This document shows, piece by piece, positions 1-64,000 of a DNA stretch of 64,000 nt. Source of the DNA: Bacteroidales bacterium (GTDB lineage: Bacteria > Bacteroidota > Bacteroidia > Bacteroidales > VadinHA17); NCBI GenBank assembly GCA_016928075.1, contig JAFGLJ010000042.1, forward strand, positions 124,001-188,000, in the 5' to 3' direction. Position 1 is the stretch's first letter; each line of letters starts with the position of its first letter. The notes beneath the pieces are model-generated. The model saw nothing but the letters and a program-made list of their open reading frames with translations. It did no database searches and had not been told where the DNA came from. A program made the translations under genes and the position numbers.

Positions 1-182
1 ATGTCGGTGGCAGTATAGCCTTCGGGGTGACCAACATGAAGACCTGAACCAGAAGGGTAGGGAAACATGTCAAGGATATAATATTTTTTAGGGTTACTTA
101 TATCATTGTATGTCTTGAAAGTATTGTTCTCTTCCCAGTATTTTTGCCATTTTTTTTCTATTTCCCTGAATTTATATTCCAT
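1..182 (-). CDS. leuS: Leucyl-tRNA synthetase, N-terminal fragment (runs off window)
   Basis: Charges tRNA-Leu in the cytoplasm. Only about 60 N-terminal codons lie in the window. Read on the minus strand from the ATG at 182 they give [18 protein letters not shown], then a segment containing FPYPSG and the class I HIGH signature in the form HVGH, followed by PEGYTATD. This is the standard LeuRS opening. The rest of the gene lies beyond the left edge. The ATG is the natural start because the family begins a few residues before the KxWQKYW segment. It is divergent from the tRNA-Arg gene. Confidence 0.93.
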
Positions 183-303
183 TACGGCAATTGAATTACT
201 ATTACTTATATGGTCTGCGAAATTATGAAAAACTTGGCAATTATCATTATCTGGCACTTGCTTTGAAATATCAGTAACAGGAGTTAATTTAGCAGCATTA
301 TAT

Positions 304-377
304 GGTTCCGTAGTTCAAATGGATAGAATGACAGATTCCGGTTCTGTTGGTTGGGGGTTCGAATCCCCCCGGAATCA
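304..377 (+). tRNA. tRNA-Arg (anticodon CCG)
   Basis: Folds as a full cloverleaf. The acceptor stem is 304-310 with 370-376 and one G-U pair. The D stem is 313-316/326-329. The anticodon stem ACAGA/TCTGT encloses the loop TTCCGGT with anticodon CCG at 338-340. The T arm is GGGGG-TTCGAAT-CCCCC. The discriminator is A377 and no CCA is encoded. It reads CGG arginine codons. Confidence 0.95.
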
Positions 378-422
378 CAATAAAACTAAAGATAAAAGAC
401 AAAAGTTAAGAGACAAAAGTAC

Positions 423-443
423 AGACGAAGCACCGCTTCGTCT
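423..443. repeat. Palindromic hairpin, possible member of dispersed family
   Basis: Perfect 9-bp stem AGACGAAGC / GCTTCGTCT with a 3-nt loop, between the tRNA-Arg gene and the radical SAM gene. The AGACG/CGTCT core resembles the palindromes at 18378, 25624 and 57194. It could end tRNA transcription, but no T-run follows directly. Confidence 0.6.
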
Positions 444-469
444 CAAATATTATTATAGGAAAGTGATTA

Positions 470-1411
470 ATGTATAAATATTTATTTGGACCTGTGCCGT
501 CAAGGCGATTGGGAATGTCGCTGGGTGTAGACCTGGTACCGCGGAAAGTTTGTTCCCTGGACTGTGTGTACTGTGAAGTTGGTAAGACAACTAAACTTAC
601 CACCGAAAGAAGGGAATATATTCGTTTTGATCGGGTGAGTGAAGAACTCAGGCATTTTTTTGAAAATAATCCTGATCCTGATTATATAACTTTTTCAGGT
701 TCCGGTGAACCTACGCTCAACATACGTATAGGTGATGTTCTGCATTTCGTAAAGAAGCTTAAACCAGGAATTCCTGTAGCAGTTCTTACCAATGGGACAT
801 TATTATCCGACAGTAATGTTCGCAATGATATTAAAGATGCAGATGTTGTACTGCCTTCTCTCGATGTGGCAACAGAGGGGGCGTTTAACAGACTAAACCG
901 TCCGGCACCGGGGCTTAATATCGATGATTACATACAGGGGATTGTTGATTTCAGGAAAGAATATAAGGGGGAAATCTACCTGGAAATTTTTCTTCTTCCA
1001 GGCTACAATATGGATTATGATGAATTGGATGCATTAAAGAAGGCCATACATATGATAGGACCTGATTCAGTGCAGCTTAATACACTTGACCGGCCGGGCA
1101 CATTGCCTGATCTGAAGCCTGCAACAACAGAGGAACTGGAAAAAGTAATTGAATACTGGGAAATGCCCAATGTCGAAATAATTGCTGCTGCAGCAAAGCG
1201 TAAGCAGGTGCTTTCATACAGGAAAGATGCTGAAGATGCCATTATGGAGATGATATTCAGGCGACCCTGTACAATTGATGACATAAGCAAAACATTGGGC
1301 ATGCATATCAGTGAGATAAATAAATACCTTGATGTACTGGAAGCGGAAAAGAAGATTGAAAGCGTTCACCAGGAGCGAGGCATTTTTTATAAACCCATTA
1401 CCACCTTGTAG
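470..1411 (+). CDS. Radical SAM protein (COG0731-like) with C-terminal winged-helix-like tail
   Basis: The 313-residue protein opens with GPVPSRRLG and carries the radical SAM cysteine triad CxxxCxxC at C28, C32 and C35, which binds a 4Fe-4S cluster to cleave S-adenosylmethionine. A glycine-rich SGSGEPT segment near residue 82 matches the SAM-binding GGE-like motif. The last 70 or so residues look like a small winged-helix domain (IDDISKTLGMHISEINKYLDVLE), suggesting nucleic-acid or partner binding. The fold resembles the COG0731 group, which includes the tRNA wyosine synthetases, but the substrate here cannot be read from sequence. It stands alone between a tRNA gene and a barrel-protein gene. 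Confidence 0.8.
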   Translation: MYKYLFGPVPSRRLGMSLGVDLVPRKVCSLDCVYCEVGKTTKLTTERREYIRFDRVSEELRHFFENNPDPDYITFSGSGEPTLNIRIGDVLHFVKKLKPGIPVAVLTNGTLLSDSNVRNDIKDADVVLPSLDVATEGAFNRLNRPAPGLNIDDYIQGIVDFRKEYKGEIYLEIFLLPGYNMDYDELDALKKAIHMIGPDSVQLNTLDRPGTLPDLKPATTEELEKVIEYWEMPNVEIIAAAAKRKQVLSYRKDAEDAIMEMIFRRPCTIDDISKTLGMHISEINKYLDVLEAEKKIESVHQERGIFYKPITTL

Positions 1412-1558
1412 TGAAGATGCCCGGGTTGTGTATCTTTACAATAAGCGCAAAAATTGTGAGTCTCTCCGGTTATTTAACACAATGCATTTATAACGAATAA
1501 TTTGTTGTATATTGCTGCAATTAATAGATAAACAGGGCAGATCCAATAGTATAAATCA

Positions 1559-3721
1559 ATGAAAAGAAGGATCAGTATTATTCTGGCTTTTGCCTGTTTA
1601 CATGCAGGTCTTATTGCCCAGGATGAGCCTTTACTGCCTTTTAAAACTGACAATCCACCTGAAATAGACGGTTTCCTTTATGACAGTGTCTGGAGCACTG
1701 CCCCCTCTGTAACCGGCTTTAAATCCTTCATACCTGATTTTGGAAAAGATCTGGATTTTGCAACGGTTGTATACATGGCTTACGATGAAGAAAATCTCTA
1801 TTTTGCCTACAGGTGTTTTGATGATGAACCGGAAAAGATCAAAGCATCCGTCAATTCAAGGGATAATATACTAAATGATGACTGGGTTTGTATTAACCTT
1901 GACAGTTTTCATGACCAGCAATCACTGTACGCGTTCTATATAAACCCGCACGGAATACAAATGGATAGCCGGTTTGCCGGGGGGCTTGAAGATCCAAGTG
2001 TTGATTTTGTCTGGTACAGTGCCGGCACTATTGATGATCAGGGTTATATTGTTGAGGTACAGATCCCACTTAAAAGCATACGTTTTTCGAACAGTGAGCC
2101 GGTGGAAATGGCAGTGTTTTTTGAAAGGAAGATAAGCAGGCAGGCAATACATGGGTCCTATCCACCCATGGACGCTGAAAAAGGTTATGCTTTCCTGACT
2201 CAGATGAAGCCTATGATATATTATGATGTAAAGCACTATTCTCTTTTTGAGGTATTGCCTGCATTCACTTATTTATACCGCAACAGGCACACAGAAGGCG
2301 AAATGCTTAAGGATGAGCGTTCACCAAAATTTAGCCTGACAACCAAGTATGGGATTACATCACAGCTTATTCTTGACGGAACGTTAAATCCTGATTTCAG
2401 CCAGGTTGAAGCTGATGCAGGACAGGTAGACATTAACCTGCGTTACAGGGTATTTTATCCGGAGAAAAGACCCTTCTTTCTTGAAGGGCACGATAATTTC
2501 AATTTTGCTGCCACCCAGGCTGATGAACATGACCCTGTGAATACACTGGTGCATACGCGTTCAATAGTTAATCCTTATGCGGGTGTCAAGCTTACCGGCA
2601 AGATTGGGGACAGACTCACCCTTGCTGCACTTTACGCGGCCGACCGTGTACAAAGCGATTATGATTCTGTTGACAATGCCATGGCTCATTTTCCCATAGT
2701 GAGGATGAAATATAGTCTGTCAGATGATAGTTTCCTGGGCGCTATCTATACAGGAATGGAGCTCGACAACTTATTTAACAGGTTGGGAGGGCTTGACGGG
2801 CTCCTCCGGGTTAGCAAAGCCAGTGCAATTCAATATAATGCCGTGTTTTCCTCGAACAAGGACAGACAGGGGGGTGAAATTCAAAATGGATATATGCTCG
2901 CAGCAGAATACGGGCATGATAGCAGGAACATAAGTTATTCTTTTGGCGGGAAGAGTATCAGTACCGGTTTTATTACCTCTACCGGATTTATCAACCGTAC
3001 AGGCATTAACTACTTTAAAGGATTATTAAAACCCAAATTCTACCCTGAAAAGGAATTTATACAACGCATTGACCTGGAGCTTTTTACCAGACAGGCTTAT
3101 GATATTGAATACGAATTATGGGAAACGGTGGATCACATTGCCAGCTGGATATATTTCAGCGGATCAACATATATTAAGCTAAAGGCAGAATATGCAACCG
3201 AGATATTCAGGGCAGAGCGATTTAAGACTGGTGGCTTTCATTCTCTTGTTAGTACCCAGATTGGTAAAAGAATAAACCTGGCAGGTTTATATCAGCATCT
3301 TGGTGCAATATTTTACTCAGCGGAACCTTACCAGGGTGTGACCAACAACTTTGTTTTTATGGGTGAGTACAAACCCTCGGAGAAATTACACCTGGACCTT
3401 ACATTCAGATATTCTGATTTCAATGATGGCATAACAGGTGATCAGGTTTATGATTATTCAATACTGAGAGGTAAGATAACATACCAGATGAACAAATATT
3501 TCTTCCTGAGGGTAATTGGAGAGTATAACAGTTACAGGGAAGAATTGCTTACTGATTTTCTGGCTTCGTTCACTTATATTCCGGGAACGGTTGTATATCT
3601 TGGCTATGGTTCACTTTATGAAAGAACAAAGTGGGAAGATGGCAGGTATATCAGGGACGAGCGTTTTCTTGAGACAACAAGAGGTTTCTTTTTTAAATGC
3701 TCCTACCTGTTCAGGTTTTAA
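1559..3721 (+). CDS. DUF5916-type outer-membrane protein with CBM9-like N-terminal domain
   Basis: 720 residues. A signal peptide of about 20 residues (MKRRISIILAFACLHAGLIA) is followed by a domain of about 200 residues that resembles the CBM9-like fold (PEIDGFLYDSVW, YDEENLYFAYRC, VEVQIPLKSIRF). The remainder is rich in alternating aromatic and polar strands, fits a membrane barrel, and ends in phenylalanine (YLFRF), as outer-membrane barrels often do. This combination is typical of Bacteroidota DUF5916 proteins, whose function is not established. The gene is monocistronic and its 3' end overlaps the convergent gene at 3718 by 4 bases. Confidence 0.8.
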   Translation: MKRRISIILAFACLHAGLIAQDEPLLPFKTDNPPEIDGFLYDSVWSTAPSVTGFKSFIPDFGKDLDFATVVYMAYDEENLYFAYRCFDDEPEKIKASVNSRDNILNDDWVCINLDSFHDQQSLYAFYINPHGIQMDSRFAGGLEDPSVDFVWYSAGTIDDQGYIVEVQIPLKSIRFSNSEPVEMAVFFERKISRQAIHGSYPPMDAEKGYAFLTQMKPMIYYDVKHYSLFEVLPAFTYLYRNRHTEGEMLKDERSPKFSLTTKYGITSQLILDGTLNPDFSQVEADAGQVDINLRYRVFYPEKRPFFLEGHDNFNFAATQADEHDPVNTLVHTRSIVNPYAGVKLTGKIGDRLTLAALYAADRVQSDYDSVDNAMAHFPIVRMKYSLSDDSFLGAIYTGMELDNLFNRLGGLDGLLRVSKASAIQYNAVFSSNKDRQGGEIQNGYMLAAEYGHDSRNISYSFGGKSISTGFITSTGFINRTGINYFKGLLKPKFYPEKEFIQRIDLELFTRQAYDIEYELWETVDHIASWIYFSGSTYIKLKAEYATEIFRAERFKTGGFHSLVSTQIGKRINLAGLYQHLGAIFYSAEPYQGVTNNFVFMGEYKPSEKLHLDLTFRYSDFNDGITGDQVYDYSILRGKITYQMNKYFFLRVIGEYNSYREELLTDFLASFTYIPGTVVYLGYGSLYERTKWEDGRYIRDERFLETTRGFFFKCSYLFRF

Positions 3722-4287
3722 TACGTTTGAAGCATTCTTATGTCTGAAATGATACTGCCTGCCGATTCGATACTTCTGACAGGAGAGAGGCCCAGCATTT
3801 TCCTCACAGCATTAAGATCAGATATCAATATATCACCTTTATCAAATAATATGTCATAGAGTATTGCGGATTTAAGTGAATTACCCCTGCTGCGCACAGT
3901 AAAATCAACGTTTCTTCCGGGGAAAATATGGAAGTACCTGTGGGAATCATCAAGGTATTTTATTACCCATTGTGATGCATCTGACAGCTTATGTTTCCTG
4001 TAACCTTTTTTTGTTTCTTCTATCCAATTAAGAAATGACTCTTCAGTCTTGATATTTTCTTTTTCCCTTAGCAGGTTTATTTCTCTGACAATATCAGGGA
4101 GATCTAGTTTGCCGGTATAAATATCTGCCACGGAGGTGCCTATATGTTTAAGCAAAGGAATGATATTTCTTCTGATCTTTTCTTCGCTAACTACCGAGCA
4201 TATACTGGTAAAAGACCTGATATAACCCATATGGTGTTTTAGGGGATTTAGATTTATGGGTTCCGGTATGTTATTCCAATTTTTCAT
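3718..4287 (-). CDS. Hypothetical protein downstream of the exb operon
   Basis: 189 residues, no signal peptide and no membrane segment, mostly helical and rich in charged residues. I do not recognise a family. The start at MKNWNNIPEP (ATG at 4287) is preferred over an upstream in-frame start, because the longer version would have to be translated through the terminator hairpin at 4299-4332. The gene lies on the same strand directly beyond the exb operon terminator, so it depends on readthrough or on a promoter that I cannot see. Confidence 0.65.
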   Translation of the reverse strand: MKNWNNIPEPINLNPLKHHMGYIRSFTSICSVVSEEKIRRNIIPLLKHIGTSVADIYTGKLDLPDIVREINLLREKENIKTEESFLNWIEETKKGYRKHKLSDASQWVIKYLDDSHRYFHIFPGRNVDFTVRSRGNSLKSAILYDILFDKGDILISDLNAVRKMLGLSPVRSIESAGSIISDIRMLQTY

Positions 4288-4298
4288 CAGGCACAGAT

Positions 4299-4332
4299 AA
4301 AAAAGCCCTGACTGTTTGGTGGCCAGGGCTTT
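4299..4332 (-). terminator. Rho-independent terminator of the exbB-exbD operon
   Basis: On the minus strand, AAAGCCCTG pairs with CAGGGCTTT (9 bp, 13-nt loop) and a run of six T follows. It begins 17 bases after the stop of the last exbD gene. Confidence 0.85.
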
Positions 4333-4349
4333 GCTATAATGTTGTAAGA

Positions 4350-4835
4350 TCAATCCAGAGAGGTGATTTTTTCAACTGGTGTATTGGCGTACATGATCTT
4401 CAGAGCGTTAGCCCTGCGTAAAGCCTGCTTGACTTCCGTAACTATCTGCATTCGTGTATTCTTGTCAATTTTCAGGGACACGAGCATTTTAGCCTGCTCG
4501 GCTTCATCCAGACTTTCTCTTTCCTGGGCTATAAAGTCCTGAATATCATCTATTTCTTTAAATGCATCGTTTAGCTGAATTTTTGGCTCTGAGCCAAATG
4601 TAGCCTGGAGCTGTGGCAAAGGTTCACCTATATAAATAAAGCTTGCCAATGACTTTTTCTCCAGTTTTTTCCCTTGAGTAGCATCAGGTAATCTTACCTG
4701 TATTTTAAGTTCAACCTCCCTCATAACCGTAACTGTCATGAAGAAGAACAAAAGCATAAATACGATATCGGGTAGAGATGCGGTATTTATTCTACCCATA
4801 CCGGCTTTCCCTGTATGTCTTTTAAACTTACTCAT
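4350..4835 (-). CDS. exbD: ExbD/TolR-family biopolymer transport protein (second copy)
   Basis: 161 residues with one N-terminal membrane helix (INTASLPDIVFMLLFFFMTVTVM) carrying the conserved aspartate of the ExbD/TolR proton channel, then a periplasmic domain. It works with ExbB to turn the proton-motive force into movement of a TonB-like partner. The start at MSKFKRHTGK (ATG 4835) is chosen over a longer frame because it has an AGGAG ribosome site (ggaggagagtaat) and fits the family's length. It starts one base after the upstream exbD stop codon (2 bases counted from its end), so the two are translationally coupled. Confidence 0.88.
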   Translation of the reverse strand: MSKFKRHTGKAGMGRINTASLPDIVFMLLFFFMTVTVMREVELKIQVRLPDATQGKKLEKKSLASFIYIGEPLPQLQATFGSEPKIQLNDAFKEIDDIQDFIAQERESLDEAEQAKMLVSLKIDKNTRMQIVTEVKQALRRANALKIMYANTPVEKITSLD

Positions 4836-4836
4836 A

Positions 4837-5421
4837 TTACTCTCCTCCGATCTTTTTAGGTTCTGCTTCTGAGATAGGCGCGTTATAATAATCATCGACT
4901 GCGGCCATTTGATCTTCACTTAGATCGTCATAACGCATGCCCCATGTTTGCATTGCCAGCTCATCTCTTACTTCATCCCTTGCAGCCAGCAATTCGTTTT
5001 GTACGGCTATATATACACCATAGGATGTACCATAGTCGTTTTGCAGTGATATTACAGCCTGTTTAGCCACCCGGACTAAACCAAAATAAGGAATATTCTT
5101 TTCAATTTTTTCTGGCAAATTCTCCGCATCGTTCGGATTAAGGATGAATTCCTTGGTAATGTCTTTGAGTTCACCTATTTGTATGATTTCGCCTTCCACC
5201 AGAAGCATATTATCCTTGTTTACTTTTACCACAAGGATATTTCTTTCATGGATCTGCTGATCCTCGCTTTGTTCTACATTTGGATCCTGCATGGGCGGGA
5301 GTAATCGCATCAGCCCTGTATCCGTTTCCATGGTGGTTGTTACCAGGAAAAAGATAAGAAGGAGGAATGCTATATCTGCCATTGGGGCAGCATTTATCTG
5401 TTCTACTTCCCTTCTTGCCAT
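4837..5421 (-). CDS. exbD: ExbD/TolR-family biopolymer transport protein (first copy)
   Basis: 194 residues. The N terminus NAAPMADIAFLLLIFFLVTTTM is the single membrane helix with the channel aspartate near residue 15. A periplasmic domain of about 150 residues follows, with a long acidic helical insert (EVRDELAMQTWG, DDLSEDQMAAVDDYYNAP). Paired, unequal ExbD proteins behind one ExbB are common in Bacteroidota and probably form a mixed dimer inside the ExbB pentamer (inference). No TonB gene lies in the operon. Confidence 0.88.
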   Translation of the reverse strand: MARREVEQINAAPMADIAFLLLIFFLVTTTMETDTGLMRLLPPMQDPNVEQSEDQQIHERNILVVKVNKDNMLLVEGEIIQIGELKDITKEFILNPNDAENLPEKIEKNIPYFGLVRVAKQAVISLQNDYGTSYGVYIAVQNELLAARDEVRDELAMQTWGMRYDDLSEDQMAAVDDYYNAPISEAEPKKIGGE

Positions 5422-5464
5422 AATTATAATTTTTTATTTCCCCACACGGGGAGTTTATTAATCA

Positions 5465-5923
5465 CTACTTAAAAATTCTCGAGACCGATGACCATATTAT
5501 GGCCAGGAAAGCAAGACCTACAAGAAAATAAGCAGTAAACAATCCTGTGTCAACATACTTCAATGTAGCTGGATCATTACCCTTACCGGTAAAATAAGGC
5601 AGGTTTAACACTGTGTCGTCAGCCATCAAGTATGCGACGACAATAACAACGACTGCCCCGGCAAGGAATATAAGACCTTTCTTTATGCCTTTGGGATTTA
5701 TTATCATATTAATTATAGAGAAGATAATTGTAATCCCTGCAGCTATAAAAAACAATATATATGCATAGGAAAGGAATGTCTGTGTAATAAGCGGTTCTTC
5801 CAGTCTGGTACCTGCAGTTCCTTCCACCAAATTGCCGAAATAAAATAATACAGCAAATACTATGGTTACGGCCATCAGCACCCAGAGTATTATCTGTATA
5901 ATTCTGCTAGTTATATTTGACAT
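5465..5923 (-). CDS. Small four-helix membrane protein in the exb operon
   Basis: 152 residues with four hydrophobic segments at about 10-32, 50-73, 82-100 and 128-148. There is no catalytic motif and I do not recognise a named family. It lies 5 bases from exbB and 41 bases from the first exbD, which points to co-transcription and perhaps an accessory role for the ExbB/ExbD motor. Its function is unknown. Confidence 0.75.
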   Translation of the reverse strand: MSNITSRIIQIILWVLMAVTIVFAVLFYFGNLVEGTAGTRLEEPLITQTFLSYAYILFFIAAGITIIFSIINMIINPKGIKKGLIFLAGAVVVIVVAYLMADDTVLNLPYFTGKGNDPATLKYVDTGLFTAYFLVGLAFLAIIWSSVSRIFK

Positions 5924-5928
5924 AATAT

Positions 5929-6738
5929 TTACTTTTTAAGGTTGTGCTTAACAATTATGTCAACAAGTGAGATTGAAGCATCTTCCATCTGGTTTGTCAG
6001 GCTATCGATTTTTGAAAGGATAGTATTATAAAAAACCTGGAGGATAACTGCAACGATAAGACCTGATACTGTAGTAATAAGAGCAATCTTAATACCACCT
6101 GCAACAAGACCTGCCGATACGTTACCTGCCTGTTCGATATTATCAAAAGCTTCAATCATACCTATTACAGTACCCATGAAACCAAGCATAGGAGCAATTG
6201 CGATGAAGAGAGATATCCATGAGAGGTTTTTCTCCAGGAGGCCCATTTGTACTCCGCCATAAGAGATAATTGATTTCTCGGCCATCTCTATTCCCTCGTT
6301 TGCCCTGTCGAGACCCTGGTAGAAAATACTGGCAACCGGTCCGCGGGTATTACGGCATATATCTTTGGCCGCTTCAACGCCACCGCTTTCAAGGGCTTCT
6401 TCAATTTTTTTAAGCAGCTTATCCGTATTTGTTGTGGCAAGGTTAAGATAAATTATACGCTCGATGGCAATTGCCAGACCGATGATAAGGGTAAGCAATA
6501 TAGCTCCCATAAACTGGGCACCACCCTCTACAAATTTGATCTTAATCTGCTTGTGGAGTTCTCCCCCTTCTTCAGCTGCAGGTTCAGCTTCCACTTCTTC
6601 TCCCATAATGGCTGGAGTCTCTTCTGCAACTTGCTCAACAGCAGTTGTGTCCTGTGGCTCATCCTGAGCAAAAGCATTTACTGATGTTCCGATAAAAAGC
6701 ATCCCAAACACAGCTACGAATGCAAATAGTTTTTTCAT
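5929..6738 (-). CDS. exbB: MotA/TolQ/ExbB proton channel family protein
   Basis: 269 residues. A signal peptide (MKKLFAFVAVFGMLFIGTSVNAFA) is followed by a spacer of about 45 residues rich in Glu, Ala and Pro, then three membrane helices (about 76-100, 172-195 and 213-235). The conserved AIAPMLGFMGTVIGMIEAFDNI segment lines the channel. It forms the stator ring around the two ExbD proteins encoded downstream. It is first in the operon, with a phylum-type promoter 44 bases upstream of its ATG. The cleavable signal peptide plus acidic linker is a Bacteroidota form of ExbB. Confidence 0.9.
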   Translation of the reverse strand: MKKLFAFVAVFGMLFIGTSVNAFAQDEPQDTTAVEQVAEETPAIMGEEVEAEPAAEEGGELHKQIKIKFVEGGAQFMGAILLTLIIGLAIAIERIIYLNLATTNTDKLLKKIEEALESGGVEAAKDICRNTRGPVASIFYQGLDRANEGIEMAEKSIISYGGVQMGLLEKNLSWISLFIAIAPMLGFMGTVIGMIEAFDNIEQAGNVSAGLVAGGIKIALITTVSGLIVAVILQVFYNTILSKIDSLTNQMEDASISLVDIIVKHNLKK

Positions 6739-6781
6739 GGTTTGTTTGTAATTTAAGTTATTAAAGTATAATAATATTCCG

Positions 6782-6809
6782 CAAATTTATAAAATTCTTT
6801 CTTTTACAA
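6782..6809 (-). promoter_or_regulatory. Predicted promoter of exbB operon
   Basis: Minus strand: TTG (6809-6807), a 17-base spacer, then TAAATTTG (6789-6782), matching the Bacteroidota -33/-7 pattern. The spacer is slightly short. The -7 box lies about 44 bases before the exbB ATG. Confidence 0.5.
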
Positions 6810-6978
6810 GTCTTACAAGCTTGTTTTATCTCTTTTTTTAATGATTTAATAGAAAAATAATCATACTGTTATACTGGCCAGAGCCTCTTTTTTATACTAA
6901 AGGAATTCCTTCGAATTCGTTTCTCTCTTCCGGATCATCTATTATTTAAAAGCTCCCTGCCTCTAATTGTAATATATG

Positions 6979-7066
6979 CGGAGAGAGAGGGATTCGAACC
7001 CTCGGTACCCTTTAGGGGTACACACGCTTTCCAGGCGTGCCAGTTAAGCCACTCCTGCATCTCTCC
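6979..7066 (-). tRNA. tRNA-Ser (anticodon GGA)
   Basis: An 88-nt class II tRNA. The acceptor stem GGAGAGA/TCTCTCC pairs fully, with discriminator G. The anticodon stem CACGC/GCGTG encloses CTGGAAA, giving anticodon GGA, which reads UCC/UCU. A long variable arm (GTACCC-CTAAA-GGGTAC) is present, as expected for tRNA-Ser. The T loop is TTCGAAT. No CCA is encoded. Confidence 0.95.
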
Positions 7067-7148
7067 CCATAAGTAACCCCTCGGGATACATCAGCTTTTC
7101 AAAGAATTTCAGGCGGCCAAAATACGAAAAAATATTAAAAAAAACATC

Positions 7149-8180
7149 TTAAGGACTTATTTCTCCCCTGAGGCTCCTATTTAGAAGTGTTTTAATTATA
7201 CCTGCATCATCATAATTACCAAGTAAGTACATAAGTTTGGTCACAGCAGCCTCTGCGGTGATATCATGACCACTGATTACTCCAGCCTCCGTTAATTTAC
7301 GCCCCGTTTCATAAATGCTCATATCTACCCTTCCTGAGTAACATTGTGTAATATTCAGTACTAATCCACCACGCGAAATATAATCCCTGATTGTATCGAT
7401 ATACCATTCTGCGGATGGTCCGTTACCCGTTCCGTATGATTCAATAATAATAGCCCTGGTTGGCGAGTTGTAAAAAAACTTTTGCACAGCTTCCTTGTTG
7501 AACCCGGGAAATATTTTCAGGATTGATATATTACTATCCAGATTCATGGAGACCCTCAGGTTCTTCCTGACCGTAGGTGTAATTATAAGATTATGATTGA
7601 ATTTTATATTTATACCTGCTTCAGCAAGGGGAGGGTAATTCGGGGAATCAAAGGCATTAAAATGTTCAGAACTGAATTTTGTTGTACGATTACCTCTTCG
7701 AAGGTAATTTTCGAAAAAAATGCATACTTCGGGAACTGTTGTTTTTCTGTTATCATGTGAGGCTGCAATTTCTATTGCACCGATAAGGTTTTCCTTACCA
7801 TCAGTCCTAATCATACCTATAGGCAGTTGTGAGCCTGTAAATATCACCGGTTTCTCAAGATTTTCAAGCATAAAGCTGAGAGCGGAAGCTGAATAGGCCA
7901 TGGTATCCGTACCATGAAGAATGACAAAACCATCATAGCTGTGGTAATTCGCTTCAATCAGACCTGCCATTTTTTGCCATGATTCAGGGCTGATATCGGA
8001 GGAATCAATAAGGGGGTCAAAGGATATAGTGTCAATTCGACAATCAAAACGCTGGAGCTCGGGCACCTGTTGCTCAATATGCTTAAAATTGAACGGGACG
8101 AGCATTCCTGTCGAAGGATCATGCACCATTCCAATGGTACCGCCTGTATATAAAATAAGTATTGAGGCCGTGTCTTTCAA
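7149..8180 (-). CDS. ansA: Type I L-asparaginase
   Basis: 343 residues, hydrolysing asparagine to aspartate and ammonia, probably in the cytoplasm because no signal peptide is present. YTGGTIG at 11-17 holds the nucleophilic threonine and HGTDTMAYSASAL holds the second catalytic Thr-Asp pair. The start is a TTG at 8180: the catalytic motif begins at residue 11, and the in-frame stop at 8190 leaves no room for an ATG or GTG. That stop is the tatD stop codon, so ansA continues the tatD frame 9 bases later, which implies translational coupling. Confidence 0.9.
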   Translation of the reverse strand: MKDTASILILYTGGTIGMVHDPSTGMLVPFNFKHIEQQVPELQRFDCRIDTISFDPLIDSSDISPESWQKMAGLIEANYHSYDGFVILHGTDTMAYSASALSFMLENLEKPVIFTGSQLPIGMIRTDGKENLIGAIEIAASHDNRKTTVPEVCIFFENYLRRGNRTTKFSSEHFNAFDSPNYPPLAEAGINIKFNHNLIITPTVRKNLRVSMNLDSNISILKIFPGFNKEAVQKFFYNSPTRAIIIESYGTGNGPSAEWYIDTIRDYISRGGLVLNITQCYSGRVDMSIYETGRKLTEAGVISGHDITAEAAVTKLMYLLGNYDDAGIIKTLLNRSLRGEISP

Positions 8181-8189
8181 AAAAATACT

Positions 8190-8960
8190 TTATTTTAAAT
8201 TAAACAAATTAATACAATTTGATGTGGTTATATCTGCAATTTCATCAACAGGAATATTTTTTATATCAGCCAGTCTTTCTGCAATGAACTTTATATAGGA
8301 ACTTTCGTTTCGTTTACCTCTTTTTGGAACGGGTGCAAGGTATGGGGAATCGGTTTCAAGTATTATGTTTTCCAGGTCGATTAGTCTAATTACTTTATCA
8401 AGGCCTGAATTTTTAAATGTGAGTATACCCCCTATTCCTACAAGGAACCCCCGGCTTATGATTTCATTAGCCTGCTCAATACTCCCTGTGAAGGCGTGAA
8501 ATACACCACGAAGATCCTGCAAACCTGAATTATCAATGAGGGTGAGAATTTTTTCAAGGCTGTTGCGAGAATGTATTACAACAGGCAAATTCTCTCTGGC
8601 AGCAATTTTTAACTGTTCAGTGAATGCAGTTTGCTGTTCATTCATATAAGTTTTGTCCCAGTAAAGATCAATTCCTATTTCCCCTATTGCGATAAAATAG
8701 TGTTTTCCCAGGTTGCTATTAACAGCTTCAAGTTGTTCTTTGTAGTTATCCTTTATGCTGGTAGGGTGTATACCTATCATTGGATAGCATATTCCCGGGT
8801 ATTTGTTAACCATTCTCAGTAATGGGATAACAGACTCTTTATCAATATTTGGAAGGAGCATTTTTATGACATCAGCATTCAGAGCCCTGCTGATGATCTC
8901 ATCCCTGTCATCATCAAACTCAGGTAAATAAAGGTGGGTATGACTGTCGATTAATTGCAT
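8190..8960 (-). CDS. tatD: TatD-family metal-dependent hydrolase
   Basis: 256 residues, the usual length for this DNase/amidohydrolase-like family. The metal-binding motifs are in order: DSHTHL at the N terminus, GEIGID near residue 93, the histidine of VIHSRN, HAFTGS, and ETDSPYLAP toward the C terminus. It probably acts as a 3'-5' exonuclease or D-aminoacyl-tRNA deacylase-like enzyme in the cytoplasm; the exact substrate cannot be read. It is co-directional and tightly coupled with the downstream asparaginase gene. Confidence 0.9.
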   Translation of the reverse strand: MQLIDSHTHLYLPEFDDDRDEIISRALNADVIKMLLPNIDKESVIPLLRMVNKYPGICYPMIGIHPTSIKDNYKEQLEAVNSNLGKHYFIAIGEIGIDLYWDKTYMNEQQTAFTEQLKIAARENLPVVIHSRNSLEKILTLIDNSGLQDLRGVFHAFTGSIEQANEIISRGFLVGIGGILTFKNSGLDKVIRLIDLENIILETDSPYLAPVPKRGKRNESSYIKFIAERLADIKNIPVDEIADITTSNCINLFNLK

Positions 8961-8996
8961 CCCGTTATAATAGTAGGGAAAGCAAACTTAGGAAAC

Positions 8997-9031
8997 AAAA
9001 AAAAGGGGAGCAAGCAAATGCCCCCTTTTTT
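8997..9031 (-). terminator. Terminator after gdhA1 (may work both ways)
   Basis: A-rich run and GGGG pair with CCCC and a T-run around a loop of about 12 nt (9009-9020). Downstream of gdhA1 on the minus strand the stem is followed by T residues. The A/T symmetry would allow use on the plus strand too. Confidence 0.7.
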
Positions 9032-9062
9032 ATTGTTTAATTGAATGAATTCAAATTTAATA

Positions 9063-10403
9063 TCAGACCACACCGTGCGCAAGCATTGCATCTGCCACTT
9101 TTATAAACCCACCGATATTGGCTCCCTGGACATAATTTATAAATCCATTATCCTGTTTACCATATTTGACACAGGTATCATGGATGTTCTTCATAATCAG
9201 CTGGAGCCTGTCATCAACCTCTTTACGTGTCCACGCAAGTCGCATTGCATTCTGAGTCATTTCAAGACCTGAGACAGCTACACCGCCTGCATTGGCTGCT
9301 TTTCCTGGGCCATAAAGTATGCCGGCTTCGAGGTAAGCATTAATTGCTTCGGGGGTGGAAGGCATATTAGCTCCTTCCGAAACACAATAGCAACCATTCT
9401 TAATAAGTGTTTTAGCCTCTTCCTTGTTAATCTCATTTTCTGTTGCATTTGGCATGGCCACATCGCATTTAACATTCCAGGGCCTCTGTCCTTCGAAATA
9501 TTCAACACCATATTTTTCTGCATATTCCTTAATCCTTCCTCGCTTGACGTTCTTCAGTTCTTTTACGTATTCAAGCTTTTCCTTATCTATACCTGCCGGA
9601 TCGTAGATATAGCCGGACGAATCTGAGAGTGTTACAACCTTACCTCCCATTTCAGTAACTTTTTCGCAGGCATACTGGGCCACATTACCTGAACCGGAAA
9701 TAGCTACTATTTTGCCTTTAATCGTATCTCCTCTTGTTTCGAGCATATTCTGGGCAAAATATGTTGCGCCATAGCCTGTTGCCTCCGGGCGTATTAATGA
9801 GCCACCCCAGTTTATGCCTTTACCGGTAAGTACCCCTGTAAACTCATTTCTCAGCCTTTTATACTGCCCAAACAGGTAACCTATTTCGCGTCCTCCGACA
9901 CCTATATCACCCGCGGGAACATCCGTATTTGGTCCAATATGCCGTGATAATTCTGTCATAAAACTCTGACAAAAACGCATAACTTCATTATCAGATTTTC
10001 CTTTTGGGTCAAAATCCGATCCCCCTTTACCGCCTCCCATAGGGAGTGTTGTAAGGCTGTTTTTGAGTACCTGTTCAAATGCAAGGAATTTCAATATTCC
10101 AAGGTTAACGGTTGGGTGAAATCTTAAACCTCCTTTGTAGGGGCCGATGGCACTGTTCATCTCAATACGGTAACCTTTGTTAATCTGGATATCTCCTTTG
10201 TCATCGAGCCATGGCACCCTGAAAAGAATAACCCTTTCAGGTTCGGCAATTCTTTCAAGGATCTTGGCATGCTTGTACTTCGGATTTTCTTCAATAAAAG
10301 GGATAAGCGTTTCTGCAACCTCCTGTACGGCCTGGTGAAATTCGTTCTCACCCGGGTTCTTGGCCTTGATGGCTGCCATAAATTTTTCAACTCTTGGGTC
10401 CAT
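9063..10403 (-). CDS. gdhA: Glutamate dehydrogenase, predicted NADP(H)-type
   Basis: 446 residues. Interconverts 2-oxoglutarate plus ammonia and glutamate. The substrate site is clear: KGGLRFHP, the catalytic LPMGGGKGGSDFDPKG, and DVPAGDIGVGGREIGYL. The dinucleotide site has GSGNVAQYA and, after the second strand, TLSDSSG. This is the arrangement of the NADP-dependent E. coli enzyme, so a biosynthetic ammonia-assimilating role is inferred. The ATG at 10403 (MDPRVEKFM) is preferred over an upstream extension rich in Lys and Phe. It is one of two gdh genes here, separated by dprA. Confidence 0.93.
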   Translation of the reverse strand: MDPRVEKFMAAIKAKNPGENEFHQAVQEVAETLIPFIEENPKYKHAKILERIAEPERVILFRVPWLDDKGDIQINKGYRIEMNSAIGPYKGGLRFHPTVNLGILKFLAFEQVLKNSLTTLPMGGGKGGSDFDPKGKSDNEVMRFCQSFMTELSRHIGPNTDVPAGDIGVGGREIGYLFGQYKRLRNEFTGVLTGKGINWGGSLIRPEATGYGATYFAQNMLETRGDTIKGKIVAISGSGNVAQYACEKVTEMGGKVVTLSDSSGYIYDPAGIDKEKLEYVKELKNVKRGRIKEYAEKYGVEYFEGQRPWNVKCDVAMPNATENEINKEEAKTLIKNGCYCVSEGANMPSTPEAINAYLEAGILYGPGKAANAGGVAVSGLEMTQNAMRLAWTRKEVDDRLQLIMKNIHDTCVKYGKQDNGFINYVQGANIGGFIKVADAMLAHGVV

Positions 10404-10622
10404 AGCTGCTATTTTAATTATGTTTTTACGTTTACAAGGAGATAAAAATAGAAATTTCATTTTTAAAAGAACCAACAGTCTGAACCTTCTTTATAAATAT
10501 TCATTAATAAAATGCATGTGGAAAAAATAACAATCAGCTAACCAGATATATAATGAATGAGAATATGTTACAGAACATGTAGACTCAGATGATTTTTATC
10601 AACATTTCTGTGTTACTCATGA

Positions 10623-11735
10623 TCAGATTTTCTTGCGATAAACATTTCCAGGCATACTGGTAATATGACCTGAAAATTCAAGTTTCAGTAAAGCAGATGA
10701 TAGCTGATGTAAGGGTTTACCCAGTGAATTACTTATATGATCCGATGCTAATTCTTCATGGTCATTAAATAATGCAAATATTTTTTCTTCCAGGGGGCTG
10801 AGGTTCTCGGGGAATAATTTATTTTGTTTTTCCTGAGTTTTGGTTTTCAACCAGTTCAGATTATAAATAACATCATCTGCTGATTCCACAAGAGCTGCCC
10901 TGTTTGATTTGATAAGGAGGTTACATCCTTCAGATAACCGGTCACCCGGCCGGCCCGGGACTGCCATCACTTCCCTGTTATATGATAAAGCAATGTCGGC
11001 TGTAACCATTGCCCCTCCCTTCCTTCCCGATTCAATAATCAGGGTTGCATCGGATATGCCTGCTATTATCCTGTTACGCTTAAGGAAATTATTTCTTTCA
11101 GGAGCTTCAAAGGAAGGAAAATCTGTAATAAGGGCTCCATGTTCAATTATTTGTTTCGCAACAGCTAGATGGGCTGAAGGATATATTGTTCTGAAGCCAT
11201 GCCCAAGTATGGCAATTGTTTTCAGGTTTTCTTTAAGTGCAGTTTTATGTGCTGTTATATCAACACCGTATGCCAGGCCGCTGGTGATTATAATATCAGG
11301 GTATTCACCGGCAAGGCTCCTGATAATAGCCTCGCATATATCCCTGCCATTTCTTGTAATATTCCTCGTACCAACAACACTGATTATTTTCTTATTATTA
11401 AGGTTTGCATTTCCCTTAAAATAAATGATAAGTGGTGAATCAGGGCATTCTTTCAACCTCGCCGGGTATTCATTCTCATCATAGCATATAACTGATATAT
11501 CGTGTTTGTGAATATATTCCAGCTCATCGGCAGCTTTATCAATGAATTCCCTGGAACAAAGATGGGTGGCAATGGTTTTGCCAATGCCTGGAATAAGTAT
11601 CAGGTTACGGTATGGTTCATTAAAAACAGCTTCAGCAGAACCCAGGTGATTGATAAGTTTTTTTGCATTTATATCACCGACGGCAGGTACCATGCCAAGG
11701 GCAATGTTGCAGATTAATTCTTTATCTGTTTTCAT
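10623..11735 (-). CDS. dprA: DNA-processing protein DprA
   Basis: 370 residues. Binds incoming single-stranded DNA and loads RecA during natural transformation. An N-terminal helix-hairpin-helix-like part (PAVGDINAKKLINHLGS) precedes the extended Rossmann domain with VGTRNITRNG, SGLAYGVDITAHKTAL, GHGFRTIYPSAH, RNRIIAGISDATLIIES and GGAMVTADIAL. A small winged-helix C-terminal domain follows (EEKIFALFNDHEELASDHIS). The ATG at 11735 is chosen over one 24 bases upstream. No other competence genes are close. Confidence 0.92.
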   Translation of the reverse strand: MKTDKELICNIALGMVPAVGDINAKKLINHLGSAEAVFNEPYRNLILIPGIGKTIATHLCSREFIDKAADELEYIHKHDISVICYDENEYPARLKECPDSPLIIYFKGNANLNNKKIISVVGTRNITRNGRDICEAIIRSLAGEYPDIIITSGLAYGVDITAHKTALKENLKTIAILGHGFRTIYPSAHLAVAKQIIEHGALITDFPSFEAPERNNFLKRNRIIAGISDATLIIESGRKGGAMVTADIALSYNREVMAVPGRPGDRLSEGCNLLIKSNRAALVESADDVIYNLNWLKTKTQEKQNKLFPENLSPLEEKIFALFNDHEELASDHISNSLGKPLHQLSSALLKLEFSGHITSMPGNVYRKKI

Positions 11736-11811
11736 TTTCAGCACGAGACATTTTACCAAAGATAGTAAATAGGTATGAACCTGAGTATGCTGAATTATAT
11801 AAAAAAGAAAG

Positions 11812-11840
11812 AAAAAAGGCTGCTCTTAAATAGAACAGCC
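11812..11840 (-). terminator. Rho-independent terminator of gdhA2
   Basis: On the minus strand GGCTGTTCT pairs with AGAGCAGCC (one G-U pair) around a short AT loop and is followed by six T. It lies 22 bases beyond the stop of the second gdh gene. Confidence 0.82.
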
Positions 11841-11862
11841 ATTAGACAATACTATGTGCAGT

Positions 11863-13200
11863 TTAATAAATACCGAAATCAAGCATGGAATTGGCCACTT
11901 TGAGAAAACCGGCAATATTCGCCCCCCTGACATAATCCACATATCCGCTTTCAGTGGTTCCATATCTTACACATGCCTCATGGATATTAATCATTATTTC
12001 ATGTAGCCTGTCATCAACCTCATTACGTCTCCAGTGAAGTTTCATCGAGTTTTGCGACATTTCCAATCCAGATGTGGCAACGCCTCCTGCATTGGCAGCC
12101 TTACCCGGAGCAAAGAGGAGTTTATGTTTCTGTATCAATTCAATCGCTTCGGGTGTGCAGGGCATATTAGCTCCTTCGCATACACAAATACAACCGTTAT
12201 TAACAAGATTCTGTGCATCTTCCACATTCAGTTCGTTCTGTGTGGCACATGGAAGTGCAATATCCACTTTTACTTCCCAGGGGTGTTTGCCTTCATGAAA
12301 TTGTGCTGACTCGAATTCATATGAGTATGGTTTGACTATATCTTCATTTGAAGCTCTCAGTTCAAGCATATAATCTATCTTTTCACCTGATACTCCGTCC
12401 GGGTCATAAACATAACCATCAGGACCTGATAGTGTTACGACTTTACCACCCAGTTCGTTGACTTTCTGGACCGCTCCCCACGCCACATTTCCGAAACCTG
12501 ATACAGCCACTGTTTTACCTTTAAATGATTCACCTACGGTGGCAAGCATTTCCTTGGCAAAGTACACACAACCAAAACCTGTGGCTTCAGGACGAATGAG
12601 TGAACCTCCCCAGTTAATACCTTTTCCTGTAAGCACACCTGAATGTTCACGTTTCAATTTTTTATACATACCATATAGATATCCTATTTCACGGCCACCA
12701 ACTCCGATATCACCGGCAGGGACATCCATTTCGGGACCTATATAGTTCCATAATTCAAGCATGAATGAATGGCAAAATCTCATAATCTCGCCATCTGATT
12801 TGCCTTTTGGATTGAAGTCAGAACCGCCTTTCCCTCCACCCATGGGGAGTGATGTGAGTGAGTTCTTGAATATCTGTTCAAAGCCGAGAAACTTCAAGAT
12901 ACTTAGGTTAACGCTGGGGTGGAACCGTAAGCCTCCCTTGTATGGACCAATGGCATTGTTAAATTGAATGCGGTACCCCAGGTTTACCTGCACATTACCT
13001 TCGTCATCCATCCAGGGTACTTTAAACATAATGATCCTGTCCGGCTCTATGATCCTTTCAATGATATTGGCCGATTCAAAATGCGGATTATCATTATAAA
13101 CTTCTTCAATTGATTCCAGTACTTCTCTGACTGCCTGAAGGTATTCAACCTCGCCGGGATGTTTTTTCTCGAGGTTGTTAAGAACAATATCTACATTCAT
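11863..13200 (-). CDS. gdhA: Glutamate dehydrogenase, predicted NAD(H)-type
   Basis: 445 residues, closely similar to the neighbouring gdh product throughout the substrate domain (KGGLRFHP, LPMGGGKGGSDFNPKG, DVPAGDIGVGGREIGYL). The coenzyme domain differs: GFGNVAWGAVQK and TLSGPDGYVYDPDG, which from memory is the pattern of the NAD-dependent Clostridium symbiosum enzyme. A catabolic or NADH-linked role is therefore inferred. It has its own terminator, so the two gdh genes are probably regulated separately. The start ATG at 13200 gives a family-length protein. Confidence 0.92.
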   Translation of the reverse strand: MNVDIVLNNLEKKHPGEVEYLQAVREVLESIEEVYNDNPHFESANIIERIIEPDRIIMFKVPWMDDEGNVQVNLGYRIQFNNAIGPYKGGLRFHPSVNLSILKFLGFEQIFKNSLTSLPMGGGKGGSDFNPKGKSDGEIMRFCHSFMLELWNYIGPEMDVPAGDIGVGGREIGYLYGMYKKLKREHSGVLTGKGINWGGSLIRPEATGFGCVYFAKEMLATVGESFKGKTVAVSGFGNVAWGAVQKVNELGGKVVTLSGPDGYVYDPDGVSGEKIDYMLELRASNEDIVKPYSYEFESAQFHEGKHPWEVKVDIALPCATQNELNVEDAQNLVNNGCICVCEGANMPCTPEAIELIQKHKLLFAPGKAANAGGVATSGLEMSQNSMKLHWRRNEVDDRLHEIMINIHEACVRYGTTESGYVDYVRGANIAGFLKVANSMLDFGIY

Positions 13201-13302
13201 TATTGGTAAGTTTTAAAGATTTTTATAAAGGGTTCTCTTGTGGTTCAAATTTGGTATAAGCAAAAATGCTAAAAAATGATTAAACTCATAAGCCTGACAT
13301 GA

Positions 13303-13785
13303 TTAATTCTGTTTTACATATTTATCCAATGCCGCTCTTATTTTATTAATTTCTGATTTTGTCAACGAAGAGATATAAACCGGTGGATAGCTGGCTTTCT
13401 TATTCCCCATCAGGCGATATAACTGGATTGATTTTATAAGGCCCGGGAATTTCTTTAATAATTTATAACCAAGGAACTCACTTTTCGGAATCTCCACCGA
13501 ATTTTTTTGCCCGCTCAAAAAACCTGCTGAGTAATATCTGAAGATAATTTTCTGACCATCATCTGAAAAATATATGTATTTGTATTTCAGAATTACCGGC
13601 AGGAAAGTCAGTATGATGTAAGCACCAACAAGGACAAGAGTGGCATGATATTCCTGTATACCAAATATGGGGAAACGCAGCAGCTTCCCGAAATACACCA
13701 CAAATATATAGGCAGTCATTATCACGGTGGCAATGAATAACCTGATTCTCAGCTTTATAATAGTCCTGCCATTATCGAATGTCAT
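13303..13785 (-). CDS. Hypothetical membrane protein, PH-like C-terminal part
   Basis: 160 residues with two N-terminal membrane helices (about 11-32 and 45-65), then a cytoplasmic part with beta-rich segments (KYIYFSDDGQKIIFRYYSAG, VEIPKSEFLGYKLLKK) and a C-terminal helix (LTKSEINKIRAALDKYVKQ). The layout resembles small bacterial membrane proteins with PH-like domains, but I see no diagnostic motif. It follows tadA by about 50 bases on the same strand and may be co-transcribed with it. Confidence 0.6.
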   Translation of the reverse strand: MTFDNGRTIIKLRIRLFIATVIMTAYIFVVYFGKLLRFPIFGIQEYHATLVLVGAYIILTFLPVILKYKYIYFSDDGQKIIFRYYSAGFLSGQKNSVEIPKSEFLGYKLLKKFPGLIKSIQLYRLMGNKKASYPPVYISSLTKSEINKIRAALDKYVKQN

Positions 13786-13836
13786 CCGGGATAATATTTT
13801 TATAGACCTTAATAATTTCTAAAGATATCAATTAAT

Positions 13837-14295
13837 TCAATCAGACAAATCCTGTCTTCTGCTTTTAAAAAAATACTTAATAATATTTTTACATTCCTCT
13901 TCCATTACGCCACTTAATACAATGGTTTTTTTATGCAGCACCATGCTCTTATTAAGAGAATAACCTCGTTTTTCATCAGGTGCTCCGTAAATCAATTTAC
14001 CTAATCGGCACCAGAATAATGCTCCGGCACACATAGTGCATGGTTCGAGTGTAACATAAAGACTGCATTTATCTAAGTATTTGCCTCCAAGATATGTGCT
14101 GGCAGCAGTTATAGCCTGCATTTCAGCATGAGCTGTCGGGTCGTTCAGAGTCTCAGTAAGATTATGTGCCCTGGCTATAATCCTGTTATTGCATATCACT
14201 ACGGCACCAACCGGCACCTCTCCTTTATCCCTGGCTATTTCAGCTTCCTTTAATGCTGCCTTCATAAAGTCTTTATCAGAAAATTCTACAGTCAT
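13837..14295 (-). CDS. tadA: tRNA-specific adenosine deaminase TadA
   Basis: 152 residues. Deaminates A34 to inosine in tRNA-Arg(ACG), letting it read CGU, CGC and CGA. The zinc site is complete: HAE in TAHAEMQAI supplies the histidine ligand and catalytic glutamate, and LEPCTMCAGAL supplies the two cysteines. Length and order match the TadA family. A guanine deaminase cannot be fully excluded, but the GEVPVGAV opening favours TadA. Confidence 0.9.
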   Translation of the reverse strand: MTVEFSDKDFMKAALKEAEIARDKGEVPVGAVVICNNRIIARAHNLTETLNDPTAHAEMQAITAASTYLGGKYLDKCSLYVTLEPCTMCAGALFWCRLGKLIYGAPDEKRGYSLNKSMVLHKKTIVLSGVMEEECKNIIKYFFKSRRQDLSD

Positions 14296-14365
14296 AATTA
14301 TGAATGGGAGATGTTTTGTGTAAATGTAATAAAAACAGAAATATATCTCAGATAACTGGAATTCG

Positions 14366-14396
14366 TTTCAGTGTTATGATGTTTTGGTTATTTTTG
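14366..14396 (+). promoter_or_regulatory. Predicted promoter of aspS
   Basis: TTTC at 14366-14369, a 19-base spacer, then TATTTTTG at 14389-14396. This matches the Bacteroidota TTTG-N19-TAnnTTTG pattern with one mismatch, 23 bases before the aspS ATG. Confidence 0.5.
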
Positions 14397-14418
14397 TTCC
14401 AAATTTATCCGGCTCATT

Positions 14419-16176
14419 ATGTACAGAACACACAATTGCGGAGTACTTAATTTATCCAACCGTGGTGAAAAGGTTATATTAAGTGGCTGGGTCCATAAAT
14501 CCCGGGACCTGGGTGGAATGACGTTCATTGACCTTCGTGACAGGTATGGGAAAACCCAGCTTGTTTTCAATATGGAAACGAATCCAGAATTATGCTCCAA
14601 AGCGAGAAAGCTGGGCAGGGAATATGTCATCCGTGCTGAAGGTATGGTTGTAGAGAGAAGTAATAAAAACCCTAATATGCCTACAGGGGATATTGAGATA
14701 ATTGTTGAAAGTCTTGATGTACTTAACAAAAGTCAACTTCCACCTTTTACCATCGAGGATGATACTGATGGGGGTGATGAATTGAGGATGAAATACAGGT
14801 ACCTAGATCTCAGGCGTGAGCCTGTTAAACATAATATAATTCATCGCCACAGGGTTGCCCAGGAAACAAGAAAATATCTGGATTCACAGGGTTTTATTGA
14901 GATAGAGACACCTGTACTCATAAAATCAACACCGGAAGGGGCACGTGACTTCGTGGTCCCCTCAAGGGTACATCCGGGCTCCTTTTATGCACTGCCTCAA
15001 TCACCGCAGATATTTAAGCAATTATTAATGATATCAGGGTTTGATAAATATTTTCAGATTGTCAGATGTTTCCGTGATGAGGATCTCCGTGCCGACAGAC
15101 AACCTGAGTTTACCCAGATAGACTGTGAAATGTCATTTGTTGAGCGTGACGATGTGCTGGATGCTTTCGAAGGCCTGGCGGTTTATCTTTTCAAGGCGAT
15201 AAAAAATTATGATATAAAGGAATCCTTCCCACGAATAACTTATGATCAGGCTGTGTCAGAATATGGCACTGACAAGCCCGATATCAGGTTTGGCATGAAA
15301 ATCGGGGATATTACCGGTAAGGTTAAAGGATCCGGTTTTAATGTATTCGACAACTCTGAATACACCGGAGGAATAGTTGCCACGGGCTGTGCCGCTTATT
15401 CCAGGAAAGATCTTGACGGAATGACTGATTTTGTAAAAAGACCACAGATTGGTGCCGGTGGCCTTGTCTATGTTAAGTACAATGAGGATGGTTCGTTTAA
15501 GTCATCTGTCGATAAATTTTTCAGCCCTGAAGACCTCAAAGGATTGACTGATTTAATGGATGCCCGTCCCGGGGACCTGATTCTTATCCTGTCAGGGGAG
15601 AGGACACAGACCCTATACGCACTTTCGGAACTGCGACTGGAAATGGGTGACCGATTGGGCTTGAGGGATAAGGAACAGTTCAAACCCCTGTGGATAGTGG
15701 ATTTTCCCCTCCTGGAGTGGGATGATGAAACGCAGAGGTATTATGCGATGCACCATCCTTTCACATCACCAAAAACTGAAGACCTCCATATGCTTGAATC
15801 AGATCCCGGCAAAGTGAGGGCAAATTCTTATGATTTGGTAATCAATGGTGTTGAAATAGGCGGAGGTTCCATCAGAATACATGATGCTGAAATACAGAAG
15901 AAAATGTTAAGGGTGCTTGGGTTTACTGATGAGGAGGCCAATTCACAATTTGGATTCCTGATGAATGCTTTCAGATATGGGGCACCACCGCATGGCGGTA
16001 TAGCATTTGGTTTCGACCGCTGGGTGGCCCTTTTCGCCGGCTCCGAAACAATAAGGGATTTTATTGCTTTCCCTAAAAACAATGCCGGAAGGGATGTCAT
16101 GATTGATTCACCTTCAAAAATCTCTGATGATCAACTCAATGAACTTAACTTGCAGCTTATAAGAAAGGGGATATGA
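14419..16176 (+). CDS. aspS: Aspartyl-tRNA synthetase, bacterial type
   Basis: 585 residues, the normal length of bacterial AspRS. The N-terminal OB fold ([26 protein letters not shown]) binds the anticodon. Class II motif 2 is [18 protein letters not shown]. The inserted GAD domain occupies roughly residues 290-410. Motif 3 is [14 protein letters not shown]. The GAD insertion marks the bacterial rather than the archaeal enzyme. Transcribed alone, with its own promoter and a terminator that begins inside the last codons. Confidence 0.96.
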
Positions 16177-16190
16177 TATATACCCCCTTT
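16164..16190 (+). terminator. Terminator overlapping the aspS stop codon
   Basis: AAAGGGG (16164-16170) pairs with CCCCTTT (16184-16190). The TGA stop at 16174-16176 lies in the loop. A short T-run follows the stem. Confidence 0.6.
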
Positions 16191-16219
16191 ATGAGTGTTT
16201 TTAATAATATACTGAGTGG

Positions 16220-16867
16220 CTAGAAGGCATAACCAAAGCTGAAGCCAAAGGCAACAGAAGCTGATGCCTTATTATTTACATTAAGGTCGAATATTTCTTC
16301 TGATTCACCACTGAAGGTCCATTTACGGCTTACGACACCAAGACCTGTGAATATGTCCAGTGCAAACCCACCACTGGTTATTAACTGGTAACCTATTATT
16401 CCATTCACGTTCATTTTCATCATATCGATCTTGTCCGTGGTATTATCCTTACTTGTTATGCTAGCCGATGCGTAAGAAAAATGAGGTCCGACATATAAAC
16501 CTTCAGGGGCTTCAATATCCCTGCTGAGGAAAAACTTATACATTAACTGCCCCCTGAAACCACCTGTATTTATTCCGCTTACCTCCTCACCTTCACTGGT
16601 AAGTTCATCGAGGTTCAGTAAAAGGCTTGGTCCCAGGTATGAGGCTCCTAATGTTACAGACTGCTTCGGAAGTGTCTTAGCCTCAAAAAGTATCTTATAC
16701 TCTCCGGTAACGGGTATGACAGCTATCCAGAATGGTCCGCCAAGAGCGGCAAGTGGGTTAGTTTTTATTACAAATCGTTGCGGTGTGTCTCCCTGCTGTG
16801 CCATGGCACTGGATGAGGCGAGCAGAACAATGATAATCATCAATAAAACGTTTCTGATTCCTTTCAT
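16220..16867 (-). CDS. Predicted small outer-membrane beta-barrel protein
   Basis: 215 residues. A signal peptide (MKGIRNVLLMIIIVLLASSSAMAQ) is followed by amphipathic strands with many aromatics and glycines (FRGQLMYKFFL, LYVGPHFSYASASI) and a C-terminal strand ending in phenylalanine (SFGYAF), typical for insertion by the Bam complex. No function can be assigned. A TACATTTG -7-like box lies 35 bases upstream on the minus strand. Confidence 0.72.
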   Translation of the reverse strand: MKGIRNVLLMIIIVLLASSSAMAQQGDTPQRFVIKTNPLAALGGPFWIAVIPVTGEYKILFEAKTLPKQSVTLGASYLGPSLLLNLDELTSEGEEVSGINTGGFRGQLMYKFFLSRDIEAPEGLYVGPHFSYASASITSKDNTTDKIDMMKMNVNGIIGYQLITSGGFALDIFTGLGVVSRKWTFSGESEEIFDLNVNNKASASVAFGFSFGYAF

Positions 16868-16969
16868 GATTTCTTTTGTTGGTTATTTATTTCAAGTTTA
16901 ACAAATGTATTAAATTGTTGGATATATCCTAAAAATATGTATTGATTTTTATAAGTGTCCGATTGAAAC

Positions 16970-18304
16970 TTAATGGGAAGAAGTTACCGTTTTGCCTATC
17001 AGGGTAGCAGAAGTGCAATCGGTAATTTCTACATTCACATAATCTCCAGGAGCGTGCTTTCCGGCAGGGAATACAACCACTTTATTCTGGGATGTTCTGC
17101 CAGAAAGATAGGCGGTTGATTTCCTTGAAAAACCCTCAACCAGTACTTCGAATATTTTCCCAACATCTTTCTTTTTACTTTCCAGGGATAATTTGTTCTG
17201 CAATTCTATTATTTCATTAAGGCGCCTTGTCTTAACCTTTTCGGGGATATCATCAGGATATTTCCTGGCTGCTTTTGTATTCGGTCTTTCGTTATATTTA
17301 AACATATAGGCAAAATCATATTCAGCCCATCTCATAAGGCTGAGGCTTTCGCGGTGATCTTCCTCGGTTTCTGTGCAGAAACCTGTCATCATATCTGTTG
17401 ATACAGCACATCCGGGCAGTATTTTTCTTATTGCTCTTATCCTGTTCATATACCACTCCCTGTCGTATTTCCGGTTCATTAGTTCCAGAATGCGGCTGCT
17501 CCCGCTCTGGGCAGGGAGGTGTATATGTTTACATATATTATCGAAGTGCGACATCACCTTCAGTACTTCATCAGACATATCTTTGGGATGAGAGGTTGAA
17601 AAGCGGACCCGGAGCAGGGAGTTGACCTTTGCCGTTAATTCCAGCAGATCTGCAAAGGTTGTATTCCCTTCTTTCCCTTCATATGAGTATGAATCAACAT
17701 TTTGACCAAGGAGGGTCACTTCGCGATAGCCTCTATTGAATAAAGCCCGTACTTCCCCCAGTATCGTTGCCGGATCGCGGCTTCTCTCGATCCCTCTTAC
17801 ATAGGGTACCACACAGTAGGAGCACATATTATTGCATCCCCTCATTATCGATACGAAAGCTGATACTCCATTTTTGTCAAGCCTCACGGGTGATATATCT
17901 GCATAAGTCTCTTCACGTGAAAGGAGAACATTAACCGCTTCATGACCACTGTATGCTTCCCCGATTAACCTAGGCAGATCCCTGTACGCATCCGGACCAA
18001 CAACCAACTCAACCATTTTATCAGTTTCAAGGAGCTGCTCTTTGAGTCTTTCTGCCATGCATCCAATTACTCCGATAAGCATACCCGGATTTTTCTTCTT
18101 ATGTTGTTTGAAAACATCAAGACGGCCCCAAACCCTCTGTTCGGCATTATCTCGCACCGAGCATGTATTTACAAGTATCAGATCGGCTTCCTCCAAACTT
18201 CCGGTTAATGAAAAACCATCATCCTGCAGTATGGATACAACAACCTCACTGTCAGCAACATTCATCTGGCATCCGTATGTTTCTATGTATAATTTGCGAT
18301 GCAT
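16970..18304 (-). CDS. miaB: tRNA-2-methylthio-N6-dimethylallyladenosine synthase MiaB
   Basis: 444 residues. A radical SAM methylthiotransferase that converts i6A37 to ms2i6A37 in tRNAs reading UNN codons. The N-terminal domain has three cluster cysteines ([23 protein letters not shown]). The radical SAM triad is in [22 protein letters not shown] domain forms the last 65 residues. The QMN after the first cysteine distinguishes MiaB from MtaB and RimO. A single gene with a phylum-type promoter 40 bases upstream. Confidence 0.95.
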
Positions 18305-18343
18305 GGAATTTAAACCTGTATTTGATCAAATTTGTTCGGAATG

Positions 18344-18375
18344 CAAAAATAATAAAGACGAACAACAAATGACAA
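18344..18375 (-). promoter_or_regulatory. Predicted promoter of miaB
   Basis: On the minus strand TTG (18375-18373) is followed by 21 bases and TATTTTTG (18351-18344), 40 bases before the miaB ATG. Confidence 0.5.
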
Positions 18376-18377
18376 TA

Positions 18378-18411
18378 AACGTAGAGACGCGATTAATCGC
18401 GTCTCTACGTT
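18378..18411. repeat. Perfect 34-bp palindrome of the GTAGAGACGC family
   Basis: Each arm is 17 bases with no loop. The core is GTAGAGACGC / GCGTCTCTAC. It sits between miaB and GH92, and its right end supplies two bases of the GH92 stop codon (18410-18412). Related palindromes lie at 25624 and 57194, and more distantly at 423. Confidence 0.85.
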
Positions 18412-20716
18412 AATAATTTGACATTGAATACGGGTATGATTCAGGGCTGGTACCCCTTTTCTTATTGGGTTCTTCCGACATCGTAAATATTATTTTACCT
18501 CCTTTTTGCAGGGCATTATGTGTAAAATAATTCTTATTAACAGTCGCTCCGTTAAATGTGACATCATCGACATAAAATGTCTTATTACCATTACCCTCTG
18601 CAATTATTTCAAGGGTATTGCCTCCGGGTATTTCAATGGTCATCTTATCGAATAATGGCGATCCTATCACATACTGGCTGCTTCCCGGGCACACGGGGTA
18701 AAATCCCATTGCGCTGAACACATACCATGCTGACGTTTGCCCGTTATCTTCATCACCGCAGTAACCGTCGGGAGTGTAATTATACAGTTTATCCATAACC
18801 TGGCGTACCCGGTACTGTGTTTTCCATGGTGCTCCGGCGTAATTATACAGGTATATCATATGCTGTATCGGCTGGTTACCGTGAGCATAATTACCCATGC
18901 CGGCTATCTGCATCTCTCTGATTTCATGAATAACAATACCATAATATGAATAATCGAATACCGGTGGCACTTCAAATACTGAATCAAGCTTTGCTATAAA
19001 CTGGTCGTTGCCTCCCATGAGGCTTATCAGGCTGTCAATATCATGAAATACACTCCAGGTATAATGCCAGCTGTTGCCTTCAGTGAAAGCATCACCCCAT
19101 TTGTAAGGGCTGAAAGGTGATTGAAAGCTCCCATCCAGGTTTTTTCCCCTCATAAGTTTTCTCCCCGGGTCAAATACATTAACAAAATTGTATGCCCTGT
19201 TTCTGTAGAGTTCCTGTTCTTCCTCAGGCCTTCCCAGTTCCTGTGCCAGTTTCCAGATGCAATAGTCAGCATAGGCATATTCCAGTGTACGTGCTGTGTT
19301 TTCCCTGATGTTCACATCATATGGTATATATCCGAGCTCATTGTAATAATCTGCTCCGTACCTACCCACCGACTCCACGGGGCCATTCCCCCTGGTGTTT
19401 TTAATCATCGCCTTGTAAAGTGTTTCTATATCATATCCCCTGATTCCTTTAAGGTAGCTGTCTGTAATTAGAGAAGCCGAATTGGATCCTATCATACAAT
19501 TCCTGTGCCCGGGGCTTGCCCATTCGGGGAGCCAGCCGCTTTCCATGTATGTGTTTACGAGACCGCTCATGATATGACTGTTTAGTTCAGGGTACATAAG
19601 TGTGAAGAAAGGAAATACTGCCCTGAACGTATCCCAGAAACCATTGTCTGTGAACATGTATCCTGGTAACACCTCACCATTGTATGGGCTGTAATGAACC
19701 TTTTCTCCGTCAGCATTTATTTCGTAAAACTTTCTTGGGAAAAGCAGCAGCCTGTACAGACATGAATAGAAAGTCCTTATTTTATCGTAATCATCATCTT
19801 CAACCCTGATTCTTCCAAGTTCCCTGTTCCATTTTTCCTTGGCCTCATGCATTACGGCATCAAATGATTTTGTTCCAATCTCATTTTCAAGGTTTATTAC
19901 AGCCTGTTCGGGACTTATGAATGATGAGGCAACACGGGCATTTACTATTTCATCTTTTTTTGTTTTAAAGCCAATAATAGCACCTGCGTGGTAGCCTTCG
20001 GCTTCAAGTACATCAACCTGAAGTTCATTATTCAGCCATGTATGGGCATAGTCAAAATCCCTGTCAAATTCTACTACGAAATAGTTATGAAAATTATCAG
20101 GTACGCCTCCGCTGTTATTTCGGCAATATCCGATTATTTTCCGCTCGGCCGGTATTATTTTAACCATGGAGCCCCTGTAAAAGCCATCGACCAGGACAAA
20201 TGAAGAATCATTTTCAGGAAATTTAAACCTGAAGATTGCAGCTCTTTCCGTAGGTGTTATTTCTGCAGTTACGTCATGGTCAGCCAGATATACACTATAG
20301 TAATATGGTTTTGCTGTTTCTGTTTTATGCGAGAACCAGGAGGAGCGTTCTTCACCATCAAATCTTATCCTGCCGGTTACAGGCATTAATGAGAAAGCAG
20401 CATAGTCGTTAATCCACGGGCTTGGCTGGTGAGTCTGTTTAATACCCCTTATTTTATATGCATCATATGTATATCCCCAGCCATTACCCATTTCCCCGGT
20501 CTGGGGAGTCCAGAAATTCATTCCCCAAGGTAAAGCAATTGCCGGGTATGTATTCCCGTTCGACAGTTTAAATTCTGAATCCGTTCCCATCAGGGTATTA
20601 ACCAGTTCTACGGGATCAAATGCCGTTTCTTCCTGTACATAACTGTCACAGGATATCATAAGCCCGGCAATTATAGTAATGATGATACTCAAAGCTGTAA
20701 TATTTCTCATGCTCAT
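18410..20716 (-). CDS. GH92-family alpha-mannosidase lipoprotein
   Basis: 768 residues. The N terminus IIITIIAGLMISC is a lipoprotein signal with its cysteine at 23, so the enzyme is probably anchored to the outer membrane or in the periplasm. The body carries GH92 features: VNTLMGTDS near the start, GNTYPAIALPWGMNFWTPQTG, WDTFRAVFPFFTLMYPEL, GNSWHYTWSVFHDI, GMGNYAHGNQPIQHMIYLYNYAG and CGDEDNGQTSAWYVFSAMGFYPVCPGSSQYVIGSP. The family removes alpha-linked mannose in a calcium-dependent way. No SusC/SusD pair is nearby, so it is not in an obvious polysaccharide-utilisation locus. Confidence 0.92.
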   Translation of the reverse strand: MSMRNITALSIIITIIAGLMISCDSYVQEETAFDPVELVNTLMGTDSEFKLSNGNTYPAIALPWGMNFWTPQTGEMGNGWGYTYDAYKIRGIKQTHQPSPWINDYAAFSLMPVTGRIRFDGEERSSWFSHKTETAKPYYYSVYLADHDVTAEITPTERAAIFRFKFPENDSSFVLVDGFYRGSMVKIIPAERKIIGYCRNNSGGVPDNFHNYFVVEFDRDFDYAHTWLNNELQVDVLEAEGYHAGAIIGFKTKKDEIVNARVASSFISPEQAVINLENEIGTKSFDAVMHEAKEKWNRELGRIRVEDDDYDKIRTFYSCLYRLLLFPRKFYEINADGEKVHYSPYNGEVLPGYMFTDNGFWDTFRAVFPFFTLMYPELNSHIMSGLVNTYMESGWLPEWASPGHRNCMIGSNSASLITDSYLKGIRGYDIETLYKAMIKNTRGNGPVESVGRYGADYYNELGYIPYDVNIRENTARTLEYAYADYCIWKLAQELGRPEEEQELYRNRAYNFVNVFDPGRKLMRGKNLDGSFQSPFSPYKWGDAFTEGNSWHYTWSVFHDIDSLISLMGGNDQFIAKLDSVFEVPPVFDYSYYGIVIHEIREMQIAGMGNYAHGNQPIQHMIYLYNYAGAPWKTQYRVRQVMDKLYNYTPDGYCGDEDNGQTSAWYVFSAMGFYPVCPGSSQYVIGSPLFDKMTIEIPGGNTLEIIAEGNGNKTFYVDDVTFNGATVNKNYFTHNALQKGGKIIFTMSEEPNKKRGTSPESYPYSMSNY

Positions 20717-20748
20717 ATCTTTTTTTGAATCCCTCTTTTTATAGCTAC

Positions 20749-20807
20749 CTCATCTCATCTCATCTCTCATCACTCATTACTCATCACTCATCACTCATCA
20801 CTCATCA
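20749..20807. repeat. Pentamer and heptamer tandem array
   Basis: Three CTCAT pentamers (20749-20763) and then six heptamers CTCATCA (20766-20807; the second is CTCATTA). The array lies between GH92 and the flippase-like gene and contains that gene's stop codon (20798-20800), so copy-number change could alter its last residues. Confidence 0.85.
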
Positions 20808-21799
20808 CTGTCATCGTTATTCTGAATACCCTGCCTGACCAGCTTAAACGAATTCACAATAATAATTGCCAGCAGTCCACCAAATATTGTAAACAAAACC
20901 GTAATCCCATTTACCAGTATCCCGTAAGTTACTCCTGTTTTTTCACTTAGATTAAACAGCAGGAAAAGCTGCAGGACAAAGAAATGAGAGGTGCCGATTC
21001 CCCCCGGGCTGGGGATTGCCCAGCCAATCATTCCCACAAACAACACTACAAATGCAAAATACAGACTGAGGTTTTCTGTTGATGGCAGAGATCTGAGGCA
21101 ACAATAATTCATCAAAACCATCAGGAACCAGATCATCATTGTTTGAAATGCAAAAATTCTTGATGATTTAATCCTGAAGGTATTTTTTACCGTTGTCCAG
21201 AATTCCTTCAGAAAAGACCTGATCTTATCCATAAGCTTATAATGCCTGAAAATAAGTATGAGGGAAGCAATTAATATCACCAGTCCAAGTATGATTAATC
21301 CAAGGTTCAGCAAATTCGTAGATACTGAATTTCTAATGCTGGAAGCAGCTGCTGCAATTAATTCATGCAATCTTCCGAATTCAAGAAGGAGGATCAGAGC
21401 TATTGCAAGTATAAGAGCAATCAGATCATATATTCGCTCAGATATCACAGTCCCGAAGCTTTTTGAAACCGGAATACCCGATGATTTTTGCAGAGAGGTA
21501 CACCTGATTATCTCACCAAGCTTAGGGGTGAAGCTGTTAATGAAGAATCCCAGTAGCAGGGAATAGGATACATTCTTAATATGCGGGGAGTTGCCATTGT
21601 TCTCCATGAGCAGTTTCCACCTGTATGCCCTGAAGAAAAAGATGATAACAAGGAGAATAACACTTAATAATATCCATCTGGTCCTGGCAGTTAATATAAG
21701 GTCAAATATTTCATCAAGGGGTTTGTTTCTGAGGGTAAGGAAAAGAAAGATTCCTCCGATAATAATTCCTGTTGCAGCATTTATAATATTTTTCCTCAT
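20798..21799 (-). CDS. Flippase-like / lysylphosphatidylglycerol synthetase-type membrane protein
   Basis: 333 residues with about eight membrane helices. It matches the pattern of the UPF0104/YbhN-type membrane family: FFRAYRWKLLM in the second helix region, LGFFINSFTPKLGEIIRCTSLQK, SFGTVISERIYDLIAL and the re-entrant IGWAIPSPGGIGTSHFFVLQ. Members are linked to lipid translocation, and the MprF flippase domain is related. The soluble synthetase domain of MprF is absent. The C terminus (NDDSDE) is encoded by the edge of the repeat array. Confidence 0.82.
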   Translation of the reverse strand: MRKNIINAATGIIIGGIFLFLTLRNKPLDEIFDLILTARTRWILLSVILLVIIFFFRAYRWKLLMENNGNSPHIKNVSYSLLLGFFINSFTPKLGEIIRCTSLQKSSGIPVSKSFGTVISERIYDLIALILAIALILLLEFGRLHELIAAAASSIRNSVSTNLLNLGLIILGLVILIASLILIFRHYKLMDKIRSFLKEFWTTVKNTFRIKSSRIFAFQTMMIWFLMVLMNYCCLRSLPSTENLSLYFAFVVLFVGMIGWAIPSPGGIGTSHFFVLQLFLLFNLSEKTGVTYGILVNGITVLFTIFGGLLAIIIVNSFKLVRQGIQNNDDSDE

Positions 21800-21862
21800 A
21801 CCAGCTTTAGTTTACAGGGGATGCCATTAGCGCATAAAGATAATAATAAATGGCTTAAATCA

Positions 21863-22753
21863 TTATTTCAACCGGAGATATACCGGGCGGTGATCGGATA
21901 TAACGTCTTGATAGTTCTTATAACACTGGTCGACCCTGTGAACAATTGTTGTATCAATATTAGTGTATAATTCATTTGTGATACATATATGATCTATATG
22001 ACTGGGCCATGAAGGGTATGACCACCATGCGACACTGCCGCGGGCGATGCCCATGTCGGTGAACATAAAATTGTCAGGATCATTCACCAGTGACCAGAAC
22101 ACGTTGGTTTCAAGGGTTGTACCGTTTATGTCATCATTAAGATCTCCAAGAATGATGACAGGATCATCCGGGTAATTATTTGAAATATATTTATGTAATG
22201 AATCAGTTGCACTTCTTCTCCGTTCTTCGTTTTCAGCTCCTTCACAGCATTTGAGATGGTTATTTATCAGTATTGCGTCTATACCTGTTGGTATATGAGT
22301 TACATGCACTTCAAAAGGTGGCCGAGGGAATGACCAGTAATCATCCTCGAAAATCACTTTGCTTTCTGCCTCATTAAGGCTAATCTCCGATAATTTATAC
22401 AGATACGCCAGGTTCCAGACTGAATTGTCAATCGGGTAATATTCACCCTCCCATCCGATAAGTCTGTCAACCAGTTTATCAAACTCTGCTTCCGAACTTA
22501 TCTCCTGAAGGGCAATAATATCAACATTCATCTCTTTGATCAGCTCAGCCACTACCTCTGCTGTTTCATCACCATATTTGGGATATTCCTCGATATTGTA
22601 GGTAACTATGTCAAATGTATTGATTGATCCACTTATTACGCATTCTGAAAAATCTATTGGTCCATTGCTGTTTGCAGGCTTTTTTCGGCAGGATACCATT
22701 AAAATAGAAATAGACAGAAGCAATATTAGTATCCTGTATAAAGCCCTTTTCAT
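21863..22753 (-). CDS. Endonuclease/exonuclease/phosphatase-family lipoprotein
   Basis: 296 residues. Lipoprotein signal LLLSISILMVSC, with the cysteine at about 22. The EEP fold motifs are in order: IVTYNIEEYP, IIALQEIS (catalytic Glu), INNHLKC, ILGDLNDD, and the C-terminal SDHRPVYL with the general-base His. It probably hydrolyses phosphodiester bonds in nucleic acids or lipids in the periplasm or at the cell surface; the substrate is not evident. Confidence 0.87.
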   Translation of the reverse strand: MKRALYRILILLLSISILMVSCRKKPANSNGPIDFSECVISGSINTFDIVTYNIEEYPKYGDETAEVVAELIKEMNVDIIALQEISSEAEFDKLVDRLIGWEGEYYPIDNSVWNLAYLYKLSEISLNEAESKVIFEDDYWSFPRPPFEVHVTHIPTGIDAILINNHLKCCEGAENEERRRSATDSLHKYISNNYPDDPVIILGDLNDDINGTTLETNVFWSLVNDPDNFMFTDMGIARGSVAWWSYPSWPSHIDHICITNELYTNIDTTIVHRVDQCYKNYQDVISDHRPVYLRLK

Positions 22754-22955
22754 AGTTGCAATCTTACTTTTGCAAATATGTTAAAAAACCATGACATTTA
22801 AATGATTAATGTGAACAGTGTCAGTAATAGCCATGTAACTCATCAGGTCAACTATTCGAAACCATTGGATTAAATTCATAATTTGGGAGCACTTTTCATA
22901 ATTAAACATTTAAAGCCCCATCGTGGGGACATCAAAGGGAATAAAAAAGGATACC

Positions 22956-23743
22956 ATGAAATACTTGATCTTACTAATTGCCGTTCTGGCCCTTTTTAGT
23001 TGTCGAAACAGCCTGGATAATGCTTCACCGGTTGAATCTGCCATTCCGTTTTATATTGGAACCTATACAGGATCGGGAAGTCAGGGAATATACAAAGGAC
23101 TCCTGGACAATGAAGGCCGTATTAAATTGAAAGGCCTTTCAGCTGAAACAGAAAATCCTTCATTCCTGGCTTTAAGTACTACCGGGGACTTCCTGCTTGC
23201 TGTCAATGAGAACAGTCCTGAAGGCACTGTTGAATCATACAGGATTAAGGGCGATAGTCTTTTCATGATTGACCGCAGCTCCTCAGGAGGTGCGCATCCA
23301 TGCTTTGTGGACATTGATGAGAATAACTATGTATTAACAGCCAATTATTCCAGTGGTACCGTGGGTTTATTGAAACTGGCCAGAAATGGCGAATTAAGCG
23401 GGCTGCTTGATGTACAGCAACATACGGGCAAAGGGACAACGGACAGGCAACGGGGTCCGCATGCCCATTCTGCAAGGTTTGAGCCTGCATCCACAGGAGT
23501 CATAACAGTATTGTGATTTTTGAAACAGACCGGGAATTCGGGACACTCGAGCTCATAGGACACCGTAGCACCTGCGGTGAATGGCCCCGGCATTTTTCAT
23601 TTGCACCGGGTGAAAATTACCTGCTGGTTGCCAACCAGAATTCAGATAATATTGTATCATTCAAACGTGATACTTTCACCGGACTTATTGAACCTGTGGA
23701 TACCATATCAGCACCTTCACCGGTCTGTATTTTGTTCAGGTAG
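22956..23743 (+). pseudogene. Broken lactonase-family (7-bladed propeller) lipoprotein gene
   Basis: The first reading frame (22956-23516) begins with a lipoprotein signal (ILLIAVLALFSC) and the lactonase opening PFYIGTYTG, continues through GGAHPCFVDID and GPHAHSARFEP, then hits TGA at 23514. A second frame picks up at 23504 (NSIVIFETD) and runs through GEWPRHFSFAPGENYLLVANQNSDNI to a normal C terminus (PSPVCILF) ending at 23743. The two halves total about 262 codons, whereas the family usually has about 340-380. An internal deletion of some 80-110 codons with loss of frame fits best. Confidence 0.85.
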
Positions 23744-23766
23744 GGGATTTCATCCTCCTGAACGCT

Positions 23767-24714
23767 TTATGTTATATGAGAAAAAACCTGAGTCAGCTGT
23801 ACCCTGTTCCTGACATTCACTTTCCTGAAAATATTATAGGTGTGGTCTTTAACAGTCTGGAGGGATATAAAAAGTTCGTCGGCTATCTCCTGATTGGTTT
23901 TGCCTTTGCATATTTCAGTGATAATCTGCTTTTCCCTTTTTGATATGCCATATTTCTGGTAAAGGCCCTCGAGTGAATCAGTCAGATCAGTAAATTCGCC
24001 TGCATTCTTTTTCAGGTACGATTTCAATAATATTATCACTGCAAGGTCTGAACAGAAATAAAACAATAAGAAATAAAAACCAATATAAACACTGAAGTAT
24101 GCAAAATGCAAAGCGAAAGCATTCAACACACCCAGGCCAGAGAGGATAAATCCAAACCTTACCAGCAGTATCCTTTTTTCATTATTGTTGCTCCTGATAG
24201 CTGCGTATGTGAGTATTGCCAGGATATATATCTTTACTATCAGGTCAATTGAATAAAATGCTATCCTGACTAACTGGTTAAGGTCAGCACTTTCCAGCCC
24301 TGAGTCCTCAGGCAGTTTCCTCAGTATCAATCCATATATAAGGAAGGAGGCCGTTGACAGCGTAAAGAATATAATACCAACAGACTGGCTGACCTTTCTG
24401 GATATAAGCTCATTTGCTGTTTTAATCAGGAGATACCAGGCGGCAATGATAAAAGGCACCCCGAAAAAGGGAATGATAGCGGCAATTGATTCAATCTGTG
24501 CAATTTTGATTTCATACTTAAGTAGGATTTCTCTGATAGCTATACCTCCAAGTATTCCGTAAACGCCAAAGACAAAATGGAGTATTTTGTAATAAAAAAA
24601 ACTGTTCAGGTAATCAACCCGGTATATTTTTCTGAGGCGTGATAAAAGTATCAGACTGTATACACCACCTGAAATAGAAACGACTATAACAATAATGACA
24701 GCCAGTCTGATCAT
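23767..24714 (-). CDS. Membrane-integral LuxR-type transcriptional regulator
   Basis: 315 residues. The first 230 or so residues form about seven hydrophobic helices. The C terminus is a LuxR DNA-binding domain: SKREKQIITEICKGKTNQEIADELFISLQTVKDHTYNIFRKVNVRNRVQL has the full helix-turn-helix pattern. A sensor and DNA binder in a single membrane protein implies binding to its target from the membrane. No partner kinase is nearby. The signal is unknown. It faces a divergent membrane-protein gene at 24882 across 167 bases, which is a possible target. Confidence 0.82.
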   Translation of the reverse strand: MIRLAVIIVIVVSISGGVYSLILLSRLRKIYRVDYLNSFFYYKILHFVFGVYGILGGIAIREILLKYEIKIAQIESIAAIIPFFGVPFIIAAWYLLIKTANELISRKVSQSVGIIFFTLSTASFLIYGLILRKLPEDSGLESADLNQLVRIAFYSIDLIVKIYILAILTYAAIRSNNNEKRILLVRFGFILSGLGVLNAFALHFAYFSVYIGFYFLLFYFCSDLAVIILLKSYLKKNAGEFTDLTDSLEGLYQKYGISKREKQIITEICKGKTNQEIADELFISLQTVKDHTYNIFRKVNVRNRVQLTQVFSHIT

Positions 24715-24824
24715 CGGATATAATTTATTACAAATGAAATAAATTACTTGATTCGAGGCAAAATAATTTCCCTGAAACTTACCATACTTAAGTTGGATAA
24801 CAAACGAATCCTACTTTCGGTGGA

Positions 24825-24856
24825 TTGACTTCAGACCGTTTACATATATATCTTTG
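24825..24856 (+). promoter_or_regulatory. Predicted promoter of the 24882 membrane protein gene
   Basis: TTG (24825-24827), a 21-base spacer and TATCTTTG (24849-24856), 25 bases before the ATG. It fits the phylum -33/-7 pattern with a slightly long spacer. Confidence 0.55.
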
Positions 24857-24881
24857 ACCTGTAATCAAAAATTTTTACATC

Positions 24882-25616
24882 ATGGAAAAAGTAGTAGGAT
24901 TATTGCCAAGGGCTGGTTCAGCATACGGTCATGGATGGAGGGTTATGTCGAAGAACTTCATTTCACTATTCCTCGTTGCTGTGATTATCTTTATAGCAAG
25001 CATACCTGTAGGTATCTTTTTCAATATATCAGATATCGAGCCTTATAAATGGGGTATTATGCGCGCCGATTTTTTAGATTTCGAACCCGGTAAATGGGGC
25101 TTTATGGCTTTCGCTGTAGTAATGGCCCAGGTCTTCGGACTTGCCTATTCAATATTTGTATTATCGCCTCTTGAATATGGCTCTAAACTGGTTTACCTTA
25201 GAGCTGCCCGGGAAGATCAGTTCGAAGTAGTAAATATGTTTGACTCGTTTAAAAACTACCTCAATGTTGTGCTTGCCTCACTTCTCAGCGGGGCAATTAT
25301 TACATTTGGTTTTTTCTTCCTGATCATCCCGGGCATTATTTTTGCCTGCCGGCTCGTTTTTGTTCCATTTCTTGTGATGGATAAAAAGCTGGACCCGGTT
25401 AAAGCTGTTGAAGAGAGCTGGAGACTTACCAAAGGTCACGGATGGAGGATTTTATGGATGGGAATACTGGCTTTCTTTATTATTATTGCAGGTTTTATAG
25501 TACTTATTTTCGGTTTGTTTATTTCGGCTATATGGATAAGTTCAACCTTTGCTTCACTTTACCATGCAGTACTGGTTGAAAAAGGAGAATACGTAATACC
25601 AAATGGCACCGAATAA
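24882..25616 (+). CDS. Multi-pass membrane protein of unknown function
   Basis: 244 residues with about five membrane helices (near 25-48, 75-100, 125-150, 155-175 and 190-225). The segment LDPVKAVEESWRLTKGHGWRIL after the third helix is typical of DUF975/glycerophosphodiester-phosphodiesterase-type membrane domains, whose role is not known. A promoter is visible upstream. It is divergent from the membrane LuxR regulator. Confidence 0.65.
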   Translation: MEKVVGLLPRAGSAYGHGWRVMSKNFISLFLVAVIIFIASIPVGIFFNISDIEPYKWGIMRADFLDFEPGKWGFMAFAVVMAQVFGLAYSIFVLSPLEYGSKLVYLRAAREDQFEVVNMFDSFKNYLNVVLASLLSGAIITFGFFFLIIPGIIFACRLVFVPFLVMDKKLDPVKAVEESWRLTKGHGWRILWMGILAFFIIIAGFIVLIFGLFISAIWISSTFASLYHAVLVEKGEYVIPNGTE

Positions 25617-25621
25617 TCTGT

Positions 25622-25646
25622 AAAGACGCCCGGCATGGGCGTCTCT
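25622..25646. repeat. Palindrome of the AGACGC family
   Basis: AGACGCCC (25624-25631) and GGGCGTCT (25637-25644) around the 5-nt loop GGCAT, a few bases after the stop codon of the membrane-protein gene. It shares the AGACGC/GCGTCT core with the palindrome at 18378 and may act as a transcript end. Confidence 0.7.
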
Positions 25647-25680
25647 TCAGTTGATATAATAACCCACCGTTTTTGTTTTC

Positions 25681-25709
25681 AAAACACCGGTTGATAAACC
25701 GGTGTTTTT
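25681..25709 (+). terminator. Strong hairpin terminator before yebC
   Basis: AACACCGGTT pairs perfectly with AACCGGTGTT around a 4-nt loop, with an A-run before and a T-run after the stem. It could work in both directions. It overlaps the predicted yebC promoter. Confidence 0.8.
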
Positions 25710-25719
25710 CGTATTTTTG
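25691..25719 (+). promoter_or_regulatory. Predicted promoter of yebC-SPOR-purF
   Basis: TTG (25691-25693), 18 bases, TATTTTTG (25712-25719), 27 bases before the yebC ATG. The -33 element sits inside the terminator hairpin of the preceding unit. Confidence 0.55.
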
Positions 25720-25745
25720 CACTTGAAATAAAAATTGAAATAATT

Positions 25746-26498
25746 ATGTCAGGACACAGCAAATGGTCAACCATAAAGAGAAAGAAGGGTGCCAATGATG
25801 CTAAGAGAGGCCAGATGTTTACCCGCTTAATAAAAGAAATTACAATTGCTGCCAGGGAAGGTGGTGGTGACCCGGAAGCTAACCCGAGGCTGCGACTTGC
25901 TGTTCAGAATGCAAGAGGAGCCAATATGCCCAAGGATAATATCGAAAGGGCTATTAAAAAAGCTACGGGTGACGATGCTACGAAGTACGAGGAATTGACC
26001 TTTGAAGGATATGCTCCAAACGGCATAGCTATATTTGTGGAATGCCTTTCCGATAATAATAATCGTACAGTTGCAAGTGTGAGATCAGTATTTAATAAGT
26101 TCGGGGGAAACCTGGGCACCCACGGATCCCTGTCTTACCTTTTTGACAGGAAAGGGATATTTACTATCAGGAAAAATAATGAAGTTGATATGGATGAATT
26201 TGAGCTGGAGTTAATTGATGGCGGAGCGGAAGAGATTGAAATAGATGATGATATGATAACAGTAACCTGTGCCATGGAAGATTTTGGGAGTCTTAATAAG
26301 AAACTGGAAGAAATGGGCGTGGAACCTGTGAGTGCCGACCTGCAGAGGGTACCCAATGATACCAAGGTACTTGACCTGTCAGGGGCAGCTACAGTACTGA
26401 AACTGATAGATAGCCTTGAAGATAATGATGATGTTCAAAACGTATTTCATAATCTGGAAATGACTGAAGAACTGGCTGAAGAGCTTGAGAAACAATAA
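25746..26498 (+). CDS. yebC: YebC/PmpR-family protein
   Basis: 250 residues, full length. The N terminus MSGHSKWSTIKRKKGANDAKRGQMFTRL is the family hallmark, followed by NPRLRLAVQNARGANMPKDNIERAIKKA. Members have been described as transcriptional regulators and, more recently, as aids to ribosomes on proline-rich stretches; which applies here cannot be told. First gene of an apparent yebC-SPOR-purF unit, with gaps of 27 and 3 bases. Confidence 0.95.
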   Translation: MSGHSKWSTIKRKKGANDAKRGQMFTRLIKEITIAAREGGGDPEANPRLRLAVQNARGANMPKDNIERAIKKATGDDATKYEELTFEGYAPNGIAIFVECLSDNNNRTVASVRSVFNKFGGNLGTHGSLSYLFDRKGIFTIRKNNEVDMDEFELELIDGGAEEIEIDDDMITVTCAMEDFGSLNKKLEEMGVEPVSADLQRVPNDTKVLDLSGAATVLKLIDSLEDNDDVQNVFHNLEMTEELAEELEKQ

Positions 26499-26525
26499 AA
26501 GGAGATAATTTACTATTTTTACGGA

Positions 26526-26981
26526 ATGAAAAAATATATCCTATATATAACTCTTTTTGCATTATGCAGCAGCATTCATGCACAGAAGCTGATAAAGGCA
26601 GAGGAACTCATAAACGGGAGTGGCAGCTATGGTGCTGGTCGTGTGGAAATAAACCAGGATATACGAGTTGATTCACTTCTCAGCAGGCATATAATGGCAA
26701 ATACCAAAACTGACGGTATGAACGGATACCGTATACAGATTTACAGGGGATCCGGACGTAATGCAAGAGAGGAAGCAAACGAAACAAAAGCCGAGTTTAT
26801 CTCTGAATTTCCTGATATCCCATCATATCTCAGATTTGATCCACCCAATTATTTCAAAGTTAGAGTGGGCGACTATCGCACCAAACATGATGCATATCCC
26901 TATTTTTTAAGGGTGAAGAATAAATTCCCCAATGCTTACATAGTAACTGATATTATTACTTATCCCGACCTGGATCAATAA
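26526..26981 (+). CDS. SPOR-domain periplasmic protein
   Basis: 151 residues. A signal peptide (MKKYILYITLFALCSSIHA) is followed by about 45 linker residues and a SPOR domain (GYRIQIYRGSGRNAREEANETKAEF through YFKVRVGDYRTKHDAYPY to NAYIVTDII). SPOR domains bind peptidoglycan stripped of stem peptides, mostly at the septum. The gene ends 3 bases before purF, so the two are transcribed together despite unrelated functions. Confidence 0.85.
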   Translation: MKKYILYITLFALCSSIHAQKLIKAEELINGSGSYGAGRVEINQDIRVDSLLSRHIMANTKTDGMNGYRIQIYRGSGRNAREEANETKAEFISEFPDIPSYLRFDPPNYFKVRVGDYRTKHDAYPYFLRVKNKFPNAYIVTDIITYPDLDQ

Positions 26982-26984
26982 ATT

Positions 26985-28883
26985 ATGAGCGACCAGATTA
27001 AACATGAGTGTGGCATAGCAATGATAAAATTGCTTAAGCCGCTGGAATTCTATATTGAAAAATATGGGAGATGGGATTACGGACTCCAAAAGATGTACCT
27101 TATGCTTGAAAAGCAGCATAACAGGGGACAGGATGGTGCAGGAATTGCAGGACTGAAAAAGGGAGTCAAACCCGGTGAAAAATATTTCTTCAGGCAAAGA
27201 TCAAACGGGAGTAATCCCATAAGTGAAATATTCGATACAATCTATGATGATGCAAAAAAATTAGGATTCGATAAACCAGGTGAATTTGATTATACTTTCC
27301 TGAGACAAAAACTTCCTTACGCCTCGGATATTTATCTCGGGCATGTCAGATATGGTACTTATGGTCTCTATAATATTGAACACGTTCACCCGGTAATGAG
27401 ATCTAACAACTGGCGGTCGAGGAACCTGGTGCTGGCAGGTAATTTTAACCTGACAAATGTGAATGATATTTTCGGTTCTCTGTTAGATATCGGCCAGCAC
27501 CCTACTGATTTTTCTGATACGGTTACCATACTTGAAAATGTTGGGCATTTCCTTGACGAGGAAGTGGAGTCACAGTTCAGAAAATACCGTAAGAAAGGTT
27601 TTGCTAAAAAGGAAATCTCTCCTTTGATAGAAGAAAATTTGGAGGTGGCTGAAGTCCTTCGTAATGCGAGCAAAAGATGGGATGGAGGCTATGCCATGGC
27701 AGGAATGCTCGGACATGGAGACGCATTTGTCATAAGGGATCCATGGGGTATACGACCGGTGTTCTATTATATTGATGATGAGGTGATTGTAGTGGCCTCG
27801 GAACGGCCCGTGATTCAAACGGTATTTAACCTGAAGACGGATCAGATTAAAGAACTTCAGCCAGGCTATGGTCTTATTGCAAAATCTTCAGGTGAAACTA
27901 AGGTTGAAATGATACGGGAACCTGGTCCGGAAAAAAAATGCTCTTTTGAACGTATATATTTTTCCAGGGGGACCGATAAATCAATTTACAGGGAGAGAAA
28001 AAAACTGGGTGAGCAACTTACCAGCAGGGTACTCGAAGTGATAAACTACGATCTGGGAAACACTGTATTTTCTTATATACCCAATACAGCTGAAAGTGCA
28101 TTCTATGGCTTAATTAAGGGTCTGGAGGATTATCTAAGGGAGCATAATGTCAAACTTATCAGGGAAAAGGGTAATGAATTGTCAGACCAGGAACTTGAAA
28201 TGATTCTTTCATCCAGGCCGCGCATTGAGAAACTGGCTGTTAAAGATGCAAAACTGAGAACATTTATTACTGAAGATAAATCACGAGAAGACCTGGTTGG
28301 CCATGTCTATGATGTTACATACGGAGTAATAAGAAGGGGAATTGACAGTATGGTGGTACTCGATGATTCCATTGTAAGAGGTACCACCCTTAAAAAAAGT
28401 ATAGTTGGAATACTGGACAGGCTGGATCCCCGTAAAATTGTAATAGTTTCTTCATCACCACAGATAAGATATCCTGATTGCTATGGTATTGATATGACTA
28501 AAATGGGAGATTTCATTGCTTTCAGGGCGGCAATTGAGTTATTGAAAACCAATGGTATGGAAAATAAACTGGCTGAAGTATATGAAAAAGCCTTAAAGGA
28601 GAACCGTAAACCCATGAATGAAATAGTAAATGTTGTGAAAGAAATATATAATCCTTTTTCAGCTGATGAGATATCCACACAGATTGCCCATATGCTTAAA
28701 CTACCTGTAATAAATGCTGAACTTGAAATTATATACCAGTCTATCGAAGGACTGCATGAAGCCTGCCCCGGGCATCTTGGCGACTGGTACTTCACGGGTG
28801 ATTATCCCACCCCCGGGGGCAATAAGGTAGTTAACCAGTCTTTTATTAATTACATGGAAAAAAAGGATACCAGGGCGTATTAG
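26985..28883 (+). CDS. purF: Amidophosphoribosyltransferase, long form
   Basis: 632 residues. First step of purine synthesis, transferring glutamine nitrogen to PRPP. The catalytic cysteine is C9 (HECGIAMI), so a short propeptide must be removed. The Ntn glutaminase motifs HNRGQDGAGIAG and GHVRYGTYG follow. The PRPP-binding loop is VVLDDSIVRGTTLKKSIV. The protein is well above the usual 470-510 residues. The extra length lies in segments such as 70-105 and 185-230 and in a tail after residue 510. Its end overlaps the convergent acyltransferase gene by 4 bases. Confidence 0.92.
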   Translation: MSDQIKHECGIAMIKLLKPLEFYIEKYGRWDYGLQKMYLMLEKQHNRGQDGAGIAGLKKGVKPGEKYFFRQRSNGSNPISEIFDTIYDDAKKLGFDKPGEFDYTFLRQKLPYASDIYLGHVRYGTYGLYNIEHVHPVMRSNNWRSRNLVLAGNFNLTNVNDIFGSLLDIGQHPTDFSDTVTILENVGHFLDEEVESQFRKYRKKGFAKKEISPLIEENLEVAEVLRNASKRWDGGYAMAGMLGHGDAFVIRDPWGIRPVFYYIDDEVIVVASERPVIQTVFNLKTDQIKELQPGYGLIAKSSGETKVEMIREPGPEKKCSFERIYFSRGTDKSIYRERKKLGEQLTSRVLEVINYDLGNTVFSYIPNTAESAFYGLIKGLEDYLREHNVKLIREKGNELSDQELEMILSSRPRIEKLAVKDAKLRTFITEDKSREDLVGHVYDVTYGVIRRGIDSMVVLDDSIVRGTTLKKSIVGILDRLDPRKIVIVSSSPQIRYPDCYGIDMTKMGDFIAFRAAIELLKTNGMENKLAEVYEKALKENRKPMNEIVNVVKEIYNPFSADEISTQIAHMLKLPVINAELEIIYQSIEGLHEACPGHLGDWYFTGDYPTPGGNKVVNQSFINYMEKKDTRAY

Positions 28884-29824
28884 TTGCCAATTTCATAATC
28901 TTCCCGGTAGGATGCAAGGTGACGGTTTATTTTCTCAACATACATGTCCTTGATGGTTATCATGATGCCCGTTTCATTAACTTTTCCGAAGCTTTCATTA
29001 TGAATGGTCCCAAATGTGCGCATGGTAGGCGACAGGTTCATGTAGGCATTTATGAGTGGAGGGATGGTCTCTCCTATTTTTCTTACTTCCTGCGACAGTA
29101 TCTTATAATCATCCTTGTAATTATCAGTAGTGAAAATGCTCTTCATAAGCTCCTCATCAATATCCAGAGAAATATCTTTCTTCGGTACCACCAGCCTTTC
29201 AGGATCACTGAAATGCTTTTTCATGAAATATATTATCATGCTGCGGGCATGTATATGAAAATGAGGGTACATGGTAACCTTACCAAATAAGTACTTCACC
29301 GATGGATTCTCAATCACTATTGCTCCCAGACCATCCCAGAGATTATCAAGAGCATACAGGCTTTTTCTGCCCTTGGCCTTGGATTGATAATCAGGCTGGA
29401 CGAATGATCTTCCAAGTTCCATCAGGTTTGGAAGGAATTCCTTTGTGAATTTCTCAGAGAAATTGAAATAATCATACGAAGCCATATCCCTGGGATCAAC
29501 CTTCTTCTTGCTGTCATCATGAATATAAAACCTGTATCCTCCTATAATATCCCTGTTCTCCGGATCCCAGACAATCAGCTGCTGATGAGGTGATTCCTCA
29601 GATAGATCATATTCATCAAGGTCAATCTCTTTTCCTGTTCCTCCGCCGGCACCCCTGAAAGTGAGCTCCCTTAGCCTTCCAACCTCGTGCATGAGGCCAG
29701 GTGAATCATGGCTCGTAAAAATATAAACCTCGTTGTTTGCATTATTCGTCTTCCTTAAAAGCTTATCACTGGTAAGCTCCTTCTCAATCTCATGCAGCGG
29801 TAATGCATCTACAATTTTCTTCAT
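28880..29824 (-). CDS. glsB: N-acyltransferase of the OlsB/GlsB type (glycine lipid synthesis)
   Basis: 314 residues, soluble, with a GNAT-like acyltransferase fold: GLMHEVGRLRELTFRGAGGGTG, IIGGYRFYIHD and NLMELGRSFVQPDYQ. The last is the conserved ELGRSxV motif of ornithine-lipid and glycine-lipid N-acyltransferases. In Bacteroides this type makes N-acylglycine from a 3-hydroxyacyl donor. The partner O-acyltransferase gene lies directly upstream on the same strand, which supports the assignment. The ATG at 29824 is preferred over an upstream TTG. The exact amino-acid substrate is inferred. Confidence 0.78.
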   Translation of the reverse strand: MKKIVDALPLHEIEKELTSDKLLRKTNNANNEVYIFTSHDSPGLMHEVGRLRELTFRGAGGGTGKEIDLDEYDLSEESPHQQLIVWDPENRDIIGGYRFYIHDDSKKKVDPRDMASYDYFNFSEKFTKEFLPNLMELGRSFVQPDYQSKAKGRKSLYALDNLWDGLGAIVIENPSVKYLFGKVTMYPHFHIHARSMIIYFMKKHFSDPERLVVPKKDISLDIDEELMKSIFTTDNYKDDYKILSQEVRKIGETIPPLINAYMNLSPTMRTFGTIHNESFGKVNETGIMITIKDMYVEKINRHLASYREDYEIGN

Positions 29825-29909
29825 AATTAACTGTTTAAGCCGCAAGTTATTTTAGTCTGTTTAACTAAAACGGGCGAAAGGTTCAATCCAAAAATACGAA
29901 AATTATCAC

Positions 29910-30749
29910 TTATTGAATCGCCTCAGCCAGTTCATAAGACTTACCTTTAATCCATTCTGCCCACTCAATTGGTGTTTTGGACTTATCAAATGTTTCCCAG
30001 GGTATTCGTTCACCAAAAACTATATGCAATTCCTTGTTCTTCTGCTGAAACATTTCATCAGGCAGATAGAGCATTTCAATGTTCGCTTTAATCCCCAGTG
30101 CTTTCCTGAAATTTGAAAGGTTATAAAACCAGTTTGAATTTCTTCCTGAGAAATAGACCGGGAAAATATCACGTTTATGTTTGATGGCTTTTACAAGAAA
30201 ATTTTTCTGCCATTGCAGGTCTTTTATTTCACCATGTTTTTTTCTTGAACATAAACCGGCAGGGAAATAAAGTATCTGGGAATCAGAAGCATATGCTTCT
30301 TCAATCTCTTTCGCAGATTCCCTTGCCTGGCTGCCATGCTTGTTTATTGGCAGGAATATTCCTGACATGTTCCCTATATTCATCAGGATGTCGTTGACCG
30401 GAAACTTTATATCATCGAAATATTTTGATAATTCCTTCATGAAAACCAGCCCGTCGAGACCCCCGAGCGGATGATTTGAAACAAATACATACCGCCCTTT
30501 ATCAGGTATATTATGTTTGTTATGAACGCGGTAATTTATCCCGAGGTATTCCAGACCGGCTTTTACCAGCTCAATATCATTGAGATCACCGTATTTAGTC
30601 ATAAAATCATTGACCTCATCCTCATGGATTACCCTTTTAAGGTACCTTATAATAAAACCCGGAATTAATCTTGCAAGCTTCGGATTTTTATCCCTGAATA
30701 TGTTCTTAATGTCTATCCTGCTCTCTGCAGATTCTTTATTATCACTCAT
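29910..30749 (-). CDS. glsA: PlsC-like O-acyltransferase (glycine lipid synthesis)
   Basis: 279 residues. The acyltransferase core has SNHPLGGLDGLVF (catalytic His and Asp), then FLPINKHG and ILYFPAGLCSRKKHGEIKDLQWQKNF, and FPVYFSGRNS. It probably adds the second acyl chain to an N-acylamino-acid to give the mature glycine or ornithine lipid. The spacing is H-x5-D rather than the classic H-x4-D. It is first of a two-gene unit with the N-acyltransferase, 85 bases apart. A TAAATTTG box lies 35 bases upstream of its ATG on the minus strand (30784-30791). Confidence 0.78.
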   Translation of the reverse strand: MSDNKESAESRIDIKNIFRDKNPKLARLIPGFIIRYLKRVIHEDEVNDFMTKYGDLNDIELVKAGLEYLGINYRVHNKHNIPDKGRYVFVSNHPLGGLDGLVFMKELSKYFDDIKFPVNDILMNIGNMSGIFLPINKHGSQARESAKEIEEAYASDSQILYFPAGLCSRKKHGEIKDLQWQKNFLVKAIKHKRDIFPVYFSGRNSNWFYNLSNFRKALGIKANIEMLYLPDEMFQQKNKELHIVFGERIPWETFDKSKTPIEWAEWIKGKSYELAEAIQ

Positions 30750-30898
30750 TTAGTTACCCCCTGAATGCAAATATTTGGCACTGCAAATTTAATCAAAAAA
30801 CACTAAATCAGCGTAAACGAACCGCATACTTTAGCACTTTTTGGTCCTTGGTTATTGTTATAAAAAACAAAGGAAAATATTAAAAGTTATCAACAAAG

Positions 30899-30933
30899 TG
30901 TAAAAAAATGGGATAAAGTGGGGGAAAGTGGCG
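30899..30933 (+). promoter_or_regulatory. MraZ operator upstream of the dcw cluster
   Basis: Three boxes TGGGA (30909), TGGGG (30919) and TGGCG (30929) lie exactly 10 bases apart with 5-base spacers, and a weaker TGTAA box precedes them at 30899. Repeats of TGGGN-N5 are the known MraZ recognition pattern. The array ends 39 bases before the mraZ ATG, so autoregulation of the cluster is expected. Confidence 0.82.
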
Positions 30934-30971
30934 ATTTTTTCTTAATTTTACCCTCAAACCTGTTTTTTTAT

Positions 30972-31439
30972 ATGGCCACATTCATAGGTGATTACAGTTG
31001 CAAGATTGATGCCAAAGGGAGGCTGATTTTTCCGTCTGCTTTCAAAAAGCAGATGCCATCAGGCTCACAGGATCATTTTGTGGTAAGGCGTGACATCTTT
31101 GAACAGTGTCTGGTCTTATACACATCCGAGGACTGGGAAGTGCAAATGAATAAGATCCGAAGCAGGATAAATCCTTACAACAGGGAACATAATATGTTTC
31201 TGCGTAATTTCTTTAAGGGAACGGCAGAAATGATTCTCGATAGCAGTAATCGTTTGCTGATCCCGCGGAGATTGCTCGAAATAGCGGGTATTAAAAAGGA
31301 AGTTGTGCTGGCCGGTCAGGATGGCCGTATAGAAATATGGGCAGGTGAGAAATACAATAAGATTGATATGCCAGTGGGCGATTTTGCTGACCTGGCTGAA
31401 AAACTTATGGGAGGTAAATTACCTGAAGAAGAATTATGA
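30972..31439 (+). CDS. mraZ: Transcriptional regulator MraZ
   Basis: 155 residues with two SpoVT-AbrB-like repeats, DAKGRLIFPSAF near the N terminus and DSSNRLLIPRRLLEIA near residue 90. It binds the TGGGN repeats upstream of its own gene and controls the dcw cluster. The ATG at 30972 (MATFIGDYSCKIDAKGR) is the family start; a longer in-frame version would run back through the operator. Its stop overlaps the rsmH start by 4 bases. Confidence 0.95.
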   Translation: MATFIGDYSCKIDAKGRLIFPSAFKKQMPSGSQDHFVVRRDIFEQCLVLYTSEDWEVQMNKIRSRINPYNREHNMFLRNFFKGTAEMILDSSNRLLIPRRLLEIAGIKKEVVLAGQDGRIEIWAGEKYNKIDMPVGDFADLAEKLMGGKLPEEEL

Positions 31440-32335
31440 TGATATACCATGTCCCTGCATTGCTGAATGAATGTATTGACGGGCTGAACATTCAGCCTGA
31501 CGGGATTTATGTTGATGCAACTTTCGGGGGTGGTGGTCATTCAAGGGAAATTCTCAAGCATATTGAAAAAGGGAAGCTAATAGCTTTTGATCAGGATAAA
31601 AATGCTGAAATAAATAAACCGGTTGATGACCGGTTTCTGTTTATTAATCAGAATTTCCGTTTTCTCAGGAATAATCTCCTTTACCTGGGTATACCCTCAA
31701 TCAACGGTTTGCTGGCTGATCTGGGCGTTTCTTCGAGGCAGTTCGATGATCCGGAAAGAGGGTTTTCATACCGATTTGAAGCAGGGCTTGACATGCGTAT
31801 GAACCAGGGTGCAGGATCTACGGCTGCTGATATTGTTAATAAATACCCGCAGAATGAGCTTAAAAGGATTTTGACTGATTACGGGGAATTCAGAAATGCA
31901 GGTGACCTGGCCTCGGCAATTGTATCATACAGGATGATATCTCCTATTGGCACTACAGCAGATATGGTGGAGTCAGTTAGGGAGTTTATACCATCAAAGT
32001 CGGAGAATAAGTTCCTTTCCAGGTTGTTCCAGGCCCTCAGGATTGAATTGAACAGGGAAACTGAATTTCTGAGAGAAATGCTGGTGCAGGCAACTGAAAT
32101 GCTGATTAAAGGCGGAAGGATTGCAGTGATTACATATCATTCGGTAGAAGACAGGCTGGTAAAGAATTTTTTCAGGACCGGGAATTTTGAGGGTCGTGAA
32201 GAAAAAGACTTTTATGGGAATCCTGTCAGCCCTTTCATACTGGTAAACAAAAAAGTTATAACTCCCTCTGAGGAAGAAATCCGCAGGAACAAAAGAGTAA
32301 GAAGTGCAAAATTAAGAGTGGCAGAAAAAAAATAG
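31436..32335 (+). CDS. rsmH: 16S rRNA m4C1402 methyltransferase RsmH
   Basis: 299 residues. N4-methylates C1402 of 16S rRNA. The SAM-binding loop is VDATFGGGGHSREIL, followed by LLADLGVSSRQFDDPERGFSY, RLFQALRIELNRE and the C-terminal ITYHSVEDRLVKNFF. All are standard for the family (formerly MraW). It starts inside the mraZ stop region (ATGATG). Confidence 0.96.
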   Translation: MMIYHVPALLNECIDGLNIQPDGIYVDATFGGGGHSREILKHIEKGKLIAFDQDKNAEINKPVDDRFLFINQNFRFLRNNLLYLGIPSINGLLADLGVSSRQFDDPERGFSYRFEAGLDMRMNQGAGSTAADIVNKYPQNELKRILTDYGEFRNAGDLASAIVSYRMISPIGTTADMVESVREFIPSKSENKFLSRLFQALRIELNRETEFLREMLVQATEMLIKGGRIAVITYHSVEDRLVKNFFRTGNFEGREEKDFYGNPVSPFILVNKKVITPSEEEIRRNKRVRSAKLRVAEKK

Positions 32336-32340
32336 ATATT

Positions 32341-32703
32341 ATGGATAATAACCGGGAAACAACAACAAAGGTTAAGCAGCATAAACGGGAAGGTTTTGTT
32401 AAAAGCCTGTTCAGTGGATCACTGTTCAGTGAAAAAATTATTCTTGGCAACCTGCCATATTTATTATTCCTCACTGCCCTGGGGGCTCTGTATATAGCCA
32501 ACAGGTTTCATGCAGAAAAAATAATAAGGAAAACCGACCTGTTGCAGGAGGAAGTTAAAGAGCTGAGAGCGGAAGCTATGGCCACCACTTCTGAACTGAT
32601 GTATCTAAGCAAGCAATCACAGGTAAAAAAGCTGGTAAACCAGCGCGGACTTGAATTGGAAGAATTAAATGAACCACCTTATAAAATTGTGATAAAAAAA
32701 TAA
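32341..32703 (+). CDS. ftsL: FtsL-like cell division protein
   Basis: 120 residues with a short cytoplasmic N terminus rich in Lys and Arg, one membrane helix at about 37-57 (LPYLLFLTALGALYIANRF) and a periplasmic helical stretch likely to form a coiled coil (TDLLQEEVKELRAEAMATTSELMYLSKQSQVKKLV). Size, topology and position between rsmH and ftsI identify it as the FtsL counterpart, which links FtsQ/FtsB to FtsW/FtsI. Sequence identity in this family is low. Confidence 0.82.
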   Translation: MDNNRETTTKVKQHKREGFVKSLFSGSLFSEKIILGNLPYLLFLTALGALYIANRFHAEKIIRKTDLLQEEVKELRAEAMATTSELMYLSKQSQVKKLVNQRGLELEELNEPPYKIVIKK

Positions 32704-32705
32704 AT

Positions 32706-34808
32706 ATGGCATTGAGGGATGAAATAATATGGCGTAGCGGGATAATATATATTGCTATCATTCTTATAGCCATTGGCATAATGGTACGCATTTTTATTAT
32801 CCAGTTTCCCCAGGGTGATAAATGGGCCGAGATGGGTGAGGAGTATGTTTACAAGACTGATGTGGTACCGGCAAACAGGGGTGATATTCTTTCTGACGAT
32901 GGAAGGTTACTTGCCAGCTCAATTCCATATTATTCAGTTTATATTGACACCAGGAGCACTGGCATGGATCAGCAGACATGGACCCAGGGACTGGACGGAC
33001 TTTGTGATGGTTTATCTAAGATAATTGGATTGAAGTCTGCTGAAGAATGGAAACGTGACCTTACTATTGCCAGAAGAAACGGGGAAAGATATCACCTTAT
33101 AAAAAAAGAGGTAAACCACAATACACTGAAAGAACTCAAGAAGTTACCCATTTTCAAACATGGGAGGTACAGGGGTGGTTTTATAGCGGAAACAGAAAAT
33201 GAAAGGAAAAGGCCACACATGAGACTGGCCGCTCGTACCATAGGCTACCTGACAGAAGGTGCCAGTGGCAATGTGGTTGGATTGGAAGGGGCATATGACG
33301 AAGAACTCACAGGTGTAAGCGGATCGGTATTAAAGCAGCGGCTTACCGGTGGGGCCTGGATGCCTGTAAATAATGAAAATTCGGTTGAGCCCATGGACGG
33401 GAATGATATCCTTACCACAATAAATATTGACCTGCAGGATGTGGCTGAAACAGCACTGGAGAAACAACTGCTGCAGCATAATGCCCATCATGGAGTTGCA
33501 GTGCTGATGGAAGTGAAAACGGGGGATATCAAGGCTATGGTAAATCTTGAGCTAGGCAAAGACGGGAATTATCATGAATTATATAATTATGCTGTGGGGG
33601 AAAGCACTGAACCCGGTTCTACCTTCAAACTGGCTTCATTTATTGCGGTCCTCGAAGATGGGCTTGTAAATCTCGATGATACAATACATACAGGCAATGG
33701 CGAGGTAAAATATTATGATAAAACAATAAGAGATGCCAAACGAGGAGGCTATGGTAAGTTAAGTGTAAAGGAGGTTTTTGAGAAATCCTCAAACGTCGGG
33801 ACAGCCATGATAATTTACGAAAACTATAAAGGGCGACCCGGAGATTATGTCGACAGGCTATACCGTATGGGCCTGAATGATAAGCTGGGTTTAGATATAA
33901 AAGGAGAAGGCACCCCACTGATAAGGTACCCCGGTGATAAATACTGGTCGGGTATTTCACTGCCAATGATGTCCCATGGCTATGAAGTGCAGATGACACC
34001 ACTTCAGTTACTTACTTTTTATAATGCTATTGCTAATGGCGGGCGAATGATGAAGCCTCGTTTAGTTAGGGAAATTCAATACCATGGCGAGACCATAAAG
34101 AAAATAAATCCGGAAGTACTAAATCCAGCCATATGCTCCCACTCAACCATTGAAAAAATTAGGACATTGCTTGAAGGGGTTGTGGAAAACGGCACTGCAA
34201 AGAATCTGGATAATGATACATATAAGATTGCCGGAAAAACAGGCACCGCACAGATAGCAAATGAAAAGTATGGTTATAAACATGGTGGTAAGGTGTCTTA
34301 CCAGGCTTCATTTGTGGGATACTTCCCTGCAGAGAACCCTGTCTATTCATGTATCGTTGTGGTAAATGCGCCCTCAAACTCAGTCTATTACGGAAACCTG
34401 GTGGCAGGCCCGGTATTTAAGGAAATAGCTGATAAAGTCTATGCAACACGTTTCTTCAACACGCCTCAGAAGCCTGATTACAGCCTTCCGAAAGTGAAAA
34501 AGGGATATCGTGATGATACAGAATACCTGCTGGCTGACCTTGGAGTAAAACATAATCACGGGGGGAAAGAGAAATGGATTGAGCCTTTTAAACACCAGGA
34601 TACTCTTAAACTGAAGGAGCTGGAACTTATTGAAAATTTGGTTCCCAATGTTACAGGAATGGGACTGAAGGATGCATTGTTCTTACTCGAAAATTCAGGA
34701 TTGAAAGTGACAGTTGAAGGCTGGGGTGAAGTGGTAAACCAGTCATTGAGGCCAGGAACAAGGATAGAACCAGGTTCGAATATTAATATTGAATTGCAGC
34801 ACAGATGA
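32706..34808 (+). CDS. ftsI: Division transpeptidase FtsI/PBP3 with C-terminal PASTA domain
   Basis: 700 residues. N-terminal membrane anchor (about 12-33), then the PBP dimerisation domain (PANRGDILSDDGRLLASS). The transpeptidase has the serine motif S305-T-F-K308, the S361-S-N363 motif and K511-T-G. The last 60 residues form a PASTA-like domain (NVTGMGLKDALFLLENSGLKV, PGTRIEPGSNINI). It cross-links septal peptidoglycan as partner of FtsW. The PASTA tail is absent from the E. coli enzyme. Confidence 0.93.
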   Translation: MALRDEIIWRSGIIYIAIILIAIGIMVRIFIIQFPQGDKWAEMGEEYVYKTDVVPANRGDILSDDGRLLASSIPYYSVYIDTRSTGMDQQTWTQGLDGLCDGLSKIIGLKSAEEWKRDLTIARRNGERYHLIKKEVNHNTLKELKKLPIFKHGRYRGGFIAETENERKRPHMRLAARTIGYLTEGASGNVVGLEGAYDEELTGVSGSVLKQRLTGGAWMPVNNENSVEPMDGNDILTTINIDLQDVAETALEKQLLQHNAHHGVAVLMEVKTGDIKAMVNLELGKDGNYHELYNYAVGESTEPGSTFKLASFIAVLEDGLVNLDDTIHTGNGEVKYYDKTIRDAKRGGYGKLSVKEVFEKSSNVGTAMIIYENYKGRPGDYVDRLYRMGLNDKLGLDIKGEGTPLIRYPGDKYWSGISLPMMSHGYEVQMTPLQLLTFYNAIANGGRMMKPRLVREIQYHGETIKKINPEVLNPAICSHSTIEKIRTLLEGVVENGTAKNLDNDTYKIAGKTGTAQIANEKYGYKHGGKVSYQASFVGYFPAENPVYSCIVVVNAPSNSVYYGNLVAGPVFKEIADKVYATRFFNTPQKPDYSLPKVKKGYRDDTEYLLADLGVKHNHGGKEKWIEPFKHQDTLKLKELELIENLVPNVTGMGLKDALFLLENSGLKVTVEGWGEVVNQSLRPGTRIEPGSNINIELQHR

Positions 34809-36265
34809 TAAGACTAACAGAAATATTAAAAGGTATTGATTATTCAATAGTTGGTCATGCAGATGATATTTCTGTTACCAGTATTTGCTTTGATTCCAGG
34901 AAGACTTCGAAAAATGACCTTTTTGTTGCAGTCAGGGGTACCATAACGGATGGGCATAATCATATAAATGAGGCCATAGATCTTGGTGCAACTGCGGTGA
35001 TATGTGAAAAGATACCCTCGAACCCTGATCCTGACATCTGCTGGGTTCAAGTAAAAAATTCTGCTTATGCCCTTGCTGTATGTGCTTCAAATTATTATGA
35101 TAATCCTGCCAGTAAGATAAAGCTGGTAGGAGTTACAGGAACTAACGGGAAAACAACAACGGCAACACTTCTATACAGGTTATTTACTACACAGGGTTAC
35201 AGGGCCGGACTATTATCAACCGTGAAAAATTATATAGCCGGCAAAGAATTGGAGGCCACACTTACTACTCCTGATCCCGTGAGAACTAACATGCTGTTAA
35301 GGGAAATGATTAATGCAGGCTGTGAATTTGCATTTATGGAAGTTAGTTCTCATGCTATTGTGCAGAACAGGATAGCTGGCCTCTCCTTTAATATGGGCAT
35401 TTTTACGAATATTTCCCATGATCATCTTGATTATCATGGCAGTTTCGATAATTATCTGAAAGCAAAAAAAACATTTTTTGATCAGCTGCCCGAGGGATCA
35501 ATTGCCCTGGTCAATGCTGATGACCGTAACGGGAGTCTGATGTTACAGAATTGCAGGGCGGCTAAATATGAATATTCATTAAGGACCGTGGCTGATTTTA
35601 CATGCAGGATCATTGAGCACAGGATTGACGGTATGAGTCTCAGGTTCGGAAACCAGGAAGTATGGACATGCTTAATTGGTGAATTCAATGCTTATAATCT
35701 TCTGGCTGTTGTTTCAGCTGCAGAATTACTTGGCCGGGACCGCCTTGAAGTCCTGACCAGTATCAGTACTCTTAAACCTGTGCCCGGGAGGTTTGAGGTG
35801 ATAAGATCCGGTATGGGCACAACGGCTATAGTGGATTATGCACATACCCCCGATGCACTGGACAATGTTTTGGAAACAATAAATAAAATAAGGACAACTG
35901 GAAACAGGCTCATTACAGTAGTTGGTGCAGGAGGTGACCGGGACAGGAGTAAACGGCCTATTATGGCCAGAATCAGTGTTGAAAAAAGTGACAGGGTAAT
36001 ATTAACATCAGATAATCCCCGTACTGAAGATCCTGAAGAAATAATTGACGATATGATTAAGGGCGTGCCTGAGCAGATGCGGGATAAGGTATTGAGGATC
36101 ACTGACAGGCGTGAGGCAATACGTACCGCCTCAATAATAGCCGGTGAAAATGATATAATTCTTGTTGCAGGGAAAGGTCATGAAACATACCAGGAAATAA
36201 TGGGTCAGCGCTATCATTTCGATGACAGGGAGGAATTAAGAAAAGTACTTATGTCGGCAAACTAA
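34805..36265 (+). CDS. murE: UDP-MurNAc-tripeptide ligase MurE
   Basis: 486 residues. Adds the third residue to UDP-MurNAc-dipeptide using ATP. P-loop [23 protein letters not shown], and the substrate-selecting motif DNPR in [10 protein letters not shown], which indicates meso-diaminopimelate rather than lysine. The start overlaps the ftsI stop by 4 bases (ATGA). Confidence 0.95.
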
Positions 36266-36275
36266 ATTATTAATA

Positions 36276-37532
36276 ATGCTATATTATCTTTTCAGATATC
36301 TTGAATCATTAAATATTCCCGGGGCAGGGGTTTTTGAGTATATCTCCTTCCGCTCGGCGGCAGCAGTTATTACCTCGCTCCTGATATCACTCCTTGTAGG
36401 TAAAAGGGTTATAAACTATTTGCAGCGCATGCAGGTGGGAGAGGTTGTGCGCCAACTGGGTCTTGAGGATCAGTATAAGAAGGAAGGAACACCTTCAATG
36501 GGAGGGCTCATAATACTTGCTTCCATAATTATCCCGACGCTATTGTTTGCCAGACTCGATAATATATATGTAATCTTAATGCTCGTAACTACATTCTGGC
36601 TGGGGTTAATAGGTTTTCTTGATGATTATATCAAAATTTTCAAAAAGAATAAAGGGGGACTTGCGGGCAAATTCAAAATAATAGGCCAGCTGGCACTGGG
36701 TTTGATCGTGGGTGTGACATTATTGTTCAGTGATCAGGTAGTGGTACGCGAGATCGTTGCTGCTGAGGAACTGAATATCACTCAGACTGCGGAATACCTT
36801 CAGGCTGCCAATATAGATCAGACCGGCGAATATGTAACCAATGATATTAAATGCACAAAGACCACCATCCCTTTTGTTAAAAATAATGAATTTGACTATT
36901 CATGGCTTGTTCCATTTATTAAAAAAGAACACAGACAGACTGCCGGCTGGGTGGTTTTCATTATAGTGGCCACGATTATTGTGATCGGAGTATCAAATGG
37001 CGCTAATCTTACTGACGGTCTCGATGGCCTGGCAACAGGTACTTCGTCAATTATAGGAGTAACCCTCGGAGTGCTGGCATATGTTTCGGGCAATATAATC
37101 TATGCCGATTACCTGAATATTATGTACATCCCTTACACAGGTGAACTTGTGATATTTGCCAGTGCCTTAATTGGTGCAACCATTGGTTTCCTCTGGTATA
37201 ATTCTTACCCTGCGCAGGTATTCATGGGCGACACCGGCAGCCTGGCACTGGGTGGAATAATTGCGGTTTTTGCAATAGTAATAAGGAAGGAGCTTCTGAT
37301 ACCTATATTCTGCGGGATATTCCTGGCTGAGAGTCTTTCTGTAATGATACAGGTGAGCTGGTTTAAGAGAACGAGAAAAAGAACCGGGGAAGGTAAGAGG
37401 GTTTTCCTGATGGCCCCATTGCATCATCATTACCAGATGAAAGGTTATACTGAGCCTAAAATAGTAACAAGATTCTGGATAGTGGCCATAATGCTGGCGG
37501 TACTGAGTGTTGTAACATTAAAAATCAGGTAA
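36276..37532 (+). CDS. mraY: Phospho-MurNAc-pentapeptide transferase MraY
   Basis: 418 residues with about ten membrane helices. Makes lipid I on undecaprenyl phosphate. Motifs: [32 protein letters not shown] (catalytic aspartates), [16 protein letters not shown], and the C-terminal [12 protein letters not shown] loop of about 60 residues (155-215) between helices is longer than in E. coli and appears normal for the phylum, as does the total length. Confidence 0.95.
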
Positions 37533-38872
37533 TGAAAGACAGACTTGTCATACTGGGTGCAGGTGAAAGTGGTACGGGATCAGCCATCCTGGCTGTCAGG
37601 CAGGGGTATGATGTCTTTGTGTCTGATATTGGAATTATTAAAGACAGGTACAGGAAAGACCTTAAGGCATATAATATTGATTTTGAAGAGGGGAAACATG
37701 ATATCAGCAGGCTTTTACAAGCCGATCTTGTGGTGAAAAGCCCCGGCATACCCGATGATAAATCACCGGTACTGGAATTAATTAATGCAGGAATAAAGGT
37801 GATATCAGAGATTGAATTTGCCGGAAGGTTTACAGATGCAAAAAAAATATGCATTACAGGCAGCAATGGTAAAACGACCACTACAAATCTGATATATGAA
37901 ATATTAAAAAGAGCATGTTTTAATGTTGGACTGGCAGGCAATGTGGGTAATTCATTTGCACGCCAGGTAGCTAATAATCAATATGATTATTATGTTATCG
38001 AGTTGAGCAGCTTTCAGCTTGACGGAATGTACGACTTCAAAGCTGATATAGCCGTTCTGTTGAATATAACACCTGACCATCTGGACAGGTATAGAAATAC
38101 TTTCCAGGATTATATTGATTCGAAATTCAGGATAATAAATAATCAGACGGGTAATGATTATTTTATCTTCTGGGCTGATGACCCCGTTATTAGGCAGGAG
38201 CTTGCATTTCGCTCCCCGAAGGTCCATTTACTGCCATTCTCTGCGGAAAAGACAGATGGTATGGCAGGATATATTGATAATGATACTCTAACCCTTTCCA
38301 TTCACAATAAAACCGAAGAAATTATGACTATTCATGACCTGGCACTTAAAGGCCGCCATAATACTTATAACTCTATGGCAGCTGCAATAGCAGGTAAAAT
38401 ACTGAACATAAGAAAGGAAATAATCAGGGAGAGTCTTGCTGATTTCCAGGGCGTGGAGCACCGACTGGAAACTGTTATTGCAGTACATGGCATAAACTTT
38501 ATTAATGACTCAAAAGCTACGAATGTAAATTCTGCATGGTATGCCTTGGAGTGTATGACAAGCAAGGTAGTCTGGATAGCAGGGGGTATTGATAAGGGGA
38601 ACGATTATTCCGAACTGCACAAGCTGGCAAAGAAAAAAATAAAGGCTATCGTGTGCCTTGGCAAAGATAACAGCAAAATAATCGATGCTTTCAAAGGAAT
38701 AGTGCCGACTATAGTTGAAACAAAGTCGATGAACGAGGCCGTAAGATCGGCTTACTACCTGGCATCAACCGGCGATACAGTATTGCTTTCACCTGCCTGC
38801 GCAAGCTTCGATCTTTTCGAAAACTTCGAAGACCGTGGAAGGCAATTTAAAGAAGCGGTAAGGAACCTTTAA
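37532..38872 (+). CDS. murD: UDP-MurNAc-L-alanine:D-glutamate ligase MurD
   Basis: 446 residues. N-terminal Rossmann-like domain (LVILGAGESGTGSAILA), ATP-binding ITGSNGKTTTTNLI, and the C-terminal GVEHRLETV with NDSKATNVNSAWYAL. It adds D-glutamate to UDP-MurNAc-L-Ala in the cytoplasm. The start shares one base with the mraY stop (TAATG), so the two genes are coupled. Confidence 0.95.
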   Translation: MKDRLVILGAGESGTGSAILAVRQGYDVFVSDIGIIKDRYRKDLKAYNIDFEEGKHDISRLLQADLVVKSPGIPDDKSPVLELINAGIKVISEIEFAGRFTDAKKICITGSNGKTTTTNLIYEILKRACFNVGLAGNVGNSFARQVANNQYDYYVIELSSFQLDGMYDFKADIAVLLNITPDHLDRYRNTFQDYIDSKFRIINNQTGNDYFIFWADDPVIRQELAFRSPKVHLLPFSAEKTDGMAGYIDNDTLTLSIHNKTEEIMTIHDLALKGRHNTYNSMAAAIAGKILNIRKEIIRESLADFQGVEHRLETVIAVHGINFINDSKATNVNSAWYALECMTSKVVWIAGGIDKGNDYSELHKLAKKKIKAIVCLGKDNSKIIDAFKGIVPTIVETKSMNEAVRSAYYLASTGDTVLLSPACASFDLFENFEDRGRQFKEAVRNL

Positions 38873-38884
38873 TAATGCGCTGAT

Positions 38885-40096
38885 ATGAAGACAGTTTTTG
38901 GTGGTTTATTCAAGGGAGACAGGGTCGTATGGGGATTGATAGTGGTATTCATGATCTATTCCCTGCTTGCTGTTTACAGCTCTTCTGTTAGTGTTGCATT
39001 TTCAAGACATGGAGGTGACACTACTTTCTTCCTGAAGTCACAGGCAATGATGCTTATTTTCTGCCTTTTTATTATAACTGTGACCCACCATCTGCCATAC
39101 CGAATATATTCATCACTGGCAGGGTTTATTCTCTTTGTAGCCATAATATTGTTGATAATTACCCTGATTTTCCCGGTTAGGATAAACGAAGCTTCAAGGT
39201 GGATAATGATTCCGGGTACGGGATTTATGATACAGACATCAGATCTGGCGAAAGTGGCTTTGATAATATACCTGGCTCGTATGCTTTCTCAGAACCAGCA
39301 TAACCTGAAGGATTTCAAACTAATGACCAGGATTATGATAGTGCCGGTGGCAATAGTCTGTGCCCTTATAATGCCTGAGAACCTGTCAACTGCAGTTATG
39401 ATCTTCTGTATGTCACTGCTTATAATGTTTATTGGAAGAATGCCGGTGAAATATCTTTTTGCCTGGATGGGTCTGGCAATAGCTGCCATAGTAGTTTTTG
39501 CCTTACTCCTTGATGCTGTATCGGAAAACAACAGGGTTTCGGTATGGAAGGGCAGGCTGGAGAATTATGTAAAGGGAGAAAATGACAGTGACGCTGATTA
39601 CCAGGCAAACCAGGCAAAGATAGCCATAGCTACAGGAGGGCTTATAGGCAAAGCTCCGGGTAACAGTGTGCAAAGGAATATGCTGCCACAATCAAATTCT
39701 GATTTCATTTTTGCTATAATAATTGAAGAGTACGGGTTGATATTCGGGGCCCTGCCTGTATTGTTCGTGTACCTTATATTGCTCTTCAGGGGTATAGCCA
39801 TAGCACGCAAATGTGAAACAGCTTTCCCGGCATTCCTTGTGCTTGGTCTTACTGTAATGCTTGTAACCCAGGCAATGATAAACATGGCAGTGGCTGTAGG
39901 ACTGTTACCGGTTACAGGACAGACACTCCCGATGATAAGCTGGGGTAGAACATCTATGGTTGTATCAAGCTTTTCACTTGGTGCAATATTAGGGGTAAGC
40001 CGTGTAGTCAGGGCTAAAGCCCAAAGCGAGGAAGTTATTGATTCAGAGCAGGAAGACCCGGGTGATGGATTAATATATGAAACTGCAAATGGCTAA
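38885..40096 (+). CDS. ftsW: Lipid II polymerase FtsW (SEDS family)
   Basis: 403 residues with about ten membrane helices. SEDS signatures: YSLLAVYSSS at the N terminus, QTSDLAKVALIIYLARML, MPENLSTAVMI, the periplasmic loop with QANQAKIAIATGGLIGKAPG, DFIFAIIIEEYGL, and GLLPVTGQTLPMISWGRTSM. It polymerises glycan strands with FtsI at the septum. The end overlaps murG. Confidence 0.94.
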   Translation: MKTVFGGLFKGDRVVWGLIVVFMIYSLLAVYSSSVSVAFSRHGGDTTFFLKSQAMMLIFCLFIITVTHHLPYRIYSSLAGFILFVAIILLIITLIFPVRINEASRWIMIPGTGFMIQTSDLAKVALIIYLARMLSQNQHNLKDFKLMTRIMIVPVAIVCALIMPENLSTAVMIFCMSLLIMFIGRMPVKYLFAWMGLAIAAIVVFALLLDAVSENNRVSVWKGRLENYVKGENDSDADYQANQAKIAIATGGLIGKAPGNSVQRNMLPQSNSDFIFAIIIEEYGLIFGALPVLFVYLILLFRGIAIARKCETAFPAFLVLGLTVMLVTQAMINMAVAVGLLPVTGQTLPMISWGRTSMVVSSFSLGAILGVSRVVRAKAQSEEVIDSEQEDPGDGLIYETANG

Positions 40097-41183
40097 GAGA
40101 ATAATCATAAGTGGTGGAGGTACGGGAGGACATGTTTTTCCCGCCATTTCAATTGCCAATGCCCTGAAGAGTATTGATGAGAGTGTTATTATTCATTTTG
40201 TTGGTGCCCTGGGCAGGCTTGAAATGGCAAAAGTGCCCGAAGCAGGATATGAGATAACCGGATTGCCCGTTGCTGGATTTATGCGTAAAATAAGTTTTAA
40301 AAATATTAATGTATTGATAAAACTTATAAAGAGCCTCAGGAAGTCAAGAAAGATAATTAAAACTTTTAAACCGGATGTGGTGGTCGGTGTTGGAGGATAC
40401 GCCAGCGGCCCGGTTCTTAGGGTGGCAGGGAGAAAGGGTATCCCAACCCTTATACAGGAGCAGAACAGCTATGCAGGTATCACAAATAAACTGCTTGCAA
40501 AGAAGGCAAAACTGATATGTGTGGCTTACGAGGGGATGGAGAAATATTTCCCGGCAGAAAAAATTTTGCTGACAGGTAATCCGGTCAGAAAAGACCTGTA
40601 TGAACTGGGGAATAAAAGAGAAGAAGCGATATCCTATTTCGATCTTGAAGATAATATACCCATTGCTCTGGTATTGGGAGGTTCAGGTGGCAGCCGTACT
40701 ATCAATGAAAGCATTGCTGAAAAGCTTGGACAGCTAGAAAAAAATAAGATACAGGTAATATGGCAAACGGGAAAGCACTATTATGAAAGCATGAAGAAAT
40801 TTCATGGAGAATCATCAGTATCAATGGTCCATTTGCACGATTTTATAGATAGAATGGACCTTGCATATGCAGCAGCAGATATAATTGTGTCACGGGCCGG
40901 GGCAGGAACAATAGCAGAACTGACTATTGTTGGAAAGCCCGTTATCCTTATCCCTTCACCCAATGTTGCTGAAGATCACCAGACAAAGAATGCTTTGGCA
41001 CTGGCCGATAAAAACGCTGCCCTGATGCTGAGAGACAGTGAGTCAGTTGAGAAGCTTGCGGATACAATTATTAAACTGATAAAAGACACTCAAAAGAGAA
41101 GGATGCTGTCAGGAAATATTCAGTCAATGGCAATAAAAGATTCAGATGTAATTATCGCTCAAGAAATTTTAAAGCTTGCATAA
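40089..41183 (+). CDS. murG: UDP-GlcNAc transferase MurG (lipid II synthesis)
   Basis: 364 residues. Adds GlcNAc to lipid I at the inner face of the membrane. GGGTGGHVFPAISIA at the N terminus, QEQNSYAGITNKLL, VLGGSGGSRTINES, and RAGAGTIAELTIVGKPVILIPSP with the following EDHQTKNA for UDP-GlcNAc binding. The start at MAKRIIISGGG is chosen over an ATG 12 bases upstream because the glycine loop normally sits within the first 15 residues. It overlaps ftsW by 8 bases. Confidence 0.95.
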   Translation: MAKRIIISGGGTGGHVFPAISIANALKSIDESVIIHFVGALGRLEMAKVPEAGYEITGLPVAGFMRKISFKNINVLIKLIKSLRKSRKIIKTFKPDVVVGVGGYASGPVLRVAGRKGIPTLIQEQNSYAGITNKLLAKKAKLICVAYEGMEKYFPAEKILLTGNPVRKDLYELGNKREEAISYFDLEDNIPIALVLGGSGGSRTINESIAEKLGQLEKNKIQVIWQTGKHYYESMKKFHGESSVSMVHLHDFIDRMDLAYAAADIIVSRAGAGTIAELTIVGKPVILIPSPNVAEDHQTKNALALADKNAALMLRDSESVEKLADTIIKLIKDTQKRRMLSGNIQSMAIKDSDVIIAQEILKLA

Positions 41184-42565
41184 TGATAGATTTCAGTAAA
41201 ATATCGCATGTTTGGATGATTGGTATAGGGGGTATCGGCATGAGTGCCCTTGCGCGATATTTTGCAGCCGGCGGGTTCCTTGTAGGGGGGTATGACAGAG
41301 CTGAATCGTCATTAACAGGGGCACTGATTTCTGAAGGTATATTGGTAATATACAAAGATGATCCGCATGAAATTCCCGGGGATTTTCTCAGGGAAGATAA
41401 AACACTTGTTATATATACACCTGCTGTCTCACCTTATAACAAAATATCAACCTACTTCAGGGAAAAAGGTTTCAGGATGCATAAGAGAGCTGAGATTCTT
41501 GGCATAATATCCCGGAAAAGTCGCTCTATTGCCATAGCAGGTACTCATGGAAAAACATCTGTAACTACTATTACCGCGCATTTGTTAAAACAATCCAATA
41601 TTGATTGTTCTGCATTCCTTGGAGGGATTTCGAAAAATTACCGGACAAATCTGCTTACAGGTGGAAGTAATATAACGGTGATGGAGGCTGATGAATTCGA
41701 CAGGTCTTTTCATTACCTCAGCCCTGAAATGGCTCTTATCACTTCAATGGATGCTGATCACCTTGACATTTATGGCAGTTTTGACAATATGGTAAAAGCG
41801 TACGTTGAGTTTGCCGGGAAGATAAAAAATGATGGGATATTGATTCTGAATGAAAAAATTGCAGGTAGTTTTTGCAAACCTGACAATATAAAAATATATA
41901 CATATGGATTGAATCCAGCGTCTGATTTCCATTTGTCGGACATCTCAAAAGATAATGATGTTTACAGCTTCAGTGTTACTACACCCTGGGGCATTATTGA
42001 TGAGCTGAGTCTCCTGATCCCCGGTAAAATGAATGTCGAAAACTCAATTGGAGCCATTGCACTGGCAAAACTGGCAGGGGTTAGTGATAAGGATATAAGA
42101 AAAGCTCTTTTTTACTACAAAGGGGTATTCAGAAGGTTTGATGTAAGGATAAACAGTGATAGACTAATATATATTGACGATTACGCACATCATCCCCAGG
42201 AGTTGAAATACTGCATCGAATCGGTCAGGGAGTTTTATGGCAAGAAGAAGATAACAGGCATATTTCAGCCTCATCTTTTTACAAGGACACGGGATCTTGC
42301 TGATGCATTTGCTGATGCCCTTGATAAACTCGACAGGGCAATATTACTGCCTGTTTACCCTGCACGTGAAGAACCGATTGAAGGAGTTAATTCGGGGATG
42401 ATATGTGACAGGATGAAACTTAAAGATAGAATACTGGCAGAAAAAGATGACCTGCCGGCATTACTGAAGGATGATAAGTCTGATATAGTGCTTACACTGG
42501 GTGCAGGTGATATTGACAGGCTGGTTGAGCCTATTGAAAATATATTATTGGAGAGATTAGGATGA
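41183..42565 (+). CDS. murC: UDP-MurNAc:L-alanine ligase MurC
   Basis: 460 residues. First amino-acid ligase of the stem peptide. GIGGIGMSALARYF at the N terminus, the ATP loop GTHGKTSVTTITAHLL, EADEFDRSF, DYAHHPQELK and FQPHLFTRTRDL. The start overlaps the murG stop by one base (TAATG). Confidence 0.95.
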   Translation: MIDFSKISHVWMIGIGGIGMSALARYFAAGGFLVGGYDRAESSLTGALISEGILVIYKDDPHEIPGDFLREDKTLVIYTPAVSPYNKISTYFREKGFRMHKRAEILGIISRKSRSIAIAGTHGKTSVTTITAHLLKQSNIDCSAFLGGISKNYRTNLLTGGSNITVMEADEFDRSFHYLSPEMALITSMDADHLDIYGSFDNMVKAYVEFAGKIKNDGILILNEKIAGSFCKPDNIKIYTYGLNPASDFHLSDISKDNDVYSFSVTTPWGIIDELSLLIPGKMNVENSIGAIALAKLAGVSDKDIRKALFYYKGVFRRFDVRINSDRLIYIDDYAHHPQELKYCIESVREFYGKKKITGIFQPHLFTRTRDLADAFADALDKLDRAILLPVYPAREEPIEGVNSGMICDRMKLKDRILAEKDDLPALLKDDKSDIVLTLGAGDIDRLVEPIENILLERLG

Positions 42566-43335
42566 AAGTGATCGGGAAAATATGGTGGTTGCCACTGGTC
42601 ATATACATGATCGTTATGCCTTCATTTATGTCTGATAAATTCAATAATGAAGTGTGCAGGGAGATAAGAATTTCAATTATCGATTCTGCTGATTACAGGT
42701 TTATTACACCCGGGAAACTGCTCTCGAGAATACAGACTGAAAACATGAAAATACTGGGTGCGGGGCTCAGGAACATCGACCTGGAAAGACTGGAGAATAA
42801 CCTGGCCGGGCTGCGTGAGCTTGAATCCCTGGAGGTGTATACCACTGCTGACGGTATTTTGCATGTCGAGGCAGATCAGCGTGATCCTGTGATGAGAGTG
42901 ATAACCGCATGGGGAAATAATTACTATATCGATAAATATGGCTTTGTTATTCCTCATAGTGACAGGTATACTCCACGCCTGATTGTGGTGTCAGGAAATA
43001 TTGAAGTGCCTGATAATTGCATCATGGGAGAAAGCATACTTAATCAGGATGAAAATTTACCGGTAAGACAGTCTTTCAGGATGGTTCAATATGTAAATGG
43101 AGATGAATTCTGGAGCAGGTTTATTGAACAGATATGGATAAATGAAAAAGGTGAATTTGAACTGGTGCCGAGGATAGGTGAGCATATAGTAAAATTTGGC
43201 AGTGTGGAGGATTATGAATGGAAATTCAGGGTTTTGAGAGCATTTTACAAGGAAAAAATAGCCGTTGCAGGATGGGATAAATATAAAGAGATAGACATGC
43301 GTTTCAAAGGACAATTAGTATGTACAAAAAAATAA
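42562..43335 (+). CDS. ftsQ: Cell division protein FtsQ
   Basis: 257 residues with an N-terminal membrane helix (about 5-22, IWWLPLVIYMIVMPSFM) and a periplasmic part with a POTRA-like region (ITPGKLLSRIQTENMKIL, LERLENNLAGLRELESLEVYTTADGILHVEADQRDPVMRV) and a FtsQ-type beta domain. Identification rests on position between murC and ftsA and on topology. It bridges FtsL to the rest of the divisome. It overlaps the murC stop by 4 bases. Confidence 0.88.
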   Translation: MKVIGKIWWLPLVIYMIVMPSFMSDKFNNEVCREIRISIIDSADYRFITPGKLLSRIQTENMKILGAGLRNIDLERLENNLAGLRELESLEVYTTADGILHVEADQRDPVMRVITAWGNNYYIDKYGFVIPHSDRYTPRLIVVSGNIEVPDNCIMGESILNQDENLPVRQSFRMVQYVNGDEFWSRFIEQIWINEKGEFELVPRIGEHIVKFGSVEDYEWKFRVLRAFYKEKIAVAGWDKYKEIDMRFKGQLVCTKK

Positions 43336-43371
43336 TAATCTACAGTTAAACCATATCATATTGATTAAGTT

Positions 43372-44721
43372 ATGAATAATAATGAACAGTATGTTGCAGC
43401 AATTGACATTGGAACTACCAAGATAGTATCCATTGTTGGGAAAAAAAATCCTAACGGTAAAATTGAAATCCTTGGTCTGAGCAAGGCCCCTTCCAACGGT
43501 GTAAAAAGAGGCGTGGTGCTGAATATCGAGGAAACCGTAAGCGCCATTGAACGTACGGTGGCTGATGTACAGCAGCGATCGGGGATAGTATTCAATGACG
43601 TCTTCGTAGGCATAGCCGGTCAGCATATTAAAAGCATGAAAAGCCGTGGGTATATCAACCGTGATTCTGTTGATGATGAAATAACCAAGGATGATGTTTT
43701 CAACCTGACCCAGGATATGCATAAGATTCCCATTGAAATCGGGGAGGAAATAATACATGTAATACCACAGAATTTCATTGTTGATAATGAGACGGGTGTT
43801 AAAAATCCCATTGGTATGTGTGGTAAAAGGCTCGAAGCTAATTTCCATATAGTTATAGGCCAGGTTGCTTCAGCTAAAAATATTGAGAAATGTATCAGGA
43901 AGTCCGGACTTAACGTCAAGGATCTGATACTTGAGCCTCTGGCTTCGTCAGATGCAGTACTCACTGATGATGAAAAAGAGGCGGGAGTGGTGCTTGTTGA
44001 TATAGGCGGAGGGACAACCGACGTGGCTGTATATTATGATAATATCATAAGGCATACTGCCGTAATTCCCTTTGGTGGAAATGTTGTAACCAAGGATATT
44101 AAGGAGGGTTGCTCTATTCTGCAGAGGTATGCTGAACAACTTAAGGTTCAGTACGGATCAGCCCTGGGTGATATCGCTCCTGAAGATAAGGTGGTTTCTG
44201 TGCCGGGCATAAGCGGCAGAGATCCTAAAGAAATATCCTTCAAAAGCCTTGCTTATATTATTCAATCCAGGATGGAGGAGATAATAGATGCGGTGAATTT
44301 CGAAATGCAGGCATCGGGCTATGCCGATAAAATATCTGCAGGTATTGTTATAACAGGTGGCGGTGCAATGCTCAAGCATTTACCGCAGCTGGTAAAATTC
44401 AAAACAGCCATGGACGTCAGGATTGGATTACCGAATGAACACCTGGCCGGAAATTCAAGGGATGAAATAAATCAGCCTATGTTCGCAACGAGCGTCGGTT
44501 TGATATTGAGGGGATTCGATTACCTGGAAACTTATAAAAGTAATTTTAATGCCGGTGAGAAATCTGAAATGTCCGCAGATGAAGAAGAATTGTTCGAAAA
44601 AGTGAAAAGGGGAATCGATGAAGAAATACCGGACAATGCTGAAGGAAAGTTGAGCTGGGCAGAGAAATTTAAGAAAAGCCTGAGCAAGATGTTTGAAACA
44701 GAAGACCAGGATATAAGCTAA
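43372..44721 (+). CDS. ftsA: Cell division protein FtsA
   Basis: 449 residues, actin fold. Phosphate loop AAIDIGTTKIVSIVG, the 1C domain insertion, VLVDIGGGTTDVAVY, and ITGGGAMLKHL. The C terminus GKLSWAEKFKKSLSKMFE is an amphipathic helix suited to membrane attachment. It tethers FtsZ to the membrane. Confidence 0.95.
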   Translation: MNNNEQYVAAIDIGTTKIVSIVGKKNPNGKIEILGLSKAPSNGVKRGVVLNIEETVSAIERTVADVQQRSGIVFNDVFVGIAGQHIKSMKSRGYINRDSVDDEITKDDVFNLTQDMHKIPIEIGEEIIHVIPQNFIVDNETGVKNPIGMCGKRLEANFHIVIGQVASAKNIEKCIRKSGLNVKDLILEPLASSDAVLTDDEKEAGVVLVDIGGGTTDVAVYYDNIIRHTAVIPFGGNVVTKDIKEGCSILQRYAEQLKVQYGSALGDIAPEDKVVSVPGISGRDPKEISFKSLAYIIQSRMEEIIDAVNFEMQASGYADKISAGIVITGGGAMLKHLPQLVKFKTAMDVRIGLPNEHLAGNSRDEINQPMFATSVGLILRGFDYLETYKSNFNAGEKSEMSADEEELFEKVKRGIDEEIPDNAEGKLSWAEKFKKSLSKMFETEDQDIS

Positions 44722-44771
44722 TTATAAATACGCTGGCATACTGAAGTGAAAACCCTTAAATAACCATAGAC

Positions 44772-46223
44772 ATGTCTGACGAATTAATGAATTTTGATCT
44801 TCCTGTTGAAAGATCTTCAATAATTAAAGTCCTGGGAATAGGGGGTGGCGGTAATAATGCCGTAAACCATATGTATAACGAAGGTATTACCGACGTAAAT
44901 TTTGTTGTCTGTAATACCGATGCCCAGGCACTGGCCGAAAGCCCTGTACCTGTAAAAGTCCAGATAGGAGAGGACCTGACGGAAGGAAGAGGTGCGGGAA
45001 GCAAACCCGAAATAGGACGCAGAGCGGCAGAGGAAAATATTGACCAGGTGCTTAAAGCACTTGGAGGTAACACCCGGATGGTATTTATTACCACCGGGAT
45101 GGGTGGCGGTACAGGAACAGGAGCTGCCCCGGTTATTGCCCGGGCATGTAAAGAGGCCGGGCTGCTTACCATAGCAGTGGTGACAATACCTTTTAAATCG
45201 GAAGGTAAAATAAGGATAAAAAATGCTGTGCAGGGTATAAACGACCTTAAAGATCATGTCGATTCCCTGCTGGTTATTAATAATGAAAAGCTCAGGGAGA
45301 TATTCGGTGATCAGACAGTGTCAGTTGCTTTCGCAAAAGCCGACGATGTGCTTACAATAGCTGTGAAAGGAATAGCTGAAATAATAACTGTGGCAGGTTA
45401 TATAAATGTTGACTTCTCCGATGTTGAAACAGTTATGCGTGATTCCGGTGCCGCGGTTATGGGAACCGGATCATCATCAGGTGAAGACAGGGCTCTTAAC
45501 GCAATAGAAGAAGCAATATCATCCCCTCTGCTGAATTCCAATGATATTCACGGAGCTAAAAGTATACTTCTGAATATTACTACCGGCACTGGCGACCATG
45601 AACTCACAATGGATGAGCTGGGCGAGATAACGGATTTTATTTATGATGTGGCTTCAAACGACGCACTTATTATACGTGGACTTTCCAGAGATGAAAGCCT
45701 GAACGACAGGATATGCGTTACAGTTATTGCGACTGGATTCGAACCTAATAGCGTACTTGAACCTTACAGGTCAACCCCGAAAACTGAAAAAATAAACCTG
45801 GAAACAGGACAGGTGAGCATCAATGAAAAGGAAAAGAAAAAAGAGGAACCGGATACTATAAAGGTAAAAACAAAAAAGCCTGAGATATTTGATGATTATG
45901 AAAATGAAATACAGAGAAAACTTGAATTTGATTTTGTGGTTAAAGAAAAAACGGAAAGTAATGAACTGAATCATGGCGATGGCACACTTAGAAAAATAAA
46001 ACATATGCAGAATATCCTTAAAAATGAAGGCCTGTCGAACAAGACAATGAAGGAAAATATTGATGAATTTGAAGACGTGCCTGCTTTTATAAGGAAAAAA
46101 ATCAAGATAGAGAGCGACAAACGAAAAGACAAATCGGAAGTATCCAAATTCACACTGTCGGACGATGATGATGAACCTTCATTAAGGGAGGATAATGCTT
46201 ATCTGAATGATAATGTAGATTAG
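44772..46223 (+). CDS. ftsZ: Tubulin-like division GTPase FtsZ
   Basis: 483 residues. GTP loop GGGGNNAVNHM, tubulin signature GGGTGTGAAPVIA, and the synergy loop region VDFSDVETVM with DSGAAVMG. A charged linker of about 100 residues follows the core. The FtsA-binding peptide DVPAFIRKK appears near residue 435, followed by a further tail of about 40 residues ending SYL-like (NAYLNDNVD) rather than at the C terminus as in E. coli. Last gene of the dcw cluster. Confidence 0.96.
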   Translation: MSDELMNFDLPVERSSIIKVLGIGGGGNNAVNHMYNEGITDVNFVVCNTDAQALAESPVPVKVQIGEDLTEGRGAGSKPEIGRRAAEENIDQVLKALGGNTRMVFITTGMGGGTGTGAAPVIARACKEAGLLTIAVVTIPFKSEGKIRIKNAVQGINDLKDHVDSLLVINNEKLREIFGDQTVSVAFAKADDVLTIAVKGIAEIITVAGYINVDFSDVETVMRDSGAAVMGTGSSSGEDRALNAIEEAISSPLLNSNDIHGAKSILLNITTGTGDHELTMDELGEITDFIYDVASNDALIIRGLSRDESLNDRICVTVIATGFEPNSVLEPYRSTPKTEKINLETGQVSINEKEKKKEEPDTIKVKTKKPEIFDDYENEIQRKLEFDFVVKEKTESNELNHGDGTLRKIKHMQNILKNEGLSNKTMKENIDEFEDVPAFIRKKIKIESDKRKDKSEVSKFTLSDDDDEPSLREDNAYLNDNVD

Positions 46224-46249
46224 CTGATCTGGATTTAACTGTAGAACAG

Positions 46250-46282
46250 AAGGCAGGCCGACACAAACAGCCTGCCTTTTTT
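46250..46282 (+). terminator. Rho-independent terminator of the dcw cluster
   Basis: AAGGCAGGC (46250-46258) pairs perfectly with GCCTGCCTT (46270-46278) around an 11-nt loop, followed by a T-run. Confidence 0.9.
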
Positions 46283-46310
46283 CATGAGTTTTTATTTATC
46301 TTTGGAGACC

Positions 46311-48248
46311 ATGAAAAGGGAGTTGATATACATTACCTTGTTAAGTGTTTCATTAAATGCTTTTGCGCAGGAAGGCAAAATACCGGAGAAGGCCGATTCT
46401 GTAACCCATTCTACCAGGCAATACAAATTGGATAATGCCTATACCGAGATTAATTATGTTCCCCTGGATACCGTGGTGGATACATTTCACAGGCATGAGA
46501 AAACAGAAGATATTTCACCTTTTTTCCAGGGTCTTGGGAATTACGGCCTGCCATATATGGAAATAGATTTTTTTGACCGGCCTGTTGATCCTGAATATTT
46601 TATTTACAGGAACCTGCGATATTTTATGCACCATGCCGGGAATAAGCTTTATATAGATACACAGGTACCATTCACAGAGCTCAAGTGGACTTTTGGAGGA
46701 GAAAGACAACTTGCTGAACAAACACTGGGTATACGTCATGCACAGAACGTAAACCCATTTTTTAACATTGGTCTTGATCTCGATGTCATATACAGCCTGG
46801 GACAGTATATCTACCAGAAATCGGATAACCGGGCTTTTACCCTCCATGCTTCATACCTGGGGAATAAATATAAGGCATTTGCCTCCTGGAGCCTTAATAA
46901 CCTTAAAGCTTATGAAAATGGAGGCATTGCTGATCCACAGGTACTTGACCAATATGAAACAAGAGATGTTCCTGTTAACCTCGGTGGCCTGAATGAGGCG
47001 ATAAGCAGGATAAAAAATATGAATTTTCAGGTAATACAGAAATACACAGTCGGGGGAGGTAAAAAAAACACCATTTCTGACAGTACGCAAAATGAGAAAA
47101 AAGCAGGATTGAGCGGTACGTTTTCACATATACTTGAATACGAGAAAGGCAGGAGAATATATGAAGACAATGCCCCGGGCATTGGCTTTTATGACACTGT
47201 TTTCATCAGTCAATCCTCTACTTATGATTCCCTTTATGCCAGGGTACTGAAGAATACACTCAGGTTTGACTTTAATACAGGCGAGAAAGCTAAATTCCAA
47301 CTTGGTATAGGTATTGGAGCAGTGAATGAGCAGAATATTTTTGCACAAATCGTGCCGACTCATGAAGAGGAAATACCCGCAGACTCGGTAAGCTGGAAAG
47401 AAAGCTCAAATGCATTGCTGGGCACCCTGTTCAACCGTATTGGTGAAAAATTCGGATGGCGTGCTGATGGGAAACTCTATTTTACTGGTCTAAGGGCAGG
47501 AGATTTTGAGCTGAAAGGAAATATCAGTAAGAGATTTAATGAGGGTGAAAAAAGATCAGAACTGGTTGCCAGGGGTAGTGTGCTAAATACAGGACCTGCG
47601 TGGTGGATGAACAGCTGGGGAAGCAATCATTATGAATGGTCAAATGATTTCAGCAGCGAGTTCAGAATCAATGTGGGAGGGTCATTTCATTACCCGGCAG
47701 TTAAGCTTGGTGCGGGAATAGATTATGCACTTATTACCAATATGTTCTATTTCAGTAAAGAGGCAATACCGGAACAACATGATGGTGTAATATCAGTATT
47801 AAGTGCACGGCTGAATAAAAATTTCAGCTTCTGGAAACTCAGGTTCGATAATTCCATACTGTTTCAGAAAAGCAGTAACAATGATATTCTTCACCTGCCT
47901 CTTCTGTGTGCCAGATCAGCTTTTTATTTCAATTATGAATTTTATTTCAGGATAACCGGAGGAAGGCTGCAAACACAGCTGGGTTTCGAAGCTGAGTATA
48001 ATACAGCATATAATTCATATTCCTATATGCCGGCCACCGGCATATTTTATGTTCAGAATGAAATAAAAACAGGAAATTACCCTGTGCTGAATGTGTTTGC
48101 CAATATCAAGCTGAAAAGGACGAGGATATTTGTTGGAGTGGATCATGTTAATTATGGTTTGATGGGCTATGATTACTTCATAAGCCCTTATTATCCAATG
48201 AATATAAGAACGTTCAAGTATGGTATTGCATGGACGTTCTATAATTAA
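46311..48248 (+). CDS. Putative porin (Porin_10-type outer-membrane barrel)
   Basis: 645 residues. A signal peptide (MKRELIYITLLSVSLNAFA) is followed by a plug-like N-terminal region with LPYMEIDFFDRPVDPEYFIY and then long alternating strands to a terminal aromatic strand (YGIAWTFYN). The pattern matches the Bacteroidota putative porin family often found near division or lipoprotein genes. The start at 46311 is preferred over 46284 because it has a GGAG ribosome site and begins the signal peptide. Confidence 0.78.
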   Translation: MKRELIYITLLSVSLNAFAQEGKIPEKADSVTHSTRQYKLDNAYTEINYVPLDTVVDTFHRHEKTEDISPFFQGLGNYGLPYMEIDFFDRPVDPEYFIYRNLRYFMHHAGNKLYIDTQVPFTELKWTFGGERQLAEQTLGIRHAQNVNPFFNIGLDLDVIYSLGQYIYQKSDNRAFTLHASYLGNKYKAFASWSLNNLKAYENGGIADPQVLDQYETRDVPVNLGGLNEAISRIKNMNFQVIQKYTVGGGKKNTISDSTQNEKKAGLSGTFSHILEYEKGRRIYEDNAPGIGFYDTVFISQSSTYDSLYARVLKNTLRFDFNTGEKAKFQLGIGIGAVNEQNIFAQIVPTHEEEIPADSVSWKESSNALLGTLFNRIGEKFGWRADGKLYFTGLRAGDFELKGNISKRFNEGEKRSELVARGSVLNTGPAWWMNSWGSNHYEWSNDFSSEFRINVGGSFHYPAVKLGAGIDYALITNMFYFSKEAIPEQHDGVISVLSARLNKNFSFWKLRFDNSILFQKSSNNDILHLPLLCARSAFYFNYEFYFRITGGRLQTQLGFEAEYNTAYNSYSYMPATGIFYVQNEIKTGNYPVLNVFANIKLKRTRIFVGVDHVNYGLMGYDYFISPYYPMNIRTFKYGIAWTFYN

Positions 48249-48281
48249 GCAGTATATTTGATTGGTATTTCTTAACATAAA

Positions 48282-49739
48282 ATGAAGCGATACACAATTA
48301 AAATATTTTCATTGATAAACAGGTCGTATTTTATTTCTTTAATACTATTATTGTTAATCATTTCCTGTGATTCAGGCACCAAAACTGTTAATGATTATTT
48401 GCCGGGCAATCGCGACCTCGATGCAATAAGGGAGCAAGGGAAACTTGTTGCCCTTACAGACTTCAATTCCATAAGTTATTTTATTTACAGGGGAGAGCCT
48501 ATGGGCTTTCAGTTTGAGTTGCTCAGGGAATTTGCTGATTACCTGCAGATTGAACTTGAGATAATAACGGAGAATGATCTCAGCCTGTCATTTGAAATGC
48601 TTAACAAAGGGGAAGTGGATCTGCTGGCATTGAACTTAACCATTAGTAATGAAAGAAAAAAAGTGGTAAAGTTCACCCATCCTATATCTCAGACAAGACA
48701 GGTCCTGGTTCAAAAACGTCCCGAAAACTGGCGCCAGATGACAAAGGATGAGATTGATGATTTACTTGTAAGGAACCTGCTGGATCTTGCTGACAAAACG
48801 GTGTACGTTCAATCAGGATCATCATATGCACAGAGGATGAAAAACCTTCAGAATGAGATAGGTGATACAATACATATTGTTGAAGTTCCCCTGGAAGTGG
48901 AAGAGCTTATTACCCTTGTGGCTGAAGGCGGTATAAATTATACCGTGTCGGATGAAAATATAGCTCTGGTAAACCGCACCTATTACCCTGACATTGACCT
49001 GGAAACACCTGTAAGTTTTGAACAGAACCTTGCATGGGCTGTAAGAATCAACGGTTCTGACAAACTGCTTGCAGAGCTGAATAAATGGATTGATGGCTTT
49101 AAAGGAACCGAACGTTATGCACTTTTGTATGCAAAGTATTTTGAAAACTCACGGTCAAAACAAATAGTGCAATCAGATTATTTCAGTCTCGGCACTGCCA
49201 ATATTTCGCGCTGGGATAATTATTTCAAAAAGTATAGTGATTCAATAGGTTGGGATTGGCGCCTTCTGGCTTCACTCGTGCTGCAGGAGTCACGTTTTGA
49301 CCCCGATGCACAATCATGGTCAGGAGCATACGGACTGATGCAGTTGATGCCTTCAACAGGGGAACAATTTGGCATTGATATTTTTTCGAGCCCCGAGAAC
49401 AATATAAAAGCTGGAATAAAGTATATACAATGGCTGCAGGAGCTTTTTGAAGATAAAGTACCTGATGAGCAGGAAAGAATAAAGTTTATTCTTGCTTCAT
49501 ATAATGTGGGCCCGGGGCACGTTCTCGACGCCCGCCAGCTGGCACGAAAAAATGGCCGCGATCCGGAATTGTGGGATGATAATGTTGCATATTACCTGCT
49601 GCGAAAATCGGATCCTGAATTTTACCATGACCCGGTGGTCGAGCATGGATTCTGCCGGGGTGAAGAACCGTATAATTACGTAATAGAAGTGCTCGACAGG
49701 TATGATCATTATAAGAATTTTATTGAAGGAAATGAATAG
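48282..49739 (+). CDS. mltF: MltF-like membrane-bound lytic murein transglycosylase
   Basis: 485 residues. Lipoprotein signal (LILLLLIISC). Residues of about 45-275 form a periplasmic-binding-protein-like regulatory domain (GKLVALTDFNSISYFIYRGEPMGFQFEL). The C-terminal domain of about 180 residues is an SLT goose-type lysozyme fold with the catalytic glutamate in SLVLQESRFDPDAQSWSGAYGLMQLMPSTG and later ILASYNVGPGHVLDA. It cleaves glycan strands with anhydroMurNAc formation. Located just after the wall-synthesis cluster. Confidence 0.9.
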   Translation: MKRYTIKIFSLINRSYFISLILLLLIISCDSGTKTVNDYLPGNRDLDAIREQGKLVALTDFNSISYFIYRGEPMGFQFELLREFADYLQIELEIITENDLSLSFEMLNKGEVDLLALNLTISNERKKVVKFTHPISQTRQVLVQKRPENWRQMTKDEIDDLLVRNLLDLADKTVYVQSGSSYAQRMKNLQNEIGDTIHIVEVPLEVEELITLVAEGGINYTVSDENIALVNRTYYPDIDLETPVSFEQNLAWAVRINGSDKLLAELNKWIDGFKGTERYALLYAKYFENSRSKQIVQSDYFSLGTANISRWDNYFKKYSDSIGWDWRLLASLVLQESRFDPDAQSWSGAYGLMQLMPSTGEQFGIDIFSSPENNIKAGIKYIQWLQELFEDKVPDEQERIKFILASYNVGPGHVLDARQLARKNGRDPELWDDNVAYYLLRKSDPEFYHDPVVEHGFCRGEEPYNYVIEVLDRYDHYKNFIEGNE

Positions 49740-49764
49740 AACTAGCCTTACGCTGTCCTAAGAA

Positions 49765-49794
49765 GATGGGCGTGGATTTCAAATCCACGCCATC
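49765..49794. repeat. Imperfect palindrome between convergent genes
   Basis: GGCGTGGATTT pairs with AAATCCACGCC around one base, extended by GAT/ATC past a bulged G. It lies between mltF and the NUDIX gene and may act as a two-way transcript end, although no T-run follows. Confidence 0.7.
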
Positions 49795-49806
49795 GGAGTT
49801 GGAGCC

Positions 49807-50451
49807 TCAGCCTATCAATATTCCCTCCTTTTCCATAACCACCAGCAACTCATGCAAGATCATTGCCGTGGCACCCCAGATTATATGGCCTTCATAATCA
49901 TAGTATTTAACATCTAACTTTTCACCCCTTACAGCCATTGGTTTCTCTTTCACGATATCATCCTTAAAGAAATAGGACAATCGTGCTTCAATAACAGATA
50001 CAACTTCTTGCCTGTCAGGTTTGATATGTGGTCGTTTTTTACATGAAGCCACAACAGGGGTCACTTCTATATTACTAACAGGAATGAAGAGGGGTGTCAG
50101 GGTACCCAGTATTATTAGTTCTTCACCACATATACCAATTTCCTCGCATGTTTCCCTTATTGCCGTATCTGTAATGCTGGGATCACCTTTTTCTTCCTTG
50201 CCGCCAGGAAATGAAATCTGTCCACTGTGAACACCATTATATTCAGGCCTCTGAATAAAGAGGGTATATGTTGTATCATCCACCGGGTACAGTAAAATCA
50301 GAATGCCCGCAAGCTTTGAATCGCTACTTTTCTTACGCGGGAAATTTTTGATCATCCTGTCTGATGAAGCCATTTCCCACTGAACATCTGTCCCGGGTAA
50401 ATCTTTACCCAGGGCGGCCTGCAGGCGTCTGGTAAAAAGTTCATGGTTCAT
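49807..50451 (-). CDS. NUDIX hydrolase, CoA pyrophosphatase-like
   Basis: 214 residues. The NUDIX helix is present as FPGGKEEKGDPSITDTAIRETCEEIG, and the preceding GQISFPGGK is typical of the coenzyme A pyrophosphatase subgroup (NudL-like), so cleavage of CoA or related dinucleotides is likely. The start MNHELFTRRL (ATG 50451) is chosen because the in-frame extension upstream is low-complexity Pro/Leu/Ser read from the purine-rich repeat. Confidence 0.85.
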   Translation of the reverse strand: MNHELFTRRLQAALGKDLPGTDVQWEMASSDRMIKNFPRKKSSDSKLAGILILLYPVDDTTYTLFIQRPEYNGVHSGQISFPGGKEEKGDPSITDTAIRETCEEIGICGEELIILGTLTPLFIPVSNIEVTPVVASCKKRPHIKPDRQEVVSVIEARLSYFFKDDIVKEKPMAVRGEKLDVKYYDYEGHIIWGATAMILHELLVVMEKEGILIG

Positions 50452-50479
50452 GGTACAAATATAGGAAAAGGACAGGATA

Positions 50480-50507
50480 GCAGGGGGCAGGGAGCAGGGG
50501 GCAGGGA
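50480..50507. repeat. G-rich 14-bp direct repeat, inverted relative to 50999-51041
   Basis: Two identical copies of GCAGGGGGCAGGGA (50480-50493 and 50494-50507), followed by GGGGAGAA-type purine repeats to about 50536. Bases 50480-50508 match the reverse complement of 51013-51041 at 28 of 29 positions. Confidence 0.85.
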
Positions 50508-50576
50508 GGGGAGAAAGGGAGAAGGGGAGAAGGGGTGAATGATAATGTTGATATTTTCGTAGATTTGGGACCAAGT

Positions 50577-50990
50577 ATGGAACAAAGGGATTACATATTA
50601 AGGGAGATTGAAAAGATATCGGTGATGTTACTTGGGATGCTGGGTAAATACAAGAGGATAATGTCAGAAAAACAGTTCGAACAGGAACGGGCAATGATTG
50701 ACAATGAGCTGAAAGAGGCCGGTGAGTTATCAATTGATAAACTGTTATCATTTACTGAAGAAGAAATAATCTCATTTATTGATCAAAACAAAGGTTTTGA
50801 CCAGGGAAATATGGAGCTGCTGGCTGATTTGCTAATTGCATTTGCCAAAAATTTACATGAAAATGAAAGCATAAATCTTATTAAGAAGGCAGTATTAATT
50901 CTGGAACATATTGACAGCAAGACCAAGACTTTTTCACTGGAGCGTTCACTGAAGATAAACTGCCTGAAAGAAAAACTAAATTTAGACTAA
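50577..50990 (+). CDS. Unassigned small helical protein between inverted repeats
   Basis: 137 residues from the ATG at 50577 (MEQRDYILREIEKISVMLLG). No signal peptide or membrane segment; almost entirely predicted helix, acidic, with EEEIISFIDQNKG and a tetratricopeptide-like second half (LLADLLIAFAKNLHENE, LIKKAVLILEHIDSKTK). It faintly resembles DUF6483-type proteins at the N terminus, which I cannot confirm. Flanked on both sides by inverted heptamer arrays. Unlikely to be a chance frame, since the amino-acid composition is normal. Confidence 0.65.
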   Translation: MEQRDYILREIEKISVMLLGMLGKYKRIMSEKQFEQERAMIDNELKEAGELSIDKLLSFTEEEIISFIDQNKGFDQGNMELLADLLIAFAKNLHENESINLIKKAVLILEHIDSKTKTFSLERSLKINCLKEKLNLD

Positions 50991-50998
50991 CCCCCATT

Positions 50999-51041
50999 CT
51001 CCCTGCTCCCTGCTCCCTGCTCCCTGCTCCCTGCCCCCTGC
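50999..51041. repeat. CTCCCTG heptamer array
   Basis: Five perfect CTCCCTG units (50999-51033), then the variant CCCCCTG and one base. A further unit occurs at 51082-51088, beyond the hairpin element at 51042-51081, suggesting that the element interrupts the array. Confidence 0.88.
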
Positions 51042-51081
51042 TTCGTCCGCCGTAGTCCCGAGAACTCGGGACGTAGGCGGG
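51042..51081. repeat. Two-tier palindromic element within the heptamer array
   Basis: The inner stem GTCCCGAG/CTCGGGAC (51055-51072) has a 2-nt loop. An outer stem CCGCC (51047-51051)/GGCGG (51076-51080) is separated from it by an internal GTA/GTA loop. GC content is much higher than the surroundings. Heptamer units lie on both sides. Confidence 0.8.
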
Positions 51082-51091
51082 CTCCCTGCAT

Positions 51092-52477
51092 TTACTTCCT
51101 GAATTGCCTGATAAACTCCTCCACTTCCTTTACCCCTCCCTGGTAAACAAGGTAGCCGTTATAGGGTTCTCTTTCGGTTATCTCATCATTTACCGGCTTA
51201 AGCATTATTTCTTTTACTTCATCCGGATCATCGGTTTGTCCGAGGGCCCATCCCAGCTTGACCCATGCAACCTCTGGAAGCATATTGCCCAGAGGCACCA
51301 CCCCCTTGGCCATCATATCACGTCCTGTTTCATATACCATCATATGTACATAACCCCATATAGTCTGGAGTGTCATAAAAACCGACACTCCCTTTTCTTT
51401 TGCTCTCTCAAGTGCAGGATAAAGTTCCCTGTTGACATGTCCCAGTCCGGTTCCCACTATTATGATACCTTTATAACCCATTTCCACAAGACTGTCAAGC
51501 ATTTCAGGTTTCATGTGGGGGTAGTAATAAAGCATGGTAACCAGCTCATTGAAGAAAGGCATGATTTTCACTTTCCTATCCTTGCGGCGCGGGTTATATT
51601 TTTTCTTTATATGTTCAATGCCTTCTCTTGTGACTGTTGCTACGGGTGTGTCTCCTATTGTCCTGAAGGTTGACCGGTAGGAGCTGTGCATTTTCCTGAC
51701 CCTGGTTCCCCTGTGAAGGAAGCCATATTCATCGGAGGTTGGACCGAACATGCAAACAAGCACTTCCGCAATATCACCATGTCCGGCAGCGTATGAGGCA
51801 TGAATAAGGTTAAGGGCTGCGTCGGATGAAGGGCGGTCCGATGATCGCTGTGAACCAACCAGTATAACCGGTATGGGAAGGTTCTGTACCATAAATGATA
51901 ATGCTGCCGCTGTATGGTGCAGGGTATCCGTACCATGGCCGATTATTATTCCGTCAGCACCGTTCTCAATCTCCTTGCCAATTGCTTTTGCAAGGGTAAT
52001 ATATTGATCGGGCCCCATGTTCTCACTGAAAACAGCAAACAGTTTTTCAGTATTTATATTACAGATATCAGCAAGCTCCGGTACGGCACCGTAAAGCTCC
52101 CCGGGCGAGAAAGCCGGGATAACTGCTCCAGTCCGGTAATCCAATCTTGATGCTATGGTACCTCCGGTACCAAACAGTTTGACAGTGGGTTTATCATCAG
52201 AATAAGGAAACTCCTTTTCGGGTATTTTATAAATGGCTTTCTGATAGCCTGTTTCTTTCATCGATGTTATAGTACTGACATTAATCCCAATATTATAACC
52301 GGTTTCGATCTTAAGAACCAGGTGTCTGTCGTCATCATTCTCCGATCTCGGCAGCACAGTACCCCTGAATACCCCCCTGGTGGTTTCAATATAAGCCTGT
52401 CCCCATACCCTTACATTGTATTTTTTAAGAGTACTGAGTGCTATACCCCTGTATCCCTGGAATATCTGATCAGTCAT
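51092..52477 (-). CDS. gatD: Archaeal-type Glu-tRNA(Gln) amidotransferase subunit D
   Basis: 461 residues. An N-terminal Tudor-like domain of about 75 residues (VRVWGQAYIETTRGVFRGTVLPRS) is absent from plain asparaginases and is characteristic of GatD. The asparaginase-like core has LFGTGGTIASRLDYRTGAV and GHGTDTLHHTAAALSFM with the catalytic Thr and Thr-Asp, plus MHSSYRSTF. It releases ammonia from glutamine or asparagine for GatE. The ATG at 52477 overlaps the gatE stop by 8 bases; a TTG 21 bases upstream is a possible alternative. The family is known mainly from archaea. Confidence 0.92.
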   Translation of the reverse strand: MTDQIFQGYRGIALSTLKKYNVRVWGQAYIETTRGVFRGTVLPRSENDDDRHLVLKIETGYNIGINVSTITSMKETGYQKAIYKIPEKEFPYSDDKPTVKLFGTGGTIASRLDYRTGAVIPAFSPGELYGAVPELADICNINTEKLFAVFSENMGPDQYITLAKAIGKEIENGADGIIIGHGTDTLHHTAAALSFMVQNLPIPVILVGSQRSSDRPSSDAALNLIHASYAAGHGDIAEVLVCMFGPTSDEYGFLHRGTRVRKMHSSYRSTFRTIGDTPVATVTREGIEHIKKKYNPRRKDRKVKIMPFFNELVTMLYYYPHMKPEMLDSLVEMGYKGIIIVGTGLGHVNRELYPALERAKEKGVSVFMTLQTIWGYVHMMVYETGRDMMAKGVVPLGNMLPEVAWVKLGWALGQTDDPDEVKEIMLKPVNDEITEREPYNGYLVYQGGVKEVEEFIRQFRK

Positions 52478-54452
52478 TTGCCAGGATTCTTTGTTCAATC
52501 TTTCTTCTTAATTCACTTAACCTTAAATTTCCTGTCGCATGGTTTCTTAGCTGTCCCATAATCCAATTTACGGCAGAACCGGGATCATCCGACAGCCGTT
52601 CTTCCATAAATTTTTTGTAAAGGAAATCAACAGGAGCAAGAATTTCATCAGCTCCTACATTTTTATAATTCAGTATTGTAAGTATGGACTCATATCTCAT
52701 TTTAGGATGTTCGATCAGTACCTTAATCATGGGGGCCGCCATATCAATCTGCAGTCCTTTGGAGTTGATAAAACCCAAAAGCTTGTAAATAATATCATAA
52801 TTGAAATCTTTATGAGCTTTCATGGTTCCTTCGATATTCTTGAACCTGTGACCGAGAAAAATACCTATGACTCGGGGATCAAAACCAAAATCATTTGATA
52901 TCGAGACTATCAGGGGATACAGGTTTTTACTGAGGATATAATCATAGGTATCTTCCGGGATTCCCCATTTTTGCATCTGCTTTATCCTTTCAGAAACGAA
53001 ACCAGGTAATCTTGGTTTAATCTCCTCAATCTGTTCATCTTGCAGAGGAATAGGTGCAGAGTCAGTGTCGGGGTACATCCTGTCCTTCCCCGGCAGCACT
53101 CTCTCGAACATTGTGGTGCCATCAGGGAATGATTTTCTGGTTTCGTTTGGCACACCTGAAAAGGCCAGATGTATCCTTTCCTCCACTGTTTCCAGTGCGG
53201 TAGGGATATCCGCCGGGGGTCCCCAGAGGATTATCTGGGCATCATTATCTGATGCCCCGAGAAAAGCTGATACCTTCTTCCATTTATCCCTGGAAATTAA
53301 CGGTTCCAGCTCTTCTGAATGGATCATATTGGGCTTTTCAATACATGCTATAACCTTCAGCCTGTCACTTATCTCGTCAGCAAAAATTTTCCCGGGCTGG
53401 GTGAAGTGCGACAGTATTGAATAAAAGCCAGGGAGATTGAGTGCGAAAACCTGCATATCATTATCAAGGGCTTTCTTCACAGGTTCTGAAAGCAATGCCG
53501 TATCGTTGCCGCTTATTTCCCTGTATTCGATTTTCCATTCGGCAGGATCATTAAACCTGACATTAAGGATATTCCTGATATGAAGAAGTGCATATTGCCG
53601 GAATGCTTCATTATGAGACAATTTAGGTATCCATCTGTTATGAGCCACACCTTTAATCTCAACCCTGCTCCCTCCCTCGCAGCTTACATTCACGTCTTCC
53701 CTTCCTGAACCTATACCCGTTCTGACCTTTCCGGTGCTTCTGTTAAGGTATCTGATATATTCTGCCGCTTCCTTCAGTTCCCATGGTGTAAACATGTCGG
53801 TGTGGGTGACGGTTTCAATGAGTGGCATTCCGAGACGGTCAGTTTTAAATATGCGGGTATGGCCAATGTCAGATATTTCACGGCATGAATCTTCTTCAAT
53901 ACTTAGCTGCATTATCCTTACTCGCTTGTTGGTCAGTTCAATTTCACCTTCTACCCCAAGTATGGCTGACCTCTGGAAACCCGTCGGAATACTGCCATCA
54001 AGATATTGTTTTCGTATAATGTGAACCTCGCCAACAATATTAAGTTTGCATAAAAGTGCTATCTCGAGTGCTATGTCAAGGGCTTCCCTGTCAATGGGGA
54101 AGGGAGGGGTATCATCAACTTCATAGGTGCAGGCATTCTCATTATTGATATGGTAAATTATCTCTTTGCGTGTCTTAAATTCCATGAGAGCAGTACCGTC
54201 GTATTCACCCAGCTCACTGAGGGTAGGGCGCATATGCCGGATAACTTCGGCATCGTAATCATGATTATCATGGTAAATCCCGGCCGGACAGCGGCAAAAA
54301 AGCTTACTCTCAGTATCCAGCTGTTGATGAACCTCAAGCCCTGACTTAAATCCTATCCTGCGATAGTCCTCCTCGGTTGCATCCTGCAGACTAACATAAC
54401 CGATCAGCTTACGGGTTGATTCATAGTTCCTTTTTGGACTAAACCTTTTCAT
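52470..54452 (-). CDS. gatE: Archaeal-type Glu-tRNA(Gln) amidotransferase subunit E
   Basis: 660 residues. Phosphorylates and amidates Glu on tRNA-Gln. The GatB/E core shows IGFKSGLEVHQQLDTESKLFCRCPAG, PTGFQRSAILGVEGEIEL, QLSIEEDSCREI, DRLGMPLIETVTH and SGREDVNVSCEGGSRVEIKGV. A GAD-like insertion occupies roughly 295-410, a feature of GatE but not GatB. A helical and tail domain for tRNA binding ends the protein (YQEY-like region, GADEILAPVDF). First of a two-gene unit with gatD. Bacteria normally use GatCAB or GlnRS instead. Confidence 0.94.
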   Translation of the reverse strand: MKRFSPKRNYESTRKLIGYVSLQDATEEDYRRIGFKSGLEVHQQLDTESKLFCRCPAGIYHDNHDYDAEVIRHMRPTLSELGEYDGTALMEFKTRKEIIYHINNENACTYEVDDTPPFPIDREALDIALEIALLCKLNIVGEVHIIRKQYLDGSIPTGFQRSAILGVEGEIELTNKRVRIMQLSIEEDSCREISDIGHTRIFKTDRLGMPLIETVTHTDMFTPWELKEAAEYIRYLNRSTGKVRTGIGSGREDVNVSCEGGSRVEIKGVAHNRWIPKLSHNEAFRQYALLHIRNILNVRFNDPAEWKIEYREISGNDTALLSEPVKKALDNDMQVFALNLPGFYSILSHFTQPGKIFADEISDRLKVIACIEKPNMIHSEELEPLISRDKWKKVSAFLGASDNDAQIILWGPPADIPTALETVEERIHLAFSGVPNETRKSFPDGTTMFERVLPGKDRMYPDTDSAPIPLQDEQIEEIKPRLPGFVSERIKQMQKWGIPEDTYDYILSKNLYPLIVSISNDFGFDPRVIGIFLGHRFKNIEGTMKAHKDFNYDIIYKLLGFINSKGLQIDMAAPMIKVLIEHPKMRYESILTILNYKNVGADEILAPVDFLYKKFMEERLSDDPGSAVNWIMGQLRNHATGNLRLSELRRKIEQRILAND

Positions 54453-54689
54453 CCTCTGATCAATAATATGACCAATTTATGGAAGAATGCGGAGATATCA
54501 AATTCCTGGCTTCCTGAGCCGGATACGATGATTTAATAAATTAAATAATATTTCCAGGTATTTGTTAAATTATATCAAATAGTGCTTTTGCTTATATAAA
54601 ATCTTAAACAGAAATGCTGAAATAAAAAATTGACAAAAAATTGATTTTTTTTGACAGGTGCTGAATAATAAGCTATAAAGAAGCATCAA

Positions 54690-55934
54690 TCAATCGAACT
54701 TGATTGCTTTTACCGGACTGATGGCAGCAACAAGCCTTGATGGGATAAGGAGCATGATCAGGATAATAAATATTGTACCAATGTTGAGAAAGATAAAATG
54801 GAGGATATCGAAATTTATCGGGACAGTGGTCAGGTAATATGATGATGGATCAAGACTAATAAGCTCGAATCTTTTCTGTATTACCGCCAGTCCGTATCCT
54901 ATAATGTTACCCCAGAGAAGCCCTGCAGATATAATATATGCTGCCTGGTTGAGAAATATTTTCTGAATAAGCTTATTATCAGAACCAAGGGCTTTAAGGA
55001 TACCTATCATGTTGGTTTTTTCAAGAATCAGTATCAGCAGGCCCGATATCATTGTAAAAGCTGCAACAAGAAGCATAAGGACAACAATTACAATTACATT
55101 GGTGTCCTGGAAATTAAGCCAGTCGAGAATCTGCGGATATTTTATCTTGAGATTTGTGACCTTCAGTTTTTCCTGGTCCTCCCTGAATTTGTAACCAATT
55201 GCATCCCTGACAATAAAGGTCATCAGGTCAATATTATTAAAGTTATTAATGAAAATCTCAAAGCCACTGACCTGGTCTTCCTCCCATCCGTTTAATCTTC
55301 TTATATGCCCGATGTCTCCCAGAATGTATATTTTGTCCATAGCCTCCACACTCGTTGAATATATGCCTTCCACGGTGAATCTCCTCATCCGGGGAGGATC
55401 CTGGACAAAGTACATTGCAAAATCATCACCGACTCCAAGATTTAGCAGATCAGATATCGATCTTGATATTATTACGCCATTCGACCTGGTGCTGTCGTTC
55501 AGGCTGAGAACTGAACCTTCCACCAGGTTCTTGCTGAAAAAACTCCAGTCATAGTCCGTGCTTATACCTTTAAGTACAACGCCCTGGATATTTTCTTCTG
55601 TTTTTATAATGCCTGCTTTGGTCGCAAATACATGAATGTTTTCAAAACCCCTGTAATTATCGAGCTTTGATATGAATTCCTGCCCGGATGAAATAGGAGC
55701 CGTCTCAAAGGAATAGTTGGAATCGAAGTTCAGTACCTGTATATGGCCGCTGAAACCGGCAATTTTATTCCTTATTTCCTGTTTGAAACCCGTAAGTATT
55801 GCTAGGGCAAGGATCATTACCGACATACTGAGAGCTATCCCCGCAATGACTATCCTGTTAATCGGCCGAGAAAAGGTCAATCCCTTCCTCCTTTCACTTA
55901 TAAGTCGTTTTGATATGAATAATGCTGTTTTCAA
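54690..55934 (-). CDS. FtsX-like ABC permease, LolC/LolE-type
   Basis: 414 residues. N-terminal membrane helix (NRIVIAGIALSMSVMILALAILTGF), a large periplasmic domain of about 220 residues, and three C-terminal helices (about 275-300, 320-345 and 375-400). This is the MacB/FtsX permease layout, and the RLISERRKG...F...I..IAGIALS opening is typical of LolC/E, which extract lipoproteins from the inner membrane. The ATPase partner is not in the window. Confidence 0.82.
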   Translation of the reverse strand: MKTALFISKRLISERRKGLTFSRPINRIVIAGIALSMSVMILALAILTGFKQEIRNKIAGFSGHIQVLNFDSNYSFETAPISSGQEFISKLDNYRGFENIHVFATKAGIIKTEENIQGVVLKGISTDYDWSFFSKNLVEGSVLSLNDSTRSNGVIISRSISDLLNLGVGDDFAMYFVQDPPRMRRFTVEGIYSTSVEAMDKIYILGDIGHIRRLNGWEEDQVSGFEIFINNFNNIDLMTFIVRDAIGYKFREDQEKLKVTNLKIKYPQILDWLNFQDTNVIVIVVLMLLVAAFTMISGLLILILEKTNMIGILKALGSDNKLIQKIFLNQAAYIISAGLLWGNIIGYGLAVIQKRFELISLDPSSYYLTTVPINFDILHFIFLNIGTIFIILIMLLIPSRLVAAISPVKAIKFD

Positions 55935-55994
55935 TTATCCTGATTTGCCTTCAAAATTAGTAATTAAAAAATAAGATTATAGGAATTATAGTTT

Positions 55995-56035
55995 ATGTAA
56001 AATATATTTGGAAATATGTAAAGTATACCTTACAT
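55995..56035 (+). promoter_or_regulatory. Predicted operator and promoter of the XRE gene
   Basis: A 20-bp dyad, ATGTAAAGTATACCTTACAT (56016-56035), pairs at 9 of 10 positions. A second half-like copy ATGTAAAATATA starts 21 bases upstream at 55995 and runs into TATATTTG (56003-56010), a -7 box of the phylum type. The dyad therefore covers the expected transcription start, 24 bases before the XRE ATG. Confidence 0.65.
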
Positions 56036-56058
56036 TTGGTAAAAAATAATTAACTAAC

Positions 56059-56268
56059 ATGAAACTGGGAAATAATCTGCGCCGTTGTCGTTTTGACCGA
56101 AATGAAATGTCCCAGGAAGACCTGGCGAAAGAGATTGGTGTAACGAGACAGACCATACATTCAATTGAAAAAGGGAAATTTGTTCCTTCTGCCCTGCTGG
56201 CCTTTAAGCTGGCCAGGTTCTTCAACAAGCCTGCTGAAGAAGTATTTTACATCATTGATGATAATTAA
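56059..56268 (+). CDS. Small XRE-family repressor (YgzD-like)
   Basis: 69 residues, a single helix-turn-helix domain: RRCRFDRNEMSQEDLAKEIGVTRQTIHSIEKGKFVPSALLAFKLARFFNKPAEEVF. Such short XRE proteins usually sit next to a membrane-protein gene and repress their own operon. Here the membrane-protein gene follows 33 bases downstream, and a dyad operator covers the promoter. Confidence 0.9.
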   Translation: MKLGNNLRRCRFDRNEMSQEDLAKEIGVTRQTIHSIEKGKFVPSALLAFKLARFFNKPAEEVFYIIDDN

Positions 56269-56301
56269 GTTATTAATTGTAATTAAACAGTAAAACCGGA
56301 T

Positions 56302-57192
56302 ATGAAATCAAAAACAAAATGGAACACAGTTATCTTATTACTATGTAGCATTATAACATTTGCCAGCCTTATCTACATACTGTACCAGGTAAATACCAAC
56401 CTTGTGGTTGCCATTAATATATTCAACACCAAATTTGGAACAATCCATTACCTTGTCGGTTTTGGTCACCTGTTTATCCTGTTCTTTAACATCTATGCTA
56501 TTGTGTATATATTCTTGCATTTCAGACGGTTTAATGCTATGAGACCGTTTAGGATAATACTCTTGGTCGCAGGTGTGATTTCATTGTTTTCCGTGGGGGT
56601 TGAAAAAATCATGGTGGATGAGATAGCAAAAGAATACAGGCACGGACTGGGAATAAATGAATTATATATACTTAATCTCGCCTACATCATCAATATGGTT
56701 TTCAGTATTTTTATATTTATTTTCCTGTTAAGGACTATCAGACTTATTAACCTGGAAAACACAACGACTGTTCCCGTGGATGAAAACCTGTTTATTATAG
56801 GGCAGAGCCTGGGTATTATATCAGGGATTGTTGGCATATGGTTTACTCTTCACATGATCACATTTGTGGGATCGGAAATTATGATGGATAAGTTCTGGGT
56901 ATTTATACCATTTTATATATTATTTCTGGTTCCATATTCACTGGCAATTCTATACTGGTTATCAGTTAAGCGGAAACAGCGAATCCGGGAATGGTATGAT
57001 GAAAAACAGATACAGGATATGTTAAAATCCTCCCTCGTGACATTGGTGTTATCTGTTCCCGGCCTGGCAGTTTTATTGCTTTTCCAGGTGCCTCATGGTA
57101 TTTTCTGGATAGTTTATTACGTCTTTCTGGTATTGACGCTTTTCTCTGCCAGCACCTTGTATTTTTTCAAATTGAAGGATATTATTTATTAA
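56302..57192 (+). CDS. Multi-pass membrane partner of the XRE repressor
   Basis: 296 residues with about eight membrane helices (near 9-28, 50-72, 80-100, 120-145, 165-185, 195-215, 235-255 and 262-285). I do not recognise an enzyme motif. The pair resembles the XRE/DUF2975-type membrane modules, although I cannot confirm the family. Co-transcribed with the small repressor and ended by the palindrome at 57194. Confidence 0.7.
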   Translation: MKSKTKWNTVILLLCSIITFASLIYILYQVNTNLVVAINIFNTKFGTIHYLVGFGHLFILFFNIYAIVYIFLHFRRFNAMRPFRIILLVAGVISLFSVGVEKIMVDEIAKEYRHGLGINELYILNLAYIINMVFSIFIFIFLLRTIRLINLENTTTVPVDENLFIIGQSLGIISGIVGIWFTLHMITFVGSEIMMDKFWVFIPFYILFLVPYSLAILYWLSVKRKQRIREWYDEKQIQDMLKSSLVTLVLSVPGLAVLLLFQVPHGIFWIVYYVFLVLTLFSASTLYFFKLKDIIY

Positions 57193-57193
57193 A

Positions 57194-57227
57194 AAAGTAG
57201 AGGCGCAATACTTTGCGCCTCTACTTT
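57194..57227. terminator. Palindromic terminator of the GTAGAGGCGC type
   Basis: AAAGTAGAGGCGCAA pairs perfectly with TTGCGCCTCTACTTT around the loop TACT (15 bp). An A-run precedes and T-rich sequence follows, so it can act in both directions between the convergent genes ending at 57192 and 57234. The stem belongs to the same family as the palindrome at 18378. Confidence 0.85.
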
Positions 57228-57233
57228 CTATTT

Positions 57234-58028
57234 TTAAAGAATCCATCTCAAAATAAAGGTAATTATCCCGATTGGAGTAGTTGAAATCATTGGGTGGAAT
57301 CCTCTCTGGAATCCTTTCGACCTGTATTTTTTTACCAGGGAAAAGTTCTTTGAATATAAACACTTTGATTTTACACCTGTTAACTTATACATTATTAATA
57401 CCAGAATTCCCCCTGTAATAACTATTAAAAAGGAATACAATCCTTTTAAATAAAAAGATAAATTCCCCGGGTAAATAAATAATAGGACTACAATACTTAT
57501 TAATAAAAAGAACAGTTTTATACCAAATCCGACCCGGTGAACGCTTGTGGCTTTTCTGCTCCGGGGGATAGGGATACAAACCGATCTGGATTTAATACTT
57601 CCCATTGGTCCAACACCACCGGAAATGCCTGTGGTCTTATGCATGTAATAATTAAATGGGATACCGTCCGCTTTCCTTTGTTCCGTATAAAAACAATTAA
57701 GATCCTTTATATAACTCCGATAATCTTTACTGGCGTACTCTCTGGCCTTCTGTCTTGCAGTTGAAGTATAAGTTTCAAACTCTTCCTTTAAATTGGTAAA
57801 ACCAGGATCAGAATCTTTTTGTAAAATAGAGTCATAATAGGTTTTTTTGTTGACATCAGATAAGATTTGGTATGCTTCGTTGATCTCTATGAAAATATCA
57901 TTCGCATTCTTATAAATACTGACATCCGGATGGTATTCAAGAGCCAACTCCTTAAATTTCCTTCTTATCTCTTCCGGGCTCGCATTTTTTTCCAGCCCAA
58001 GTATCCTGTAATAATCTTTCAATATCAA
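57234..58028 (-). CDS. J-domain protein with C-terminal membrane segments
   Basis: 264 residues. The first 70 residues are a complete J domain (DYYRILGLEKNASPEEIRRKFKELALEYHPDVS) with the HPD motif at 33-35, which stimulates DnaK. A charged linker of about 95 residues follows, then two hydrophobic helices (about 172-190 and 195-215) and a basic tail. The Gly/Phe and zinc-finger regions of true DnaJ are missing, so this is a J-domain co-chaperone tethered to the membrane. The only starts available are TTG codons at 58028 or 58022. It lies 17 bases behind the aminotransferase gene. Confidence 0.78.
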   Translation of the reverse strand: MILKDYYRILGLEKNASPEEIRRKFKELALEYHPDVSIYKNANDIFIEINEAYQILSDVNKKTYYDSILQKDSDPGFTNLKEEFETYTSTARQKAREYASKDYRSYIKDLNCFYTEQRKADGIPFNYYMHKTTGISGGVGPMGSIKSRSVCIPIPRSRKATSVHRVGFGIKLFFLLISIVVLLFIYPGNLSFYLKGLYSFLIVITGGILVLIMYKLTGVKSKCLYSKNFSLVKKYRSKGFQRGFHPMISTTPIGIITFILRWIL

Positions 58029-58045
58029 TCTTCAAAGAAGGTACT

Positions 58046-59245
58046 TCAAATTGTTCTTCCGGGATATACTTTCAGTGCTTCAGCGAGTGTTTCCATTGCT
58101 TTACTGAGATCATCCGTATTCAGTACGTATGCAATTCTGACTTCATTGCGGCCAAGGCCCGGAGTTGAGTAGAAGCCTGATGCGGGTGCAAGCATAACCG
58201 TCTGGTTCTTATATTCAAACTCCTCAAGAAGCCATTGGGAGAATTTATCCGTATCATCAACGGGAAGCTTCACGGTACTGTAAAATGCCCCTTTGGGTTT
58301 AGGACAGTATACACCCGGCATTTTGTTAAGAGCTTCAACCATAAAGTCACGCCTGGCTATATATTCGTTATATACATTGTCAAAATACTCCCGGGGTGTA
58401 TCAACAGAAGCCTCAGCTACGATCTGGCCCAGTCCGGGAGGGCTGAGCCTTGCCTGTGCAAACTTGAGTGCAGTGGCAAGAACATCTTTATTTTTAGTAA
58501 TAAGGGCACCTATCCTAACACCACATTCACTGTAGCGTTTTGATACGGAGTCAAGCAGTATGACATTATCCTCAACGCCTTCAAGGTGCATGGCTGAGAA
58601 GTGTTTCTCTCCGTCATAACAGAATTCCCTGTAGACTTCATCAGAAAACAGGAACAGGTCATGTTTAAGTATTATTTCGCGTAACTGGCGAATCTCATCT
58701 TCAGTATAAAGGTAACCGGTTGGATTATTGGGATTACATATCATTATTCCCTTTGTTTTCCGGCTTATCTTTTTCTCTATCTCGCTTATCGGAGGGAGAG
58801 CAAAATCGTCTTCTATTTTTGATGTTACCGGTATGATTTTAACACCTGCAGCAGTGGCAAAACCATTATAGTTGGCGTAAAATGGTTCAGGAGTGATAAC
58901 TTCGTCCCCGGGATCCATGCAGCTCATAAATGCGAACAGCACAGCTTCGGAACCACCTGCCGTGACTATAATTTCCGTATGGTCAATATTGATGCCCAGC
59001 TTCTGGTAGTAAACTGCCAGTTTCCTGCGGTAAGATTCGTTCCCGGCTGAGTGGCTGTACACAATAACTTTTTCCTGCATGTTCTTCAGGGCATCCAGGG
59101 CAACCTGTGGTGTATGAATATCAGGCTGTCCTATATTGAGATGATAGACTTTACGACCTTTCCTTTTTGCTTCTTCGGCGTATGGCACGAGTTTTCTGAT
59201 AGGAGAGGCAGGCATGGATTTACCTTTTTCTGAAATCCTTGGCAT
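58046..59245 (-). CDS. PLP-dependent aminotransferase, class I/II
   Basis: 399 residues. Fold type I aminotransferase: HLNIGQPDIHTP, YSHSAGNESYR, TAGGSEAVLFAF, NPNNPTGYLYTEDE (Asn and the PLP-binding region), SDEVYREFCY, and the lysine segment SVSKRYSECGVRIG. It most likely transfers an amino group from aspartate or another amino acid to 2-oxoglutarate; the substrate cannot be fixed. First gene of a unit with the J-domain gene. Confidence 0.88.
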   Translation of the reverse strand: MPRISEKGKSMPASPIRKLVPYAEEAKRKGRKVYHLNIGQPDIHTPQVALDALKNMQEKVIVYSHSAGNESYRRKLAVYYQKLGINIDHTEIIVTAGGSEAVLFAFMSCMDPGDEVITPEPFYANYNGFATAAGVKIIPVTSKIEDDFALPPISEIEKKISRKTKGIMICNPNNPTGYLYTEDEIRQLREIILKHDLFLFSDEVYREFCYDGEKHFSAMHLEGVEDNVILLDSVSKRYSECGVRIGALITKNKDVLATALKFAQARLSPPGLGQIVAEASVDTPREYFDNVYNEYIARRDFMVEALNKMPGVYCPKPKGAFYSTVKLPVDDTDKFSQWLLEEFEYKNQTVMLAPASGFYSTPGLGRNEVRIAYVLNTDDLSKAMETLAEALKVYPGRTI

Positions 59246-59341
59246 ATCTTGAGTTTTTTTGGGTTCAACTATACAAAGTTAATTTTTAATGGCATAAAAA
59301 GGAATGATTTATAACATAATGAATGAAGAATATCGAATATT

Positions 59342-59390
59342 GATTAACGATTTACGAATGATTAGAATAAAAAATCACCAATCGTTAATC
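59342..59390. repeat. AT-rich inverted repeat
   Basis: GATTAACGATT (59342-59352) and AATCGTTAATC (59380-59390) face each other across 27 bases. ATATCGAAT-like and GATATTC-like sequences extend the dyad imperfectly outward. It sits between divergent aspartate-type aminotransferase and valS genes. Confidence 0.65.
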
Positions 59391-59446
59391 GATATTCATT
59401 ATTCGATAATCAGGACTTGATTTAATCTCCTTAAGATCAAATTATA

Positions 59447-59479
59447 TTGCACATAGTATTATTATAATTCCTATTTTTG
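59447..59479 (+). promoter_or_regulatory. Predicted promoter of valS
   Basis: TTG (59447-59449), 22 bases, TATTTTTG (59472-59479). The -7 box and the following GCACTT match the yebC promoter (25712 onward) almost base for base. The ATG is 27 bases downstream. Confidence 0.5.
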
Positions 59480-59506
59480 CACTTCATAAACTGGATCTTA
59501 GACGCT

Positions 59507-62146
59507 ATGGACATACCTTCCAAATACAGACCTGAAAGTTCAGAATCAAAGTGGTATAAATACTGGCTGGAACAGGGTTTTTTCAGGAGCGAACCTGATG
59601 AACGGGCACCTTATGTCATTACTATTCCCCCACCCAATGTTACAGGTGTTTTGCATATGGGTCATATGCTTAATAATACTCTTCAGGATGTGCTTGTAAG
59701 GCGCCATAGGATGATGGGAAGGAATGTATGCTGGGTACCGGGGACCGATCATGCTTCAATAGCCACAGAGGCAAGGGTTGTGGCGAAACTGAAGGAAGAG
59801 GGCATAAATAAAAGTAACCTGACACGTGAGGAATTCCTGGAGCATGCATGGAAATGGACAGAAAAGCATGGAGGTATTATTCTTGAACAACTGAAACGTC
59901 TGGGAGCATCGTGCGACTGGGACCGGACACTTTTTACCATGGATGACTTGAGATACAGGTCAGTTATCAAGGTTTTTGTCGATCTCTACAGAAAAGGACT
60001 TATTTACCGTGGCATACGAATGGTAAACTGGGATCCCGAAGCAAAAACTGCTGTTTCCGATGAGGAAGTGGTTTACACTGAAGAAGATTCCAAACTCTAT
60101 TACGTAAAATACAGGATTAGCGGATCTGATGCATTTATAACAATAGCCACCACGAGACCTGAAACAATATTAGGCGATACTGCGGTATGTGTCAATCCCT
60201 CTGACGAAAGGTACAGGCACATGGAGGGCTGCAAGGTGATAGTTCCTATGGTTAACAGGGAAGTGCCGGTCATATTTGATGATTATGTCGATATGGAGTT
60301 CGGGACAGGCTGCCTGAAGATCACCCCCGCGCATGACGTTAATGATTATGAGATAGGACAGAAACACGGTCTTGAAGAGATAGATATATTCAATGATGAT
60401 GGCACCCTGAGCAGTGAGGCTGGTTTGTTTATTGGAACTGACAGGTTCAAAGCCAGGGAGATGTCAGTTAACCTTCTGAAAGAGCAGGGACTGCTTTCAA
60501 AAATTGAAAACTACAGAAATAAGATCGGAAGGTCGGAACGTACCAATTCGATAATTGAGCCCAAGCTTTCGATGCAGTGGTTTCTTAAAATGAGAGAAAT
60601 ATCGAAACCGGCTCTGGAAGCAGTTGTTAATTCAGATATTAATATTTATCCGCATAAATTCAAGAACGTTTACAAACATTGGATGGAAAATGTCAGAGAC
60701 TGGTGTATAAGCCGGCAGCTCTGGTGGGGACATCGTATACCAGCATGGCATTACAGTTCAACAGGTTTTGTTGTTGCTGAAAACGAGGATGAAGCTCTTG
60801 AAATTGCTCGTGAGGCAACCGGCAATAAGAATTTATCATCTGAGGATCTAAAGCAGGACGAGGATGTCCTGGATACATGGTTTTCATCATGGCTCTGGCC
60901 TATTACCTGCTTTAACGGTATACTGGAACCTGAAAACGGTGACATCAGGTACTATTATCCTACCAATGCCCTGGTTACAGCACCTGAAATATTATTTTTC
61001 TGGGTTGCAAGGATGATTATTGCAGGATATGAATACCGCGATGAAAAACCATTTGATGATGTTTACCTGCATGGCATTGTTCGTGACAAGGACAGGAGAA
61101 AAATGTCAAAGTCACTCGGGAATTCACCAGAGCCTTTGAACCTAATTGACAAATATGGTGCTGATGGAGTTCGTGTGGGCATGCTTCTCTGTTCGCCGGC
61201 AGGCAATGACTTACTGTATGACGATTCATTGCCAGAGCAGGGAAGGAATTTTGCCAATAAGATATGGAATGCTTACAGACTTGTGAGAAGCTGGAAGACA
61301 GATAAGAGTATTGCTGCGCAGCCGGTATGGTCAGCTGAAGCAGGAGAGTGGTTCAATAACAGGCTGAATGAAGCTATTCGTGAATACAACAGGGCATTTG
61401 AAAAATACAGGATTTCCGATGCTTTAATGATTGTATATCGTTTATTCTGGGATGATTTTGCCAGCTGGTACCTTGAAGCTATCAAACCAGACTATGGTTA
61501 CCCGGTTGATGCAAAAACAGTGAGTACCACTCTTGATTTTTTTGACCGCCTGTTAAGGCTTATACACCCATTTATGCCATTTATCACAGAGGAAATATGG
61601 CAGATGATGGAAAACAGGGGTGCAGGTAGCAGTATTATGATATCGGACATGCCGGATGCCGGCAAAGTAAGCAGCCGGTCGCTCAAAGGTTTTGAACATG
61701 CCAGGATGCTTGTAACAGCTATAAGGAATATAAGAAAAGAGAATAACCTCCCGGCCAGGGAAAACCTGCAGCTGTTTATCAGCAAAAAAAGTGTTGAAGA
61801 AGAACAGCCCTATCAAAACCTGGTTAAGCGTCTGGCGAATATATCGGATATTCAACACACGGATAGTAAACCCGGAAATTCTCTGAGTTTTATGATAGGT
61901 ACATCAGAATATTATATACTGATCGGGACTAAGATTGATACCAGGGCAGAGCTGGAAAAGCTTGAAGCTGATTTAGAATATAACAGGGGATTCCTTGATT
62001 CAGTTATGAATAAACTTAATAATGCAAAATTTGTAAACAATGCTCCCGAACAGGTTGTCGAACGTGAAAAGAAGAAAAAATATGATACGGAGCGTAAGAT
62101 CAATTCCCTTCTTGAACGTATTAATGACTTGAAAAGCAGAGAATAA
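59507..62146 (+). CDS. valS: Valyl-tRNA synthetase
   Basis: 879 residues, full length. [21 protein letters not shown] contains the HIGH-type motif HMGH, the editing domain includes [13 protein letters not shown], the catalytic loop is KMSKSLGN, and a C-terminal coiled coil ([25 protein letters not shown]) contacts tRNA. The ATG at 59507 ([10 protein letters not shown]) is chosen over an upstream in-frame ATG that would lie at the promoter's start site. Confidence 0.96.
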
Positions 62147-62151
62147 TTGCT

Positions 62152-63456
62152 TTAGGGCATGAGCTTGCGGACGAAATAGTTCTCATCCACTTTCACCAGT
62201 TCCCAGTTATTATTAAGCACAATATGCCATCCGTCACCCGTGATGTGCTGTTTCTCTTTTTCTACATTTTTAGCTGGTACACGAAGAAATTTAAGGTTTG
62301 GGGATACAAGGCAGCCACCTTCTTCGACAGCCAGTTTGCCCCAGTTATCTGAAACCCGGATTGTCTGGTAGATTGTACCCAGGGTATCAACAGGGTCAGT
62401 ATCTTCTGCTTCGAAGGAGAAATTCGGACTCTCCAGTTCCAGAAGCACTACCGGTTTTTCAGTAAACTGGGCTGTCCTGCGCCGGAGGCCTTCCCGCAGT
62501 TGTTCTTCTCGTTGTTTTTCTTCTTCCTTAACGAGGTCGATGTCGTAGCTAAAAGCAAGGCTTCCTGCAATGTCGCGGCTTATTTCAGGGAGTGATATAT
62601 CGTATCTTTTCATTAGTGCTGCGCCAAGGTCAAAATTCCTGCTATCTATCGATGAGAAATCAAAGCCTGTTTCATTCAGAAGATGTGCATAAATGTTACC
62701 ATGGACAAAACCGTAGGAAAATGTGTAAGAACGGAAATTATAGATCCTGTGATAATATTCGATAAGTTTCTTCAGGTATTCATCCCTTGATTCAGTGACA
62801 AGAATCATATACGTAAACGAGGCCAGTCCTTCATAATTTTCGAATTTATTCTCTTCCTGTATGTATTTTGGATATAATTCCCGGCGGGCTGATCTGAAAA
62901 CAAGGGCGTCCCTGACTGCCTGCTTCCTTGCTTCACCGTTAGTCCGGATTGCTCTTTCCAGTGCCTTCCATTCCATTTTAAGCCATAAACGGGCAGTGCG
63001 GTCACCCATATGGCTTGTATTATAATCAGGGGTATCAATGTTCTTTCTTATCTGGAAGCAATGGAATAATCCATGTATACATCTTGATGTAATCCTGAAA
63101 TAGTCCTCTTCTTCAGGTATAGGAGCCATTGCATACAAGGTGCCACCAAACTCTTTTGCATAGTTGCTGACTTCCTCCCTTGGGAAAATGCCTGTAAAGA
63201 TATCGTCACGCGGTTTAAGCAGACCTTCCTTGTCCTGGACATTAGAGTACAACCTACGGGTTCTGGTATCTATAAACAGGATGGGCCCGTAAAGATTTTC
63301 ACCCCAAAGATCACCATCATCTTCATTACATATTTTCTCTACTTCCGAAAAGTAATGGCTTGCTTTTTCTGCGGTGAAATATTCGATGCCTTCATCATCC
63401 TTGCATTGTGAGAAAAATAAGGGAAAGATTATTAGTAAAACTGTCCACCGTTTCAT
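62152..63456 (-). CDS. Lipoprotein with HGxxH metallopeptidase-like motif
   Basis: 434 residues. Lipoprotein signal (LLIIFPLFFSQC, cysteine 18). A mixed helical domain holds IHGLFHCFQ with His128 and His132, spaced as in HExxH but with glycine in place of the catalytic glutamate. Further on ENYEGLASF (Glu209) is placed like the third zinc ligand of gluzincins. The C-terminal 90 residues look beta-rich. I do not recognise a named family. It may be an inactive or altered zinc peptidase (inference). Confidence 0.65.
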   Translation of the reverse strand: MKRWTVLLIIFPLFFSQCKDDEGIEYFTAEKASHYFSEVEKICNEDDGDLWGENLYGPILFIDTRTRRLYSNVQDKEGLLKPRDDIFTGIFPREEVSNYAKEFGGTLYAMAPIPEEEDYFRITSRCIHGLFHCFQIRKNIDTPDYNTSHMGDRTARLWLKMEWKALERAIRTNGEARKQAVRDALVFRSARRELYPKYIQEENKFENYEGLASFTYMILVTESRDEYLKKLIEYYHRIYNFRSYTFSYGFVHGNIYAHLLNETGFDFSSIDSRNFDLGAALMKRYDISLPEISRDIAGSLAFSYDIDLVKEEEKQREEQLREGLRRRTAQFTEKPVVLLELESPNFSFEAEDTDPVDTLGTIYQTIRVSDNWGKLAVEEGGCLVSPNLKFLRVPAKNVEKEKQHITGDGWHIVLNNNWELVKVDENYFVRKLMP

Positions 63457-63555
63457 TCTTAATTGGCTTTAGGTTTCAAAAATAATAAAATTCTTAAACC
63501 CTTCTAATTACATTATTCTATTTAATTGATATATATTTCATGGTGATATATACTA

Positions 63556-63586
63556 TTTGTTCGGACAGACTAAATTTTTATATTTG
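63556..63586 (+). promoter_or_regulatory. Promoter of the glutamine synthetase gene, consensus match
   Basis: TTTG (63556-63559), exactly 19 bases, TATATTTG (63579-63586): a full match to the Bacteroidota -33/-7 consensus. The ATG is 33 bases downstream. Confidence 0.7.
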
Positions 63587-63618
63587 GAACCCCATTAGTA
63601 CCCGGTAAAAAAAACATC

Positions 63619-64000
63619 ATGATTGATAATGAAATTTTAATGAACCCTAATGAACTGGTACAATTCCTGAAAAAACCTGCCAGAGAGTTTACCAGGGCTG
63701 ACATAATAAGTTTTATTGAAGCCAAGGGCATAGAGATGATAAATTTCCGTTATGTCGCTGAAGATGGAAAGCTCAAAACGCTCAATTTCGTAATGTCGAA
63801 CCGCAAGCATCTTGAGAACTTGCTGTCGGAGGGGGAAAGGGTTGATGGTTCCAGCCTTTTTTCCTTTGTGGGAGCCGGCTCGAGCGATCTTTATGTTATA
63901 CCCAGGTACCGCACGGCTTTTGTTAATCCTTTCACTGAGAAGCCTGCCCTGGATATGCTGTGTTCATTTTATGACTTTGAGGGTAAGCCTCTTGAAAGCG
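63619..64000 (+). CDS. glnA: Glutamine synthetase, N-terminal part (runs off window)
   Basis: The first 127 codons of a glutamine synthetase. After a 26-residue lead (MIDNEILMNPNELVQFLKKP) the beta-grasp domain shows IISFIEAKGIEMINFRYVAEDGKLK and the hallmark GERVDGSSLFSFVGAGSSDLYVIP, with DGSS and the following SD typical of type I-like enzymes. It would make glutamine from glutamate and ammonia. The catalytic domain lies outside the window, so a non-canonical family member cannot be excluded. The ATG at 63619 is 33 bases after a consensus promoter. Confidence 0.85.
   Translation, partial: MIDNEILMNPNELVQFLKKPAREFTRADIISFIEAKGIEMINFRYVAEDGKLKTLNFVMSNRKHLENLLSEGERVDGSSLFSFVGAGSSDLYVIPRYRTAFVNPFTEKPALDMLCSFYDFEGKPLES

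Follow-up and report, generated by a model that had tools for sequence, protein, structure and literature searches.

The window, a stretch of 64,000 nucleotides from a Bacteroidales genome, carries two adjacent genes on its minus strand. The upstream gene, gatE (52470..54452), encodes a protein of 660 amino acids with cradle (kinase/amidation), insertion, helical, and YqeY-like tail regions. The downstream gene, gatD (51092..52477), encodes 461 amino acids from its ATG, a GatD_N domain followed by an asparaginase-like glutaminase. The gatE stop and the gatD start share an overlap of 8 nucleotides, ATGACTGA (52470..52477, minus strand), where gatE ends GCA AAT GAC TGA and gatD begins ATG ACT GAT. 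A mechanical ORF call starts gatD 21 nucleotides farther upstream at a TTG, giving 468 amino acids; the best reading is the one from the ATG. Judging by ORF ends, the same 8-nucleotide overlap occurs in two other genomes of the genus, G002 and G003. An earlier note on this DNA had described two full-length subunits in one coupled unit, and the exact overlap bears it out.

Families were assigned with curated NCBIfam equivalog models and their cut-offs, together with Pfam. GatE scores 481 bits to NF003107 (cut-off 456) and 425 to TIGR00134 (cut-off 320), and stays below 110 bits for all GatB models, whose cut-offs are at least 314. GatD scores 494 bits to NF003217 (cut-off 310) and 493 to TIGR02153 (cut-off 324), while asparaginase-equivalog models fall well under cut-off. 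Pfam recognizes GatD_N (PF18195), Asparaginase (PF00710), and Asparaginase_C (PF17763) in GatD, and GatB_N in GatE; GatD_N, at residues 40-77, is the Tudor-like N-terminal domain that the earlier note had proposed. The closest solved structures for both subunits are those from M. thermautotrophicus (2d6f) and P. abyssi (1zq1), and GatE aligns end to end with the 2d6f protein. The GAD-like insertion attributed to GatE is present in that full-length alignment and in an AlphaFold model, but draws no match to Pfam GAD at an E-value of 0.001. The model (mean pLDDT 90.6) has 1zq1 and 2d6f as its best PDB matches by Foldseek, with E-values of about 1e-44 to 1e-40, including 8.5e-44 to 1zq1, against only about 1e-22 or weaker for GatB chains. 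None of these scores, nor the overlap, nor the structural match, is at chance level. A separate type I asparaginase gene lies at 7149-8180 of the window (minus strand; TIGR00519, 335 bits), so that GatD is not the plain asparaginase of the cell. As judged by models and alignments, with which the trees described below agree, membership of both genes in the GatDE family is secure, and the proteins are GatD and GatE rather than GatB and a plain asparaginase.

The residues H15, E157, E158, E184, R221, D223, and N225 (Mth numbering) are all retained in Bacteroidales GatE, which differs at just two of the 46 positions common to archaeal GatE and GatB. Of 110 archaeal-conserved GatE positions, 81 are retained in Bacteroidales and 77 in other bacteria. 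The GatD catalytic set, T101, T177, D178, and K254 in Mth, corresponds to T114, T190, D191, and K269 in the numbering of the 468-residue ORF and is invariant across 35 bacterial rows of the alignment; the GatE catalytic residues are likewise retained in every bacterial row. An E. coli asparaginase II sequence, included for GatD numbering, aligned as expected. Compared with G002 by NG86, dN is 0.117 and dS about 3.3 for gatE, and dN is 0.039 and dS about 2.1 for gatD, with dS saturated for both. Because dN is low and dS high, both genes are evidently under strong purifying selection.

The host genome is a metagenome-assembled genome (MAG) of 2.76 Mb, 75.7% complete with 2% contamination. Its single PF02934 (GatB_N-family) protein is the window GatE, and neither GatB nor GatA was found in the 75.7% that is assembled. 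Two Amidase genes score under the gatA cut-off; a GatA hidden among them was ruled out, both being exported or lipoprotein-like amidases. The GlnRS encoded on contig C63 is full length, carries the HIGH and MSK motifs, and scores 706 bits to TIGR00440 (cut-off 426); a tRNA-Gln(CTG) gene directly follows glnS. The same arrangement recurs in three genomes of the genus (G000:C63 in the host; G001:C373, G002:C36, G003:C56), so C63 belongs to the genome, which argues against a binning error. Other Bacteroidales also show tRNA-Gln adjoining glnS. The expectation that this genome might lack GlnRS or GatCAB therefore holds for GatA and GatB, as far as the assembly goes, and fails for GlnRS.

Host GltX is of the bacterial type, and a search of the genome for a second GluRS returned only GlnRS and GltX. 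An Arg at the position of T. thermophilus Arg358 marks a discriminating GltX. The host enzyme retains it, as do those of GatCAB hosts, so it is a weak marker. Both host tRNA-Gln genes have U1:A72, as do the other Bacteroidales tRNA-Gln examined, alike in hosts with and without GatE, by a search that favours close matches. A shift of tRNA-Gln to the archaeal A1:U72 in hosts with GatE is ruled out for the Bacteroidales tRNAs examined, within that close-match bias. The acceptor stem of tRNA-Glu(TTC) (L274; G000:C27:1181-1252) ends in a G1:U72 wobble, in contrast to U1:A72 in tRNA-Gln, and this could help an amidotransferase distinguish tRNA-Glu from tRNA-Gln. The genome also encodes AsnRS and two glutamine-synthetase-family proteins. 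A bacterial AspRS is in the window at 14419-16176 (plus strand), as the earlier note had observed; its contention that only the glutamine branch looks archaeal does not survive the presence of GlnRS, a GltX of bacterial type, and U1:A72 in tRNA-Gln.

GatE was called in relatives at 157 bits or more to NF003107, where GatB reaches at most 88. Counting the host itself, 63 of the 147 genomes in the relatives set have it. Presence is consistent by genus: all members of g12 have it, all of g10 but two incomplete genomes, and none of g7 or g13. A sample of 296 genomes from the phylum has full-length GatE in another class as well. Among the matches listed from a motif scan of GTDB contigs are many archaea, Labilibaculum isolates, Saprospiraceae, and Ignavibacteria, with GatE also in Fermentibacterota/Aegiribacteria, Krumholzibacteriota, Gemmatimonadota, Cloacimonadota, and Myxococcota. 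NCBI taxonomy includes Gemmatimonadota, Cloacimonadota, Fermentibacterota, and the Bacteroidota/Chlorobiota clade in the FCB group. To speak of the pair in a Bacteroidota genome understates a broad bacterial family. Bacterial gatE and gatD always occur together in the loci examined.

GlnRS is missing from 10 of 63 genomes with GatE and 12 of 84 without it (p 0.82), absences that look like ordinary MAG drop-out; the counts show no association that would make GatDE a compensation for lost GlnRS. Two similar proposals were rejected. GatDE does not replace AsnRS, present in the host and in 136 of 147 relatives, nor does it offset a missing glutamine synthetase, a gene of that family being found in 144 of 147. 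Among 34 further GatDE-containing bacteria, GlnRS scores above cut-off in 28 and is represented by partial genes in two, and GatB is found in 17. GatDE and GlnRS occur together in cultured Labilibaculum isolates and in the single-contig genomes G270, G278, and G446, of which G270 and G278 encode GatB also. These two, with G330, G165, and others from another class of the phylum, have three possible enzymes for Gln-tRNA. In the assembled part of two Fermentibacteria/Aegiribacteria MAGs, G442 and G443 (loci L099 and L103), GatDE was found and GlnRS and GatB were not; these might be bacteria that rely on GatDE alone.

In the GatE tree, bacteria and archaea fall on opposite sides of one 100/100 branch, and Bacteroidales-type GatE groups together at 100/100 on a long stem (0.75). 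With GatB as outgroup, set apart from GatE at 100/100 by a branch about 4 long in total, bacterial GatE is one clade (99/100) and Lokiarchaeota are its weak sister (80/79). In the GatD tree, bacteria again form one clade (100/99), which joins Lokiarchaeota and no other archaea at 100/100; the asparaginase outgroup row sits on a very long branch (8). In 58 bacterial loci and three from Lokiarchaeota gatE comes first (E>D); 33 archaeal loci have D>E. With four Asgard sequences sampled, trees and gene order together speak for an ancient gene exchange that involved bacteria and an Asgard-related lineage, in keeping with the earlier note's proposal of ancient or lateral acquisition. Because Saprospiraceae and G302, from another class, carry Bacteroidales-type GatE (L065 (G302), L117, L143), later transfer of gatDE inside the phylum is suggested. 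Two records depart from the general pattern. A Thermoplasmata archaeon record, bin33, with a 5.2 Mb chromosome, has a bacterial-like GatD (L106:4312-5499, 616 bits) on the strand opposite its GatE, from either reverse transfer or mis-assembly. A Liptonbacteria-labelled contig (L158:4283-8000) has a short GatE and D>E order, as in DPANN archaea, and is probably a mis-binned archaeal contig.

The gatDE genes sit on a contig of 230 kb among genes that are syntenic within the family. Neighbours are conserved in the family only, and no partner gene conserved across all bacteria was found. A divergent gene of the glutamine synthetase family begins within the window, its first 127 codons at 63619..64000 (plus strand), and runs beyond the window to encode 501 amino acids in all (L317:4620-6125). 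Its product scores 212 bits to the GlnA model (cut-off 429) and is distinct from the glutamine synthetase of about 730 amino acids. This gene is present in 54 of 63 genomes with GatE and 33 of 84 without; taking one genome per family, in 20 of 22 and 15 of 37 (p 1e-4), statistics uncorrected for phylogeny and genome size. It lies about 9 kb from gatDE in the host and about 9-10 kb away in several genomes of the family, and across Bacteroidales families the distance is often 8-10 kb; in G126, from another family, GS, glnS, and gatED all fall within about 11 kb. The tie is an association only. In two genomes of different classes glnS adjoins gatED: in G126 (L210:7201-12390) it directly precedes the pair and shares its strand, and in G160 (L226:5418-10461) it faces gatD.

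These genes encode a genuine, selectively maintained GatDE of a bacterial clade. The explanation we prefer for its present role, to which we assign an even chance, is that of an active Glu-tRNA(Gln) amidotransferase that would serve as an auxiliary or repair route beside GlnRS. By analogy with the family, GatD would hydrolyse glutamine or asparagine, and the ammonia would move to GatE, which would phosphorylate and then amidate the side chain of tRNA-bound glutamate. GltX would yield small or conditional amounts of Glu-tRNA(Gln) for GatDE to turn into Gln-tRNA(Gln), the pathway being a second one or a means of repair and not the sole source. Because the cell also has GlnRS, an auxiliary role appears most likely, and GlnRS accompanies GatE in nearly all genomes, Labilibaculum isolates included, with no gap of the AsnRS or glutamine synthetase type for GatDE to fill. 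Several observations weigh against the auxiliary route. The discriminating-type Arg in GltX, weak marker though it is, may mean that little Glu-tRNA(Gln) is made; host tRNA-Gln has U1:A72, whereas archaeal GatDE reads A1:U72; and the long stem of Bacteroidales GatE could mean changed specificity. In the main rival, the enzyme acts on another aminoacyl-tRNA (e.g. Asp-tRNA(Asn)) or on a carboxylate outside tRNA, its specificity having shifted once the GlnRS route freed GatDE, most clearly on the Bacteroidales stem. The near-constant presence of GlnRS, the lack of the archaeal A1:U72 pair in host tRNA-Gln, and the co-occurring divergent glutamine-synthetase-family gene all fit such a change, as does GatB in half of the other GatDE-containing bacteria, since where GatB and GlnRS are both present a third route to glutamine would be redundant. 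Retention of the catalytic and most archaeal-conserved positions speaks against it, and AsnRS leaves no gap in Asn-tRNA; we consider a changed substrate unlikely, though the strongest of the rivals.

On a further reading, in the direction of what the earlier note implied, GatDE with a non-discriminating GltX would be the main or essential route and supply the bulk of Gln-tRNA(Gln), GlnRS being minor. The failure to find GatB and GatA in the host assembly and the two MAGs with neither GlnRS nor GatB detected would suit an essential route of this kind, but intact GlnRS in the host and its relatives, and its equal rate of absence with and without GatE, make it a distinctly poor prospect. Poorer still is the idea of a relic with no selected function, left behind after GlnRS was acquired: presence is patchy at the genus level, yet the genes are paired and full length, their catalytic residues do not vary, and purifying selection on them is strong over many families. 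An assembly or binning artefact, in which the bacterial bin took in an archaeal contig or a GlnRS contig from elsewhere, comes to mind for a MAG that is 76% complete, but we give it next to no credence, given the family-syntenic 230-kb contig, the synteny of glnS and tRNA-Gln across the genus, the joint occurrence of GatDE and GlnRS in isolates and single-contig genomes, and the clustering of both proteins with other bacteria rather than archaea. For the family as a whole, we tentatively propose, at somewhat less than an even chance, a largely FCB-group, Asgard-related GatDE kept beside GlnRS, and sometimes GatCAB, for a role other than bulk synthesis of Gln-tRNA(Gln), whether that is amidating Glu-tRNA(Gln) conditionally or for repair, or amidating a new substrate.

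Reviews treat GatDE as exclusive to archaea, and it serves as a signature protein for them (PMC8762117). Archaeal GatDE reads A1:U72 of tRNA-Gln, and its co-evolution with that tRNA has been put forward to explain why archaea never took up GlnRS (PMC9499178). As of 2014, no bacterium was known to have both routes to Gln-tRNA(Gln) (PMC4206432). A literature search, with subscription journals mostly outside its reach, found no paper on bacterial GatDE, and an earlier report is possible; automated models already label such bacterial proteins GatD and GatE. The GatDE described here is not a stray gene. It is part of a distinct, widespread bacterial branch, nearly always beside GlnRS. Bacteria with both, cultivated Labilibaculum included, contradict the archaeal-signature statement (PMC8762117) and qualify the co-evolution argument for GlnRS exclusion (PMC9499178). 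They are also organisms in which dual routes to Gln-tRNA, translational fidelity, and old gene exchange between archaea and bacteria can be tested.

Among known systems, archaeal GatDE (2d6f, 1zq1) has the same two subunits as the bacterial pair, with matching domain order, catalytic residues, and fold. The bacterial proteins differ in forming a separate clade, in the order E>D where archaea other than Lokiarchaeota have D>E, in a C-terminal extension of GatD (NGYLVYQGGVKEVEEFI) absent from the M. thermautotrophicus and Bathyarchaeota proteins, and, for the host here, in the company of GlnRS and a U1:A72 tRNA-Gln. Lokiarchaeota GatDE, with the same E>D order, are the nearest archaeal relatives, at 100/100 for GatD and weakly for GatE, yet bacterial GatE and GatD remain clades of their own. 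GatCAB also performs tRNA-dependent amidation, and GatB shares cradle and tail domains with GatE; the window GatE, however, is far under GatB cut-offs, in a genome where GatA and GatB were not found. The bacteria described here are like Deinococcus, Thermus, and Bdellovibrio, which have GlnRS, AsnRS, and GatCAB, in keeping an amidotransferase beside direct synthetases, although in those dual-route bacteria GatCAB is thought to serve Asn-tRNA.
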